Source: a bacterium | GTDB lineage: Bacteria; Desulfobacterota; S145-22 | Direction of reading: 5' to 3' | DNA: 39,511 nucleotides | NCBI GenBank assembly: GCA_026986155.1 | Contig: JALSPC010000103.1 | Span: 1 to 39,511, forward strand | Shown here: positions 1-39,511 of the stretch, in pieces | Layout of the letters: the number at the start of each line of letters is the position of its first letter | Position numbering within the stretch: position 1 is the first letter of the stretch | Notes under the pieces: model-generated | What the model was told of the DNA's origin: nothing | Databases searched by the model: none | What the model saw: only the letters and a program-made list of their open reading frames with translations | Made by a program: the position numbers and the translations under genes

Positions 1-361
1 TGCTGGTCCAATAAATTTCCTCTCCGTCCTTGAGGCCCTTTAGGAGATCCATGTGGTGGAGGGTGGTGAAAATGCGTTCCGCCTCATCCTCGGAGACCCC
101 GAGGGCCTGGGCCGCTTCCTCTTTCTTGACCCGTCCCCGGTTGCGGATTAGGTCCAACAGTTTCTTCTGCTCGTCGGTCAGGTCCGCCAGGATATCCTGA
201 CCCTTCCGCTCCGCCTCCTTCTTAGCGGCGTAACTGGCCCATGGGTCACAGGTCCGGGGCGGGTTCATGAGGTCGAAGTAGCAATCTTCGCAGACCTTCA
301 TGCCCCTGAACTCGAACATATCCTCTTCCTTGACTTCGGTGCCACACTTTTCGCACTTCAT
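1..361 (-). CDS. Small zinc-ribbon / winged-helix protein (partial, C-terminus off window)
   Basis: The minus strand reads an open frame of 120 codons from an ATG at 359-361 to the left edge, so the C-terminus is missing. It begins MKCEKCGTEV and carries two CxxC pairs at about residues 3/6 and 24/27, a LIM- or treble-clef-like zinc ribbon. A CDPWA motif follows, then from about residue 60 a charged helical region that reads like a winged-helix DNA-binding or protein-interaction domain (EEAAQALGVSEDEAERIF). A good Shine-Dalgarno sequence (AGGAGG) lies about 8 nt upstream of the ATG, which fixes the start. I do not recognise a named family. A small zinc-binding regulator is the reasonable guess, and no reaction can be assigned. 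Confidence 0.75.
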   Translation of the reverse strand, partial: MKCEKCGTEVKEEDMFEFRGMKVCEDCYFDLMNPPRTCDPWASYAAKKEAERKGQDILADLTDEQKKLLDLIRNRGRVKKEEAAQALGVSEDEAERIFTTLHHMDLLKGLKDGEEIYWTS

Positions 362-692
362 GACACATTCCTCCTTACCTGGTTTTTCTTCTATCGCCGG
401 ACTATCACAGGAGATTTATCAAGTCAATATAACCGTGAACTTAATACTTACCACGCCCGACTTTCCAGCTTCGATCTGTTTAAAGGTTGTCCCATTCAAT
501 CTCCAAGCTTCCTCCCGGGCCCGTAGAGGTTGCATGCTGGTTCCATAGTTAAAACCCCTCTTTCTCAGGTCCTAATCGGGTCAGTAGATGCGGGCGTGAA
601 ACCTTTTAATCTCAGAAAAAAAGTCATAAGACTTATCCATGTAGCAGAGCTTGCGAAGATTGAAAAGCTTAGTATAATTTTTTGAAAATGTC
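362..692. other. Intergenic region, AT-rich, no gene seen
   Basis: About 330 bases between the divergent zinc-ribbon gene and the hydrolase pseudogene. Short reading frames here lack ribosome binding sites and recognisable protein character. The only structured signal is a possible sigma70 promoter at its right end. Base composition is lower in G+C than most of the window and continues into the pseudogene. Confidence 0.5.
651..678 (+). promoter_or_regulatory. Candidate sigma70 promoter before the hydrolase pseudogene
   Basis: TTGCGA (651-656) and a perfect TATAAT (673-678) are separated by 16 bases. Transcription would start near 685, only a few bases before the ATG at 693, so a message from here would be almost leaderless. 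The AT-rich setting makes chance matches more likely than elsewhere. Confidence 0.35.
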
Positions 693-1582
693 ATGATCGC
701 GATCCTGGCAACGAGTTTATTTCCCATAGCTGTTTGTTATTCTCGACCGCTTAGACCTCCGCGGCCGTGGGTTCGTCGTAACGCGCACCGCAGGGCCCTT
801 GTTCATGAACAATTACATCCCGCTGTCAAGTCGCCTGAAGAGATACGGGAGGTTCTCAGAGAGGTGGGAGGCAAAAATGTCGTTCTGGAGAATGGAAGCT
901 CTTTTCTGTTATGGTTTCCAGAGAAATGGAATTCCTTGCAAATCAAGCATATTATAAGTCTCGCTTCATGGCAGCGGAGGACATGCCGAACGAATGTTTT
1001 ATCTCTGGTATCGGAATCGATGGTATCACGATTACGCGATTATTGCGCCGCAATATGCCCAGATAGACGAAAACGGGCTGATGCAATTCATGGATTATGG
1101 ATTCCCGGAGTATCTATCAAAACCTAAGACTTATCGTAGATTACCTGTGGAAAAACGCTTATTGAGATAATAAGACCGTATTAATTCTGCATGGTTTTTC
1201 CCGCGGCGCGGCCAGAATTTTCGAGCTCGCGGCTTTGGATCGAGCCTCGGAGGGAATGGGTGTATTCGCGGCATTCATTGCCGATTCGGGGACATCGTTT
1301 GCCGAGAATCAAGGGAGAATTTCTGCGTTTCTACGCGGGCTTCCGCTTAACGCCTATAAGGGAGGCAGGTTTTGGTTATACAGTGGAACAGGCGACCATG
1401 AGGGGCGAACCTGCAATGATATGCGAAAAATGAAAAGATTCATAATAGCTCATGGGGGTAAAGTTGATGATATGTATTTTTATGATACGTAGATGCACGG
1501 CATCCTTATTACCGGTGGCGCTCACAGAGAAAGCGCTGCCTTGAGCACCTTGTTTGCCTATATCAATGCCATTAGATCTTGA
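693..1582 (+). pseudogene. Decayed alpha/beta-hydrolase (esterase / depolymerase-like)
   Basis: Three frames together spell one hydrolase. Frame A (from 693) gives a hydrophobic N-terminus and reads to LQIKHIISL near 962. Frame B continues from about 964 with LHGSGGHAERMFYLWYRN, an HGSGG oxyanion-hole motif, then AIIAPQYAQIDENGL, ending at TAA 1169-1171. Frame C (about 1175 on) gives LILHGFSRGAARIFELAALD, a GxSxGA nucleophile elbow, then FAAFIADSGT. It meets an in-frame TAG at 1490-1492 and continues in the same frame to TGA 1580-1582 with GGAHRESAALSTLFAYINAI, a plausible catalytic-His tail. The order oxyanion loop, Ser elbow, His is that of an intact alpha/beta-hydrolase. At least two frameshifts (near 962 and 1150-1180) and one nonsense codon break it. 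The N-terminal boundary is uncertain, and the substrate cannot be told. Confidence 0.72.
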
Positions 1583-1712
1583 GAAAACTTACATTAAACA
1601 ATTCGAGGCGTTGAATTCCGGGTTGATTCGCGTGTTCCATATCACGTATGCCGGCTTGTTGCTCTCATCGCTCCACTTTACTTTTCTTTATTGAAAGTCT
1701 ATACAAAAACAC

Positions 1713-2918
1713 ATGGACGAAAATGAACGCCGTATTCTTGTGGTCACGAGTTTCGGACACTTTATGAGCCACTTTAACATGATGGTCTTTCCCGCCCTGG
1801 TGCTTCCCCTTACCACCTATTACCATCTGAGTTTCAGCCAGGTGGTCCGGCTCTCCTTTCTCATGTATCTTTTCTACGGGATTTCCGCCCTGCCGTGGGG
1901 CCTCGCGACCGATAAACTGGGTGCCAAAAGGCTCCTGATGGGATTCTTCCTTGGAACGGGGATCTGTTCCCTCCTGGCGGCGGGTTTCATGAGTACACCT
2001 TTTGGCTTTATGGTTTTCCTGTCGGGGATCGGGATCTTTTCGGGGATCTATCATCCCGCCGGGATCGGGCTGGTCTCCCGGGGGGTCCGCCGAATCGGCA
2101 AGGGACTGGGCATCAACGGAATGCTGGGCAACGTGGGGTTTGCCTTCGGGCCTCTCATCACGGGATTCATCAATTACAAGTGGGGGCCCCGGGCGGCCTA
2201 TGTCTTCCTCGGTGTCTTCAATCTTCTGGGGTGCGGCCTCATCTTTTTCCTGAAGGTGTCGGAGCCGGAACGGACGGAGACGGCGAAGCAATCCTCCGGC
2301 GGCGGAATGTTGAAGGCCTTCCTTATCCTCTGTGTCGCCATGATCCTGGGGGGGATCACGTTTCGGGGTCTGACGGTGACCCTTCCGTCTCTCCTGGAGC
2401 TTCGAAATCCCGCGCTGCTGAAGGCCCTGGCCGGCGCCGTGAGTTTTCTCCAGTCTCCCAACGTGTCCGCCACGCTTCTGACCTCTCTCGTTTTCCTGAT
2501 CGGGATCGTGGGAGTTTACCTGGGCGGCATCATCGCGGACCGCGCGGACCTGCGATGGTCTTACATCGTCTTCAACGCCCTCGCCTTCTTCGGCGCCCTC
2601 GGGATGGCATTCTTTACCGATATTCCCCTCATCGTGGTGTCGGTTTTTTACACCTTTTTCCTGCTGGGGCTTCAACCCATTGAGAATACCCTGGTCGCTC
2701 GCTATACCCCCGACCGTCTCCGTCATTCGGGATATGGGGTGAAGTTCGTCCTGAAGTTCGGCGTGGGCGCCCTTGCCGTGCAGCTCATCGGCTGGATCAA
2801 GGCTGCGTGGTCCATCCAGGCGGTTTTCATCATGATGGCGATCATCTCGGTCCTGGTGGTGGGAACCATCGTCGTGCTGATCGTGCTCACGCGCCCACTA
2901 AAGGCGCACGCGTCCTAA
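1713..2918 (+). CDS. Major facilitator superfamily transporter
   Basis: A 401-residue polytopic membrane protein with about 12 hydrophobic segments and a classic MFS motif A in the loop after the second segment (GLATDKLGAKR, residues about 63-73). The GIYHPAGIGLVSRG stretch and the following GINGMLGNVGFAFGP helix resemble the fosmidomycin-resistance (Fsr)-like branch of MFS exporters, but the substrate is unknown. The ATG at 1713 follows AT-rich DNA with no clear Shine-Dalgarno sequence. It is chosen because it immediately precedes the first charged and hydrophobic residues. The gene stands alone between the hydrolase pseudogene and the serine operon promoter. Efflux of a small molecule across the inner membrane is likely; the direction is inferred only from family resemblance. 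Confidence 0.85.
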   Translation: MDENERRILVVTSFGHFMSHFNMMVFPALVLPLTTYYHLSFSQVVRLSFLMYLFYGISALPWGLATDKLGAKRLLMGFFLGTGICSLLAAGFMSTPFGFMVFLSGIGIFSGIYHPAGIGLVSRGVRRIGKGLGINGMLGNVGFAFGPLITGFINYKWGPRAAYVFLGVFNLLGCGLIFFLKVSEPERTETAKQSSGGGMLKAFLILCVAMILGGITFRGLTVTLPSLLELRNPALLKALAGAVSFLQSPNVSATLLTSLVFLIGIVGVYLGGIIADRADLRWSYIVFNALAFFGALGMAFFTDIPLIVVSVFYTFFLLGLQPIENTLVARYTPDRLRHSGYGVKFVLKFGVGALAVQLIGWIKAAWSIQAVFIMMAIISVLVVGTIVVLIVLTRPLKAHAS

Positions 2919-2948
2919 GGTTTCCCGTTATACAAGATAAAAAATCGT

Positions 2949-2977
2949 TTGACAGCGGGGGAGGTCTATTCTATAAT
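2949..2977 (+). promoter_or_regulatory. Consensus sigma70 promoter for the aminotransferase-serA operon
   Basis: A perfect -35 TTGACA (2949-2954) and a perfect -10 TATAAT (2972-2977) are separated by the optimal 17 bases. Transcription should start near 2984, giving a leader of about 85 bases before the ATG at 3069. No operator-like palindrome or terminator hairpin is obvious in that leader, so strong constitutive transcription is the simplest reading. Confidence 0.8.
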
Positions 2978-3068
2978 GCCGTGCCGTGGTGAACATGAAA
3001 ACATTCGTTTTTGTCATCATTTTTCGACATCTTGTCCCCCATAACGCAAAGACTGGAGAGGAGGAAGT

Positions 3069-4202
3069 ATGAAGTCGTATCTGTTTGCCCCCGGGCCCAC
3101 GCCGGTTCCGGAAAACGTGTTGCTTCGCATGGCCGCTCCCATCATCCACCACCGGGAAAAGGCCTTTTCCGACCTGTTCGAAGAGGTGCGGGAAGGCCTG
3201 AGATATCTTTTCCAGACGAAGCAAGAGGTGCTCGTCCTGACCGCCTCCGGAACAGGCGGCATGGAAGGCGCGGTGAGCAACCTGTTTGCCAGGGGGGATT
3301 CGGTCGTCGTGGTGAGGGCCGGCAAGTTCGGACAGCGCTGGGGGGAACTTTGCGAGGCCTTCGGCCTTTCTCCCGTTTACGCGGACTTCCCCTGGGGAGA
3401 ACCGGCGGATCCCGAAAGGATCCGGCAGCTCTTGGACGACAATCCCTCCGCCAAGGGGGTCCTGGTCCAGGCGTCGGAGACGTCCACCGGTGTCATGCAT
3501 CCCATCCGAGAAATCGCGGAGATCACCGCCTCCCGGGACGAGGTGGCGCTCGTGGTGGACGGGATCACGGCCGTGGGGGTCTTCGCGATGCCCATGGACG
3601 ACTGGGGGATCGACGTGGTGGTGACAGGATCCCAGAAGGCCCTGATGCTGCCGCCCGGTCTCGCCTTCGTGGCCCTCAGCGAGAAGGCGTGGCGGATGGT
3701 GGAGGCGTCCGGCACGTCCAGATATTATTTCGATTTGAAGAAACACCTCAAGTCGGCCCAGAAAAATCAGACCCCCTATACCCCGGCCATTTCCCTGGTG
3801 ATCGGGCTTCACGAGGTCCTTTCCATGTTGAGGGAAGAGGGGCTGGAGAACGTGTTCGCGCGGCATCACCGCTTGGCGGAGGCCACGCGAGGGGCCGTGA
3901 AGGCTATGGGCCTCGAGCTGTTTGCCAAGGCCTCGCCCAGTGACGCCTTGACGGCCGTTAAGGTCCCCGAGGGGATGGACGGAATCGCCCTGAAGAAGAC
4001 CTTTCTCGAGCGTTACGGCATGGTTGTGGCCGGCGGGCAGGACCACGTCAAGGGAAAGATTATCCGCATCGCCCACCTGGGCTATTTCGACCCCATGGAT
4101 ATGTTCCAGGTCATCGGCGCCCTGGAGATGTCCCTTCACAAGATGGGGTATCCTGTCCAACTTGGAAGCGGCCTGAAGGTTCTGGCCGAGAAACTGGCGT
4201 AG
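3069..4202 (+). CDS. Class V PLP aminotransferase (serine/alanine-glyoxylate type)
   Basis: A 377-residue fold-type I, class V aminotransferase. It opens FAPGPTPVPENVL, the substrate-loop signature of the alanine/serine-glyoxylate and soluble hydrogenase 42 kDa subunit-like group. The PLP-binding Asp lies in VVDGITAVG (about D164), and the Schiff-base Lys is K190 in TGSQKALM. A strong GGAGAGGAGG ribosome site precedes the ATG. The gene sits directly upstream of serA with a 9-base gap, under a consensus promoter. In this context it probably supplies the transamination step of serine formation (phosphohydroxypyruvate or hydroxypyruvate plus an amino donor) in place of a standard serC. That role is inferred from the pairing. 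Glyoxylate as acceptor is an alternative. Confidence 0.88.
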   Translation: MKSYLFAPGPTPVPENVLLRMAAPIIHHREKAFSDLFEEVREGLRYLFQTKQEVLVLTASGTGGMEGAVSNLFARGDSVVVVRAGKFGQRWGELCEAFGLSPVYADFPWGEPADPERIRQLLDDNPSAKGVLVQASETSTGVMHPIREIAEITASRDEVALVVDGITAVGVFAMPMDDWGIDVVVTGSQKALMLPPGLAFVALSEKAWRMVEASGTSRYYFDLKKHLKSAQKNQTPYTPAISLVIGLHEVLSMLREEGLENVFARHHRLAEATRGAVKAMGLELFAKASPSDALTAVKVPEGMDGIALKKTFLERYGMVVAGGQDHVKGKIIRIAHLGYFDPMDMFQVIGALEMSLHKMGYPVQLGSGLKVLAEKLA

Positions 4203-4211
4203 GAGGAAGCG

Positions 4212-5798
4212 ATGAAGGTACTTGTAAGCGACAAGCTGGCGGAAACGGGACTGGATAAACTGACGCACGCCGACGGGATAAGGGTAGACGTGAAGACGGG
4301 GCTTTCTCCCGAGGAATTGAAAAAGATCATCGGGGAATACGACGGTATTATCATCCGGAGTTCGACGCGCCTGACGGAGGATGTCCTGGAGGCGGCCAAG
4401 AGGCTCAAGGTCATCGGCCGCGCGGGAATCGGCCTGGACAATGTGGATGTTCCGGCGGCGACCCGCAAGGGGATCGTGGTCATGAATACCCCCCAGGGAA
4501 ACAACATCGCCGCCGCGGAGCATACCATCTCCATGATGCTGTCCATGGCGCGCAGGATCCCCCAGGCCACGGCCTCCCTCAAGGCGGGCAAGTGGGAAAA
4601 GAACCGTTTCATGGGGGTCCAGGTCTATCACAAGGTCCTGGGGATTATCGGGATTGGGAACATCGGGGGGATCGTGGCGGACCGGGCCCTGGGACTGAAG
4701 ATGCGGGTCATCGCCTATGATCCCTTCATCTCCGAGGAGAGGGCGAAGGAGATGGGGATCGAGCTGGTCAAGGATCTGAACGATCTCTTCTCCCGCGCGG
4801 ATTTCATCACGGTGCACACGCCCCTGGTCAAGGAGACCCGGAACCTCATCAACAAGGAGGCCTTCGGGAAGATGAAGGACGGGGTCATGATCATCAACTG
4901 CGCGCGGGGCGGCATCGTCAACGAGCGGGATCTTTACGACGCCATCGTTTCCGGGAAGGTGGCGGGGGCGGCCCTCGATGTCTTCGAGGTGGAGCCCGCC
5001 AAGGACAATCCCCTATTTGAGCTGGACCAGGTCATCGTGACCCCCCACCTGGGCGCCTCCACGGGTGAGGCCCAGCGGAACGTGGCCTCGGCCATCGCCG
5101 ATCAGGTCATCGCCTACCTGCTGCACCGCACCATCCTGAACGCCGTCAACGTCCCCGCCGTCAGCCCGGAGGTCATGGAGCGGATCGGTCCCTATCTCAA
5201 CCTGGCGGAAAACCTGGGAGGGTTTCTCGCGCAGGTCTGCGCCTTCGGTATCGAGGCGGTCGATATCGAGTTCCACGGGGAGATGTTCGAACGGGAAGAC
5301 ACGGAGCCCATCGTCCTGTCCACCCTGAAGGGATTGCTCTCGCCGGTCATGGGGGACGACGTCAACTTCGTGAACGCCAAGATCATGGCCCAGCAGCGTA
5401 AGATCAAGATAAAGGAATCCCTGGTGGAGGACACGGGGGACTACACGAACCTCATCGTCCTGAAGGTTCGGGGAAAGGACGAGGAGCACAGCATCTGGGG
5501 GACCCTCTTCGGAAAGAAAGAGCCCCGGATCGTCCGTTACAACGACTTCATCATCGAGGCCATCCCCCGGGGGGAAATCCTCCTCGTGGAGAACTACGAC
5601 CGCCCTGGCGTCATCGGGAATATAGGGACGACCCTGGGCCGCGAAGGGGTCAACATCGCCACGATGCAGTTCGGACGGGACAAGATGGGGGGACAGGCCA
5701 TCTCGCTGCTCCACCTGGACGCCCCGTTGAACGACGAGCTTATGAAAAAACTGCTTGCCCTCCCGAATATCATCTCCGTGAAGTCCATCCGCTTGTGA
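4212..5798 (+). CDS. serA: D-3-phosphoglycerate dehydrogenase
   Basis: A 528-residue enzyme oxidising 3-phosphoglycerate to 3-phosphohydroxypyruvate with NAD, the first step of serine synthesis. The D-2-hydroxyacid dehydrogenase fold is clear: IGRAGIGLDNVDV at about 68-80, the NAD-binding GIGNIG at 147-152, and catalytic residues R232 (CARGGIVN), E261 (FEVEPA) and H279 (TPHLGAST). After residue 300 comes an intervening (ASB-type) domain. A C-terminal ACT domain follows (VENYDRPGVIGNIGTTLG, from about residue 457), the usual site for feedback by serine. The length matches the long form found in Bacillus and deltaproteobacteria. The start has GGAGGAAGCG before it. Co-transcribed with the aminotransferase. 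Confidence 0.97.
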   Translation: MKVLVSDKLAETGLDKLTHADGIRVDVKTGLSPEELKKIIGEYDGIIIRSSTRLTEDVLEAAKRLKVIGRAGIGLDNVDVPAATRKGIVVMNTPQGNNIAAAEHTISMMLSMARRIPQATASLKAGKWEKNRFMGVQVYHKVLGIIGIGNIGGIVADRALGLKMRVIAYDPFISEERAKEMGIELVKDLNDLFSRADFITVHTPLVKETRNLINKEAFGKMKDGVMIINCARGGIVNERDLYDAIVSGKVAGAALDVFEVEPAKDNPLFELDQVIVTPHLGASTGEAQRNVASAIADQVIAYLLHRTILNAVNVPAVSPEVMERIGPYLNLAENLGGFLAQVCAFGIEAVDIEFHGEMFEREDTEPIVLSTLKGLLSPVMGDDVNFVNAKIMAQQRKIKIKESLVEDTGDYTNLIVLKVRGKDEEHSIWGTLFGKKEPRIVRYNDFIIEAIPRGEILLVENYDRPGVIGNIGTTLGREGVNIATMQFGRDKMGGQAISLLHLDAPLNDELMKKLLALPNIISVKSIRL

Positions 5799-5822
5799 AA
5801 AGCGCGGGTAAGGTGATAAAAT
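5793..5822 (+). promoter_or_regulatory. Candidate extended -10 promoter for purA
   Basis: TTGTGA (5793-5798, overlapping the serA stop codon) and TAAAAT (5817-5822) lie 18 bases apart. The -10 is preceded by TGA, giving an extended -10 TGnTAAAAT. The predicted start near 5829 leaves a leader of about 105 bases that contains the hairpin at 5838-5859. Confidence 0.45.
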
Positions 5823-5837
5823 AAGAAACGGTTTTTA

Positions 5838-5859
5838 GCTCCCCGTAAAGGTGGGGAGC
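5838..5859 (+). other. GC-rich hairpin between serA and purA
   Basis: GCTCCCC (5838-5844) and GGGGAGC (5853-5859) form a perfect 7-bp stem around an 8-base loop. AACG (5827-5830) and CGTT (5860-5863) could close an outer stem over a bulge. There is no U-tract after it on the plus strand, so a standard intrinsic terminator is unlikely. It may be an RNA leader element for purA or a processing/rho-type end for serA. Confidence 0.5.
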
Positions 5860-5865
5860 CGTTGA

Positions 5866-7224
<1,359 letters not shown>

Positions 7225-7294
7225 CCGTTATCCGCCCGGCATTTTCTCTCGATTGTTTGTCGAATGAAAAATGTTTATATTCCCTTGACTTTTT

Positions 7295-7314
7295 AGGGGA
7301 AGGAAGGTTCCCCT
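7295..7314 (+). other. Small hairpin downstream of purA
   Basis: AGGGGAA (7295-7301) and TTCCCCT (7308-7314) form a perfect 7-bp stem with a 6-base loop, 70 bases past the purA stop. No T-run follows on the plus strand, although TTTTT precedes it. A terminator role is possible but not shown. Confidence 0.35.
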
Positions 7315-7379
7315 GAGAAACAAGACGTCAAGCGGGTTTTGAGCGCGCGAGCGCCCGCCAGCGGGAGTGGGCGCCGGTA

Positions 7380-7399
7380 TCCGCGTGTTTTCCGCGTGT
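7380..7399 (+). promoter_or_regulatory. Direct repeat upstream of the ftsH promoter
   Basis: The 9-mer TCCGCGTGT occurs at 7380-7388 and again at 7391-7399, an 11-base period of one helical turn. It lies about 40-60 bases upstream of the ftsH -10 element, a usual place for an activator dimer on one DNA face. No regulator family is recognised. Confidence 0.3.
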
Positions 7400-7437
7400 C
7401 CTTTTCGCAACGCTCCCTATGTTTTATCTTTTTTTTA

Positions 7438-7446
7438 TGATATAAT
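7438..7446 (+). promoter_or_regulatory. Extended -10 promoter for the ftsH operon
   Basis: TGATATAAT combines a perfect -10 TATAAT (7441-7446) with the TGn extension. The -35 region (about 7418-7423) is a poor match, as is common for extended -10 promoters. Transcription should begin near 7453, just ahead of the ftsH ATG at 7476. Confidence 0.55.
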
Positions 7447-7475
7447 TCACGAATCAAAATCTATGAGAGTGGGTA

Positions 7476-9461
7476 ATGGAAAGAAGAAACAGTAAAAAAA
7501 TGAATCCGTTCTACCGGAACCTGGCATTCTGGCTGCTGATAAGCCTGTTCATGATATTCATGTTCAACGTCTTCAACAAGGGCCAGACGACGCATAAGAG
7601 TATCATCTTCAGCGACTTCCTGAACATGGTAAACAATGGTGAAATCATCGCGGTGACCATCCAGGGGAACCGCATCGAGGGCACCACGACCAGCGGGACC
7701 CCGTTCAAGACGTATGCCCCCGATTATCCGGACCTGGTGAAACTCCTCCAGAAAAAGGGCGTGAAAATTACGGCCAAACCGCCCCAGGAGTCTCCCCTCT
7801 GGCAGTCGATTCTCATCTCCTGGTTTCCCATGCTTCTGCTTATTGCTGTCTGGATCTTCTTCATGCGCCAGATGCAGGTGGGCGGCGGAAAGGCCCTGTC
7901 GTTCGGAAAGAGCCGCGCCAAGGTGCTCTCCGAGTCGAAGAAGAAGGTCACCTTCAAGGATGTGGCGGGCATAGAGGAGGCCAAGGAAGAGCTCCAGGAG
8001 ATTATTGAGTTCCTCAAGGATCCCAAGAAGTTCACGCGCCTGGGCGGGAGAATCCCGAAGGGGGTCCTGTTGATGGGAGCCCCGGGGACGGGCAAGACGC
8101 TCCTGGCCAAGGCCATCGCGGGGGAAGCGAATGTCCCGTTCTTCAGCATCAGCGGCTCCGATTTCGTCGAGATGTTCGTCGGCGTGGGGGCCTCCCGTGT
8201 AAGGGACCTCTTCGTCCAGGGAAAGAAGAACGCCCCGTGTATCATCTTCATCGACGAGATAGACGCCGTAGGGCGTCATCGGGGCGCGGGGCTCGGCGGC
8301 GGTCACGACGAGCGTGAGCAAACCCTCAACCAGTTGCTGGTGGAGATGGACGGCTTCGAGTCGTCCGACGGGGTCATTCTCATCTCGGCCACCAACCGCC
8401 CGGACGTGCTCGATCCCGCGCTGATGCGTCCGGGCCGGTTCGACCGGCAGATCGTCGTTCCAGTCCCGGATGTCCGGGGACGCGAGGAGATCCTGAAGGT
8501 CCACACGCGAAAAACCCCCCTTTCAGACACGGTGGATCTCTCCATCATCGCCCGCGGAACCCCCGGTTTCACGGGGGCGGATCTGGAAAACCTCGTGAAC
8601 GAGGCTGCCCTGCTGGCTGCCCGGAAAGGCAAGGACAAGGTGGGGATGGACGATTTCGAGGAGGCCAAGGACAAGGTCCTGATGGGGGTGGAGCGCAAGA
8701 GCATGATCATCTCCGAGGATGAGAAACGCAACACGGCTTACCACGAGGCGGGGCACACGCTGGTGGCGAAGCTTCTCCCCGGAACCGATCCCATTCACAA
8801 GGTCACCATCATCCCGAGGGGCCGCGCACTGGGCCTAACCCAGCAGCTCCCCATCGACGAGAAACATACCTACTCCAAGGAATACCTGTTGAACAATATC
8901 ACCGTCCTCATGGGGGGACGCGTGGCTGAAGAGCTGATCTTCAATCACATGACCACGGGGGCCGGCAACGATATCGAGCGGGCCACGGAGCTGGCACGGA
9001 AGATGGTCTGCGAGTGGGGCATGAGTGAACGGCTGGGGCCCCTGGCCTTTGGGAAAAAAGAGGAACAGATCTTCCTTGGCCGGGAGATCGCCCAGCACAA
9101 GGATTACAGCGAGAAGACCGCTATCGAAATCGACGAGGAGGTTACCTCGATCGTGACCCAGTGCTACGAACATTCCAAGAAACTCTTGAAGGATAATATA
9201 GATATTCTCAATCGCCTTGCGGAAACGCTCCTGGAAAAAGAGGTCCTCGATGGGGAACAAATAGACCGAATCGTGAAGGGACTTCCTTTGAAAGAGGAGA
9301 AGAGGCCGAAAGAGGAAAAACCCAAGGCGTCGGAGGACCCCCGAAATGACGGGGAGGGTCAGTCTCCCCGGGAAAACGGGAGGGAAACCATGGCCGCGAC
9401 GCCAGACGCGCAAGAAGGCCCGGGAATGCCGCCGGAAGAGGGTGGAGACCCCGAAGCCTGA
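7476..9461 (+). CDS. ftsH: ATP-dependent zinc metalloprotease FtsH
   Basis: A membrane-anchored AAA protease that extracts and degrades membrane and short-lived cytosolic proteins as a hexamer. Residues about 17-33 and 113-130 are the two membrane spans, flanking a periplasmic domain of about 75 residues. Walker A is GAPGTGKT (201-208) and Walker B IIFIDE (256-261). The second region of homology ISATNRPD...MRPGRFDR spans about 303-324, and the zinc site HEAGH is at 423-427. The 661-residue length includes a charged, low-complexity tail ([16 protein letters not shown] onward) that is not conserved. An in-frame ATG at 7501 ([10 protein letters not shown]) is a plausible alternative start. First gene of the long plus-strand run. 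Confidence 0.96.
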
Positions 9462-9490
9462 ACATGACACGTGGCCCGGAGAGTTAGGAA

Positions 9491-10669
9491 ATGCTCGTAA
9501 GGATTCCAAATTATCTGACATACCTATCCCTTTCCCAGCACCAGTCCCCGACCTATGGATGGCAAAGATACATGTTTCCCATCACGGTCCTGGTGGAGGA
9601 AGTTCCCCTGGAATTGGTGGCGTCGTGCGAGGTGTGGATCCAGGAAAATCTGGGAGTTTTAGAGATTTATCCTTCTAAACTTGGAAGCGTTGCTCATCGG
9701 GACCTACTCATGGTGGTTCCCCTGAAAGCCCTTACAGATACGCCCGGGAAATTTACGGAACTCGAGGGCTTTTTCTCAGCCGTCCGCGGGACCCTGGAGC
9801 GTGTCAACCGACGTGAGGTGGCACTGAACTGCGCCGGAAAATCCCTGACAGTGGGGAAGCACCCCCGGATCATGGGCATCATCAACGTCACCCCGGACTC
9901 CTTTTCCGATGGAGGACTTCATTACAGCGTGGATGACGCCGTGGAACGGGCGCATCAGATGGCCTGGGACGGGGCGGACATTATCGACGTGGGGGGAGAA
10001 TCCTCCCGCCCAGGGTCGGATCCGGTGGATGTCAAGGAAGAAATTTCTCGGGTTGTTCCCGTTATTACCCGGCTGGCCCAGGAGCTTTCCATCCCCGTTT
10101 CCGTGGACACGACAAAGTCCGAGGTGGCCCGGGCGGCCCTCGATGCCGGCGCCGGCATGATCAACGATATCAGCGGGCTCCACTGGGACCTGAAGCTGGC
10201 GGACCTGGCCGCCGAATACGAGGTGCCGGTCGTGGTCATGCACACCCGCGGCAGACCCAAAACCATGCAGCGGGAAATTCATTACGATTCCCTCCTCTCC
10301 GAGATCATCCGCTACCTGAAGGAGGGGGTCGAGATCGCCTTGGCCTCGGGCGTGCCGGAGGATCAGATTATCGTGGACCCGGGAATCGGGTTCGGCAAGA
10401 CCTTAGAAAATAACCTGGAGATCATGGACAGCCTCTTTGAATTGTCCGTTCTCGGAAAGCCCATTCTTCTGGGCGCGTCCAGGAAATCATTCATCGGCAA
10501 GGTCCTCGATCTGGACGTGGATCAGCGGTTGGAGGGCACCCTTGCCACGACCCTTTACGGGATTATGCGCGGGGCGGATATCGTCCGGGTGCACGACGTC
10601 AAGGAGAACGTTCGGGCGGTTCGCATGCTCGAGGGCATGATGCAAATGGAAGGGAGCGCCTCGAAGTAG
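9491..10669 (+). CDS. folP: Dihydropteroate synthase with N-terminal extension
   Basis: Condenses 6-hydroxymethyl-dihydropterin diphosphate with p-aminobenzoate in folate synthesis. The TIM-barrel core starts near residue 125: MGIINVTPDSFSDGG (pterin loop), VDVGGESSRPGS, SVDTTKSEVARAALDAGAG, VVMHTRGRPKTMQ, DPGIGFGKTLENN, LLGASRKSFIG and VHDVKENVRAVRM are all present. The core alone is about the usual 270 residues, so the first 110 or so residues are an extension I do not recognise. It is somewhat less GC-rich than the core but open in frame. ATG 9491 has GGAGAGTTAGG before it. It lies 29 bases after ftsH and one base before cdaA. Confidence 0.93.
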   Translation: MLVRIPNYLTYLSLSQHQSPTYGWQRYMFPITVLVEEVPLELVASCEVWIQENLGVLEIYPSKLGSVAHRDLLMVVPLKALTDTPGKFTELEGFFSAVRGTLERVNRREVALNCAGKSLTVGKHPRIMGIINVTPDSFSDGGLHYSVDDAVERAHQMAWDGADIIDVGGESSRPGSDPVDVKEEISRVVPVITRLAQELSIPVSVDTTKSEVARAALDAGAGMINDISGLHWDLKLADLAAEYEVPVVVMHTRGRPKTMQREIHYDSLLSEIIRYLKEGVEIALASGVPEDQIIVDPGIGFGKTLENNLEIMDSLFELSVLGKPILLGASRKSFIGKVLDLDVDQRLEGTLATTLYGIMRGADIVRVHDVKENVRAVRMLEGMMQMEGSASK

Positions 10670-10670
10670 G

Positions 10671-11465
10671 ATGTCGGAGCTTTTTTTCAGCCTTCACTGG
10701 TACGATGTCTTAGATATCCTCATCGTCGCCTTTATCATTTATAAAATTATCGACCTCATCAAAGGGACCCGCGCCGTTCAAATGGTTGTGGGCCTGGGAG
10801 TTCTCTTCGTGGTGTCCCTCCTCTCCCAGAAGCTCCACCTGGTGACGCTCCACTGGATCCTTACCAGTTTCCTCGGATCCATCATCCTCGTGATTATCGT
10901 CATCTTTCAGAACGACATCCGAAAGGCCTTGATGAACATGGGGCAGACGCCGTTTTTCCGGAAGGTCTATTTTTTCGGGAAGGAATCGGAGATCGAGGAG
11001 CTCTGCAAAGGGATTTCCTCCCTGGCCGAGCGGAGGCTCGGAGCCCTTATCGTGCTGGAGAGGAACACGGGGCTGCGGGACTATATCGAAAAGGGCGTCC
11101 AATTGGACGCGCGGATGAGCGGGGCGCTTTTGGTGAGCGTTTTCAACAAGGAATCCCCCATCCACGATGGCGCGGTCATCATCAGCGAGGGAAAGATCGC
11201 GGCGGCGGCCTGTTTTTTGCCCCTGACACAGGACCCAACCCTCGAGAAGGAGTTGGGAACACGGCACCGGGCGGCCCTTGGCATCACGGAGGAAAACGAC
11301 TCGGTCGCCATCGTGGTGTCGGAAGAAACGGGCAAGGTTACCTTCGCCATCGGCGGAAAGCTGAGCCGGAAGATGGACGAGAAGGGCCTTGAGAAGGTCT
11401 TGCGCCGGCTCTTCGTCCAGTCTTCCAATGGGCCCATCAGCGGCATATGGAGGAAGAGTGAATGA
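10671..11465 (+). CDS. cdaA: Membrane diadenylate cyclase (c-di-AMP synthase)
   Basis: Makes cyclic di-AMP from two ATP at the inner face of the membrane. Three predicted spans fill residues about 12-30, 36-55 and 62-80. The DAC (DisA_N) domain follows, with the two diagnostic motifs: DGA at 166-168 (SPIHDGAVII) and RHR at 198-200 (GTRHRAALGI). The 264-residue length is typical for CdaA/DacA. Its start follows the folP stop by one base and its end overlaps the next gene by four bases, so translation is coupled. The neighbours YbbR/CdaR (regulator) and GlmM (in Gram-positives, an inhibitor partner) form the classic cdaA-cdaR-glmM module. Confidence 0.95.
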   Translation: MSELFFSLHWYDVLDILIVAFIIYKIIDLIKGTRAVQMVVGLGVLFVVSLLSQKLHLVTLHWILTSFLGSIILVIIVIFQNDIRKALMNMGQTPFFRKVYFFGKESEIEELCKGISSLAERRLGALIVLERNTGLRDYIEKGVQLDARMSGALLVSVFNKESPIHDGAVIISEGKIAAAACFLPLTQDPTLEKELGTRHRAALGITEENDSVAIVVSEETGKVTFAIGGKLSRKMDEKGLEKVLRRLFVQSSNGPISGIWRKSE

Positions 11466-12391
11466 TACGATCGCTCTTCTTCAAGAACTTCGGACTCAAG
11501 ATTTTGTCTCTCTGCGTTGCCCTCGTCCTCTGGTATTCCGTGGTCAGTGAGCGCCAGACCAATCTCCTGGTGACGGTGCCTCTCACCTTTATCAATGTTC
11601 CCAAGGGAATGAAGGTAAGAATGGTCAGCGCGGAGCGGGTGAGTCTCCACCTGGAAGGCCTGGTTTCGTCCATCCGGACCATGGAGATCGGAAAGATACG
11701 GGGCACCATCGACCTCAAGGGGACCCGGGAGGGGAAAAGCCGGTTCGAGCTTTCTCCCGCACAATTCAACCTGCCGGAAGGAATCCGCGTGGTGGGAATA
11801 AGTCCCGAGGTGGTTTACGTGGTGCTGGAGAGGCTCCTGACGTTCAAGCTACCCGTAAAGCCCAGGGTGAAAGGCAAGGTGGACGCCCACTACGCCGTCC
11901 GAAAGGTCTTTGCTGTTCCCAGGTTCGTCTGGGTCATTGGAGATCGGAAGGCCCGGTCGTCCATCAGCAATATTCCAACGAAGGTCCTCGACATCAGCGG
12001 TCTGAAAACGAATCTGAAAAAGACGGTTCCCCTTGAAGTCCCGAGAGATGTGCACCTCAAGGAGTCTCTCGATCAAGTGGTGGTTCAGGTCATCCTGAGA
12101 GAGAAGGTATGGGACAAGGAGTTCGACGGGGTGACGGTTCGTGCGGAAAACACTTCCGGTGGCCTTTCCTGCACGTTCAAGCCACCCACGTTGAAGATCG
12201 TCGTTCGGGGCTGGGCCACGGCGGTGGACGCCCTGGCGCCGGAAAATTTTTCCGCCGTCGTGGACGTGAAGGACCTGAGCGTGGGAATCCACGAGGTCAA
12301 ACCAAAGATCCAAGCCCCCGGCGGCGTGAAGGTCCTCTCGGTCATTCCGGAAAGGCTCAAGGTTGTGATAGAAGAAAAGGTCATAGAATGA
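11462..12391 (+). CDS. cdaR: YbbR-domain protein, CdaA regulator
   Basis: A 309-residue protein with an N-terminal membrane anchor ([20 protein letters not shown], about residues 10-29) and then tandem YbbR-like beta domains outside the membrane. Recurrent segments such as [22 protein letters not shown] and [10 protein letters not shown] are typical of domain ends. It overlaps cdaA by ATGA. In Firmicutes the homologue binds CdaA and alters c-di-AMP output; the same role here follows from gene order, not from a motif. It lacks catalytic residues, as expected. The next gene, glmM, begins 16 bases later. Confidence 0.88.
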
Positions 12392-12407
12392 GAAGGGCGG
12401 GAATTTC

Positions 12408-13781
12408 ATGAAAAAACTGTTCGGAACCGACGGCATCCGCGGCATCGCCAATATGGAACCCATGACGGTCGCGACCGCCATGCGGGTTGGCCAGGCCTTG
12501 GCGCGTCTCTGCAAGCGCAAAAACGGCGAGACGCGCATCAAGATCGTGATCGGCAAGGACACCCGGCTCTCCGGCTACATGCTGGAGACGGCCATCGCCT
12601 CGGGCATCTGCTCCATGGGGGCGGACGTTCTCCTGGTGGGGCCGTTGCCCACGCCGGGCATCGCCTTCATCACGAGCAGCATGCGGGCGGACGCGGGGGT
12701 GGTGATCTCCGCCTCGCACAATCCCTACTACGACAACGGGATCAAGATCTTCTCCGCCGACGGATACAAGCTCCCCGACGACGAGGAGGCCTGGCTGGAG
12801 CGGGCCATAGAAAAGCACGATGACGGGATGATGACTCCCACGAAGGACGAGGTGGGCAAGGCCTTCCGCATCGACGACGCCATCGGCCGCTACGTCGTCT
12901 ACCTGAAGGGGACCTTCCCCCGGGCCTACGACCTGGACGGCATGAAAATCGCCCTGGATTGTGCCAACGGCGCCGCCTACCGGGTGGCGCCCGCCGTTTT
13001 CGAAGAGTTGGGAGCGCGGGTGTATCCTGTGGGAGTGAACCCGGACGGCATGAACATCAACCAGGAGTGCGGCTCTCTCTACCCGGAGAACATCCGCGAG
13101 ACGGTGCTGAAAACGGGGGCGGACATCGGTATCAGCTTCGATGGCGACGCCGACCGGGTTGTCTTCGTGGACCACAACGGGAATATCCTCGACGGGGACA
13201 AGACCCTGGCCCTTTGCGCCCTGCATCTCAAGGAGAAAGGACAGCTCAAGCGGGATACTGTGGTGGCCACCATTTTGAGCAATTTTGCCCTGGACAAGGT
13301 CATGAAAGGGCATGGCATTAAGGTCGTCCGTTCCAGCGTGGGAGACCGCTACGTCATGGAGGCCATGCGGAAGGGCGGGTATAACCTGGGCGGGGAGCAG
13401 TCGGGACACGTCATCTTTCTCGACTACAACACCACGGGGGACGGTATCATCACGGCGCTTCAGGTCCTCTCCGTCATGGTGGAGACGGGTAAACCCCTTT
13501 CAGACCTGGCAAAGGTGATGGAGCCTTTTCCCCAGGTCATGCGGAATATTCCCATCAGCCAACGCGTCGACCTGGATGGGGCCCCCGACATCCGGGAGAA
13601 GATCGCGGCGGCCCGTCAAGGGCTGGCCGACCGGGGGCGGATCGTCCTGCGCTATTCCGGGACGGAACCCATCCTGCGCCTGATGGTGGAGGGGGAATCA
13701 GAGGAGGAAATCCGGGAACTCGCGGACGAATTGGAGGTCTATCTGAAAGAAAAATTCATGGAAATGGAGGAGGCGACATGA
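12408..13781 (+). CDS. glmM: Phosphoglucosamine mutase
   Basis: Interconverts glucosamine-6-phosphate and glucosamine-1-phosphate on the way to UDP-GlcNAc, peptidoglycan and LPS. The 457-residue alpha-phosphohexomutase has FGTDGIRG at its start, the phosphoserine loop [15 protein letters not shown] (S103), the metal loop DGDADR (245-250), the sugar loop GGEQSGH and the C-terminal phosphate loop [21 protein letters not shown] precedes the ATG. In Gram-positive bacteria GlmM can bind and restrain CdaA, and the gene order here preserves that partnership. Confidence 0.97.
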
Positions 13782-14506
13782 TGCGTTTGGGGGTCAATAT
13801 CGATCACGTGGCGACGGTCCGCCAGGCAAGGGGCGTGGACTACCCGGACCCGGTGGCCGCCGCGGCTATCGTGGAGATGGCGGGGGCGGATGGGATCGTG
13901 GTTCATCTGCGGGAGGACCGCCGGCACATCCACGACCGGGACCTGGCGATCCTTCGAAAGACGGTGAAATCGAAGCTGAACCTGGAAATGGCGGCCAACG
14001 ATGAAATTATCGATATCGCCCTGGAGACCGTGCCCGATATGGTGACCATCGTCCCGGAGCGGCGGGAGGAGTTGACCACGGAAGGCGGCCTGGACGTGGA
14101 AACCTATTATGACAAGCTGGCCGTGCTCACGGAACGAATGCACGCCAAGGAGATCTTTGTCAGCATGTTCATCGACCCGGAGCCCAAGGCGATTGAGCTG
14201 TCCCGGAAGATGGGAAGCGACGCCATCGAGCTCCACACGGGACGGTACTGCGACGCCTCGACGCCCGCCGAGCGGGAAAAAGAGCTCGAAAGAATCCGCG
14301 CCGGTGTTGAAGAGGGTCTCAAGTGGGGCCTTCAGGTCAACGCGGGACACGGCCTGAACTACTTTAACGTGAAGCCGATCGCCATGATTCCCGGCGTTGA
14401 AGAGCTGAACATTGGACACAGCATCATCGCCCGGGCCATTTTTGTTGGCCTTGACCGCGCGGTCAGGGACATGCGGGCGCTGATTGACGAGGCCTTGAGA
14501 GGATAA
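13778..14506 (+). CDS. pdxJ: Pyridoxine 5'-phosphate synthase
   Basis: Last ring-forming step of the deoxyxylulose-phosphate-dependent vitamin B6 pathway: condenses 1-deoxyxylulose-5-phosphate with 3-amino-2-oxopropyl phosphate. The N-terminal signature [16 protein letters not shown], the [14 protein letters not shown] segment and the late [16 protein letters not shown] and [16 protein letters not shown] are all characteristic. The 242 residues are the usual TIM-barrel length. The start overlaps the glmM stop (ATGATG; either Met could be used). pdxA, which makes its substrate, lies on the opposite strand 1.7 kb away. Confidence 0.97.
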
Positions 14507-14515
14507 GACGGGCGC

Positions 14516-14908
14516 ATGGTTCGGGGTATCGGCGTGGACGTGATCCGGATCGGCCGTTTCCGCGGGGCCGTGGAAAGGTGGCGCGGACGCTTCCTGGATC
14601 GCCTCTTTTCGGAAAGGGAGGTGGAAGAGTGTCGCCGGTGGAAGGACCCCGTGACCCACCTGGCCGTGAAGTTCGCCGCGAAGGAGGCCTTCAGCAAGGC
14701 GGTGGGAACGGGATTCGGGGCCGCGCTCTCCCCCAGGGACCTTCAGGTGCTCCACGACGACAAGGGCGCCCCGAGGCTGGTTGTCTCCGGTAGGGCCGAG
14801 GCCCGGATGCGGGCGTTGGGGATGGAAAAGGTCTTCTTGTCCCTTTCCCATGACGGCGATGTCGGCGTGGCGTTCGTGGTCCTGGAAGGATTGGAAGGTC
14901 GGGCATAA
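14516..14908 (+). CDS. acpS: Holo-[acyl-carrier-protein] synthase
   Basis: Transfers 4'-phosphopantetheine from CoA to acyl carrier protein. The 130-residue sequence has the metal-binding Asp in RGIGVDVIRI at the start and the second signature KFAAKEAFSKAVGTGFG with its metal-binding Glu. The C-terminal VFLSLSHDGDVGVAFVV strand is also typical. It starts 9 bases after pdxJ and is followed 26 bases later by the ligase gene, which has its own strong ribosome site. Confidence 0.94.
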   Translation: MVRGIGVDVIRIGRFRGAVERWRGRFLDRLFSEREVEECRRWKDPVTHLAVKFAAKEAFSKAVGTGFGAALSPRDLQVLHDDKGAPRLVVSGRAEARMRALGMEKVFLSLSHDGDVGVAFVVLEGLEGRA

Positions 14909-14934
14909 AAAACAAAGATTGGAGGAAGAGTGGT

Positions 14935-16212
14935 ATGACGGATCGTATTGGCTACTACGAGGAAAAGTGGGAAACGGAATCTCCCGATGCGAGGGAGGCG
15001 CGACAGGTAGCGTGGCTGCGGGAAACGGTGCAGTATGCCTATGCCCATTGTGAATCTGTCAAGGAGAAGATGGACGAGGCGGGGGTGGGCCCCGATGCCA
15101 TCCGCGCCATCCAGGACCTGGAGAAGATACCCATCACGCCGAAACGGGACCTGGTGCGGCTCAACAAGGAGAAGGGGCCCTTCGGGGGATTCCTCGGCGT
15201 GGATATGTCGGACTTGAAGCGGGTCTACATCTCACCGGGGCCCATCTACGACCCTCACGGCCGGGAGGACGACGCGTTCAGCCTCCAGCCCCTTTTCTAC
15301 AACGCGGGATTCCGGAAGGGAGACCGGGTCATCAATACCTTCTCCTACCACCTGACGCCGGCGGGCATCTTCTGTGACGAGGCCATCAACGCCCTCGGGT
15401 GTGTTCTCATACCTACCGGCGTGGGGAACACGGAAGTCCAGCTCAAGACCATGCTGGATTTGAAGGCGAATGGTTACATTGGCGTTCCCAGCTTTCTCAT
15501 GAGCCTTATAAAAAAGGCGGAAGAGGCGGGATACGACTTCAACCGGGATTTCTCCATGGAGGTGGCCTTCGTGGCAGGCGAGATCTTACCGGACTCCATG
15601 CGCAAAACCCTGGAAGAGACCTACCATATCATCGTCCGGCAGGGCCTCATCACGGCGGATATCGGGGGCATCAGCTACGAGTGTCCTGAAAGGAACGGCA
15701 TGCACTACTCGGAGCACCGGATCGTCGAGATCGTCGATCCCCAGACGGGGAAACAGGTTGGTCCGGGAGAGATAGGCGAGATCGTGGTCACTCCCTTGCG
15801 CCACAAGACCTATCCCATCATCCGGTTTGGAACGGGAGACCTTTCCTATTATGAGGACGATCCCTGCCCTTGTGGTCGCACCTCCCGGAGGATGATGAGG
15901 ATCGTTGGACGGGTGGATCAGGTAACCAAGGTCCGCGGAATGTTCATCCACCCAAGCCAGGTCCAGGAAGTCGCCAAGGCCTTCGAGCAGATTTCCAGGG
16001 TTCGTGTTAGGGTGGACCGGGAAGGCGAAAGTGATTTGATGTGGTTCGATATTGAACTTTCGGAGGGTGCCTCTGGAACGGATGTTCTCAAGTCACAAAT
16101 CGAGGAAAAAATACGGGAGGTTCTGAAACTGCGGGGAGATGTCGTTTTTGTCGCAAAGGGGACCATTCCCGAGGATGCGAAGACCATAGAGGACGTGAGA
16201 AAATGGGAGTGA
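14935..16212 (+). CDS. PaaK-like AMP-binding protein (phenylacetate-CoA ligase family)
   Basis: A 425-residue protein of the phenylacetate-CoA ligase branch of adenylate-forming enzymes. Family features include the start YYEEKWETESPDAREARQ, the EIVVTPLRHKTYPIIRFGTGDL segment, CPCG (about 311-314), IVGRVDQVTKVRGMFIHPSQV and a C-terminal ACT-like lid domain. The usual Ser/Thr/Gly-rich phosphate loop of PaaK (SSGTTG type) is replaced by YISPGPIYDPHG at about residues 98-109. Known PaaK enzymes activate aryl or acyl acids to CoA thioesters, but with this loop altered the substrate and even the activity are uncertain. GGAGGAAGAG precedes the ATG. It is the last gene of the ftsH operon, ending 10 bases from convergent pdxA. 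Confidence 0.85.
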   Translation: MTDRIGYYEEKWETESPDAREARQVAWLRETVQYAYAHCESVKEKMDEAGVGPDAIRAIQDLEKIPITPKRDLVRLNKEKGPFGGFLGVDMSDLKRVYISPGPIYDPHGREDDAFSLQPLFYNAGFRKGDRVINTFSYHLTPAGIFCDEAINALGCVLIPTGVGNTEVQLKTMLDLKANGYIGVPSFLMSLIKKAEEAGYDFNRDFSMEVAFVAGEILPDSMRKTLEETYHIIVRQGLITADIGGISYECPERNGMHYSEHRIVEIVDPQTGKQVGPGEIGEIVVTPLRHKTYPIIRFGTGDLSYYEDDPCPCGRTSRRMMRIVGRVDQVTKVRGMFIHPSQVQEVAKAFEQISRVRVRVDREGESDLMWFDIELSEGASGTDVLKSQIEEKIREVLKLRGDVVFVAKGTIPEDAKTIEDVRKWE

Positions 16213-16222
16213 AGCGGCGGGA

Positions 16223-17239
16223 TTAAGTTGTGGCGTGCCGGTTTAAGGAGGCCACCGTTTTTGAAAACCTGACGGCCCACCGAATCGCCGATCTCAGACT
16301 TCCAGGATCGGCGGTGCCGCTACCCGCGATGTCCAACGCCGTGCCGTGGTCCACGGAGACGCGGGGGAAGGGGAGGCCGAGCGTGCAGTTAACCCCCGAC
16401 TCGAAGGCGAGAAGCTTGAAGGGAATCAACCCCTGGTCGTGATACATGGCGACAAAGGCGTCGTAACTCCCAAGGTTTTTTCGGGTGAAGGCCGTGTCTG
16501 CCGGGAGGGGACCCGTGACGTTTTCTCCCTTCTCCCTAAACTTCCAAATTGCGGGATCGATAATCTCAAGTTCTTCCCGGCCCATATCACCGCCCTCGCC
16601 GGCGTGGGGATTGAGCCCCACGACGCAGATTCTTGGGTGCTCGATCCCGAACCAGTCCCGCGTCGTCCTCAACGTCAGGTCGATGGCCGTTTCAACTCCC
16701 GGGCGCGTCAGGGAAGGGGCGACGTTGCGAAGGGGCAGGTGAATGGTGGCGAGCGTAACCTTCAGGGGGACGGAAACCATCATCATGGCGTATCGGCGCG
16801 TTTCCGTCAGCGCCGCGAACATCTCCGTGTGCCCGGGGTAGGGATACCCACCCTCATGGAAGGCCCGCTTGTGGATGGGGCAGGTGACCACCGCGTCGAT
16901 TTCCCCTCGCGCGGCGGCCGCGATCGCCGCCTCGATGTATTGCCCGGCCGCTTTGCCGGTTACGGCGCTTACCCGGCCGGGTCGGACTGCTTCCGGAGGC
17001 AGGTTTGTGACGGGGAGGAGGGTGAGTTCCCCGGGGCGCGCTTCCGCCGCCGTATGAATCTCACGGATGGGAGGCGCGGCGGGGAGGATCCGGGCGGCCT
17101 CCTTAAGGACGTTCGCATCTCCGAAGACCACAGGGATATGCCGGGGCAGGCGGCGCCCGTAGGCCTTCAGGATGATCTCGGGGCCGATTCCCGCGGGATC
17201 TCCCATCGTGATACCGATTCTCGGGATTGACGTCACCAT
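16223..17239 (-). CDS. pdxA: 4-hydroxythreonine-4-phosphate dehydrogenase
   Basis: Oxidises 4-phosphohydroxy-threonine to the intermediate that PdxJ uses, in vitamin B6 synthesis. The 338-residue sequence begins IGITMGDPAGIGPEIILKA. It has the metal-site PGHTE segment, GLNPHAGEGG, the AMYHDQGLIPFKLLAF metal/substrate motif and SVDHGTALDIAGSG. AGGAAAAG lies just upstream of the ATG. It faces the PaaK-like gene tail to tail with almost no gap and no visible terminator, so the two messages may overlap at their 3' ends. It is divergent from the MscS-family gene. Confidence 0.96.
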   Translation of the reverse strand: MVTSIPRIGITMGDPAGIGPEIILKAYGRRLPRHIPVVFGDANVLKEAARILPAAPPIREIHTAAEARPGELTLLPVTNLPPEAVRPGRVSAVTGKAAGQYIEAAIAAAARGEIDAVVTCPIHKRAFHEGGYPYPGHTEMFAALTETRRYAMMMVSVPLKVTLATIHLPLRNVAPSLTRPGVETAIDLTLRTTRDWFGIEHPRICVVGLNPHAGEGGDMGREELEIIDPAIWKFREKGENVTGPLPADTAFTRKNLGSYDAFVAMYHDQGLIPFKLLAFESGVNCTLGLPFPRVSVDHGTALDIAGSGTADPGSLRSAIRWAVRFSKTVASLNRHATT

Positions 17240-17351
17240 CTTTTCCTAACCCACCAAAAGACTTTCGTCAAAAGGTATCAAAGGACGCCTTGAATGGCAA
17301 CGGGCACGAGGACAACTGGAGATTAACCATAATTTATGTTAAAAATGAAGG
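17240..17351. promoter_or_regulatory. Divergent pdxA / MscS intergenic region with an imperfect palindrome
   Basis: About 110 bases must hold promoters for both divergent genes. Near its right end (about 17324-17343) TTAACCATAATTTATGTTAA is an imperfect inverted repeat (TTAAC-ATAA arms with one bulged base) that also includes -10-like TATGTT and CATAAT hexamers. It could be an operator or simply AT-rich promoter DNA. Confidence 0.3.
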
Positions 17352-19835
17352 GTGAGCGTTGATTCCGGGGTGAAATGCGAGTTTGCGCGTGGCGCGAGCG
17401 GGCGTAAGGCCATAGGGGGCCTTATTCTTGCCCTTTTTGGCCTTCTGTTGCTTGCCGAGTGTGCTTGCGCCTTCAATTTAAAGTCGTTTCTTTCGGCGAG
17501 AACAAAGAAATCGGCACCCACGCCCGTGACTGCCCAGATAGAGGTTACGGATCTTATCCCTTACGCGGCAAAGCTGTCCCGAGACTACTATGATCTGATG
17601 AATCAGATCAAGTTCATCTACGAACTCGGCAGGGTTAAGAGCCGCCTGGAGAAGATCGCCCAGGAGCTGGAGGATCTCTCCATTGAATTGGCGTTTCTCG
17701 GGGGGAATCCTCACCAGAACTATAACCGTCTCCTCTATTACAACGAGGAATTGAATCAGATAGAGACGGAACTGGCAAGAATCGACAAGTCCCTGTCCAT
17801 TGGCAAGACGACGTTATTGAAGGCAAGGGAAAAGTGGCTTTCCGAAAAACAGAAGATCCCCCGCTGGAAAACGATGATCGAGAGGCTGGGGCCTTTGAGC
17901 GTCGAAAGGAAGGCGCTTTTGGATATCAAGGGCACGATTCGTAACGCCCTGATGGTCATCAATCAAAGGCTTCGCCCGGTTCTTGATGTCGAGCAAAAGG
18001 TGTCGACCCTGCGCGTGAAGAACCATACCATGGTTCTCGTGGTTAACGACTGGCTGAAGACCTACAAAGGTGAGATCCTGGAGAGAAACGCCCCCTCCAT
18101 CCTCTCCCCGGCCTATTTCAGGCAGTTGAATTGGAACCTCTGGAAAGATTCCTGGAAGAGCCTGGATGAGTTTTTCGTCCAACAGGGGCACCATATGGCA
18201 AGGAACATCTGGCTCATCACCTCCCTCGCCATCGCATCCGCTCTTCTCACCTTGTTGATCTACCGGAGTCAGAACCACGTGGACATGGTTTCACGGTGGT
18301 ACGTGTTTACGAAACACCCCTTCGCATCTTCCATCTTCGTCTGCTTTACATTTTTCGGCGCGGCCGTCCGGCCCTTGCCGCCGGGCTGGATTCCCGCCTT
18401 TCAATTCGGCGTGATTCTCTCTGTCATGCACCTGGTGAAGGGAATGTTCGGAGACGCCTGGAAGTGGCGGGTGGTGAACCGGCTGGCCATCCTGATCCTC
18501 GTGACTTCGCTGATGCGCATGGTGCTCTTCCCCCGTCCCCTTTTGCGGCTGATCGTGATCTTAATCGCCTTTACCGGGATTTTCTTCTGTTTCTGGGAGA
18601 GCTGCCACCGAAAAAACGCGGAGAAATCCCCGCTCATTGTCATGAGCCTGAGGCTGGGAACGCTTATTTTTTTCGGTGTGGTCATTACGGAGATTTTGGG
18701 CTACGCGGGGTTTTCCCTCTACCTCATGAACGCCTTACTCATGACCGTCTTTGCCCTTTTAAATGTGTGGATGCTCTACCTGGTGGTAAGCGGATTCATT
18801 GAGTTTGTTTTTTACAAGTCGCCTTTTCACTTCATCCGAAAGAACGCCGAGGTGATCTTCCGCCGTGTTCGGCCCATCCTGATCATTTTCTTCTCCGCTC
18901 TCTTCTGCGTGACCGACCTTGTGATTTGGAAGGTCTACGCTACCAAGGGTGAGGCGATTCAACAATTCTTTTCCCTTGGACTGCCGGTGGGGGGAATGAA
19001 CATCACGATAGACGCGGTGCTGTCTTCTCTCCTGGTCCTTTATGTCTCTTTTCTCACCTCCTGGACCATCCAGGCCGTTTTGCTTGAGGAAGTCCTGCCC
19101 AGGCGGAAGATGGAGTTGGGGAGTCAGTTGTCTATCTCCCGGCTTGTGCACTACGGCATCGTGTTCATCGGATTTCTCATCGCCCTCCGGGTCCTGGGGT
19201 TCGGACTGACGAACCTGACGATTATCGGCGGCGCCCTCGGCGTGGGGGTGGGCTTCGGCCTACAGGCCATCGTCAACAATTTCGCCAGCGGCCTGATTCT
19301 TCTCTTTGAACGCCCCATCAAGATAGGGGATACCATCCAGGTTGACGGCGAAATGGCGGTCGTGAAACGCCTCGGTTTACGCGCCACGATCGTGCAAACC
19401 CTGGACAACGCGGAGATCGTGGTTCCCAACAGCGACATAGTCACGTCGAGGGTTACAAATTGGACACTGGCCAACCGCCGCGTGCGGGTCCGGATCCCAG
19501 TGGGCGTCGCTTACGGATCTGATGTTGCGAAGGTGAGGGAGATTCTTCTACAATGCGCGGGAGAGAACTCCAAGGTTTTGAAGTATCCCGAGCCCCAGGC
19601 CCTGTTTCTCTCCTTTGGTGACAGCGCTCTCAATTTTGAGCTGCGGGTTTGGATCAGCGAATTTATGGACAGCACGGGGGAGGTGCAGAACGAGTTGAAC
19701 CATGCCATCAACGCGAGATTTGCCGAAGCGGGCATCGAGATCCCCTTTCCCCAGCAGGACCTCCACCTGCGCAGCGTGGACACCGAGGCGGCGCGGGCGC
19801 TCCGCGACGAGAAAGCAGTGACGAGTGACAAGTAG
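17352..19835 (+). CDS. Large MscS-family mechanosensitive channel
   Basis: An 827-residue membrane protein of the large MscS type (MscK/YbdG/YnaI-like architecture). A signal peptide ends about residue 40 (LLLLAECACA). A helical periplasmic region with coiled-coil character runs to about 290, then roughly ten membrane spans. The MscS pore helix and beta domain begin near residue 625: GGALGVGVGFGLQAIVNNF, then LLFERPIKIGDTIQVDG, TLDNAEIVVPNSDIVTS and NWTLANRRVRVRIPVGVAYG. It should open under membrane tension and release solutes. The frame opens with GTG at 17352, which has no good ribosome site; an in-frame GTG at 17370 is an alternative. The last codons are built from a heptamer repeat (see 19820-19880). 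Confidence 0.92.
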   Translation: MSVDSGVKCEFARGASGRKAIGGLILALFGLLLLAECACAFNLKSFLSARTKKSAPTPVTAQIEVTDLIPYAAKLSRDYYDLMNQIKFIYELGRVKSRLEKIAQELEDLSIELAFLGGNPHQNYNRLLYYNEELNQIETELARIDKSLSIGKTTLLKAREKWLSEKQKIPRWKTMIERLGPLSVERKALLDIKGTIRNALMVINQRLRPVLDVEQKVSTLRVKNHTMVLVVNDWLKTYKGEILERNAPSILSPAYFRQLNWNLWKDSWKSLDEFFVQQGHHMARNIWLITSLAIASALLTLLIYRSQNHVDMVSRWYVFTKHPFASSIFVCFTFFGAAVRPLPPGWIPAFQFGVILSVMHLVKGMFGDAWKWRVVNRLAILILVTSLMRMVLFPRPLLRLIVILIAFTGIFFCFWESCHRKNAEKSPLIVMSLRLGTLIFFGVVITEILGYAGFSLYLMNALLMTVFALLNVWMLYLVVSGFIEFVFYKSPFHFIRKNAEVIFRRVRPILIIFFSALFCVTDLVIWKVYATKGEAIQQFFSLGLPVGGMNITIDAVLSSLLVLYVSFLTSWTIQAVLLEEVLPRRKMELGSQLSISRLVHYGIVFIGFLIALRVLGFGLTNLTIIGGALGVGVGFGLQAIVNNFASGLILLFERPIKIGDTIQVDGEMAVVKRLGLRATIVQTLDNAEIVVPNSDIVTSRVTNWTLANRRVRVRIPVGVAYGSDVAKVREILLQCAGENSKVLKYPEPQALFLSFGDSALNFELRVWISEFMDSTGEVQNELNHAINARFAEAGIEIPFPQQDLHLRSVDTEAARALRDEKAVTSDK

Positions 19836-19889
19836 GAAGAGGTTTAGAGCTCAAGGCTCAAGGCTCAAGCAAACAAAAACAGGACTGAG
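19820..19889. repeat. Three clustered heptamer direct repeats
   Basis: Three different 7-base units are repeated side by side: AGTGACG/AGTGACA (about 19819-19832, inside the end of the MscS gene), three exact GCTCAAG units at 19849-19869, and CTGAGTG/CTGAGC just after (about 19884-19896). All share the same period of 7. Such stretches are simple-repeat spacer DNA; no protein is encoded beyond the MscS stop. Confidence 0.65.
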
Positions 19890-19932
19890 TGCTGAGCAAA
19901 AAAACTTCATTCCGCTTTCCTCGCATTCATCC

Positions 19933-20018
19933 TTGGGTTTCTTTCGCTAACTATCGACACCCCCGGACAATTTGACGGAAAAAGAAATGTTCGACCGTTC
20001 TACCCGCGAAAGACCCAA
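19933..20018. repeat. Long-looped inverted repeat between the MscS and VWA genes
   Basis: TTGGGTTTCTTTCGC (19933-19947) is matched by its near-complement GCGAAAGACCCAA (20006-20018), with two bases missing in the second arm and 58 bases between. It lies just beyond the 3' ends of both flanking convergent genes. It may be a folded 3' end shared by both messages or the ends of a tiny mobile remnant; no clear target-site duplication is seen. Confidence 0.4.
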
Positions 20019-20029
20019 TAAATCCGTTG

Positions 20030-21346
20030 TTATTTTCTCTTGAGCTTGAAAATTTTGGTTTCTCCCTCCTTGAGGGAAAACTTATATTGTTCTTTGTTTA
20101 TCTCTATGCTGTAATTGCCCGGAGGCAAGGGAATATGATCGAGTGAATTGCTTACGTGGCCGACTATCTCGCCGTTTGTGTTTCTAATATTAATGAAATT
20201 AACCCTCGCGTTTACTACTTTCACGACGCCAGGCCGAAGCAGTTTATTTTCACCTTCCTTGATCTCAACAGGCCAAGTTGCCCTTCCAAAAGAAACAACA
20301 TAAAACCCAGGCATCAGCGCGATGGAGTTCTTAAAATTGCTTACACTGCCCTGCTTTTCGCCGGTTTCCGCGTCAAGAACGACGGCTCCCCTAAGGCCGG
20401 CGGGTTTTACCGTGAGCCGCCCAGGCCTGAGCACTGTCGTCTCTCCGGATTTTACCTCAACGCTTTTCCATAGCGCCGCGCCGACCTTTACGTTGTATAT
20501 GCCTTGTTTCAGCTTAACAGAGGTGTGGAACTTGCTGATGTTTGCCACATTTTTCCCTGTTTCGGCGTCAATGACATCGTGTCCCGTTATGTCCGGATTG
20601 ATGATTTTCAGGACCCCCGGCGCTTTTTCCTTTATCACGATAATCGTCTCGGTTTTTTGCGAGGAGACTGTTTCAACAGCCGTGCTCAATGCTTCAACAA
20701 GTTCCTTCGCATTGGACGCGGAGAAATAACGTCCGCCAGTAACCCTGGCAATGCATTCAAGTTGCACCTTTGCCGCGTCGTCCACACCGAACCCGACCGT
20801 GTGAATTACAAGTTTGGATATACCCGCCTTCGCAAGGGCCTTGGCCGTCACGCAAGGATCGCCTTTACAGGTTTCTTTGCCGTCGCTCACTAAAACAATG
20901 ATGCGTTGTTTTTCGGTTTGTTGGGAAAAGTCTTCCGAAGCAAGCTTCAGGACGTAGCTTATGGGGGTATATCCGCGGGCTGTAAGGGCATTCGCCTTTG
21001 AGATAATTTTGTTTCGATTTTTCGAAAGAGGGGCGAAATTTACCAGGAGTTGGGTGTCCTTGCAGTCTTTTTTCTTTCTGTGGGATTGATGGCCGTAGGC
21101 GCGGAAGGCTATTATGGTTTCGGGAGAAATCTCCTTAACCAGCATCTCAACGGCCTTCTTCGCGGCGCTAATTTTTGATTCCCCGCTTTTCAAGAGGCCG
21201 TTCATGCTGCCTGAAGCGTCCAGAATCAATTCAACGCTTACATTGTTTTCCGACGCATTGGCGGACCAGGGTGAAAACACGGCGATCGCAACCAAGATGG
21301 TGGCCAAGAATAAGATTGTTTTCCCAAGAGATGTCTTGAACTTCAT
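20030..21346 (-). CDS. Secreted von Willebrand factor A domain protein with three C-terminal repeats
   Basis: A 438-residue exported protein. A signal peptide occupies about residues 1-31 (ILFLATILVAIAVFSPWSANA). The VWA domain (about 36-225) has a complete MIDAS start, DASGSMN at 43-49, plus RGYTPIS and VLVSDGKETCKGDPC, typical of bacterial secreted VWA proteins; C160/C165 and C94/C198 could form disulfides. After residue 240 come three related units of about 63 residues (about 244-306, 309-371, 373-435). Each is built as beta strands around DAETG or NTNGE, G-V-S-N-F, PG-Y-V, and ending EGE or SGETTVLRP. AAGGAG precedes the ATG. The DNA is clearly AT-richer than its neighbours, suggesting acquisition. 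Its partner and substrate are unknown; metal-dependent adhesion is inferred from the MIDAS. Confidence 0.88.
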   Translation of the reverse strand: MKFKTSLGKTILFLATILVAIAVFSPWSANASENNVSVELILDASGSMNGLLKSGESKISAAKKAVEMLVKEISPETIIAFRAYGHQSHRKKKDCKDTQLLVNFAPLSKNRNKIISKANALTARGYTPISYVLKLASEDFSQQTEKQRIIVLVSDGKETCKGDPCVTAKALAKAGISKLVIHTVGFGVDDAAKVQLECIARVTGGRYFSASNAKELVEALSTAVETVSSQKTETIIVIKEKAPGVLKIINPDITGHDVIDAETGKNVANISKFHTSVKLKQGIYNVKVGAALWKSVEVKSGETTVLRPGRLTVKPAGLRGAVVLDAETGEKQGSVSNFKNSIALMPGFYVVSFGRATWPVEIKEGENKLLRPGVVKVVNARVNFINIRNTNGEIVGHVSNSLDHIPLPPGNYSIEINKEQYKFSLKEGETKIFKLKRK

Positions 21347-21906
21347 ATTTCCGCGCTCCTTAATGTTAAATATAATGAGTTATAATGTAGTCATTTACTT
21401 GTAGGGTTACTTTGTTGCGTGGATTCGTGGCCTGGGCTATATATACCAAATTCTGCGGCGGCGGGGTTATTTTTTGTTTTTTTCTTCCCAAATCGCCCTC
21501 TACGGGTACCTGCCGCCTGCCGAGCTGTCAACCTCTTCCTTACTATGTCGCGGGCGGATATCGAACTATCTGCATTTTTATACAACGTTTCCCTTTGTGT
21601 CAAGAAAGGTAGTTTTGTAGAAAGTTCAATTTCTGCGCCTGTCTGTGCGCTGCAAGTAGACATGCACGTTGAGAATTTCCATGACTTGTAAGAATGGGCA
21701 CTCCATGCTCGGTGAGGCTGCAGAGCGGATCAAAACACGAATCATGCATCGTAGGGGCCCGGTTCAAAAGGAAATCGCCAGGGTCTACGAAGGACTTACC
21801 CCATGCCCGATATGGACAGGATTTTTAGAATCGTGTAAATTAGTAGGCATGGTTGTCTTCAAATCTCCTGCTTTCCACCTCTTGCTTACCATATAGGGGT
21901 GGTAAA
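21347..21906. other. 560-base intergenic region, no convincing gene
   Basis: AT-rich DNA upstream of the divergent VWA and thiamine-binding genes. Overlapping short frames on both strands (up to 90 codons) lack ribosome sites and protein-like composition. The first 60 bases hold several TATAAT-like stretches on both strands that probably include the VWA promoter, but no -35/-10 pair stands out. I looked for a TPP riboswitch before the thiamine-binding gene and for tRNA-like or other known RNA folds and saw none. Confidence 0.5.
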
Positions 21907-22218
21907 ATGAGTGTTCTCGTTGAATTCGCTATCTTCCCCACGGACAAGGGAGAGAGCGTCAGCGCCTACGTGAGTCGGGTCCTGAGGATGTTCAAGGAAG
22001 GAGAGATTCCCTACCGGCTGACGCCCATGGGAACCGTTTTCGAGACGGAAACGATGGATGAGGCCCTGGGGCTTATCGGGAAAGCCTATGCGGAGTTGGC
22101 CCCCGACTGCCGCCGGGTTTACGTAACGGCCACGTTCGACATCCGCCAGGGACTGTCCAACAGGATGGAGGGAAAGATCGCCTCCATCGAAGAGAAGATC
22201 GGCAAGGTTGCCTCATAG
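21907..22218 (+). CDS. MTH1187-family thiamine-binding protein
   Basis: A 103-residue protein of the MTH1187/YkoF-like (DUF77) family, small ferredoxin-like proteins some of which bind thiamine or its precursors. Family features are EFAIFPTDKGESVSAYVSRV at the start, YRLTPMGTVFETE in the middle and a helix with EALGLIGKAYAEL. The ATG at 21907 is preceded by GGGGTGG at a good distance; the frame is open further upstream to 21853, but that part lacks a ribosome site and protein character. The 3' end overlaps the convergent zinc-ribbon gene by six bases. A cytosolic ligand-binding role is likely; the ligand here is not established. Confidence 0.85.
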   Translation: MSVLVEFAIFPTDKGESVSAYVSRVLRMFKEGEIPYRLTPMGTVFETETMDEALGLIGKAYAELAPDCRRVYVTATFDIRQGLSNRMEGKIASIEEKIGKVAS

Positions 22219-23565
22219 TTTTCGTCCCCATTTCAGCACGTTGCGGGGGATGGCGAAGGTAACATTCCCTTCGTAAACCGCCTCGTAGCCCGTCTGCCTG
22301 AAGGGAAGGAAGGCGAGGGTGACCCGTTCGACGGCCGGTTCGGCCCGGTTAAGATTCGGGTAGAACCGGGCTTTTTTCGCCCCGATCTCGGCCAGGACGA
22401 TGGGAATCATCTCCCGGATGCCGTCTCGTTTTAGGAGGATAGGGTAGGGCGCCTTGGGAAGCCTGTCCGCGGGGTGGGTTTCTGGCTGGGCGCAGGTGAA
22501 GACCTTGCATAGCTGCAAAAAGAGCCTTGGTCGCATCTTGAAGGCGGGAATGAAGACGTGGAGCGGGGAGGGTTTTCTGGGAATGTGGGACTGGTTCGCG
22601 AACCGGGCGAGGTCTCGGGTGTCGTGTAGTGCGAGTCGGGGTATCGTGGTCTTGATTTTCCAGAAAGGCAGGTAGAACGCATCCGGATTTCCTTTTGCCG
22701 GAACCTCGAACGGGATGGAGGCATAATGTCCCCGGCGGATTTCCCAAACCTTGTCACAGCCGGGGCACAAGACGGCCCGACTCTCCTCGGCGCAGTCCAG
22801 GTCCCAGCCGCAGTTGGGACAAAGGAGGGGCAGGGCGCCGGGAGGAGACATCGCGGTGGCGGCGGTTTTGGTGAGCCGTTCAAGGCCGGAGGGAGTCAGT
22901 TTTCCAATGGGCCGGTTCGTCAGCCCGTCGCTCAGAATCACGGTGTCTCCCGCCTCCGCCGTCACGGGGAAGTAGACGAGACTGTTCCCCTCGTCCAGGA
23001 AGGCGGAAACTACCGGATCGTATTTCTTAAAGACGGTTCGGGTCCTCTCGGGAGACCAGTGTGAAAAATCGGATCGGTCGAAGGGATCCCCGCCGGAGAT
23101 GTCCGTGAGGAAGATGTTTGGGTCGTCCCGAATGGTTTCCCTTTCAGTAATGGGGGAATTCAGCTGCCGAATCGCGCAGTCGAGGAGTCTTTTGAAGTCC
23201 CGGCGCGGGCGGATGAAGAGGCCCTTTTGCGAGTTGGCGAAGCCTAACCGCATGACCTGCGGGCGTGTGCCCAGGGAGACCATGTCAAGGGAGACATCGG
23301 TGGCGAGATAGGTCTTGTCAATGAGGCTCCCCGCCGTTTTAGGGGGGAGGTAAGCGGTAAATCCCAGCCCCTTGATTCTCCAGAAGGGGATGTAAATCGT
23401 TTCAGCGGAAGCGGTTTTAGGGGAGATGGCGTATCGGAATGGGCCGTTGGGCGTCAGGTAGAGGCGGGTTTTGCAGTAGGAGCAGCTTAGAACATGCTGT
23501 GCCTCTTTCAGGGTGACGGGAGCGCCGCACTGGGGACACTGGGTTTCGACCTGCCAGGATCGCAT
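22213..23565 (-). CDS. Zinc-ribbon protein paired with the SPFH gene
   Basis: A 450-residue protein with no recognised catalytic motif. It opens with a zinc ribbon (CPQC at 10-13, CSYC at 28-31) and has a second in the middle (CPNC...CPGC, about 248-275). Each is followed by a similar segment, AETIYIPFWRIKGLGF after the first and DAFYLPFWKIKTTIPR after the second, so the protein looks like an internal duplication of a ribbon plus beta-rich domain. No membrane span is evident. Its start lies one base after the stop of the SPFH gene (TAGGATG), so the two are translated together and probably work together. Function unknown. Confidence 0.82.
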   Translation of the reverse strand: MRSWQVETQCPQCGAPVTLKEAQHVLSCSYCKTRLYLTPNGPFRYAISPKTASAETIYIPFWRIKGLGFTAYLPPKTAGSLIDKTYLATDVSLDMVSLGTRPQVMRLGFANSQKGLFIRPRRDFKRLLDCAIRQLNSPITERETIRDDPNIFLTDISGGDPFDRSDFSHWSPERTRTVFKKYDPVVSAFLDEGNSLVYFPVTAEAGDTVILSDGLTNRPIGKLTPSGLERLTKTAATAMSPPGALPLLCPNCGWDLDCAEESRAVLCPGCDKVWEIRRGHYASIPFEVPAKGNPDAFYLPFWKIKTTIPRLALHDTRDLARFANQSHIPRKPSPLHVFIPAFKMRPRLFLQLCKVFTCAQPETHPADRLPKAPYPILLKRDGIREMIPIVLAEIGAKKARFYPNLNRAEPAVERVTLAFLPFRQTGYEAVYEGNVTFAIPRNVLKWGRKL

Positions 23566-23566
23566 C

Positions 23567-24685
23567 CTATGTCAGTTTTTCCCCGCAGGCGTTGCAGTAG
23601 AGGGAACCGTGAAGGTTTTCCGCCCCGCAGTGGGGGCAGGATATGGTCCGGGCCGCGGCCTCCATTTTTGTGCCGCAACGAGGACAGAAGCGCGCGTTGG
23701 GTGGCAGATTCTTCCCGCAGTTGGGGCATTTGTTGATGATAACGAGTTGATGTCCGCAATAGGGACAGAAACGGGCTTGCCGGGGGACGGTCTGGTGGCA
23801 TTCGGGGCAGGTGAGATTCTGCGCCTGGGATCCCGGGGAATGCTGTAGGGCTCCCGCGAGGAGGCCCGGAATAAGCATACCGACCCCGAGGCCGACGCCG
23901 CTCCCCGCCGCGCCGTCACCGGCCGATGCCTTTTCCATGGCCATGCCCGCCTTCATCTTAATGAAATCGTCAAGATTCCCCAGGACGGCCAGCCGGCTCT
24001 TGTCGTCGATGGCCTGCTGAACCTCTTGCGGGGGAGTGATGGAGGTGATGTAGAGGTTTTCAAGGCGCAACCCGTAGTCGTTGAAGTCCGCCTTGAGGCG
24101 TTCTTCCAGGCCCGCGGCGAGGGCATCATATCGGTCGGGCAGGTTGAGGATAGAATCCAGTTTCTCCCCCAGGTAATCGTTGAAGCGGGAAACGATCACG
24201 CGGCCGAGATAATCCTCGATGTCCTCAGTGGTGTAGATGCCCTGGGTGCCCACCATACGGTTGATGAAGAGGACGGGCTGCGCCACCTGGATGTTGAAGA
24301 CGCCGAAGGCCCGAAGCCGCACCAGCCCCAGCTCTGAGTCCTTGAAAGCCACGGGATCACGGGTGCCCCATTTCAGGTTGGGGAAGATCTTCATGTTGAT
24401 GAAGTAGACCTCGGCCCTCAGGGGGCTGGTAAACCCCCAGGGGAGGCTGAGAATCTTCGTGATGACGGGAATGTTCAGGGTGGACAGGGTGTGGCGTCCT
24501 GGCCCGATGACGTCGTAGGCCCGGCCGTTGTAGAAAAAGACGGCCGCCTGGTTGTCCCGCACGATGAGCTGGGCCCCTAACTTGATCTCTCCTGAGCCCT
24601 TTTCCGGGATTCGATGCACAAGTTCCTTCCCGGTCTTATCGAACCACTCGATGACCTCCAAAAAGATGATGTTATCTGTTCCCAT
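23567..24685 (-). CDS. SPFH-domain protein with three C-terminal zinc ribbons (YdjI-like)
   Basis: A 372-residue protein. Residues about 1-250 form an SPFH/virion-core-like domain ([20 protein letters not shown] at the start; [20 protein letters not shown] and [22 protein letters not shown] later), related to Bacillus YdjI and phage virion-core-like proteins. A Gly/Ala-rich, weakly hydrophobic hinge (about 255-282) leads to three zinc ribbons: CPEC...CPYC, CPNC...CPRC and CPHC...CNAC. AGGGGAAAG precedes the ATG. SPFH proteins usually assemble membrane-associated scaffolds. The ribbons suggest binding to protein or nucleic acid partners, with the downstream zinc-ribbon protein the first candidate. 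The actual process is not known. Confidence 0.88.
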
Positions 24686-24737
24686 ACTTTCCCCTTGTTT
24701 CAGATTCTAAGATATCTTCCTTTCTGGGCATTGGTAT

Positions 24738-24766
24738 CATCCTTTTCCGCGGAGCGGAAAAGGATG
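24738..24766 (-). terminator. Strong hairpin between the HD and SPFH genes
   Basis: CATCCTTTTCCGC (24738-24750) and GCGGAAAAGGATG (24754-24766) form a perfect 13-bp stem with a 3-base loop, 13 bases beyond the stop of the upstream minus-strand HD gene. No U-run follows on the minus strand, so it is not a textbook intrinsic terminator. It may end or protect the HD message or separate it from the SPFH operon. Confidence 0.5.
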
Positions 24767-24778
24767 GAAAATTAGAGA

Positions 24779-26053
24779 TTAAACTCCACCTCTCTTTATT
24801 TTGAGAAATTTTTTTTCAAATGTCTCCCTGGAACTTATCTGTTTGGATTTCACATCCTTCCAGATATCGTCCATGTTCTCCAGGAGGATTTTTACGATAT
24901 TTCCATCAAGCGCGCGTTGCTTGACCTTGTCCTTGAGGATTTTTTCTATCTTTTTTCTGCCCATTCCCGCTCGGTAGGGACGATTTTCCGCCAGAGCGGT
25001 AAAAATATCCGCGACGGCCATGATGCGTGCCCCAAGATTGATTCTTTCGGCCGAAACATGAAAGGGGTAACCTGTGCCGTCGAGTTTTTCGTGATGAAAC
25101 GCCGCCCATTCCGCGATCATGTCGAGACCCCCGATGGTGTTCAAGACGGTATAGGTGAAATAAGTGTGCTGTTTAATAACATCAAATTCTTGTTTAGTGA
25201 GATTGCAGGGTTTTTCAAGAATTGAATTTGGAATGCCAAGCTTGCCCAGGTCATGAAAATATCCGGCGATTTCCATCTGGTTAGTTTCGTGTTCCGTGAA
25301 CCCCAATAAACGCGAGAGCATCACGGCGCATTCCGCCACGCCGGTGGAATGCGTGGCCGTGAAGCGGGATTTGAAATCGATAATATGACGGAAGACAGAG
25401 GCGATGGAAAAGATTTCGTTTTGTCCGATCTCTATTCTCCGAAAGGGGCCGTGATGCAGAAGCAACGAATAAAGCCGCGGAGAAGTCAAATCCAGCCAGA
25501 TGTCTTCACGTTTGGAGAGGCCCATGAAAACATCGACAAGATCTGGATGAATTTCATTTTTGGCAAGGGCGGAAATGGTTGTTCTAAGAGTTTCCGTCTG
25601 GTGCAGGATATATTGGTTCCGATTGATTGCTCTTTCGATATTATCGGCGAGGTTGATGATTTGGGATTCCAAAACATGGGGCGTGTCGAGAGGAACATTC
25701 CAACTGTCCCATGGGGTGTGATGGTAACGCACGATCTTAGCCGCCGGCGCGAGGATGGGGGAGAGTTCATAGAAGGCTTCGCCGAGGATGCAGTGGGTGT
25801 CCAGATTAATTTCACCTGCTTCCTCAAGGAGTTGCACCTTTTCTTCCAGGGAAAGCGCACCGATATCATGCAACAGTGCGCCCAGGTAGATTTTCCCTAT
25901 CGTATTTTCCGGAAGCTTGGCCGCCTCGGCGATTTTCCAGGCAAGAAAAGCGGTTCTCATCTGATGGCAGGCGATCCGGGAATTGGCAATTTCTATGGCA
26001 TCCGAAAGGGACAAAAGAAGGTTGCTTAACTTTACGGTAAATTCTTGTAACAT
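24779..26053 (-). CDS. Tandem HD / HD-GYP domain protein (putative c-di-GMP phosphodiesterase)
   Basis: A 424-residue cytosolic protein made of two HD domains. The second (about 225-400) is a true HD-GYP: HSTGVAECAVMLSRLLG, GYFHDLGKLGIPNSILEKP, KQHTYFTY, AFHHEKLDGTGYPF and ARIMAVADIFTALAENRPYR. The first (about 25-170) keeps the metal-ligand pattern (CHQMRTAFLAWKIAEAA, LLHDIGALSLEEK, DTHCILGE, YHHTPWDSWN, LADNIERA) but has WDSWN in place of the GYP loop. HD-GYP domains hydrolyse c-di-GMP; whether both halves are active is open. There is no receiver or membrane segment. AAAGGATG lies before the ATG. The DNA is AT-richer than the flanking genes. Confidence 0.9.
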   Translation of the reverse strand: MLQEFTVKLSNLLLSLSDAIEIANSRIACHQMRTAFLAWKIAEAAKLPENTIGKIYLGALLHDIGALSLEEKVQLLEEAGEINLDTHCILGEAFYELSPILAPAAKIVRYHHTPWDSWNVPLDTPHVLESQIINLADNIERAINRNQYILHQTETLRTTISALAKNEIHPDLVDVFMGLSKREDIWLDLTSPRLYSLLLHHGPFRRIEIGQNEIFSIASVFRHIIDFKSRFTATHSTGVAECAVMLSRLLGFTEHETNQMEIAGYFHDLGKLGIPNSILEKPCNLTKQEFDVIKQHTYFTYTVLNTIGGLDMIAEWAAFHHEKLDGTGYPFHVSAERINLGARIMAVADIFTALAENRPYRAGMGRKKIEKILKDKVKQRALDGNIVKILLENMDDIWKDVKSKQISSRETFEKKFLKIKRGGV

Positions 26054-26378
26054 GTCGCATCCTTTCTGGGGTTTGCCGGAAGATCCCCCCCGCCGCGAAG
26101 GATTTCCTCCCGCCTTTTCCTTTTCATGTTCTGTCGCTTTCGATGATGGAAAGTCGACTTAAAATCGAGAGGGAGGCTGGCAGGTGAATACAGAAGTGCG
26201 TGAAAAAGACAATTGTATACGCATCCGGCTGCCCCTATTGAACTTACCAAACCAGAATATAATCTCCCCTTGTTCGATAATTTATAACTTTTAATCGAGA
26301 ATGTAAAGGGAATCTCTATCTTGCTTTGCGTTTTCCCGTTCCCTTGCACTTGGAGGTGTTTTGCGTTAGAAGAGTGCC
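26054..26378. other. Intergenic region between divergent HD and ychF genes
   Basis: About 325 bases, AT-rich in the middle (26220-26310), where promoters for both divergent genes are expected. On the minus strand TTTACA and TAAATT 17 bases apart are a weak candidate for the HD gene. No better match was seen for ychF. A minus-strand frame of 105 codons crosses most of the region but looks like chance. Confidence 0.4.
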
Positions 26379-27461
26379 ATGCGAATCGGAATCATCGGAT
26401 TGCCCCTGAGCGGGAAAACGACCCTTTTCGAGGCCCTGACGGGCGCCTCGCCCGCAGACCACAAGGGGGGGCGAGAGGGTCCGGACATCAAAGTCGTCAA
26501 GGTCATGGACCCGCGGGTCACCCGCCTGGCGGAGATGTATCAGCCCAAGAAGGTGACTTACGCGGAGATGGAGTATCTCGATTTCGCCGGCATCGTCAAG
26601 GACGGCCAGCAGGGGGAGATGGACGGGTCCTTCCTGAAGTCCATCGGGAAGATCGACGCCTTTGTGCACGTGGTGCGGGTCTTCCCGGATTCCGTCTTTC
26701 CCCATCCCCTGGGAAAGGTGGATCCCCTCCGGGACATGGAGCGTTTCCACACGGACCTGATTTTGTCCGACCTTGCCATCATCGAAAAGCGCCTGGAACG
26801 CCTCCGGAAGGATCTAAAGCGGGGCTTGCCCGTCAAGGAAGAGATCGCACTTCTCGAGCGGTGTGGGGACGCGCTGGAGGGCGAGATTTTTTTGAACCAG
26901 GTCGACCTGGACGAGGCTGCGCGCCAGCGCCTGAAGGGGTTCGATTTCCTCACCATGAGGCCCATGATCGTGGCCCTCAACGTCCACGAGGACCAGTTGG
27001 GGACGGACGAGATGGACCAAATAATGGCGAAGATGGAGGAGACTTACCCTTTTTTGAAAGACAGCCTTTTCGTGGTGGCGGGGAAGATCGAGATGGAAAT
27101 CGCCCAGCTTAACGAGGAGGACGCGGCGGATTTCCTGGAGGACCTGGGAATCGCGGAGAGCGCCATGAACCGCCTCATCCATCTCTGCTACCGGAAACTG
27201 GGGCGGATCTCCTTCTTCACGGTGGGGAAGGACGAGGTCAAGGCCTGGACCATCCCCCGGGGCCTGCCCGCGGCGAAGGCGGCGGGGGTAATCCACTCGG
27301 ACTTCGAGCGGGGGTTCATCAAGGCGGAGGTGATTTCCTTTGATGACCTGGTGCGTTTGGGCGGGATCCCGGAGGCCCGACAGAGAGGGCTTTTGCGGCT
27401 CGAGGGCAAGGATTACCCCGTTCGGGACGGGGACGTAATAACCTTTCGTTTCAACGTGTAA
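26379..27461 (+). CDS. ychF: YchF-family Obg-like ATPase
   Basis: A 360-residue Obg-superfamily P-loop protein. The nucleotide site has GLPLSGKT (7-14), and the base-specificity motif is NVHE (201-204), the NxxE form that lets YchF prefer ATP over GTP. The C-terminus (about 275-360) is a TGS domain ending VRDGDVITFRFNV. A helical insertion lies between. YchF is linked to ribosomes and oxidative stress response in other bacteria. The ATG has only a weak upstream AGAAGAG; GGAGG farther upstream is too distant. The next gene, ktrB-like, starts 8 bases later, so the two are probably one transcript. Confidence 0.93.
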   Translation: MRIGIIGLPLSGKTTLFEALTGASPADHKGGREGPDIKVVKVMDPRVTRLAEMYQPKKVTYAEMEYLDFAGIVKDGQQGEMDGSFLKSIGKIDAFVHVVRVFPDSVFPHPLGKVDPLRDMERFHTDLILSDLAIIEKRLERLRKDLKRGLPVKEEIALLERCGDALEGEIFLNQVDLDEAARQRLKGFDFLTMRPMIVALNVHEDQLGTDEMDQIMAKMEETYPFLKDSLFVVAGKIEMEIAQLNEEDAADFLEDLGIAESAMNRLIHLCYRKLGRISFFTVGKDEVKAWTIPRGLPAAKAAGVIHSDFERGFIKAEVISFDDLVRLGGIPEARQRGLLRLEGKDYPVRDGDVITFRFNV

Positions 27462-27469
27462 GCGCCGCC

Positions 27470-28837
27470 ATGGGGATCTACGAGAGTTCCAGCAGGGCGG
27501 GAAGGCCATCTTTACGCCCGGCCCATTACCTCCTTTTGGGGTTTGCGGGCGCAATTCTCCTCGGCGCGGTTCTCCTGTGGCTGCCGGTCAGCACGAACGG
27601 CACGTCCATTCCCTTTGTGGACGCCCTGTTTACCTCCACCTCCGCCGTCTGCGTGACGGGGCTCATCGTTGTCGATACGGGGACGAAGTTCACCCTTTTC
27701 GGGCAGATCGTGATTCTTGTCCTCATCCAGATGGGGGGGCTGGGCATCATGACCTTCACCGTCTTTTTTATGATTCTGCTGGGTAAGCGGATTTCCTTCA
27801 AGGGGCGCGTGGCCATCCACGACAGCTTCAGCCATTCCCCCTTCACAAACTTCTCCGGGATGTTGAAGGCCATTTTCATCCTGGCCTTCGGGATTGAGGC
27901 CCTGGGGGCCCTGGGGCTCACTCTCTGTTTCGCCCGGGATTTTCCGCTGAAGCAGGCTATCTATTCGGCTGTCTTCCATTCTATTTCCGCCTTCTGCAAC
28001 GCGGGATTTTCCCTCTTCTCCGACAGCCTGGTGCGATACCAGAACTCCATTCCCGTGAACATCATCTTCATGCTCCTTATCGTGCTCGGGGGATTGGGGT
28101 TTCTCGTGCTCATTGACCTTCCCGCCCTCTTCGACAAGAAGCGAAAGTTGTCCCTGCACGCCAAGGTGGTCTTGATCACGACGGGACTCCTCATCCTTGG
28201 GGGGGCGATCTTCATCTTCGTGGCGGAATACGCCGGCCAGTTGGCGCCCCTTCCCTGGCGGGGAAAGATTCTGGCGTCTTTCTTCCAGTCGGTCACCCCC
28301 CGGACGGCGGGATTCAACACTCTTGATTATGCCCGGCTCACCAATGCCACCCTCTTTTTTACCCTCTTCCTTATGTTTGTAGGGGCTTCGCCCGGTTCCT
28401 GCGGGGGCGGAATCAAGACAAGCACTTTCAGCGTTCTGATCCTGCTCGTCTGGCGCCGAATCCACGGACACCGGCGTGTGTCCATTCTCCAGAGGACCCT
28501 CCCCCAGGAGGTCACGGACCGGGTCATCGTCATCTCGTTCCTCGCCTTTGTGACGGTTTTCGCGGCAACAATGATCCTGCTGATTTCAGAGGGATGGGGG
28601 CTTCCCTCGGGGAAGGAGCGCCTTCACCTCATCAATATCCTCTTCGAGGTGGTCTCCGCCTTTGGGACGGTGGGTCTGTCCACAGGCATTACATCCACGC
28701 TTTCCGCTTTTGCCAAGGTGGTGCTGGTCGTCGTCATGTACGTGGGACGTGTCGGCCCCGCGACGGTCGCCTTTTCCATGCGCCCCCAGGAAGAGGAACA
28801 CTTCCAATACGCCGAAGAACACACAATGGTGGGATAA
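27470..28837 (+). CDS. KtrB/TrkH-family potassium channel subunit
   Basis: A 455-residue inner-membrane K+ uptake protein with four M1-P-M2 repeats. The four selectivity-filter glycines are visible in SAVCVTGL (about 58-65), SAFCNAGFSLF, TPRTAGFNT and SAFGTVGLSTG. The shorter length and the absence of the long N-terminal part of TrkH favour KtrB. It needs a cytosolic RCK ring such as KtrA; a KtrA-like gene lies at 30990-31649 on the other strand with tsaD and dgt between. It follows ychF by 8 bases and meets tsaD tail to tail. Confidence 0.92.
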   Translation: MGIYESSSRAGRPSLRPAHYLLLGFAGAILLGAVLLWLPVSTNGTSIPFVDALFTSTSAVCVTGLIVVDTGTKFTLFGQIVILVLIQMGGLGIMTFTVFFMILLGKRISFKGRVAIHDSFSHSPFTNFSGMLKAIFILAFGIEALGALGLTLCFARDFPLKQAIYSAVFHSISAFCNAGFSLFSDSLVRYQNSIPVNIIFMLLIVLGGLGFLVLIDLPALFDKKRKLSLHAKVVLITTGLLILGGAIFIFVAEYAGQLAPLPWRGKILASFFQSVTPRTAGFNTLDYARLTNATLFFTLFLMFVGASPGSCGGGIKTSTFSVLILLVWRRIHGHRRVSILQRTLPQEVTDRVIVISFLAFVTVFAATMILLISEGWGLPSGKERLHLINILFEVVSAFGTVGLSTGITSTLSAFAKVVLVVVMYVGRVGPATVAFSMRPQEEEHFQYAEEHTMVG

Positions 28838-28852
28838 TCCCTTTTTACTGAA

Positions 28853-29890
28853 TTACAGAGTTTCCAACGCCAGACGGGAAATGGCGTTGAGCGAGAAGAG
28901 ATCCCGCTGTCCTGCTTGAAGACGCCGCCCTCCCGCGAAGGCGATCATGGCCGCGTTGTCCGTGCAGAATTTGGTGTCCGGGATGATGACGCGGATACCC
29001 GACTTGCGGGATTTGCGGGCGAGGACCTCCCGCAGGCGTGTGTTGGCCGCCACACCGCCGGTGACGACGAGCTCTCCCAGTCCCGTCTCCTCCAGGGCGA
29101 AGAAGGCCTTTCGAATCAGGGCCTGGACCACGGCCTCCTGGAAGGAGGCGGCCAGGTCCCTTACGAGATTTTCTGGTGGGGGCTCGCTGGATTTTCCGCC
29201 GTATCCCATCTTTTTGAGTGTGTAGACAAGGGCCGTCTTCAGCCCGCTGAAGCTGAAGTTGAAGTTGTCCCGTTGGATTAGCCCGATGGGGAGATCGAAG
29301 GCGCGTGGGTTTCCCCCCTCAAGGGTCAATTTATCGATGGCAACCCCCCCCGGGTAAGGCAGCCCGAGGAGCTTCCCAGCCTTGTCCAGGGCCTCCCCCG
29401 CCGCGTCGTCCACGGTTTTGCCAAGCCGTTCATAGCGCCCGAAATCGATAACTTTGTAGAGACTGGTATGTCCCCCGGAGACGATGAGCCCGAGGAAAGG
29501 GAAATGGGGGTGGGTTTCCTCGGGACCGAGGAAGGGGGAGAGGAGATGGCCTTCCAGGTGGTGGATCCCCACGAACGGCACTTCCGCGGCCCACGCCAGG
29601 GCCTTGGCGAAAGAGAGACCCACCAAGAGCGCGCCCACCAGTCCCGGCGCGAAGGTCGCGGCGATCCCGTCTAGGGCCTTCAGGGAAATCTCCGCCTGTT
29701 TCAATGCCTCCCTGGTGATGGGGACGATGGCCTCGATGTGTTTTCGGGCCGCCAGCTCGGGGATGACCCCGCCGAAGGGGGCGTGATCCCGGATCTGGGA
29801 ACGGACGACGCTGGAGAGGATACCCTTTTCCGTGTCATAGACGGCCGCCGCGGTTTCGTCGCAGGAGGACTCGACACCCAAAACGATCAT
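28853..29890 (-). CDS. tsaD: tRNA N6-adenosine threonylcarbamoyltransferase
   Basis: Transfers threonylcarbamoyl to A37 of tRNAs that read ANN codons. The 345-residue ASKHA-fold protein has VLGVESSCDETAAAVYD at the start, ELAARKHIE, the metal-binding HHLEGH (H111 and H115), IVSGGHTSLYKV, KTVDDAAGEALDKAGKLLGL, FSFSGLKTA, VTGGVAANTRLRE and CTDNAAMIAFAG. GGGAGAAG precedes the ATG. It is third in a minus-strand run ktrA-dgt-tsaD, starting 34 bases after dgt ends. Confidence 0.97.
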   Translation of the reverse strand: MIVLGVESSCDETAAAVYDTEKGILSSVVRSQIRDHAPFGGVIPELAARKHIEAIVPITREALKQAEISLKALDGIAATFAPGLVGALLVGLSFAKALAWAAEVPFVGIHHLEGHLLSPFLGPEETHPHFPFLGLIVSGGHTSLYKVIDFGRYERLGKTVDDAAGEALDKAGKLLGLPYPGGVAIDKLTLEGGNPRAFDLPIGLIQRDNFNFSFSGLKTALVYTLKKMGYGGKSSEPPPENLVRDLAASFQEAVVQALIRKAFFALEETGLGELVVTGGVAANTRLREVLARKSRKSGIRVIIPDTKFCTDNAAMIAFAGGRRLQAGQRDLFSLNAISRLALETL

Positions 29891-29924
29891 GGCCGCTTCT
29901 CCCGGTGTGGCGTCAGCGGAACCA

Positions 29925-30971
29925 TCATGTAATCTTCCATGGGCGGGGCAGAAAGATTTCCTGGTAGAGCTGGAGCGCGTAGGGGTCCGTCATGCCGGCG
30001 ATGAAATCGCAGACGCAACGTTCATAGGGTTCGTTGGCGGGGCACCTCCTTTTCACGCCTTCCAGTCTCGAGGGATCCGCCAGGAAATAGTCGAAAAGAT
30101 CCTGGAGGATCTTGGAGGCCTTGTTGAAGTCGGACGCGACGGGAGGGCTCTTGTAGACCTTTTCGTAGAGGAAAGACCTCAGGGCCAGGGCAAGGCTGCC
30201 GATGTCTGGGGAGAAGGTGATCGTTTTCAGCGGGGACCGCTCCATGGAGGTCTGCACGATATCGACGACCAAGGTGTTGATGCGCCTGGAATGGGTGGTT
30301 CCAAGCCCTCTTAGGATCTCAGGCGGAACATCCTCCATCCCGATGATGCCGCTCCGCAGCGCATCGTCCAGGTCGTGGTTGATGTAGGCAACCACGTCGG
30401 CGACGCGCACCACCTGCCCTTCCAAGGTGGCGGGGAGCTGCGCCTTCTCCGCGGGGATGATATCACCCAGTCCCTTGGAGTGCTTGAGGATGCCGTCGCG
30501 GACCTCGTAGGTGAGGTTGAGTCCCTTTCCGTCGCGTTCCAGCTTGTCCACCACGCGGAGACTCTGCTCGTAATGACGGAATCCTCCCGGAACGATACGG
30601 TTCAGGACACTCTCTCCCGCGTGGCCGAAAGGGGTGTGGCCCAGGTCGTGCCCCAGGGCGATGGCCTCGGTCAGGTCCTCGTTGAGACCCAGGGCCTTGG
30701 AGATGGTCCGGGCGATCTGGGAGACCTCCAGGGTATGGGTCAGGCGCGTCCGGTAGTGGTCCCCGGCCGGGGAAAGGAAAACCTGGGTCTTGTGCTTGAG
30801 CCGCCGGAACGACTTGCTGTGGATGATACGGTCGCGGTCGTGCTGGAAGGCCGGGCGGATATCGTCCTCCGGCTCCGGGTAGAGACGCCCCCGGGAATCG
30901 CGGCTGCGCGCGGCGTAAGGCGCGAGGATACGCTCTTCCTTTTCTTCTAGGATTTCCCTTATGTTTTCCAT
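29925..30971 (-). CDS. dgt: dGTPase-like dNTP triphosphohydrolase
   Basis: An HD-domain enzyme that splits deoxynucleoside triphosphates into the nucleoside and triphosphate. The 348-residue sequence has DRDRIIHSKSFRRLKHKTQV, the first metal His in RLTHTLEVSQIAR (H79), the HD pair in LGHDLGHTPFGHAG (H108, D109) and a later Asp in VVRVADVVAYINHDLDDA. It belongs to the shorter dgt-like (type 2/3) class rather than the E. coli type. It lies 18 bases after the RCK gene and before tsaD. It may balance the dNTP pool alongside the purine genes in the window. Confidence 0.93.
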   Translation of the reverse strand: MENIREILEEKEERILAPYAARSRDSRGRLYPEPEDDIRPAFQHDRDRIIHSKSFRRLKHKTQVFLSPAGDHYRTRLTHTLEVSQIARTISKALGLNEDLTEAIALGHDLGHTPFGHAGESVLNRIVPGGFRHYEQSLRVVDKLERDGKGLNLTYEVRDGILKHSKGLGDIIPAEKAQLPATLEGQVVRVADVVAYINHDLDDALRSGIIGMEDVPPEILRGLGTTHSRRINTLVVDIVQTSMERSPLKTITFSPDIGSLALALRSFLYEKVYKSPPVASDFNKASKILQDLFDYFLADPSRLEGVKRRCPANEPYERCVCDFIAGMTDPYALQLYQEIFLPRPWKIT

Positions 30972-30989
30972 GGACTTCGACCGGTTTCC

Positions 30990-31649
30990 TTAAAGTTTCT
31001 TTTTCTGCAATGCCTCCAGGTCCTCGTTTGCTCCCATGACCACCAGCATATCGCTGTCCTTGATGACGAAGTCGGCGCCGGGAACCATGACCATCTTCTC
31101 CGGGACGAATTCCTTGATGGCGATGACCTGGATGCGATATTTCTTTCTCAGGTCAATCTCCGCCAGTGTCTTTCCGATGAACTCCTTCGGGGGAGCGATC
31201 TCCATGATGCTGTAATCGGGCGCCAGGGGCAGAAACTCCATAACGTTCCGGGATGTCAGGCTGTTGGCCAGCTTGATGGCCATCTCCCTCTCCGCGAAGA
31301 CCACGTCCGTGGCGCCGATCTTTTCCAGGATCTTGGCGTGATCGTCACTCTTCGCCTTTACCACGATATGACCGATGCCCATCTCCTTGAGGTAGAGGGT
31401 AGCCAGGATGCTGGCCTCCATGGGGTTCCCGATGGCGACGATGGCCACGTCCACGTCCGGGACACCGAGGCTTGCCAGCGCGTCCTTGTCCGTCGCGTTG
31501 GCAACCACGGCCTGAGAACAAAAGTCCTTGATTTCCTGAACGATGTCCCGCTTGGCGTCGATGGCGATGACGTCGTGTCCCTTCTCGAACAGGGTTTTGA
31601 CCAGGTAGAACCCGAACCGTCCCAGGCCTATTACCGCGAACCGCCGCAT
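30990..31649 (-). CDS. KtrA/TrkA-type RCK potassium regulator
   Basis: A 219-residue cytosolic regulator of K+ transport. The N-terminal Rossmann RCK_N domain starts FAVIGLGRFGFYLVKTLFEKGHDVIAIDAKRD without a break and keeps the nucleotide-binding glycines (GLGRFG). The RCK_C domain (about 135-219) contains FIGKTLAEIDLRKKYRIQVIAI. One RCK pair rather than two makes it KtrA-like. In other bacteria the RCK_C domain of this family can bind c-di-AMP, and this window also encodes the c-di-AMP cyclase. GGAAAGGAG precedes the ATG. First gene of the ktrA-dgt-tsaD run, divergent from galE. Confidence 0.92.
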   Translation of the reverse strand: MRRFAVIGLGRFGFYLVKTLFEKGHDVIAIDAKRDIVQEIKDFCSQAVVANATDKDALASLGVPDVDVAIVAIGNPMEASILATLYLKEMGIGHIVVKAKSDDHAKILEKIGATDVVFAEREMAIKLANSLTSRNVMEFLPLAPDYSIMEIAPPKEFIGKTLAEIDLRKKYRIQVIAIKEFVPEKMVMVPGADFVIKDSDMLVVMGANEDLEALQKKKL

Positions 31650-31671
31650 AGGGGTCTCCTTTCCGTTTTCG

Positions 31672-31700
31672 TTGACATCCCAAACCTGACCGTTTAAGAT
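31672..31700 (+). promoter_or_regulatory. Candidate sigma70 promoter for galE-purF-pyrE
   Basis: A perfect -35 TTGACA (31672-31677) and TAAGAT (31695-31700) lie 17 bases apart. Transcription would start near 31707, 25 bases before the galE ATG. A perfect TATAAT at 31712-31717 lies closer to the start codon but has no matching -35. Either could be used. Confidence 0.55.
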
Positions 31701-31731
31701 GCCTTAGAGTTTATAATTCCTGGAAGGGGCG

Positions 31732-32745
31732 ATGTCAAATAATATCCTCGTGACCGGCGGAGCCGGGTATATTGGTGCCATCACCGCGTGGGAGCTTGTC
31801 CGCGCCGGGTATTCCGTCGTGGCGCTGGATAATCTCTCAAAGGGGCACAGGGAGGCGCTCCCGCCGGATATTCCCTTCGTGGAGGGAGACATCGGTGACC
31901 CGAAGGTGGTGGAAGAGGTCCTCAATGTCCATAAGGTCGGCCAGGTAATCCATTTTGCCGCGTTTTCCCTCGTGGGGGAATCGGTGGCGCAGCCCTGGAT
32001 CTATTTCGAGAACAACCTCGTCAAGGGAACCCGCTTCATCGAAACCTGCGTGCGGAACGGAGTCAAAAACTTCGTGCTTTCCTCCACCGCCGCGGTTTAC
32101 GGGGATCCCGTCCAGGTCCCGATCCCTGAAACGCACCCTTTGAGGCCGAAGAACCCATACGGGTTTTCCAAGCTGGGCCTGGAAAACGTCCTGGAGAGCT
32201 ACCACCAGACCCACGGCCTGAACGTGGCGTTCTTGAGATATTTCAACGCGGCGGGCGCGGACGCGACGGGAGAAATCGGGGAGGATCACGACCCCGAGAC
32301 GCACCTGATCCCCATCATCTTCCAAACGGCCTTGAAAAAGCGGGAAAAGGTTTTCGTCTTCGGCGGGGATTACGATACCCCGGACGGGACGGCGATCCGC
32401 GACTACATCCACGTGACAGACCTTGCCCGGGCCCACATCGCCGTCCTGGAGGGAATGGAAAAAGGGCTTTCGCATCACGCTTACAACCTGGGGATCGGCC
32501 GGGGCTATTCGGTGCTGGAGGTCATCCGGGAGGCCCAGGAGGTTTGCGGTCACGAGATCCCCTACGAGGTGGCGGGCCGGCGCGCGGGGGACCCGCCGGT
32601 TCTCGTGGCGGACAACAGGCGATTCCTCGATACCTTCGATTGGCGGCCCGCATATGATTCCCTGCGCGCCATTCTCCGAACCGCGTGGCAGTGGCACAAG
32701 AACTATGCGGACGGGTATGCTGGGGGCGGCGACGATGCCGTTTGA
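31732..32745 (+). CDS. galE: UDP-glucose 4-epimerase
   Basis: A 337-residue extended short-chain dehydrogenase. NAD binding is shown by VTGGAGYIG (residues about 7-15). The catalytic Ser/Thr lies in [11 protein letters not shown], and Tyr143 with Lys147 sits in [31 protein letters not shown] and [14 protein letters not shown] are the GalE family marks. It interconverts UDP-glucose and UDP-galactose (possibly the N-acetyl forms) for surface polysaccharides. GGAAGGGGC precedes the ATG. Its last 11 bases overlap the start of purF, so the two are co-translated, an uncommon partner for a purine gene. Confidence 0.93.
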
Positions 32746-34144
32746 CAAATTCCGAGAAGAATGCGGTATTTTCGGGGTCTTTAACCACCCGGAGGCGGCG
32801 AACCTGACCTACCTGGGGCTCTACGCCCTCCAGCATCGGGGGCAAGAGAGCACGGGCATTGTCTCCTCGGACGGCCGGACCCTGCACGTCCACAAGGCCA
32901 TGGGCCTGGTGGCGGACATCTTTACCGAGGAGGTGCTGAAGACCCTGCCGGGTTCCATCGCCATCGGTCATGTCCGGTATTCCACGACCGGGTCGAGCCA
33001 GCTCATCAACGCCCAACCCTTCGTGGTCTCGGGGGGCATTGGGAATATTGCCATCGCCCACAACGGGAACCTGACCAACGCCATGGAGATCCGTCAGGAA
33101 CTGGAGTCTTACGGCTCCATCTTCCAGTCCACCATGGACACGGAGGTCATTATCCACCTCATGGCCGTTTCCCGAGAGAGAATCTTCCTCGACCGGTTGA
33201 TTGATGCCCTTGCGCGGGTTAAAGGGGCCTACAGCCTCCTTTTGATGAAGGAGGATGCCCTGGTGGCCCTCAGAGACCCCCACGGTTTTCGGCCCCTTTC
33301 CCTGGGACGCCTGGACGGCGCCACGGTGGTGGCGTCCGAGTCCTGCGCCTTCGACCTCATCGGGGCGACCTTCGAACGGGAGATTGAACCGGGAGAGATC
33401 CTCTACGTGGATAAAGAGGGTGTGAAATCGTTCAAACCCTTCGATCCTGTTCCCCAAACCCCCTGCGTCTTCGAATACATCTACTTTGCCCGTCCCGACA
33501 GCCTCATCTTCGGCAAGAACGTCTACGAGGTTCGAAAGGGGCTCGGCCGGCAGTTGGCCCGGGAATTTCCCAGGGAGGCGGATATCGTTATTCCCGTCCC
33601 GGATTCGGGGATGCCGGCGGCCATCGGTTACGCTCAGGAGGCGGGGATTCCTCTGGAACTGGGACTGATTCGAAATCATTACGTGGGCCGCACCTTTATC
33701 GAGCCGAAACAGTCCATCCGGCACTTCGGCGTCAAGATCAAGCTGAATCCCGTCCGGGAAATCCTCAAGGGCAAGCGGGTCGTGGTTATCGACGATTCCA
33801 TCGTGCGGGCTACCACGGGCCGGAAGATCATCAAGATGCTTCGCAGCGGCGGCGCCACCGAGATCCACTTCTTCATCAGCTCGCCCCCCACCCGTTTTCC
33901 CTGTTTCTACGGCATCGACACCCCCACCAAAAGCGAACTGATCGCCAATTCCCATACCCTGGAGGAGATCCGGAAGTATATCACCTGTGACACACTGGGG
34001 TATCTGAGTATGGAGGGACTGCGAAAGGTCGTGGACGGCGGCAGGGCCTCCTACTGCTACGCCTGCTTCGACGGCCGGTATCCCGTCGAGTTCCCCGTTG
34101 ACATCCCCGAACCCCAGATGCCCCTGTTCTACAACATCTCGTGA
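32735..34144 (+). CDS. purF: Amidophosphoribosyltransferase
   Basis: Commits PRPP to purine synthesis by making 5-phosphoribosylamine with glutamine nitrogen. The 469-residue protein is of the Bacillus type. A short propeptide (MPFDKFREE) precedes the nucleophile C10 in EECGIFGVF. The Ntn domain has LQHRGQES and VRYSTTG. The phosphoribosyltransferase half has [17 protein letters not shown]. Cysteines in [25 protein letters not shown] and SYCYACFDG match the [4Fe-4S]-binding set. The ATG at 32735 lies inside the end of galE; the open frame reaches further upstream, but homology begins here. The stop overlaps the pyrE start. Confidence 0.96.
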
Positions 34145-34698
34145 TGGACGTGCGGGAGAAAAGACTGCTCGCTCTCCTTCGGGAGCGCTCCTACGAGGAT
34201 CGGGAGGTGACGCTCACCTCGGGCAGAAAGAGCCCCTACTACGTGGATGGAAAGCAGACGACCCTCCATCCCGAGGGCGCCACCCTCACGGGGGAGCTCT
34301 TCTACGAGAAGATACGGTCCTTCGACGTAGAGGTGGACGCGGTGGGGGGACCTACCCTGGGGGCGGACCCCATTGTCACGGCCGTCATCATTGCCAGTTA
34401 CCGGCGGCGTGATCCCATCCCCGGTTTTATCATCCGCAAGGCGCCCAAGAAACACGGGACGATGCAATGGATCGAAGGGGTGAAATCCCTGCGTCCCGGT
34501 GCCTCCGTGGTCCTGGTGGAGGATGTCATGACAACGGGCGGTTCCCTCTTGAAGGCTGTGGAAATCGTGAGGGAATTGGGTTACACGGTCGCCCTCGCGG
34601 GGGTCCTGCTTGACCGCCTGGAGGGGGGTGGCGCCGCGCTGGAGGCGGCGTCGGTTCCCTTCTTCTCGCTCTTTACCATCAAAGACGTGAGGGGATGA
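34144..34698 (+). CDS. pyrE: Orotate phosphoribosyltransferase
   Basis: Joins orotate to PRPP to give OMP in pyrimidine synthesis. The 184-residue type I phosphoribosyltransferase has LTSGRKSPYYVDGKQ near the start, RKAPKKHGTMQWIEG (the catalytic-loop lysines) and the PRPP motif VVLVEDVMTTGGSL at about 122-135. The ATG at 34144 overlaps the last base of the purF stop; a GTG three bases earlier is the other possible start. purF and pyrE use the same sugar phosphate donor. It ends 41 bases before a convergent transporter gene. Confidence 0.93.
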   Translation: MDVREKRLLALLRERSYEDREVTLTSGRKSPYYVDGKQTTLHPEGATLTGELFYEKIRSFDVEVDAVGGPTLGADPIVTAVIIASYRRRDPIPGFIIRKAPKKHGTMQWIEGVKSLRPGASVVLVEDVMTTGGSLLKAVEIVRELGYTVALAGVLLDRLEGGGAALEAASVPFFSLFTIKDVRG

Positions 34699-34739
34699 CG
34701 AAGAGGCCGCGTGACGAGGGTTTCATGGGAACGTCTGGG

Positions 34740-35525
34740 TTATAATTTCAATATACGGATGGCGCCCCGCACCACGATGATGAACACGATTCCTCCGATA
34801 ACGAGGTCGGGAAGCCCGGAGTTCAGCCAATAGACGAGAATCCCCGCCAGGATCACGCCTAAGTTGATGATGACGTCGTTGCTCGTGAAGATCATCGAGG
34901 CACGCATGTGCACCTCTTCGCTCCCGGCCCGCCGGAGCAGGTAGAGGCAGAGGGCGTTGGCCGCCAGGGCGAGGAGGGAAACGATGATCATCACGCGGAA
35001 TTCGGGTGGGACCTCGGAGCCGAAAAAGCGCCTCAAGACCTCAGTAAGCCCGATGAGGGCCAGCGCGATTTGGAAGTAGCCGCTTACCGAGGCCAACGAC
35101 TTTTTTCTTTTGAAGGCCGCGCCCACCGCCATCAGGCTCAACCCGTAAACGATCGCGTCCGCCAGCATATCCAGGCTGTCCGCCAGAAGGGCCATCGATC
35201 CCGAAAGGATACCGAAGGAGGATTCGATGGCGAAGAAGAGGAGGTTGATCCCGAGGACCGCCCAGAGAACCCTTCGTTCTCTGACGTCTTGATCAACAGA
35301 CCGCTGATCCGTATCCCGCGTTTCCACCAACCGGGAACCCAATTTGAGCTCCGCGAGGGCTGCGTCGATGACCCCCGTTTCCCCGGCGTGCACGACTCGC
35401 AATATCCGGCGAGGCAAGTCGAAATGAAGGGCCTCGATGTGGTCTATCCCTTGTAGCTTCATGCGGATCAATTGTTCCTCCGCGGGACAGTCCATCTCTT
35501 CGACATGAAAAATCGCTTCCTTCAT
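34740..35525 (-). CDS. CDF-like cation transporter with HMA-like N-terminal domain
   Basis: A 261-residue protein. The first 70 residues form an HMA-like ferredoxin fold, but the metal loop is EEMDCPAEEQ rather than MxCxxC, so only one Cys is present. Six membrane spans follow. SMALLADSLDMLADAIVYG carries the CDF helix-2 signature with Asp in place of the usual His (DxxxD), and SNDVIINLGVILAG is the helix-5 counterpart. There is no C-terminal cytosolic domain beyond the last helix. It probably exports a divalent metal across the inner membrane; the metal is not clear. No nearby regulator was seen. Convergent with pyrE. Confidence 0.85.
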   Translation of the reverse strand: MKEAIFHVEEMDCPAEEQLIRMKLQGIDHIEALHFDLPRRILRVVHAGETGVIDAALAELKLGSRLVETRDTDQRSVDQDVRERRVLWAVLGINLLFFAIESSFGILSGSMALLADSLDMLADAIVYGLSLMAVGAAFKRKKSLASVSGYFQIALALIGLTEVLRRFFGSEVPPEFRVMIIVSLLALAANALCLYLLRRAGSEEVHMRASMIFTSNDVIINLGVILAGILVYWLNSGLPDLVIGGIVFIIVVRGAIRILKL

Positions 35526-35824
35526 GCGTTATCTCCCGTGGCGTTTTTCGTTCGCTTTATATCTGTTCGGCGGCCTAATTTCTACCGACATCTTTGGGAG
35601 ATGGGAATTTTTCGGTATAGCCGGGTGGAAAACCCGAAATTCTTGACACCGGTATGGGTATGTGATACGCAATTTCAATCCGAGTTAAGTTCGCGGGGGA
35701 AAGGAGGGATGCTTAGACCTTGGGATAGGGGAAGTTCCGGCTGTCTTGGCTCCGGAACTGCGCGCTTTAAAACAATTCAAGTCGCGGGTAAGAAATTTCA
35801 CAATCCGTGAAAAGGAGGGAGAAG
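35526..35824 (+). promoter_or_regulatory. Leader/promoter region of the BMP transporter operon
   Basis: A good -35 TTGACA (35643-35648) is followed, 17 bases on, by TACGCA with a TGn extension, a weak -10. Two tandem GGTATG copies (35651-35662) fill the spacer. The leader of about 150 bases holds a perfect 8-bp inverted repeat, AGTTCCGG (35733-35740) and CCGGAACT (35752-35759), and a second hairpin TTTCAC/GTGAAA (35796-35812) directly against the ribosome site. A 33-codon frame (35709-35810) ends inside that hairpin. I could not match it to a purine or other known riboswitch. Confidence 0.45.
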
Positions 35825-36835
35825 ATGGATAGATTCAGGTTGGTGCGTTTGGGGTTGATCATGGTTGTCGCGTTCATGTTTGTCGTGGCGGGAGCGATGT
35901 CGTCACCGACGTTCGCGGCGGAAAAGAAGATCAAAGTCGCGGCCGTGTTCGAGACCCCCATCGAGGAGCCGTGGGTGAACCAGATTCACGTGGCGCTGCT
36001 CAAGGCCAAGAAGGAACTGGGCATCGAGTATACCTGGTCGGAGAGCGTGAAATCGGCGGACTTCGCCCGCGTGATGCGTGAATACGCGGAGAAGGGCTAC
36101 CAGTTGATCATGGGAGACGCCTTCGGGGCCGAGCGGATCGCCCGGCGCGTGGCCAAGGCTTACCCGAAGGTCGCCTTCGTTTTCGGGTCGGGAATCGGGC
36201 CCGCCGAGCCGAACTTCGGCGTGTTCGACAACTGGATTCACGAGGCCGCCTACCTGTCCGGCATGATCGCCGGGAAGATGACCAAGACCAACAAGATCGG
36301 TGTGGTGGCCGGGATGGCCATCCCGGAGATCAACCGCCTGGTCAACGCCTTCAAGGCGGGGGCCAAGGACGTGAACAAAAAGGTGAAATGCAAGGTTTCC
36401 TTCATCGGGTCCTTCTTCGATCCACCCAAGGCAAAGGAGGCGGCGCTGGCCCAGATCGAGGACGGCGTGGATGTCATTTACGCGGAGCGTTTTGGCGTGA
36501 TCGAGGCGGCAAAGGAGAAACATATCCTGGCCATTTCCAACATGTCGGACCAGTCCAAGCTGGGGCCGGATGCCGTGATCACCGGGCCTGTGTGGGATAT
36601 GTGGCCCACCGTGAAATACGTGGTGGGGCTGGTCAAGGCAGGGGTCTTCACCGCGCAGGATTTCGGTTCTTTTTCCTACATGTCCAAGGGCGGGTGCTAC
36701 TTGGCGCCCTATCACAAGTGGGAGAAAAAGCTTCCTGCGGAGGTCAAGCAGTTAGTGGAAAAGCGAAAGAAGGAAATTCTGGCGGGAACCTTCCGCGTCG
36801 ATATCGACGAATCCATGCCGAAATCGGATTATTGA
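35825..36835 (+). CDS. BMP-family ABC transporter substrate-binding protein
   Basis: A 336-residue periplasmic binding protein. The signal peptide ends about residue 31 (MVVAFMFVVAGAMSSPTFA). The mature protein begins KIKVAAVFETPIEEPWVNQI, then GYQLIMGDAFGAERIARRVA, KVAFVFGSG and SGMIAGKMTKTNKIGVVAGM, all BMP/PnrA-like. Relatives bind purine nucleosides. ATG 35825 is chosen because AAAGGAGGGA lies immediately upstream; a GTG at 35807 is also in frame but would place the ribosome site inside the gene. It is followed by a strong terminator, then the ATPase and permease genes, the usual order with the binding protein most highly expressed. Confidence 0.92.
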   Translation: MDRFRLVRLGLIMVVAFMFVVAGAMSSPTFAAEKKIKVAAVFETPIEEPWVNQIHVALLKAKKELGIEYTWSESVKSADFARVMREYAEKGYQLIMGDAFGAERIARRVAKAYPKVAFVFGSGIGPAEPNFGVFDNWIHEAAYLSGMIAGKMTKTNKIGVVAGMAIPEINRLVNAFKAGAKDVNKKVKCKVSFIGSFFDPPKAKEAALAQIEDGVDVIYAERFGVIEAAKEKHILAISNMSDQSKLGPDAVITGPVWDMWPTVKYVVGLVKAGVFTAQDFGSFSYMSKGGCYLAPYHKWEKKLPAEVKQLVEKRKKEILAGTFRVDIDESMPKSDY

Positions 36836-36849
36836 ACTTCATTTTTTCG

Positions 36850-36889
36850 AGGCTGTGCGGGGAAGCGTAATCCCCCGCACAGCCTTTTT
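36850..36889 (+). terminator. Intrinsic terminator between binding-protein and ATPase genes
   Basis: AGGCTGTGCGGGG (36850-36862) and CCCCGCACAGCCT (36873-36885) form a perfect 13-bp GC-rich stem with a 10-base loop, followed by a run of five T. It lies 14 bases after the binding-protein stop and 21 before the ATPase start. It should stop much of the transcription and so give more binding protein than membrane components. Confidence 0.9.
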
Positions 36890-36910
36890 CTCTGAAGAAG
36901 GAAAATCCGT

Positions 36911-38422
36911 ATGCCTGTTGCTCTGCTGGAGATGGCAGGGATCACCAAGTCGTTCGGTCCCGTTCTGGCCAATGACAACGTCAGCCTGACCCTCTATCCT
37001 GGGGATATCCTTGGGTTGCTGGGTGAAAACGGCGCTGGGAAGACGACCCTGATGAACGTTCTCTTTGGTGTTTACACGGCCGACGCCGGCGAGATCCGTA
37101 TCAACGGGGAGCGTGTGAGGATCCGAAATTCGGCGGACGCCCTCCGCCACGGTATCGGGATGGTTCACCAGCACTTTCATCTGGTGCCCTGCCACACGGT
37201 TCTCGAAAACCTGATGGTGGGGAGAAAGGGGCGCGGCGGCAGGCTGAACAAGAAGACGGTCCTTGAATCTCTGGAACGAATCAAGGAACGCTTCGGCCTG
37301 TTCGTGGAACCCGCCGCCCTGGTGGGCGACCTGACCATCGGGGAGCAGCAGCGCCTGGAGATTATCAAGGCTTTGATTCGCGGGGCGCGGGTCCTGATCC
37401 TGGACGAACCCACCTCCACCCTCACGCCCCAGGAGACGGAGGGGCTTTTCGAGGCCCTCCGGGCCATGTCGGACGAGGGAATGGGGGTCATCTTCATTTC
37501 CCATAAGCTCCAGGAGGTTCGCGCCATCACCAACAAGGTGGTTATCATGCGCCGGGGCAGGGTGACGGCTACCCTCGATGAAGTCGAAAACGTTAGCCGG
37601 CACAAGCTGGCGGAGCTGATGTGCGGGCACGAGATCACCCCGCCCGTGAGGGAGCCGGTGACACCGGGCGAGGTCCTCCTCGCCTTCAAAAACGTCGGCA
37701 CGGGCGGGACGGCGCGATCTCGCCTGAAGGGAATTACCTTCGAACTCCGGGCCGGCGAGATTCTCGGGATCGCCGGTGTGTCGGGAAACGGGCAGAAGGA
37801 ACTTTCCGATATCATTTCGGGTATGGCGATGCCTGAGGCGGGGAACTTGGAGATCAAGGGCCGGGTGGTGGATCGCATCTCCCCCCGCTACGTGCAGCGC
37901 CTGGGGGTGGGCCGGATTCCCGAGGACCGGATGGAAATTGGCCTGATTACGGCGCTGCCCTTGAAGGACAACATGGTCCTGCCGAGAATCCACGAGCCCC
38001 GTTTCAGTCGAAAGGGGATTCTCAAGCCCCGCGCCATCCTCGATTTTACCGTTCAACAGATGAAGGTTTTCGATATCCGCGCCCCGGGTCCCGAGGTTCG
38101 GACCGGGACCCTTTCGGGGGGGAATCTCCAGAAGGCCCTGCTGGCGCGGGAGCTGGCGTGGGATCCCCTGGTGCTCCTGGCGGACCAGCCCACCCGGGGG
38201 CTGGACGTGGCCGCGGCCCGGTTCGTACACCAGAATTTCCTGGAGCTGCGTCGCAAGGGGCGGGCGGTCATCCTCATCAGCGAGGACCTGGAGGAACTTT
38301 TTACCCTGTCCGATCGTATCGCGGTCATGTATGAAGGGAGGATCAACGGGATGATGCCCATTTCGGAGGCGACGGTTCAAAAGGTGGGGCTTCTCATGGC
38401 TGGCATGGAGGCGGCGGCGTGA
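36911..38422 (+). CDS. BMP/nucleoside-type ABC transporter ATPase (two nucleotide-binding domains)
   Basis: A 503-residue ATPase with two fused nucleotide-binding domains, like RbsA and the NupO/YufO proteins of BMP transporters. Domain 1 has Walker A GENGAGKT (38-45), a signature LTIGEQQRLEI and Walker B VLILDEPTSTLTPQE. Domain 2 has a degenerate Walker A (GVSGNGQKE, about 291-299) but a good signature LSGGNLQKALLARELAWDP, followed by LLADQPTRGLDV, where Asp-Gln replaces the usual Asp-Glu. Domain 2 is probably the catalytically weaker site, as in relatives. Its start follows the terminator; its stop overlaps the permease GTG start by four bases. Confidence 0.94.
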   Translation: MPVALLEMAGITKSFGPVLANDNVSLTLYPGDILGLLGENGAGKTTLMNVLFGVYTADAGEIRINGERVRIRNSADALRHGIGMVHQHFHLVPCHTVLENLMVGRKGRGGRLNKKTVLESLERIKERFGLFVEPAALVGDLTIGEQQRLEIIKALIRGARVLILDEPTSTLTPQETEGLFEALRAMSDEGMGVIFISHKLQEVRAITNKVVIMRRGRVTATLDEVENVSRHKLAELMCGHEITPPVREPVTPGEVLLAFKNVGTGGTARSRLKGITFELRAGEILGIAGVSGNGQKELSDIISGMAMPEAGNLEIKGRVVDRISPRYVQRLGVGRIPEDRMEIGLITALPLKDNMVLPRIHEPRFSRKGILKPRAILDFTVQQMKVFDIRAPGPEVRTGTLSGGNLQKALLARELAWDPLVLLADQPTRGLDVAAARFVHQNFLELRRKGRAVILISEDLEELFTLSDRIAVMYEGRINGMMPISEATVQKVGLLMAGMEAAA

Positions 38423-39486
38423 TCACGTTTCGCATGGAACCCAGGGAGCACACCCCCGTTTGGCTCAACGCCCTGCTTCCCCTCTTGGCGGTGCTGGCCA
38501 CGCTGGTGATATGCAGCGGGCTCATCAAGATGGCGGGGGCCTCGGTCTTTTCCGCCTACGCGATTCTTTTCAAGAGCGCCTTGAGCAGCAAGTTCAACCT
38601 CGTGGAGACGGCCGTCAAGGCCACGCCGCTGATCCTCACGGGCCTGGCCGTAGTCGTGGCGTTCCGGGCGAAGTTCTGGAACATCGGCGCGGAGGGACAG
38701 CTCCTGGCGGGGGCCATGGCGGCGGCGTATCTTGGGGCCCTGAAGGGAATGCCCGGGTGGAGCCTGATCCCACTCATGATCCTCGGGGGCGCCATCGCGG
38801 GGGCCATCTGGGCGGTGATTCCGGCCGTTCTGAAGACCCGTTACAAGGTGGACGATGTGGTGACCACGCTGCTTCTCAACTTCGTAATCGATTACGGCAT
38901 GATGGCGCTGCTCAATGGGCCCTGGAAGGACCCGCTGAGCGGCTATCCCGATTCCCCCGACATCCTGCCGGCGGCGGAGTTCCCCATTCTCCTCAAGGCG
39001 ACGCGGCTCCACCTGGGGGTCGTGATAGCGGTGGTTGCGACCCTCCTCATCTGGTTCCTGGCGCGGCGCACCACGCTGGGGTTTTCCATCACGGCGGTGG
39101 GAGAGAACCCCAAGGCGTCCCGTTACGCGGGAATGAGCGTGGCGAAGGTCATCTTCCTCGCGGCGGCTATCTCGGGGGGGCTGGCGGGCCTGGCCGGCGT
39201 GGGCGAGGTGGGCGGCCTCCACTTCCAGGTCATGGCGGGGATTTCCCCGGGTTACGGCTACACGGGCATCGTCATCGCCATGCTGGCGCGTCTCAACCCC
39301 CTGGGGGTGATTCCGGCGGCGGTCTTCTTTGCCGTGATCATCACGGGAGCGGAGGCCATGTCCCGGGCCACGGGGGTGCCCGTCTTCCTGGCGGACGTCA
39401 TCCAGGGAACCGCCCTGGTGACCATGCTGATCGCGCTTCTCTTCAACCAGTACCGGATACGGTTCAAGAAGGTGTCTCATGCATGA
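38419..39486 (+). CDS. ABC transporter permease (BPD_transp_2 family)
   Basis: A 355-residue membrane protein with about nine or ten hydrophobic spans, of the branched-chain/sugar/nucleoside permease family. KFWNIGAEGQLLAGAMAAAYLG and the VDDVVTTLLLNFVIDYGM segment are typical of the NupP-type permease of BMP transporters, as is GENPKASRYAGMSVAKVIF later. The start is GTG, overlapping the ATPase stop (GTGA). It overlaps the next permease gene as well. Confidence 0.93.
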   Translation: MITFRMEPREHTPVWLNALLPLLAVLATLVICSGLIKMAGASVFSAYAILFKSALSSKFNLVETAVKATPLILTGLAVVVAFRAKFWNIGAEGQLLAGAMAAAYLGALKGMPGWSLIPLMILGGAIAGAIWAVIPAVLKTRYKVDDVVTTLLLNFVIDYGMMALLNGPWKDPLSGYPDSPDILPAAEFPILLKATRLHLGVVIAVVATLLIWFLARRTTLGFSITAVGENPKASRYAGMSVAKVIFLAAAISGGLAGLAGVGEVGGLHFQVMAGISPGYGYTGIVIAMLARLNPLGVIPAAVFFAVIITGAEAMSRATGVPVFLADVIQGTALVTMLIALLFNQYRIRFKKVSHA

Positions 39487-39511
39487 GATCCTCGCCCAGA
39501 TATTTCAGATA
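39479..39511 (+). CDS. Second ABC permease, first 11 codons only
   Basis: An ATG at 39479 overlapping the end of the first permease by eight bases opens MHEILAQIFQI and runs off the right edge. This hydrophobic opening and the position are those of the NupQ-type second permease of BMP transporters. A second ATG at 39483 opens a different frame and is less likely. Confidence 0.6.
   Translation, partial: MHEILAQIFQI

Follow-up and report, generated by a model that had tools for sequence, protein, structure and literature searches.

The locus analyzed here raises the question of whether two adjacent zinc-ribbon genes, one for an SPFH protein and the other for a protein outside the known families, constitute a functional module and, if so, of what kind. 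The window, that is, the entire 39,511-nucleotide stretch of DNA that was analyzed, is contig JALSPC010000103.1 of a bacterium of the Desulfobacterota lineage S145-22. On its minus strand, gene A (23567..24685; 372 aa) is followed by a single base (G, 23566) and then by gene B (22213..23565; 450 aa), the junction (23563..23569) consisting of the TAG stop codon of A, this one base and the ATG start codon of B, exactly as the initial annotation of this DNA had reported. An HD-domain gene (26053-24779, minus strand) ends 93 bases upstream of A; its product contains two HD stretches, both matched by HD_5, and co-transcription with A is possible. Between this gene and A lies a perfect hairpin (24738-24766; 13 pairs, 3-base loop); the 115-base stretch containing it has a folding z-score of -3.27, with no shuffle equally good, and, because no T run follows, the hairpin is not a plain terminator. 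On the 3' side of B there is a plus-strand gene for an MTH1187-type thiamine-binding protein, and the stop codons of the two genes overlap. Elsewhere, the window encodes an MscS-type mechanosensitive channel (17352-19835; Pfam) and a dGTPase-like HD protein (29925-30971; match to the PADLOC dGTPase model, 4.8e-82).

The product of gene A, a scaffold protein of the flotillin superfamily, consists of an SPFH domain and three C-terminal zinc ribbons, in agreement with the initial annotation, which had described a scaffold domain plus three ribbons (all coordinates within A and B are on the minus strand). Residues 24-232 (23990..24616) match Band_7_1 (PF13421; E = 2.1e-62, 210.9 bits with a cut-off of 24), and Zn_Ribbon_1 is matched with an E-value of 7.2e-20 in three separate stretches of the region 289-371 (23573..23821), where CxxC pairs are located at residues 293, 307, 320, 334, 350 and 364. 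The SPFH domain has a mean identity to the window sequence of 0.73 (69 homologues); conservation is low, with a mean identity of 0.36, in the variable Gly-rich linker that precedes the ribbons (residues 233-288; 23822..23989). Using a Kyte-Doolittle hydropathy cut of 1.6 as the membrane-segment criterion, the linker of the window protein is mildly hydrophobic at residues 259-280 (maximum 1.72), and none of 65 homologues attains a value of at least 1.6.

Gene B encodes two consecutive units, each consisting of a zinc ribbon and a domain that we denote PFW, in the order ribbon-domain-ribbon-domain. Ribbon 1 (residues 7-36; 23458..23547; CxxC at 10 and 28) precedes PFW domain 1 (residues 43-223; 22897..23439; IPFWRIKG at 59-66), and ribbon 2 (residues 245-280; 22726..22833; CxxC at 249 and 267) precedes PFW domain 2 (residues 290-450; 22216..22698; LPFWKIKT at 299-306). 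The eight ribbon cysteines are invariant among 81 aligned homologues, and in the alignments each PFW domain starts with the motif [Y/L]xPFWxxK and closes with a predicted strand of the form L-x-Y/F-x-P-F/V. An hhalign comparison of the N-terminal half with the C-terminal half yielded a probability of 95.7 (E = 1e-8, 160 columns) and, with the ribbons removed, 78.0 (E = 1.8e-5, 113 columns), which confirms that the resemblance between the two PFW blocks, pointed out in the initial annotation, reflects a real duplication of one ribbon-PFW unit. Within its own genome, B has a single match. No transmembrane segment is predicted in the window protein (hydropathy maximum 0.92), and 4 of 80 homologues exceed the 1.6 cut.

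Searches with B against Pfam and NCBIfam retrieved no family above the cut-off and only weak ribbon matches, and a sequence search of the PDB gave a best E-value of 1.2 with the single protein and of 0.047, on a ribbon, with the profile. The AlphaFold2 model of whole B, built from 81 sequences, has a pLDDT of 88.3 and a pTM of 0.86, with most of residues 141-176 below a pLDDT of 50; the C-terminal unit modelled alone reaches 91.2 and 0.88, respectively. With either model, Foldseek detected nothing in the PDB at an E-value of 0.001 or better, and the best VIA-align 2 hits there were ribbon-sized pieces (Z 4.4 over 57 residues for whole B; Z 4.1 over 38 ribbon residues for the C-terminal unit); a viral library searched with the B model likewise contained no match at E 0.001. 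The model of B thus has no convincing counterpart in the PDB, which is not proof of a new fold. An enzymatic function of B was considered and rejected, there being no Pfam or NCBIfam enzyme family above the cut-off and no evident catalytic set among the invariant non-ribbon residues, chiefly P, G, D, R, W and F. In neither protein was a recognisable enzyme found, in line with the initial annotation, and the refuting condition named there, a match of B to a known enzyme fold with active-site residues, was not borne out by these searches.

The case for a module comes from the conservation of the gene pair. Among 297 genomes of the phylum, B is represented in 92, an A-type SPFH protein in 91 and both in 89 (about 30%), with B alone in three genomes and A alone in two (Fisher p = 1.7e-69, not corrected for kinship). 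These counts were obtained with a threshold of 40 bits for B, below which 10 of the 102 genomes having a match at E 0.001 fell, and of 50% identity for A, nine genomes with 34-44% being set apart. In 82 of the 89 carriers of both genes, A is located directly before B on the same strand. In four of the seven non-adjacent cases (G095, G198, G199 and G273), at least one of the genes is located at the end of a contig, and in G030 and G081 the two are truly separated; the seventh case is G174. Both A-only genomes (G086 and G134) stop at a contig end; as for the B-only genomes, G051 begins at a contig end, G046 is without A, and G029 has split genes (see below) plus another SPFH gene.

In a smaller sample, B was present in 20 of 59 relatives, with A adjoining it in most of the loci fetched. 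A contig search returned 479 stretches with a pattern match, of which 306 encode a relative of B; the best 80 of these 306 were kept. They come mostly from Deltaproteobacteria, Desulfobacterales, Syntrophaceae and their kin, with four named Nitrospirae or Nitrospirota; cultured organisms are represented by, among others, Desulfosarcina alkanivorans and D. widdelii. In 73 of these best 80 loci, A lies upstream of B on the same strand; two of the others are cut by the contig end, and five have sequence upstream but no A (5 of 78 evaluable). With start codons picked by rule, the A-B gap is within -30 to +30 bases in 37 of the 73 loci and at most 100 bases in 52; the simple gene caller chose antisense frames in some loci (e.g., L150, L161 and L168). 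Apart from A and B, the flanks are not conserved, the most frequent neighbour family occurring in 10 of the best 80 loci. A evolves at a lower rate than B (mean distances of 0.30 and 0.55, respectively), and the two distance matrices correlate with r = 0.89 over 70 pairs, the best of 1000 permutations reaching 0.18, although common ancestry by itself also yields correlation. It is this conservation of the gene pair, rather than a single one-base gap, that places the link between A and B beyond chance, and it bears out the proposal of the initial annotation that the genes form a small dedicated system; the refuting condition given there, that the two genes would be unlinked in most relatives, did not hold.

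Two further features of these loci deserve mention. In genome G181 (L160, 3104-4198), a portion of the A SPFH domain and the C-terminal unit of B are read in a single open frame, the product either of a deletion in nature or of faulty assembly. In a divergent group of loci, A is directly preceded by a third gene, C, for a helical protein of approximately 165 aa without a Pfam family (among others, L148, 6382-6888; L171, 7443-7949; L143, 4695-5252). Gene C is present in 24 of the 297 genomes, 19 of which possess A-B, and by coordinates adjoins A in all 19; it was not found in the genome of the window.

The kinship of B can be traced through a family of loci (f13; G017 and G054, and also G089 and G117) in which the place of B is taken by three individual genes (a, b and c), each encoding a ribbon and a PFW-like domain (L143, 6746-9226; L144, 7159-9652; L156, 6922-9210); G029 possesses these genes without A. 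In L143 and L144, the split genes are followed by an lpxC-like gene (named by eye). By hhalign, gene b corresponds to the N-terminal half of B and gene c to the C-terminal one, with values of 99.9 and 99.8 against the divergent B and 98.1 and 99.6 against the window family. The individual domains behave in the same way: the gene b domain matched the first domain of the window family (bD against wN) with 98.5 (E = 3.1e-15, 130 columns), and c2N matched PFW domain 2 of B (wC) with 95.8 (E = 8.2e-9, 129 columns). Gene b, in turn, is similar to the YdjG-type proteins, with 98.6 over 238 columns, and with 95.8 (E = 6.5e-9, 200 columns) after removal of the ribbons, compared to at most 1.1 in 15 column shuffles. 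A hydrophobic C-terminal segment is present in the products of gene a (5/5) and gene b (5/5) and in YdjG-type proteins (8/8), as opposed to the window B and the divergent fused B (0/9). Compared directly, the YdjG-type domain and the first domain of the window clade match weakly (47.3, with 1 of 15 shuffles as high), so the kinship runs through the intermediates; relatives that share only a ribbon with B gave short matches. Judged by this chain of profile alignments, the B unit and the YdjG-type partner are distantly homologous, the connection running via membrane-anchored intermediates. On the SPFH tree, the split-gene family arises, within the A type, from inside the divergent fused group, and the order of the fused and split states is therefore not settled.

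The YdjG-type proteins used here were sampled from plasmids, where they are encoded beside YdjI-type SPFH genes and their annotation reads TFIIB-type zinc ribbon, zinc ribbon or hypothetical protein; the type was recognised from the order of the genes, the protein architecture and the description given in the available part of PMC11237479, rather than through the sequence of Bacillus subtilis YdjG. In Enterococcus, the gene order is SPFH, YdjG-type, TPM. According to the same portion of that article, the YdjG domain is related to YpeB and has an NTF2-like fold (PMC11237479). One of our intermediate proteins yielded a weak match to PepSY (E = 0.092), and 10 further proteins yielded none.

A, for its part, shares with the YdjI type the Band_7_1 domain and a C-terminal zinc-finger motif after a variable linker. 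In the SPFH tree, the 28 A-type rows make up one side of a branch with a support of 99/100 and a length of 1.61, together with one ungrouped long-branch row from Butyrivibrio; the YdjI-type rows are well apart, and this split places A outside the YdjI-type branch. One row, TFz_G029x, carries a wrong group label, its neighbouring gene not being of the TFIIB type. On this phylogeny, A is a separate clade beside the Bacillus YdjI-type SPFH proteins. Kinship and module taken together, we consider it highly probable that A-B is a real two-gene module related to the YdjGHI system, a described system with which the initial annotation had not recognised any kinship.

In B. subtilis, according to the available part of PMC8581546, YdjI has no anchor of its own, is carried to the membrane by its partners, requiring both of the membrane-anchored proteins YdjG and YdjH for this placement, and brings PspA there. 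The pspA-ydjGHI operon, as far as described in the accessible parts of two articles, resembles A-B in that an SPFH protein ending in a zinc finger, soluble in the case of Bacillus, is encoded next to a two-ribbon partner (PMC8581546, PMC11237479). It differs in that A-B carriers mostly lack PspA and that no TPM gene is beside the pair among the places listed; moreover, B has no predicted anchor, its unit is duplicated and each of its ribbons precedes a domain of its own, whereas the ribbons of YdjG are in tandem at the N terminus. YdjI/YdjG-type loci without a recorded PspA neighbour were detected on plasmids of Comamonas, Vibrio, Paracoccus and Tsukamurella and, within the phylum, in G100. 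Like A-B, these loci consist of an SPFH gene closely followed by a gene for a zinc-ribbon and PYW-domain protein; unlike in A-B, this partner has a terminal transmembrane segment (in all eight cases), and the SPFH protein is about 31-38% identical to A where aligned. On the Paracoccus plasmid (L186, 1-4263), the SPFH and YdjG-type genes are preceded by genes with the annotations toxic anion resistance and DUF2927.

In G047, G066 and G153, an SPFH gene also adjoins a zinc-ribbon gene, of the TFIIB type, but the partner belongs to another family (Zn_ribbon_TFIIB in G047), with only ribbon-length similarity to B; arrangements of a YdjI-type SPFH gene followed by a TFIIB-type zinc-ribbon gene were seen in the phylum at L152 (6839-7519), L177 (7605-8303) and L179 (5114-5845). 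Among archaea, the Meth_adaptin ESCRT loci, in the available portion of their description, encode an SPFH protein with a coiled coil and a zinc ribbon along with adaptin-appendage proteins, one of them zinc-ribboned (PMC10936438). The likeness to A-B, drawn by description only, is that an SPFH protein with a zinc ribbon and an adaptor-like protein that also has one are encoded together; by the same partial description, the archaeal loci differ in carrying Vps4 and ESCRT-III (PMC10936438). The literature searched, with subscription journals mostly outside it, yielded no account of the A-B pair. The general kind, an SPFH protein with a zinc-ribbon partner, has already been described.

The genome counts separate A-B from PspA. 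PspA (PF04012) was found in 39 of the 297 genomes, that is, in 7 of the 89 carriers against 32 of the 208 others (p = 0.09), and not in the remaining 82 carriers, the genome of the window included; in the seven positive carriers, it is located on a different contig from the A-B pair. Membership of A-B in a PspA-linked PSP system was rejected in view of these counts. TPM (PF04536, YdjH-like) is present in 142 of the 297 genomes and is more common in carriers (53/89 against 89/208; p = 0.011, not corrected for kinship), which mildly favours a YdjH-like link. It was not found in the genome of the window, and among the places listed it is never beside the A-B pair.

Based on the analogy with YdjI/YdjG, we propose a tentative model of this module. 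A would be an SPFH protein of the YdjI type, soluble and forming an oligomer with flexible tails that bear the three zinc ribbons, and B would be a soluble adaptor of two YdjG-type units that binds A, the contact being made via the ribbons or the PFW domains. B might let the A oligomer dock at the cytoplasmic membrane, on its inner face, or at a client protein there, with a role in envelope integrity. Because PspA was not detectable in the genome of the window, the client would be something else. What we infer for the pair, namely formation of a complex, contact between A and B, a membrane location and an envelope role, is modelled on the better-known relatives, and we rate the chances evenly that A-B is one complex acting as a PspA-independent scaffold and adaptor at the membrane surface. 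Of the two connections tentatively drawn in the initial annotation, the one to membrane stress draws its support from homology, through the YdjI/YdjG relation, and from inference only; the one to defence did not hold up, for the reasons given below.

Neither A nor B has a clear membrane anchor, which counts against a place at the membrane surface and fits a purely cytosolic pair, in which A would form a closed SPFH cage and B a lid or cargo receptor, for instance in protein quality control; the SPFH8 and SPFH9 subfamilies of prokaryotes are predicted to be soluble, according to the accessible part of PMC2636767. This possibility nevertheless appears rather unlikely to us: YdjI, also without an anchor, still reaches the membrane through its partners (PMC8581546, available part), and in one family the membrane-anchored genes a and b adjoin A. 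The ribbons would have a different meaning in a regulatory pair in which they bind RNA, DNA or RNA polymerase and the SPFH protein is the scaffold. The matches that suggest such a function, to RNA-binding and transcription zinc ribbons, are weak, short and confined to the ribbons, and they are below curated cut-offs or have E-values near or above 0.05. Zinc ribbons are just as often protein-binding modules, which further counts against this reading, and we regard it as improbable. That five zinc-ribbon motifs are present across A and B might also point to zinc storage or delivery, the two proteins serving as a metal buffer; but no metal transporter or regulator recurs in the flanks, where no other family exceeds 10 of the best 80 loci, and this view leaves unexplained the PFW domains, where most of the invariant residues other than cysteine are found, so that it merits very little credence.

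Defence against phages, which the initial annotation had mentioned and which the patchy spread of the pair across families might suggest, was ruled against by several searches, and we would assign it hardly any probability. A has no match among the PADLOC models, and B has one of 13.1 bits (E = 0.0089) that falls within ribbon 1. B was not found in phage, plasmid and viral collections at the sensitivity used, and the PHROGs matches of the pair are ribbon-sized, except for a 76-residue SPFH match (phrog_200). The neighbours of A-B are changing and ordinary-looking, and in the gene clusters inspected, which are annotated in part, no defence gene recurs as a neighbour.

The reading of A-B as a scaffold and adaptor at the membrane surface has a bolder extension, which we put forward with considerable reserve and consider doubtful, namely that the pair typifies a PspA-independent class of SPFH systems in which a soluble adaptor, duplicated and of a domain fold absent from the PDB, links the ribbon tails of an SPFH oligomer. 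If true, such a class would need neither a membrane-anchored receptor nor an ESCRT-III/PspA protein, would be common across the Desulfobacterota-like lineages seen, and would be the bacterial equivalent of the SPFH-plus-adaptor machineries for sorting or membrane patches. The occurrence of the pair in cultured species (Desulfosarcina) makes it amenable to testing. SPFH proteins are widespread, yet most of those in bacteria have no known partner or job, and A-B supplies the obligate partner for one uncharacterised clade: a protein that appears to be of the YdjG type, altered by loss of the anchor and by duplication, in a module of this kind that is uncoupled from PspA.
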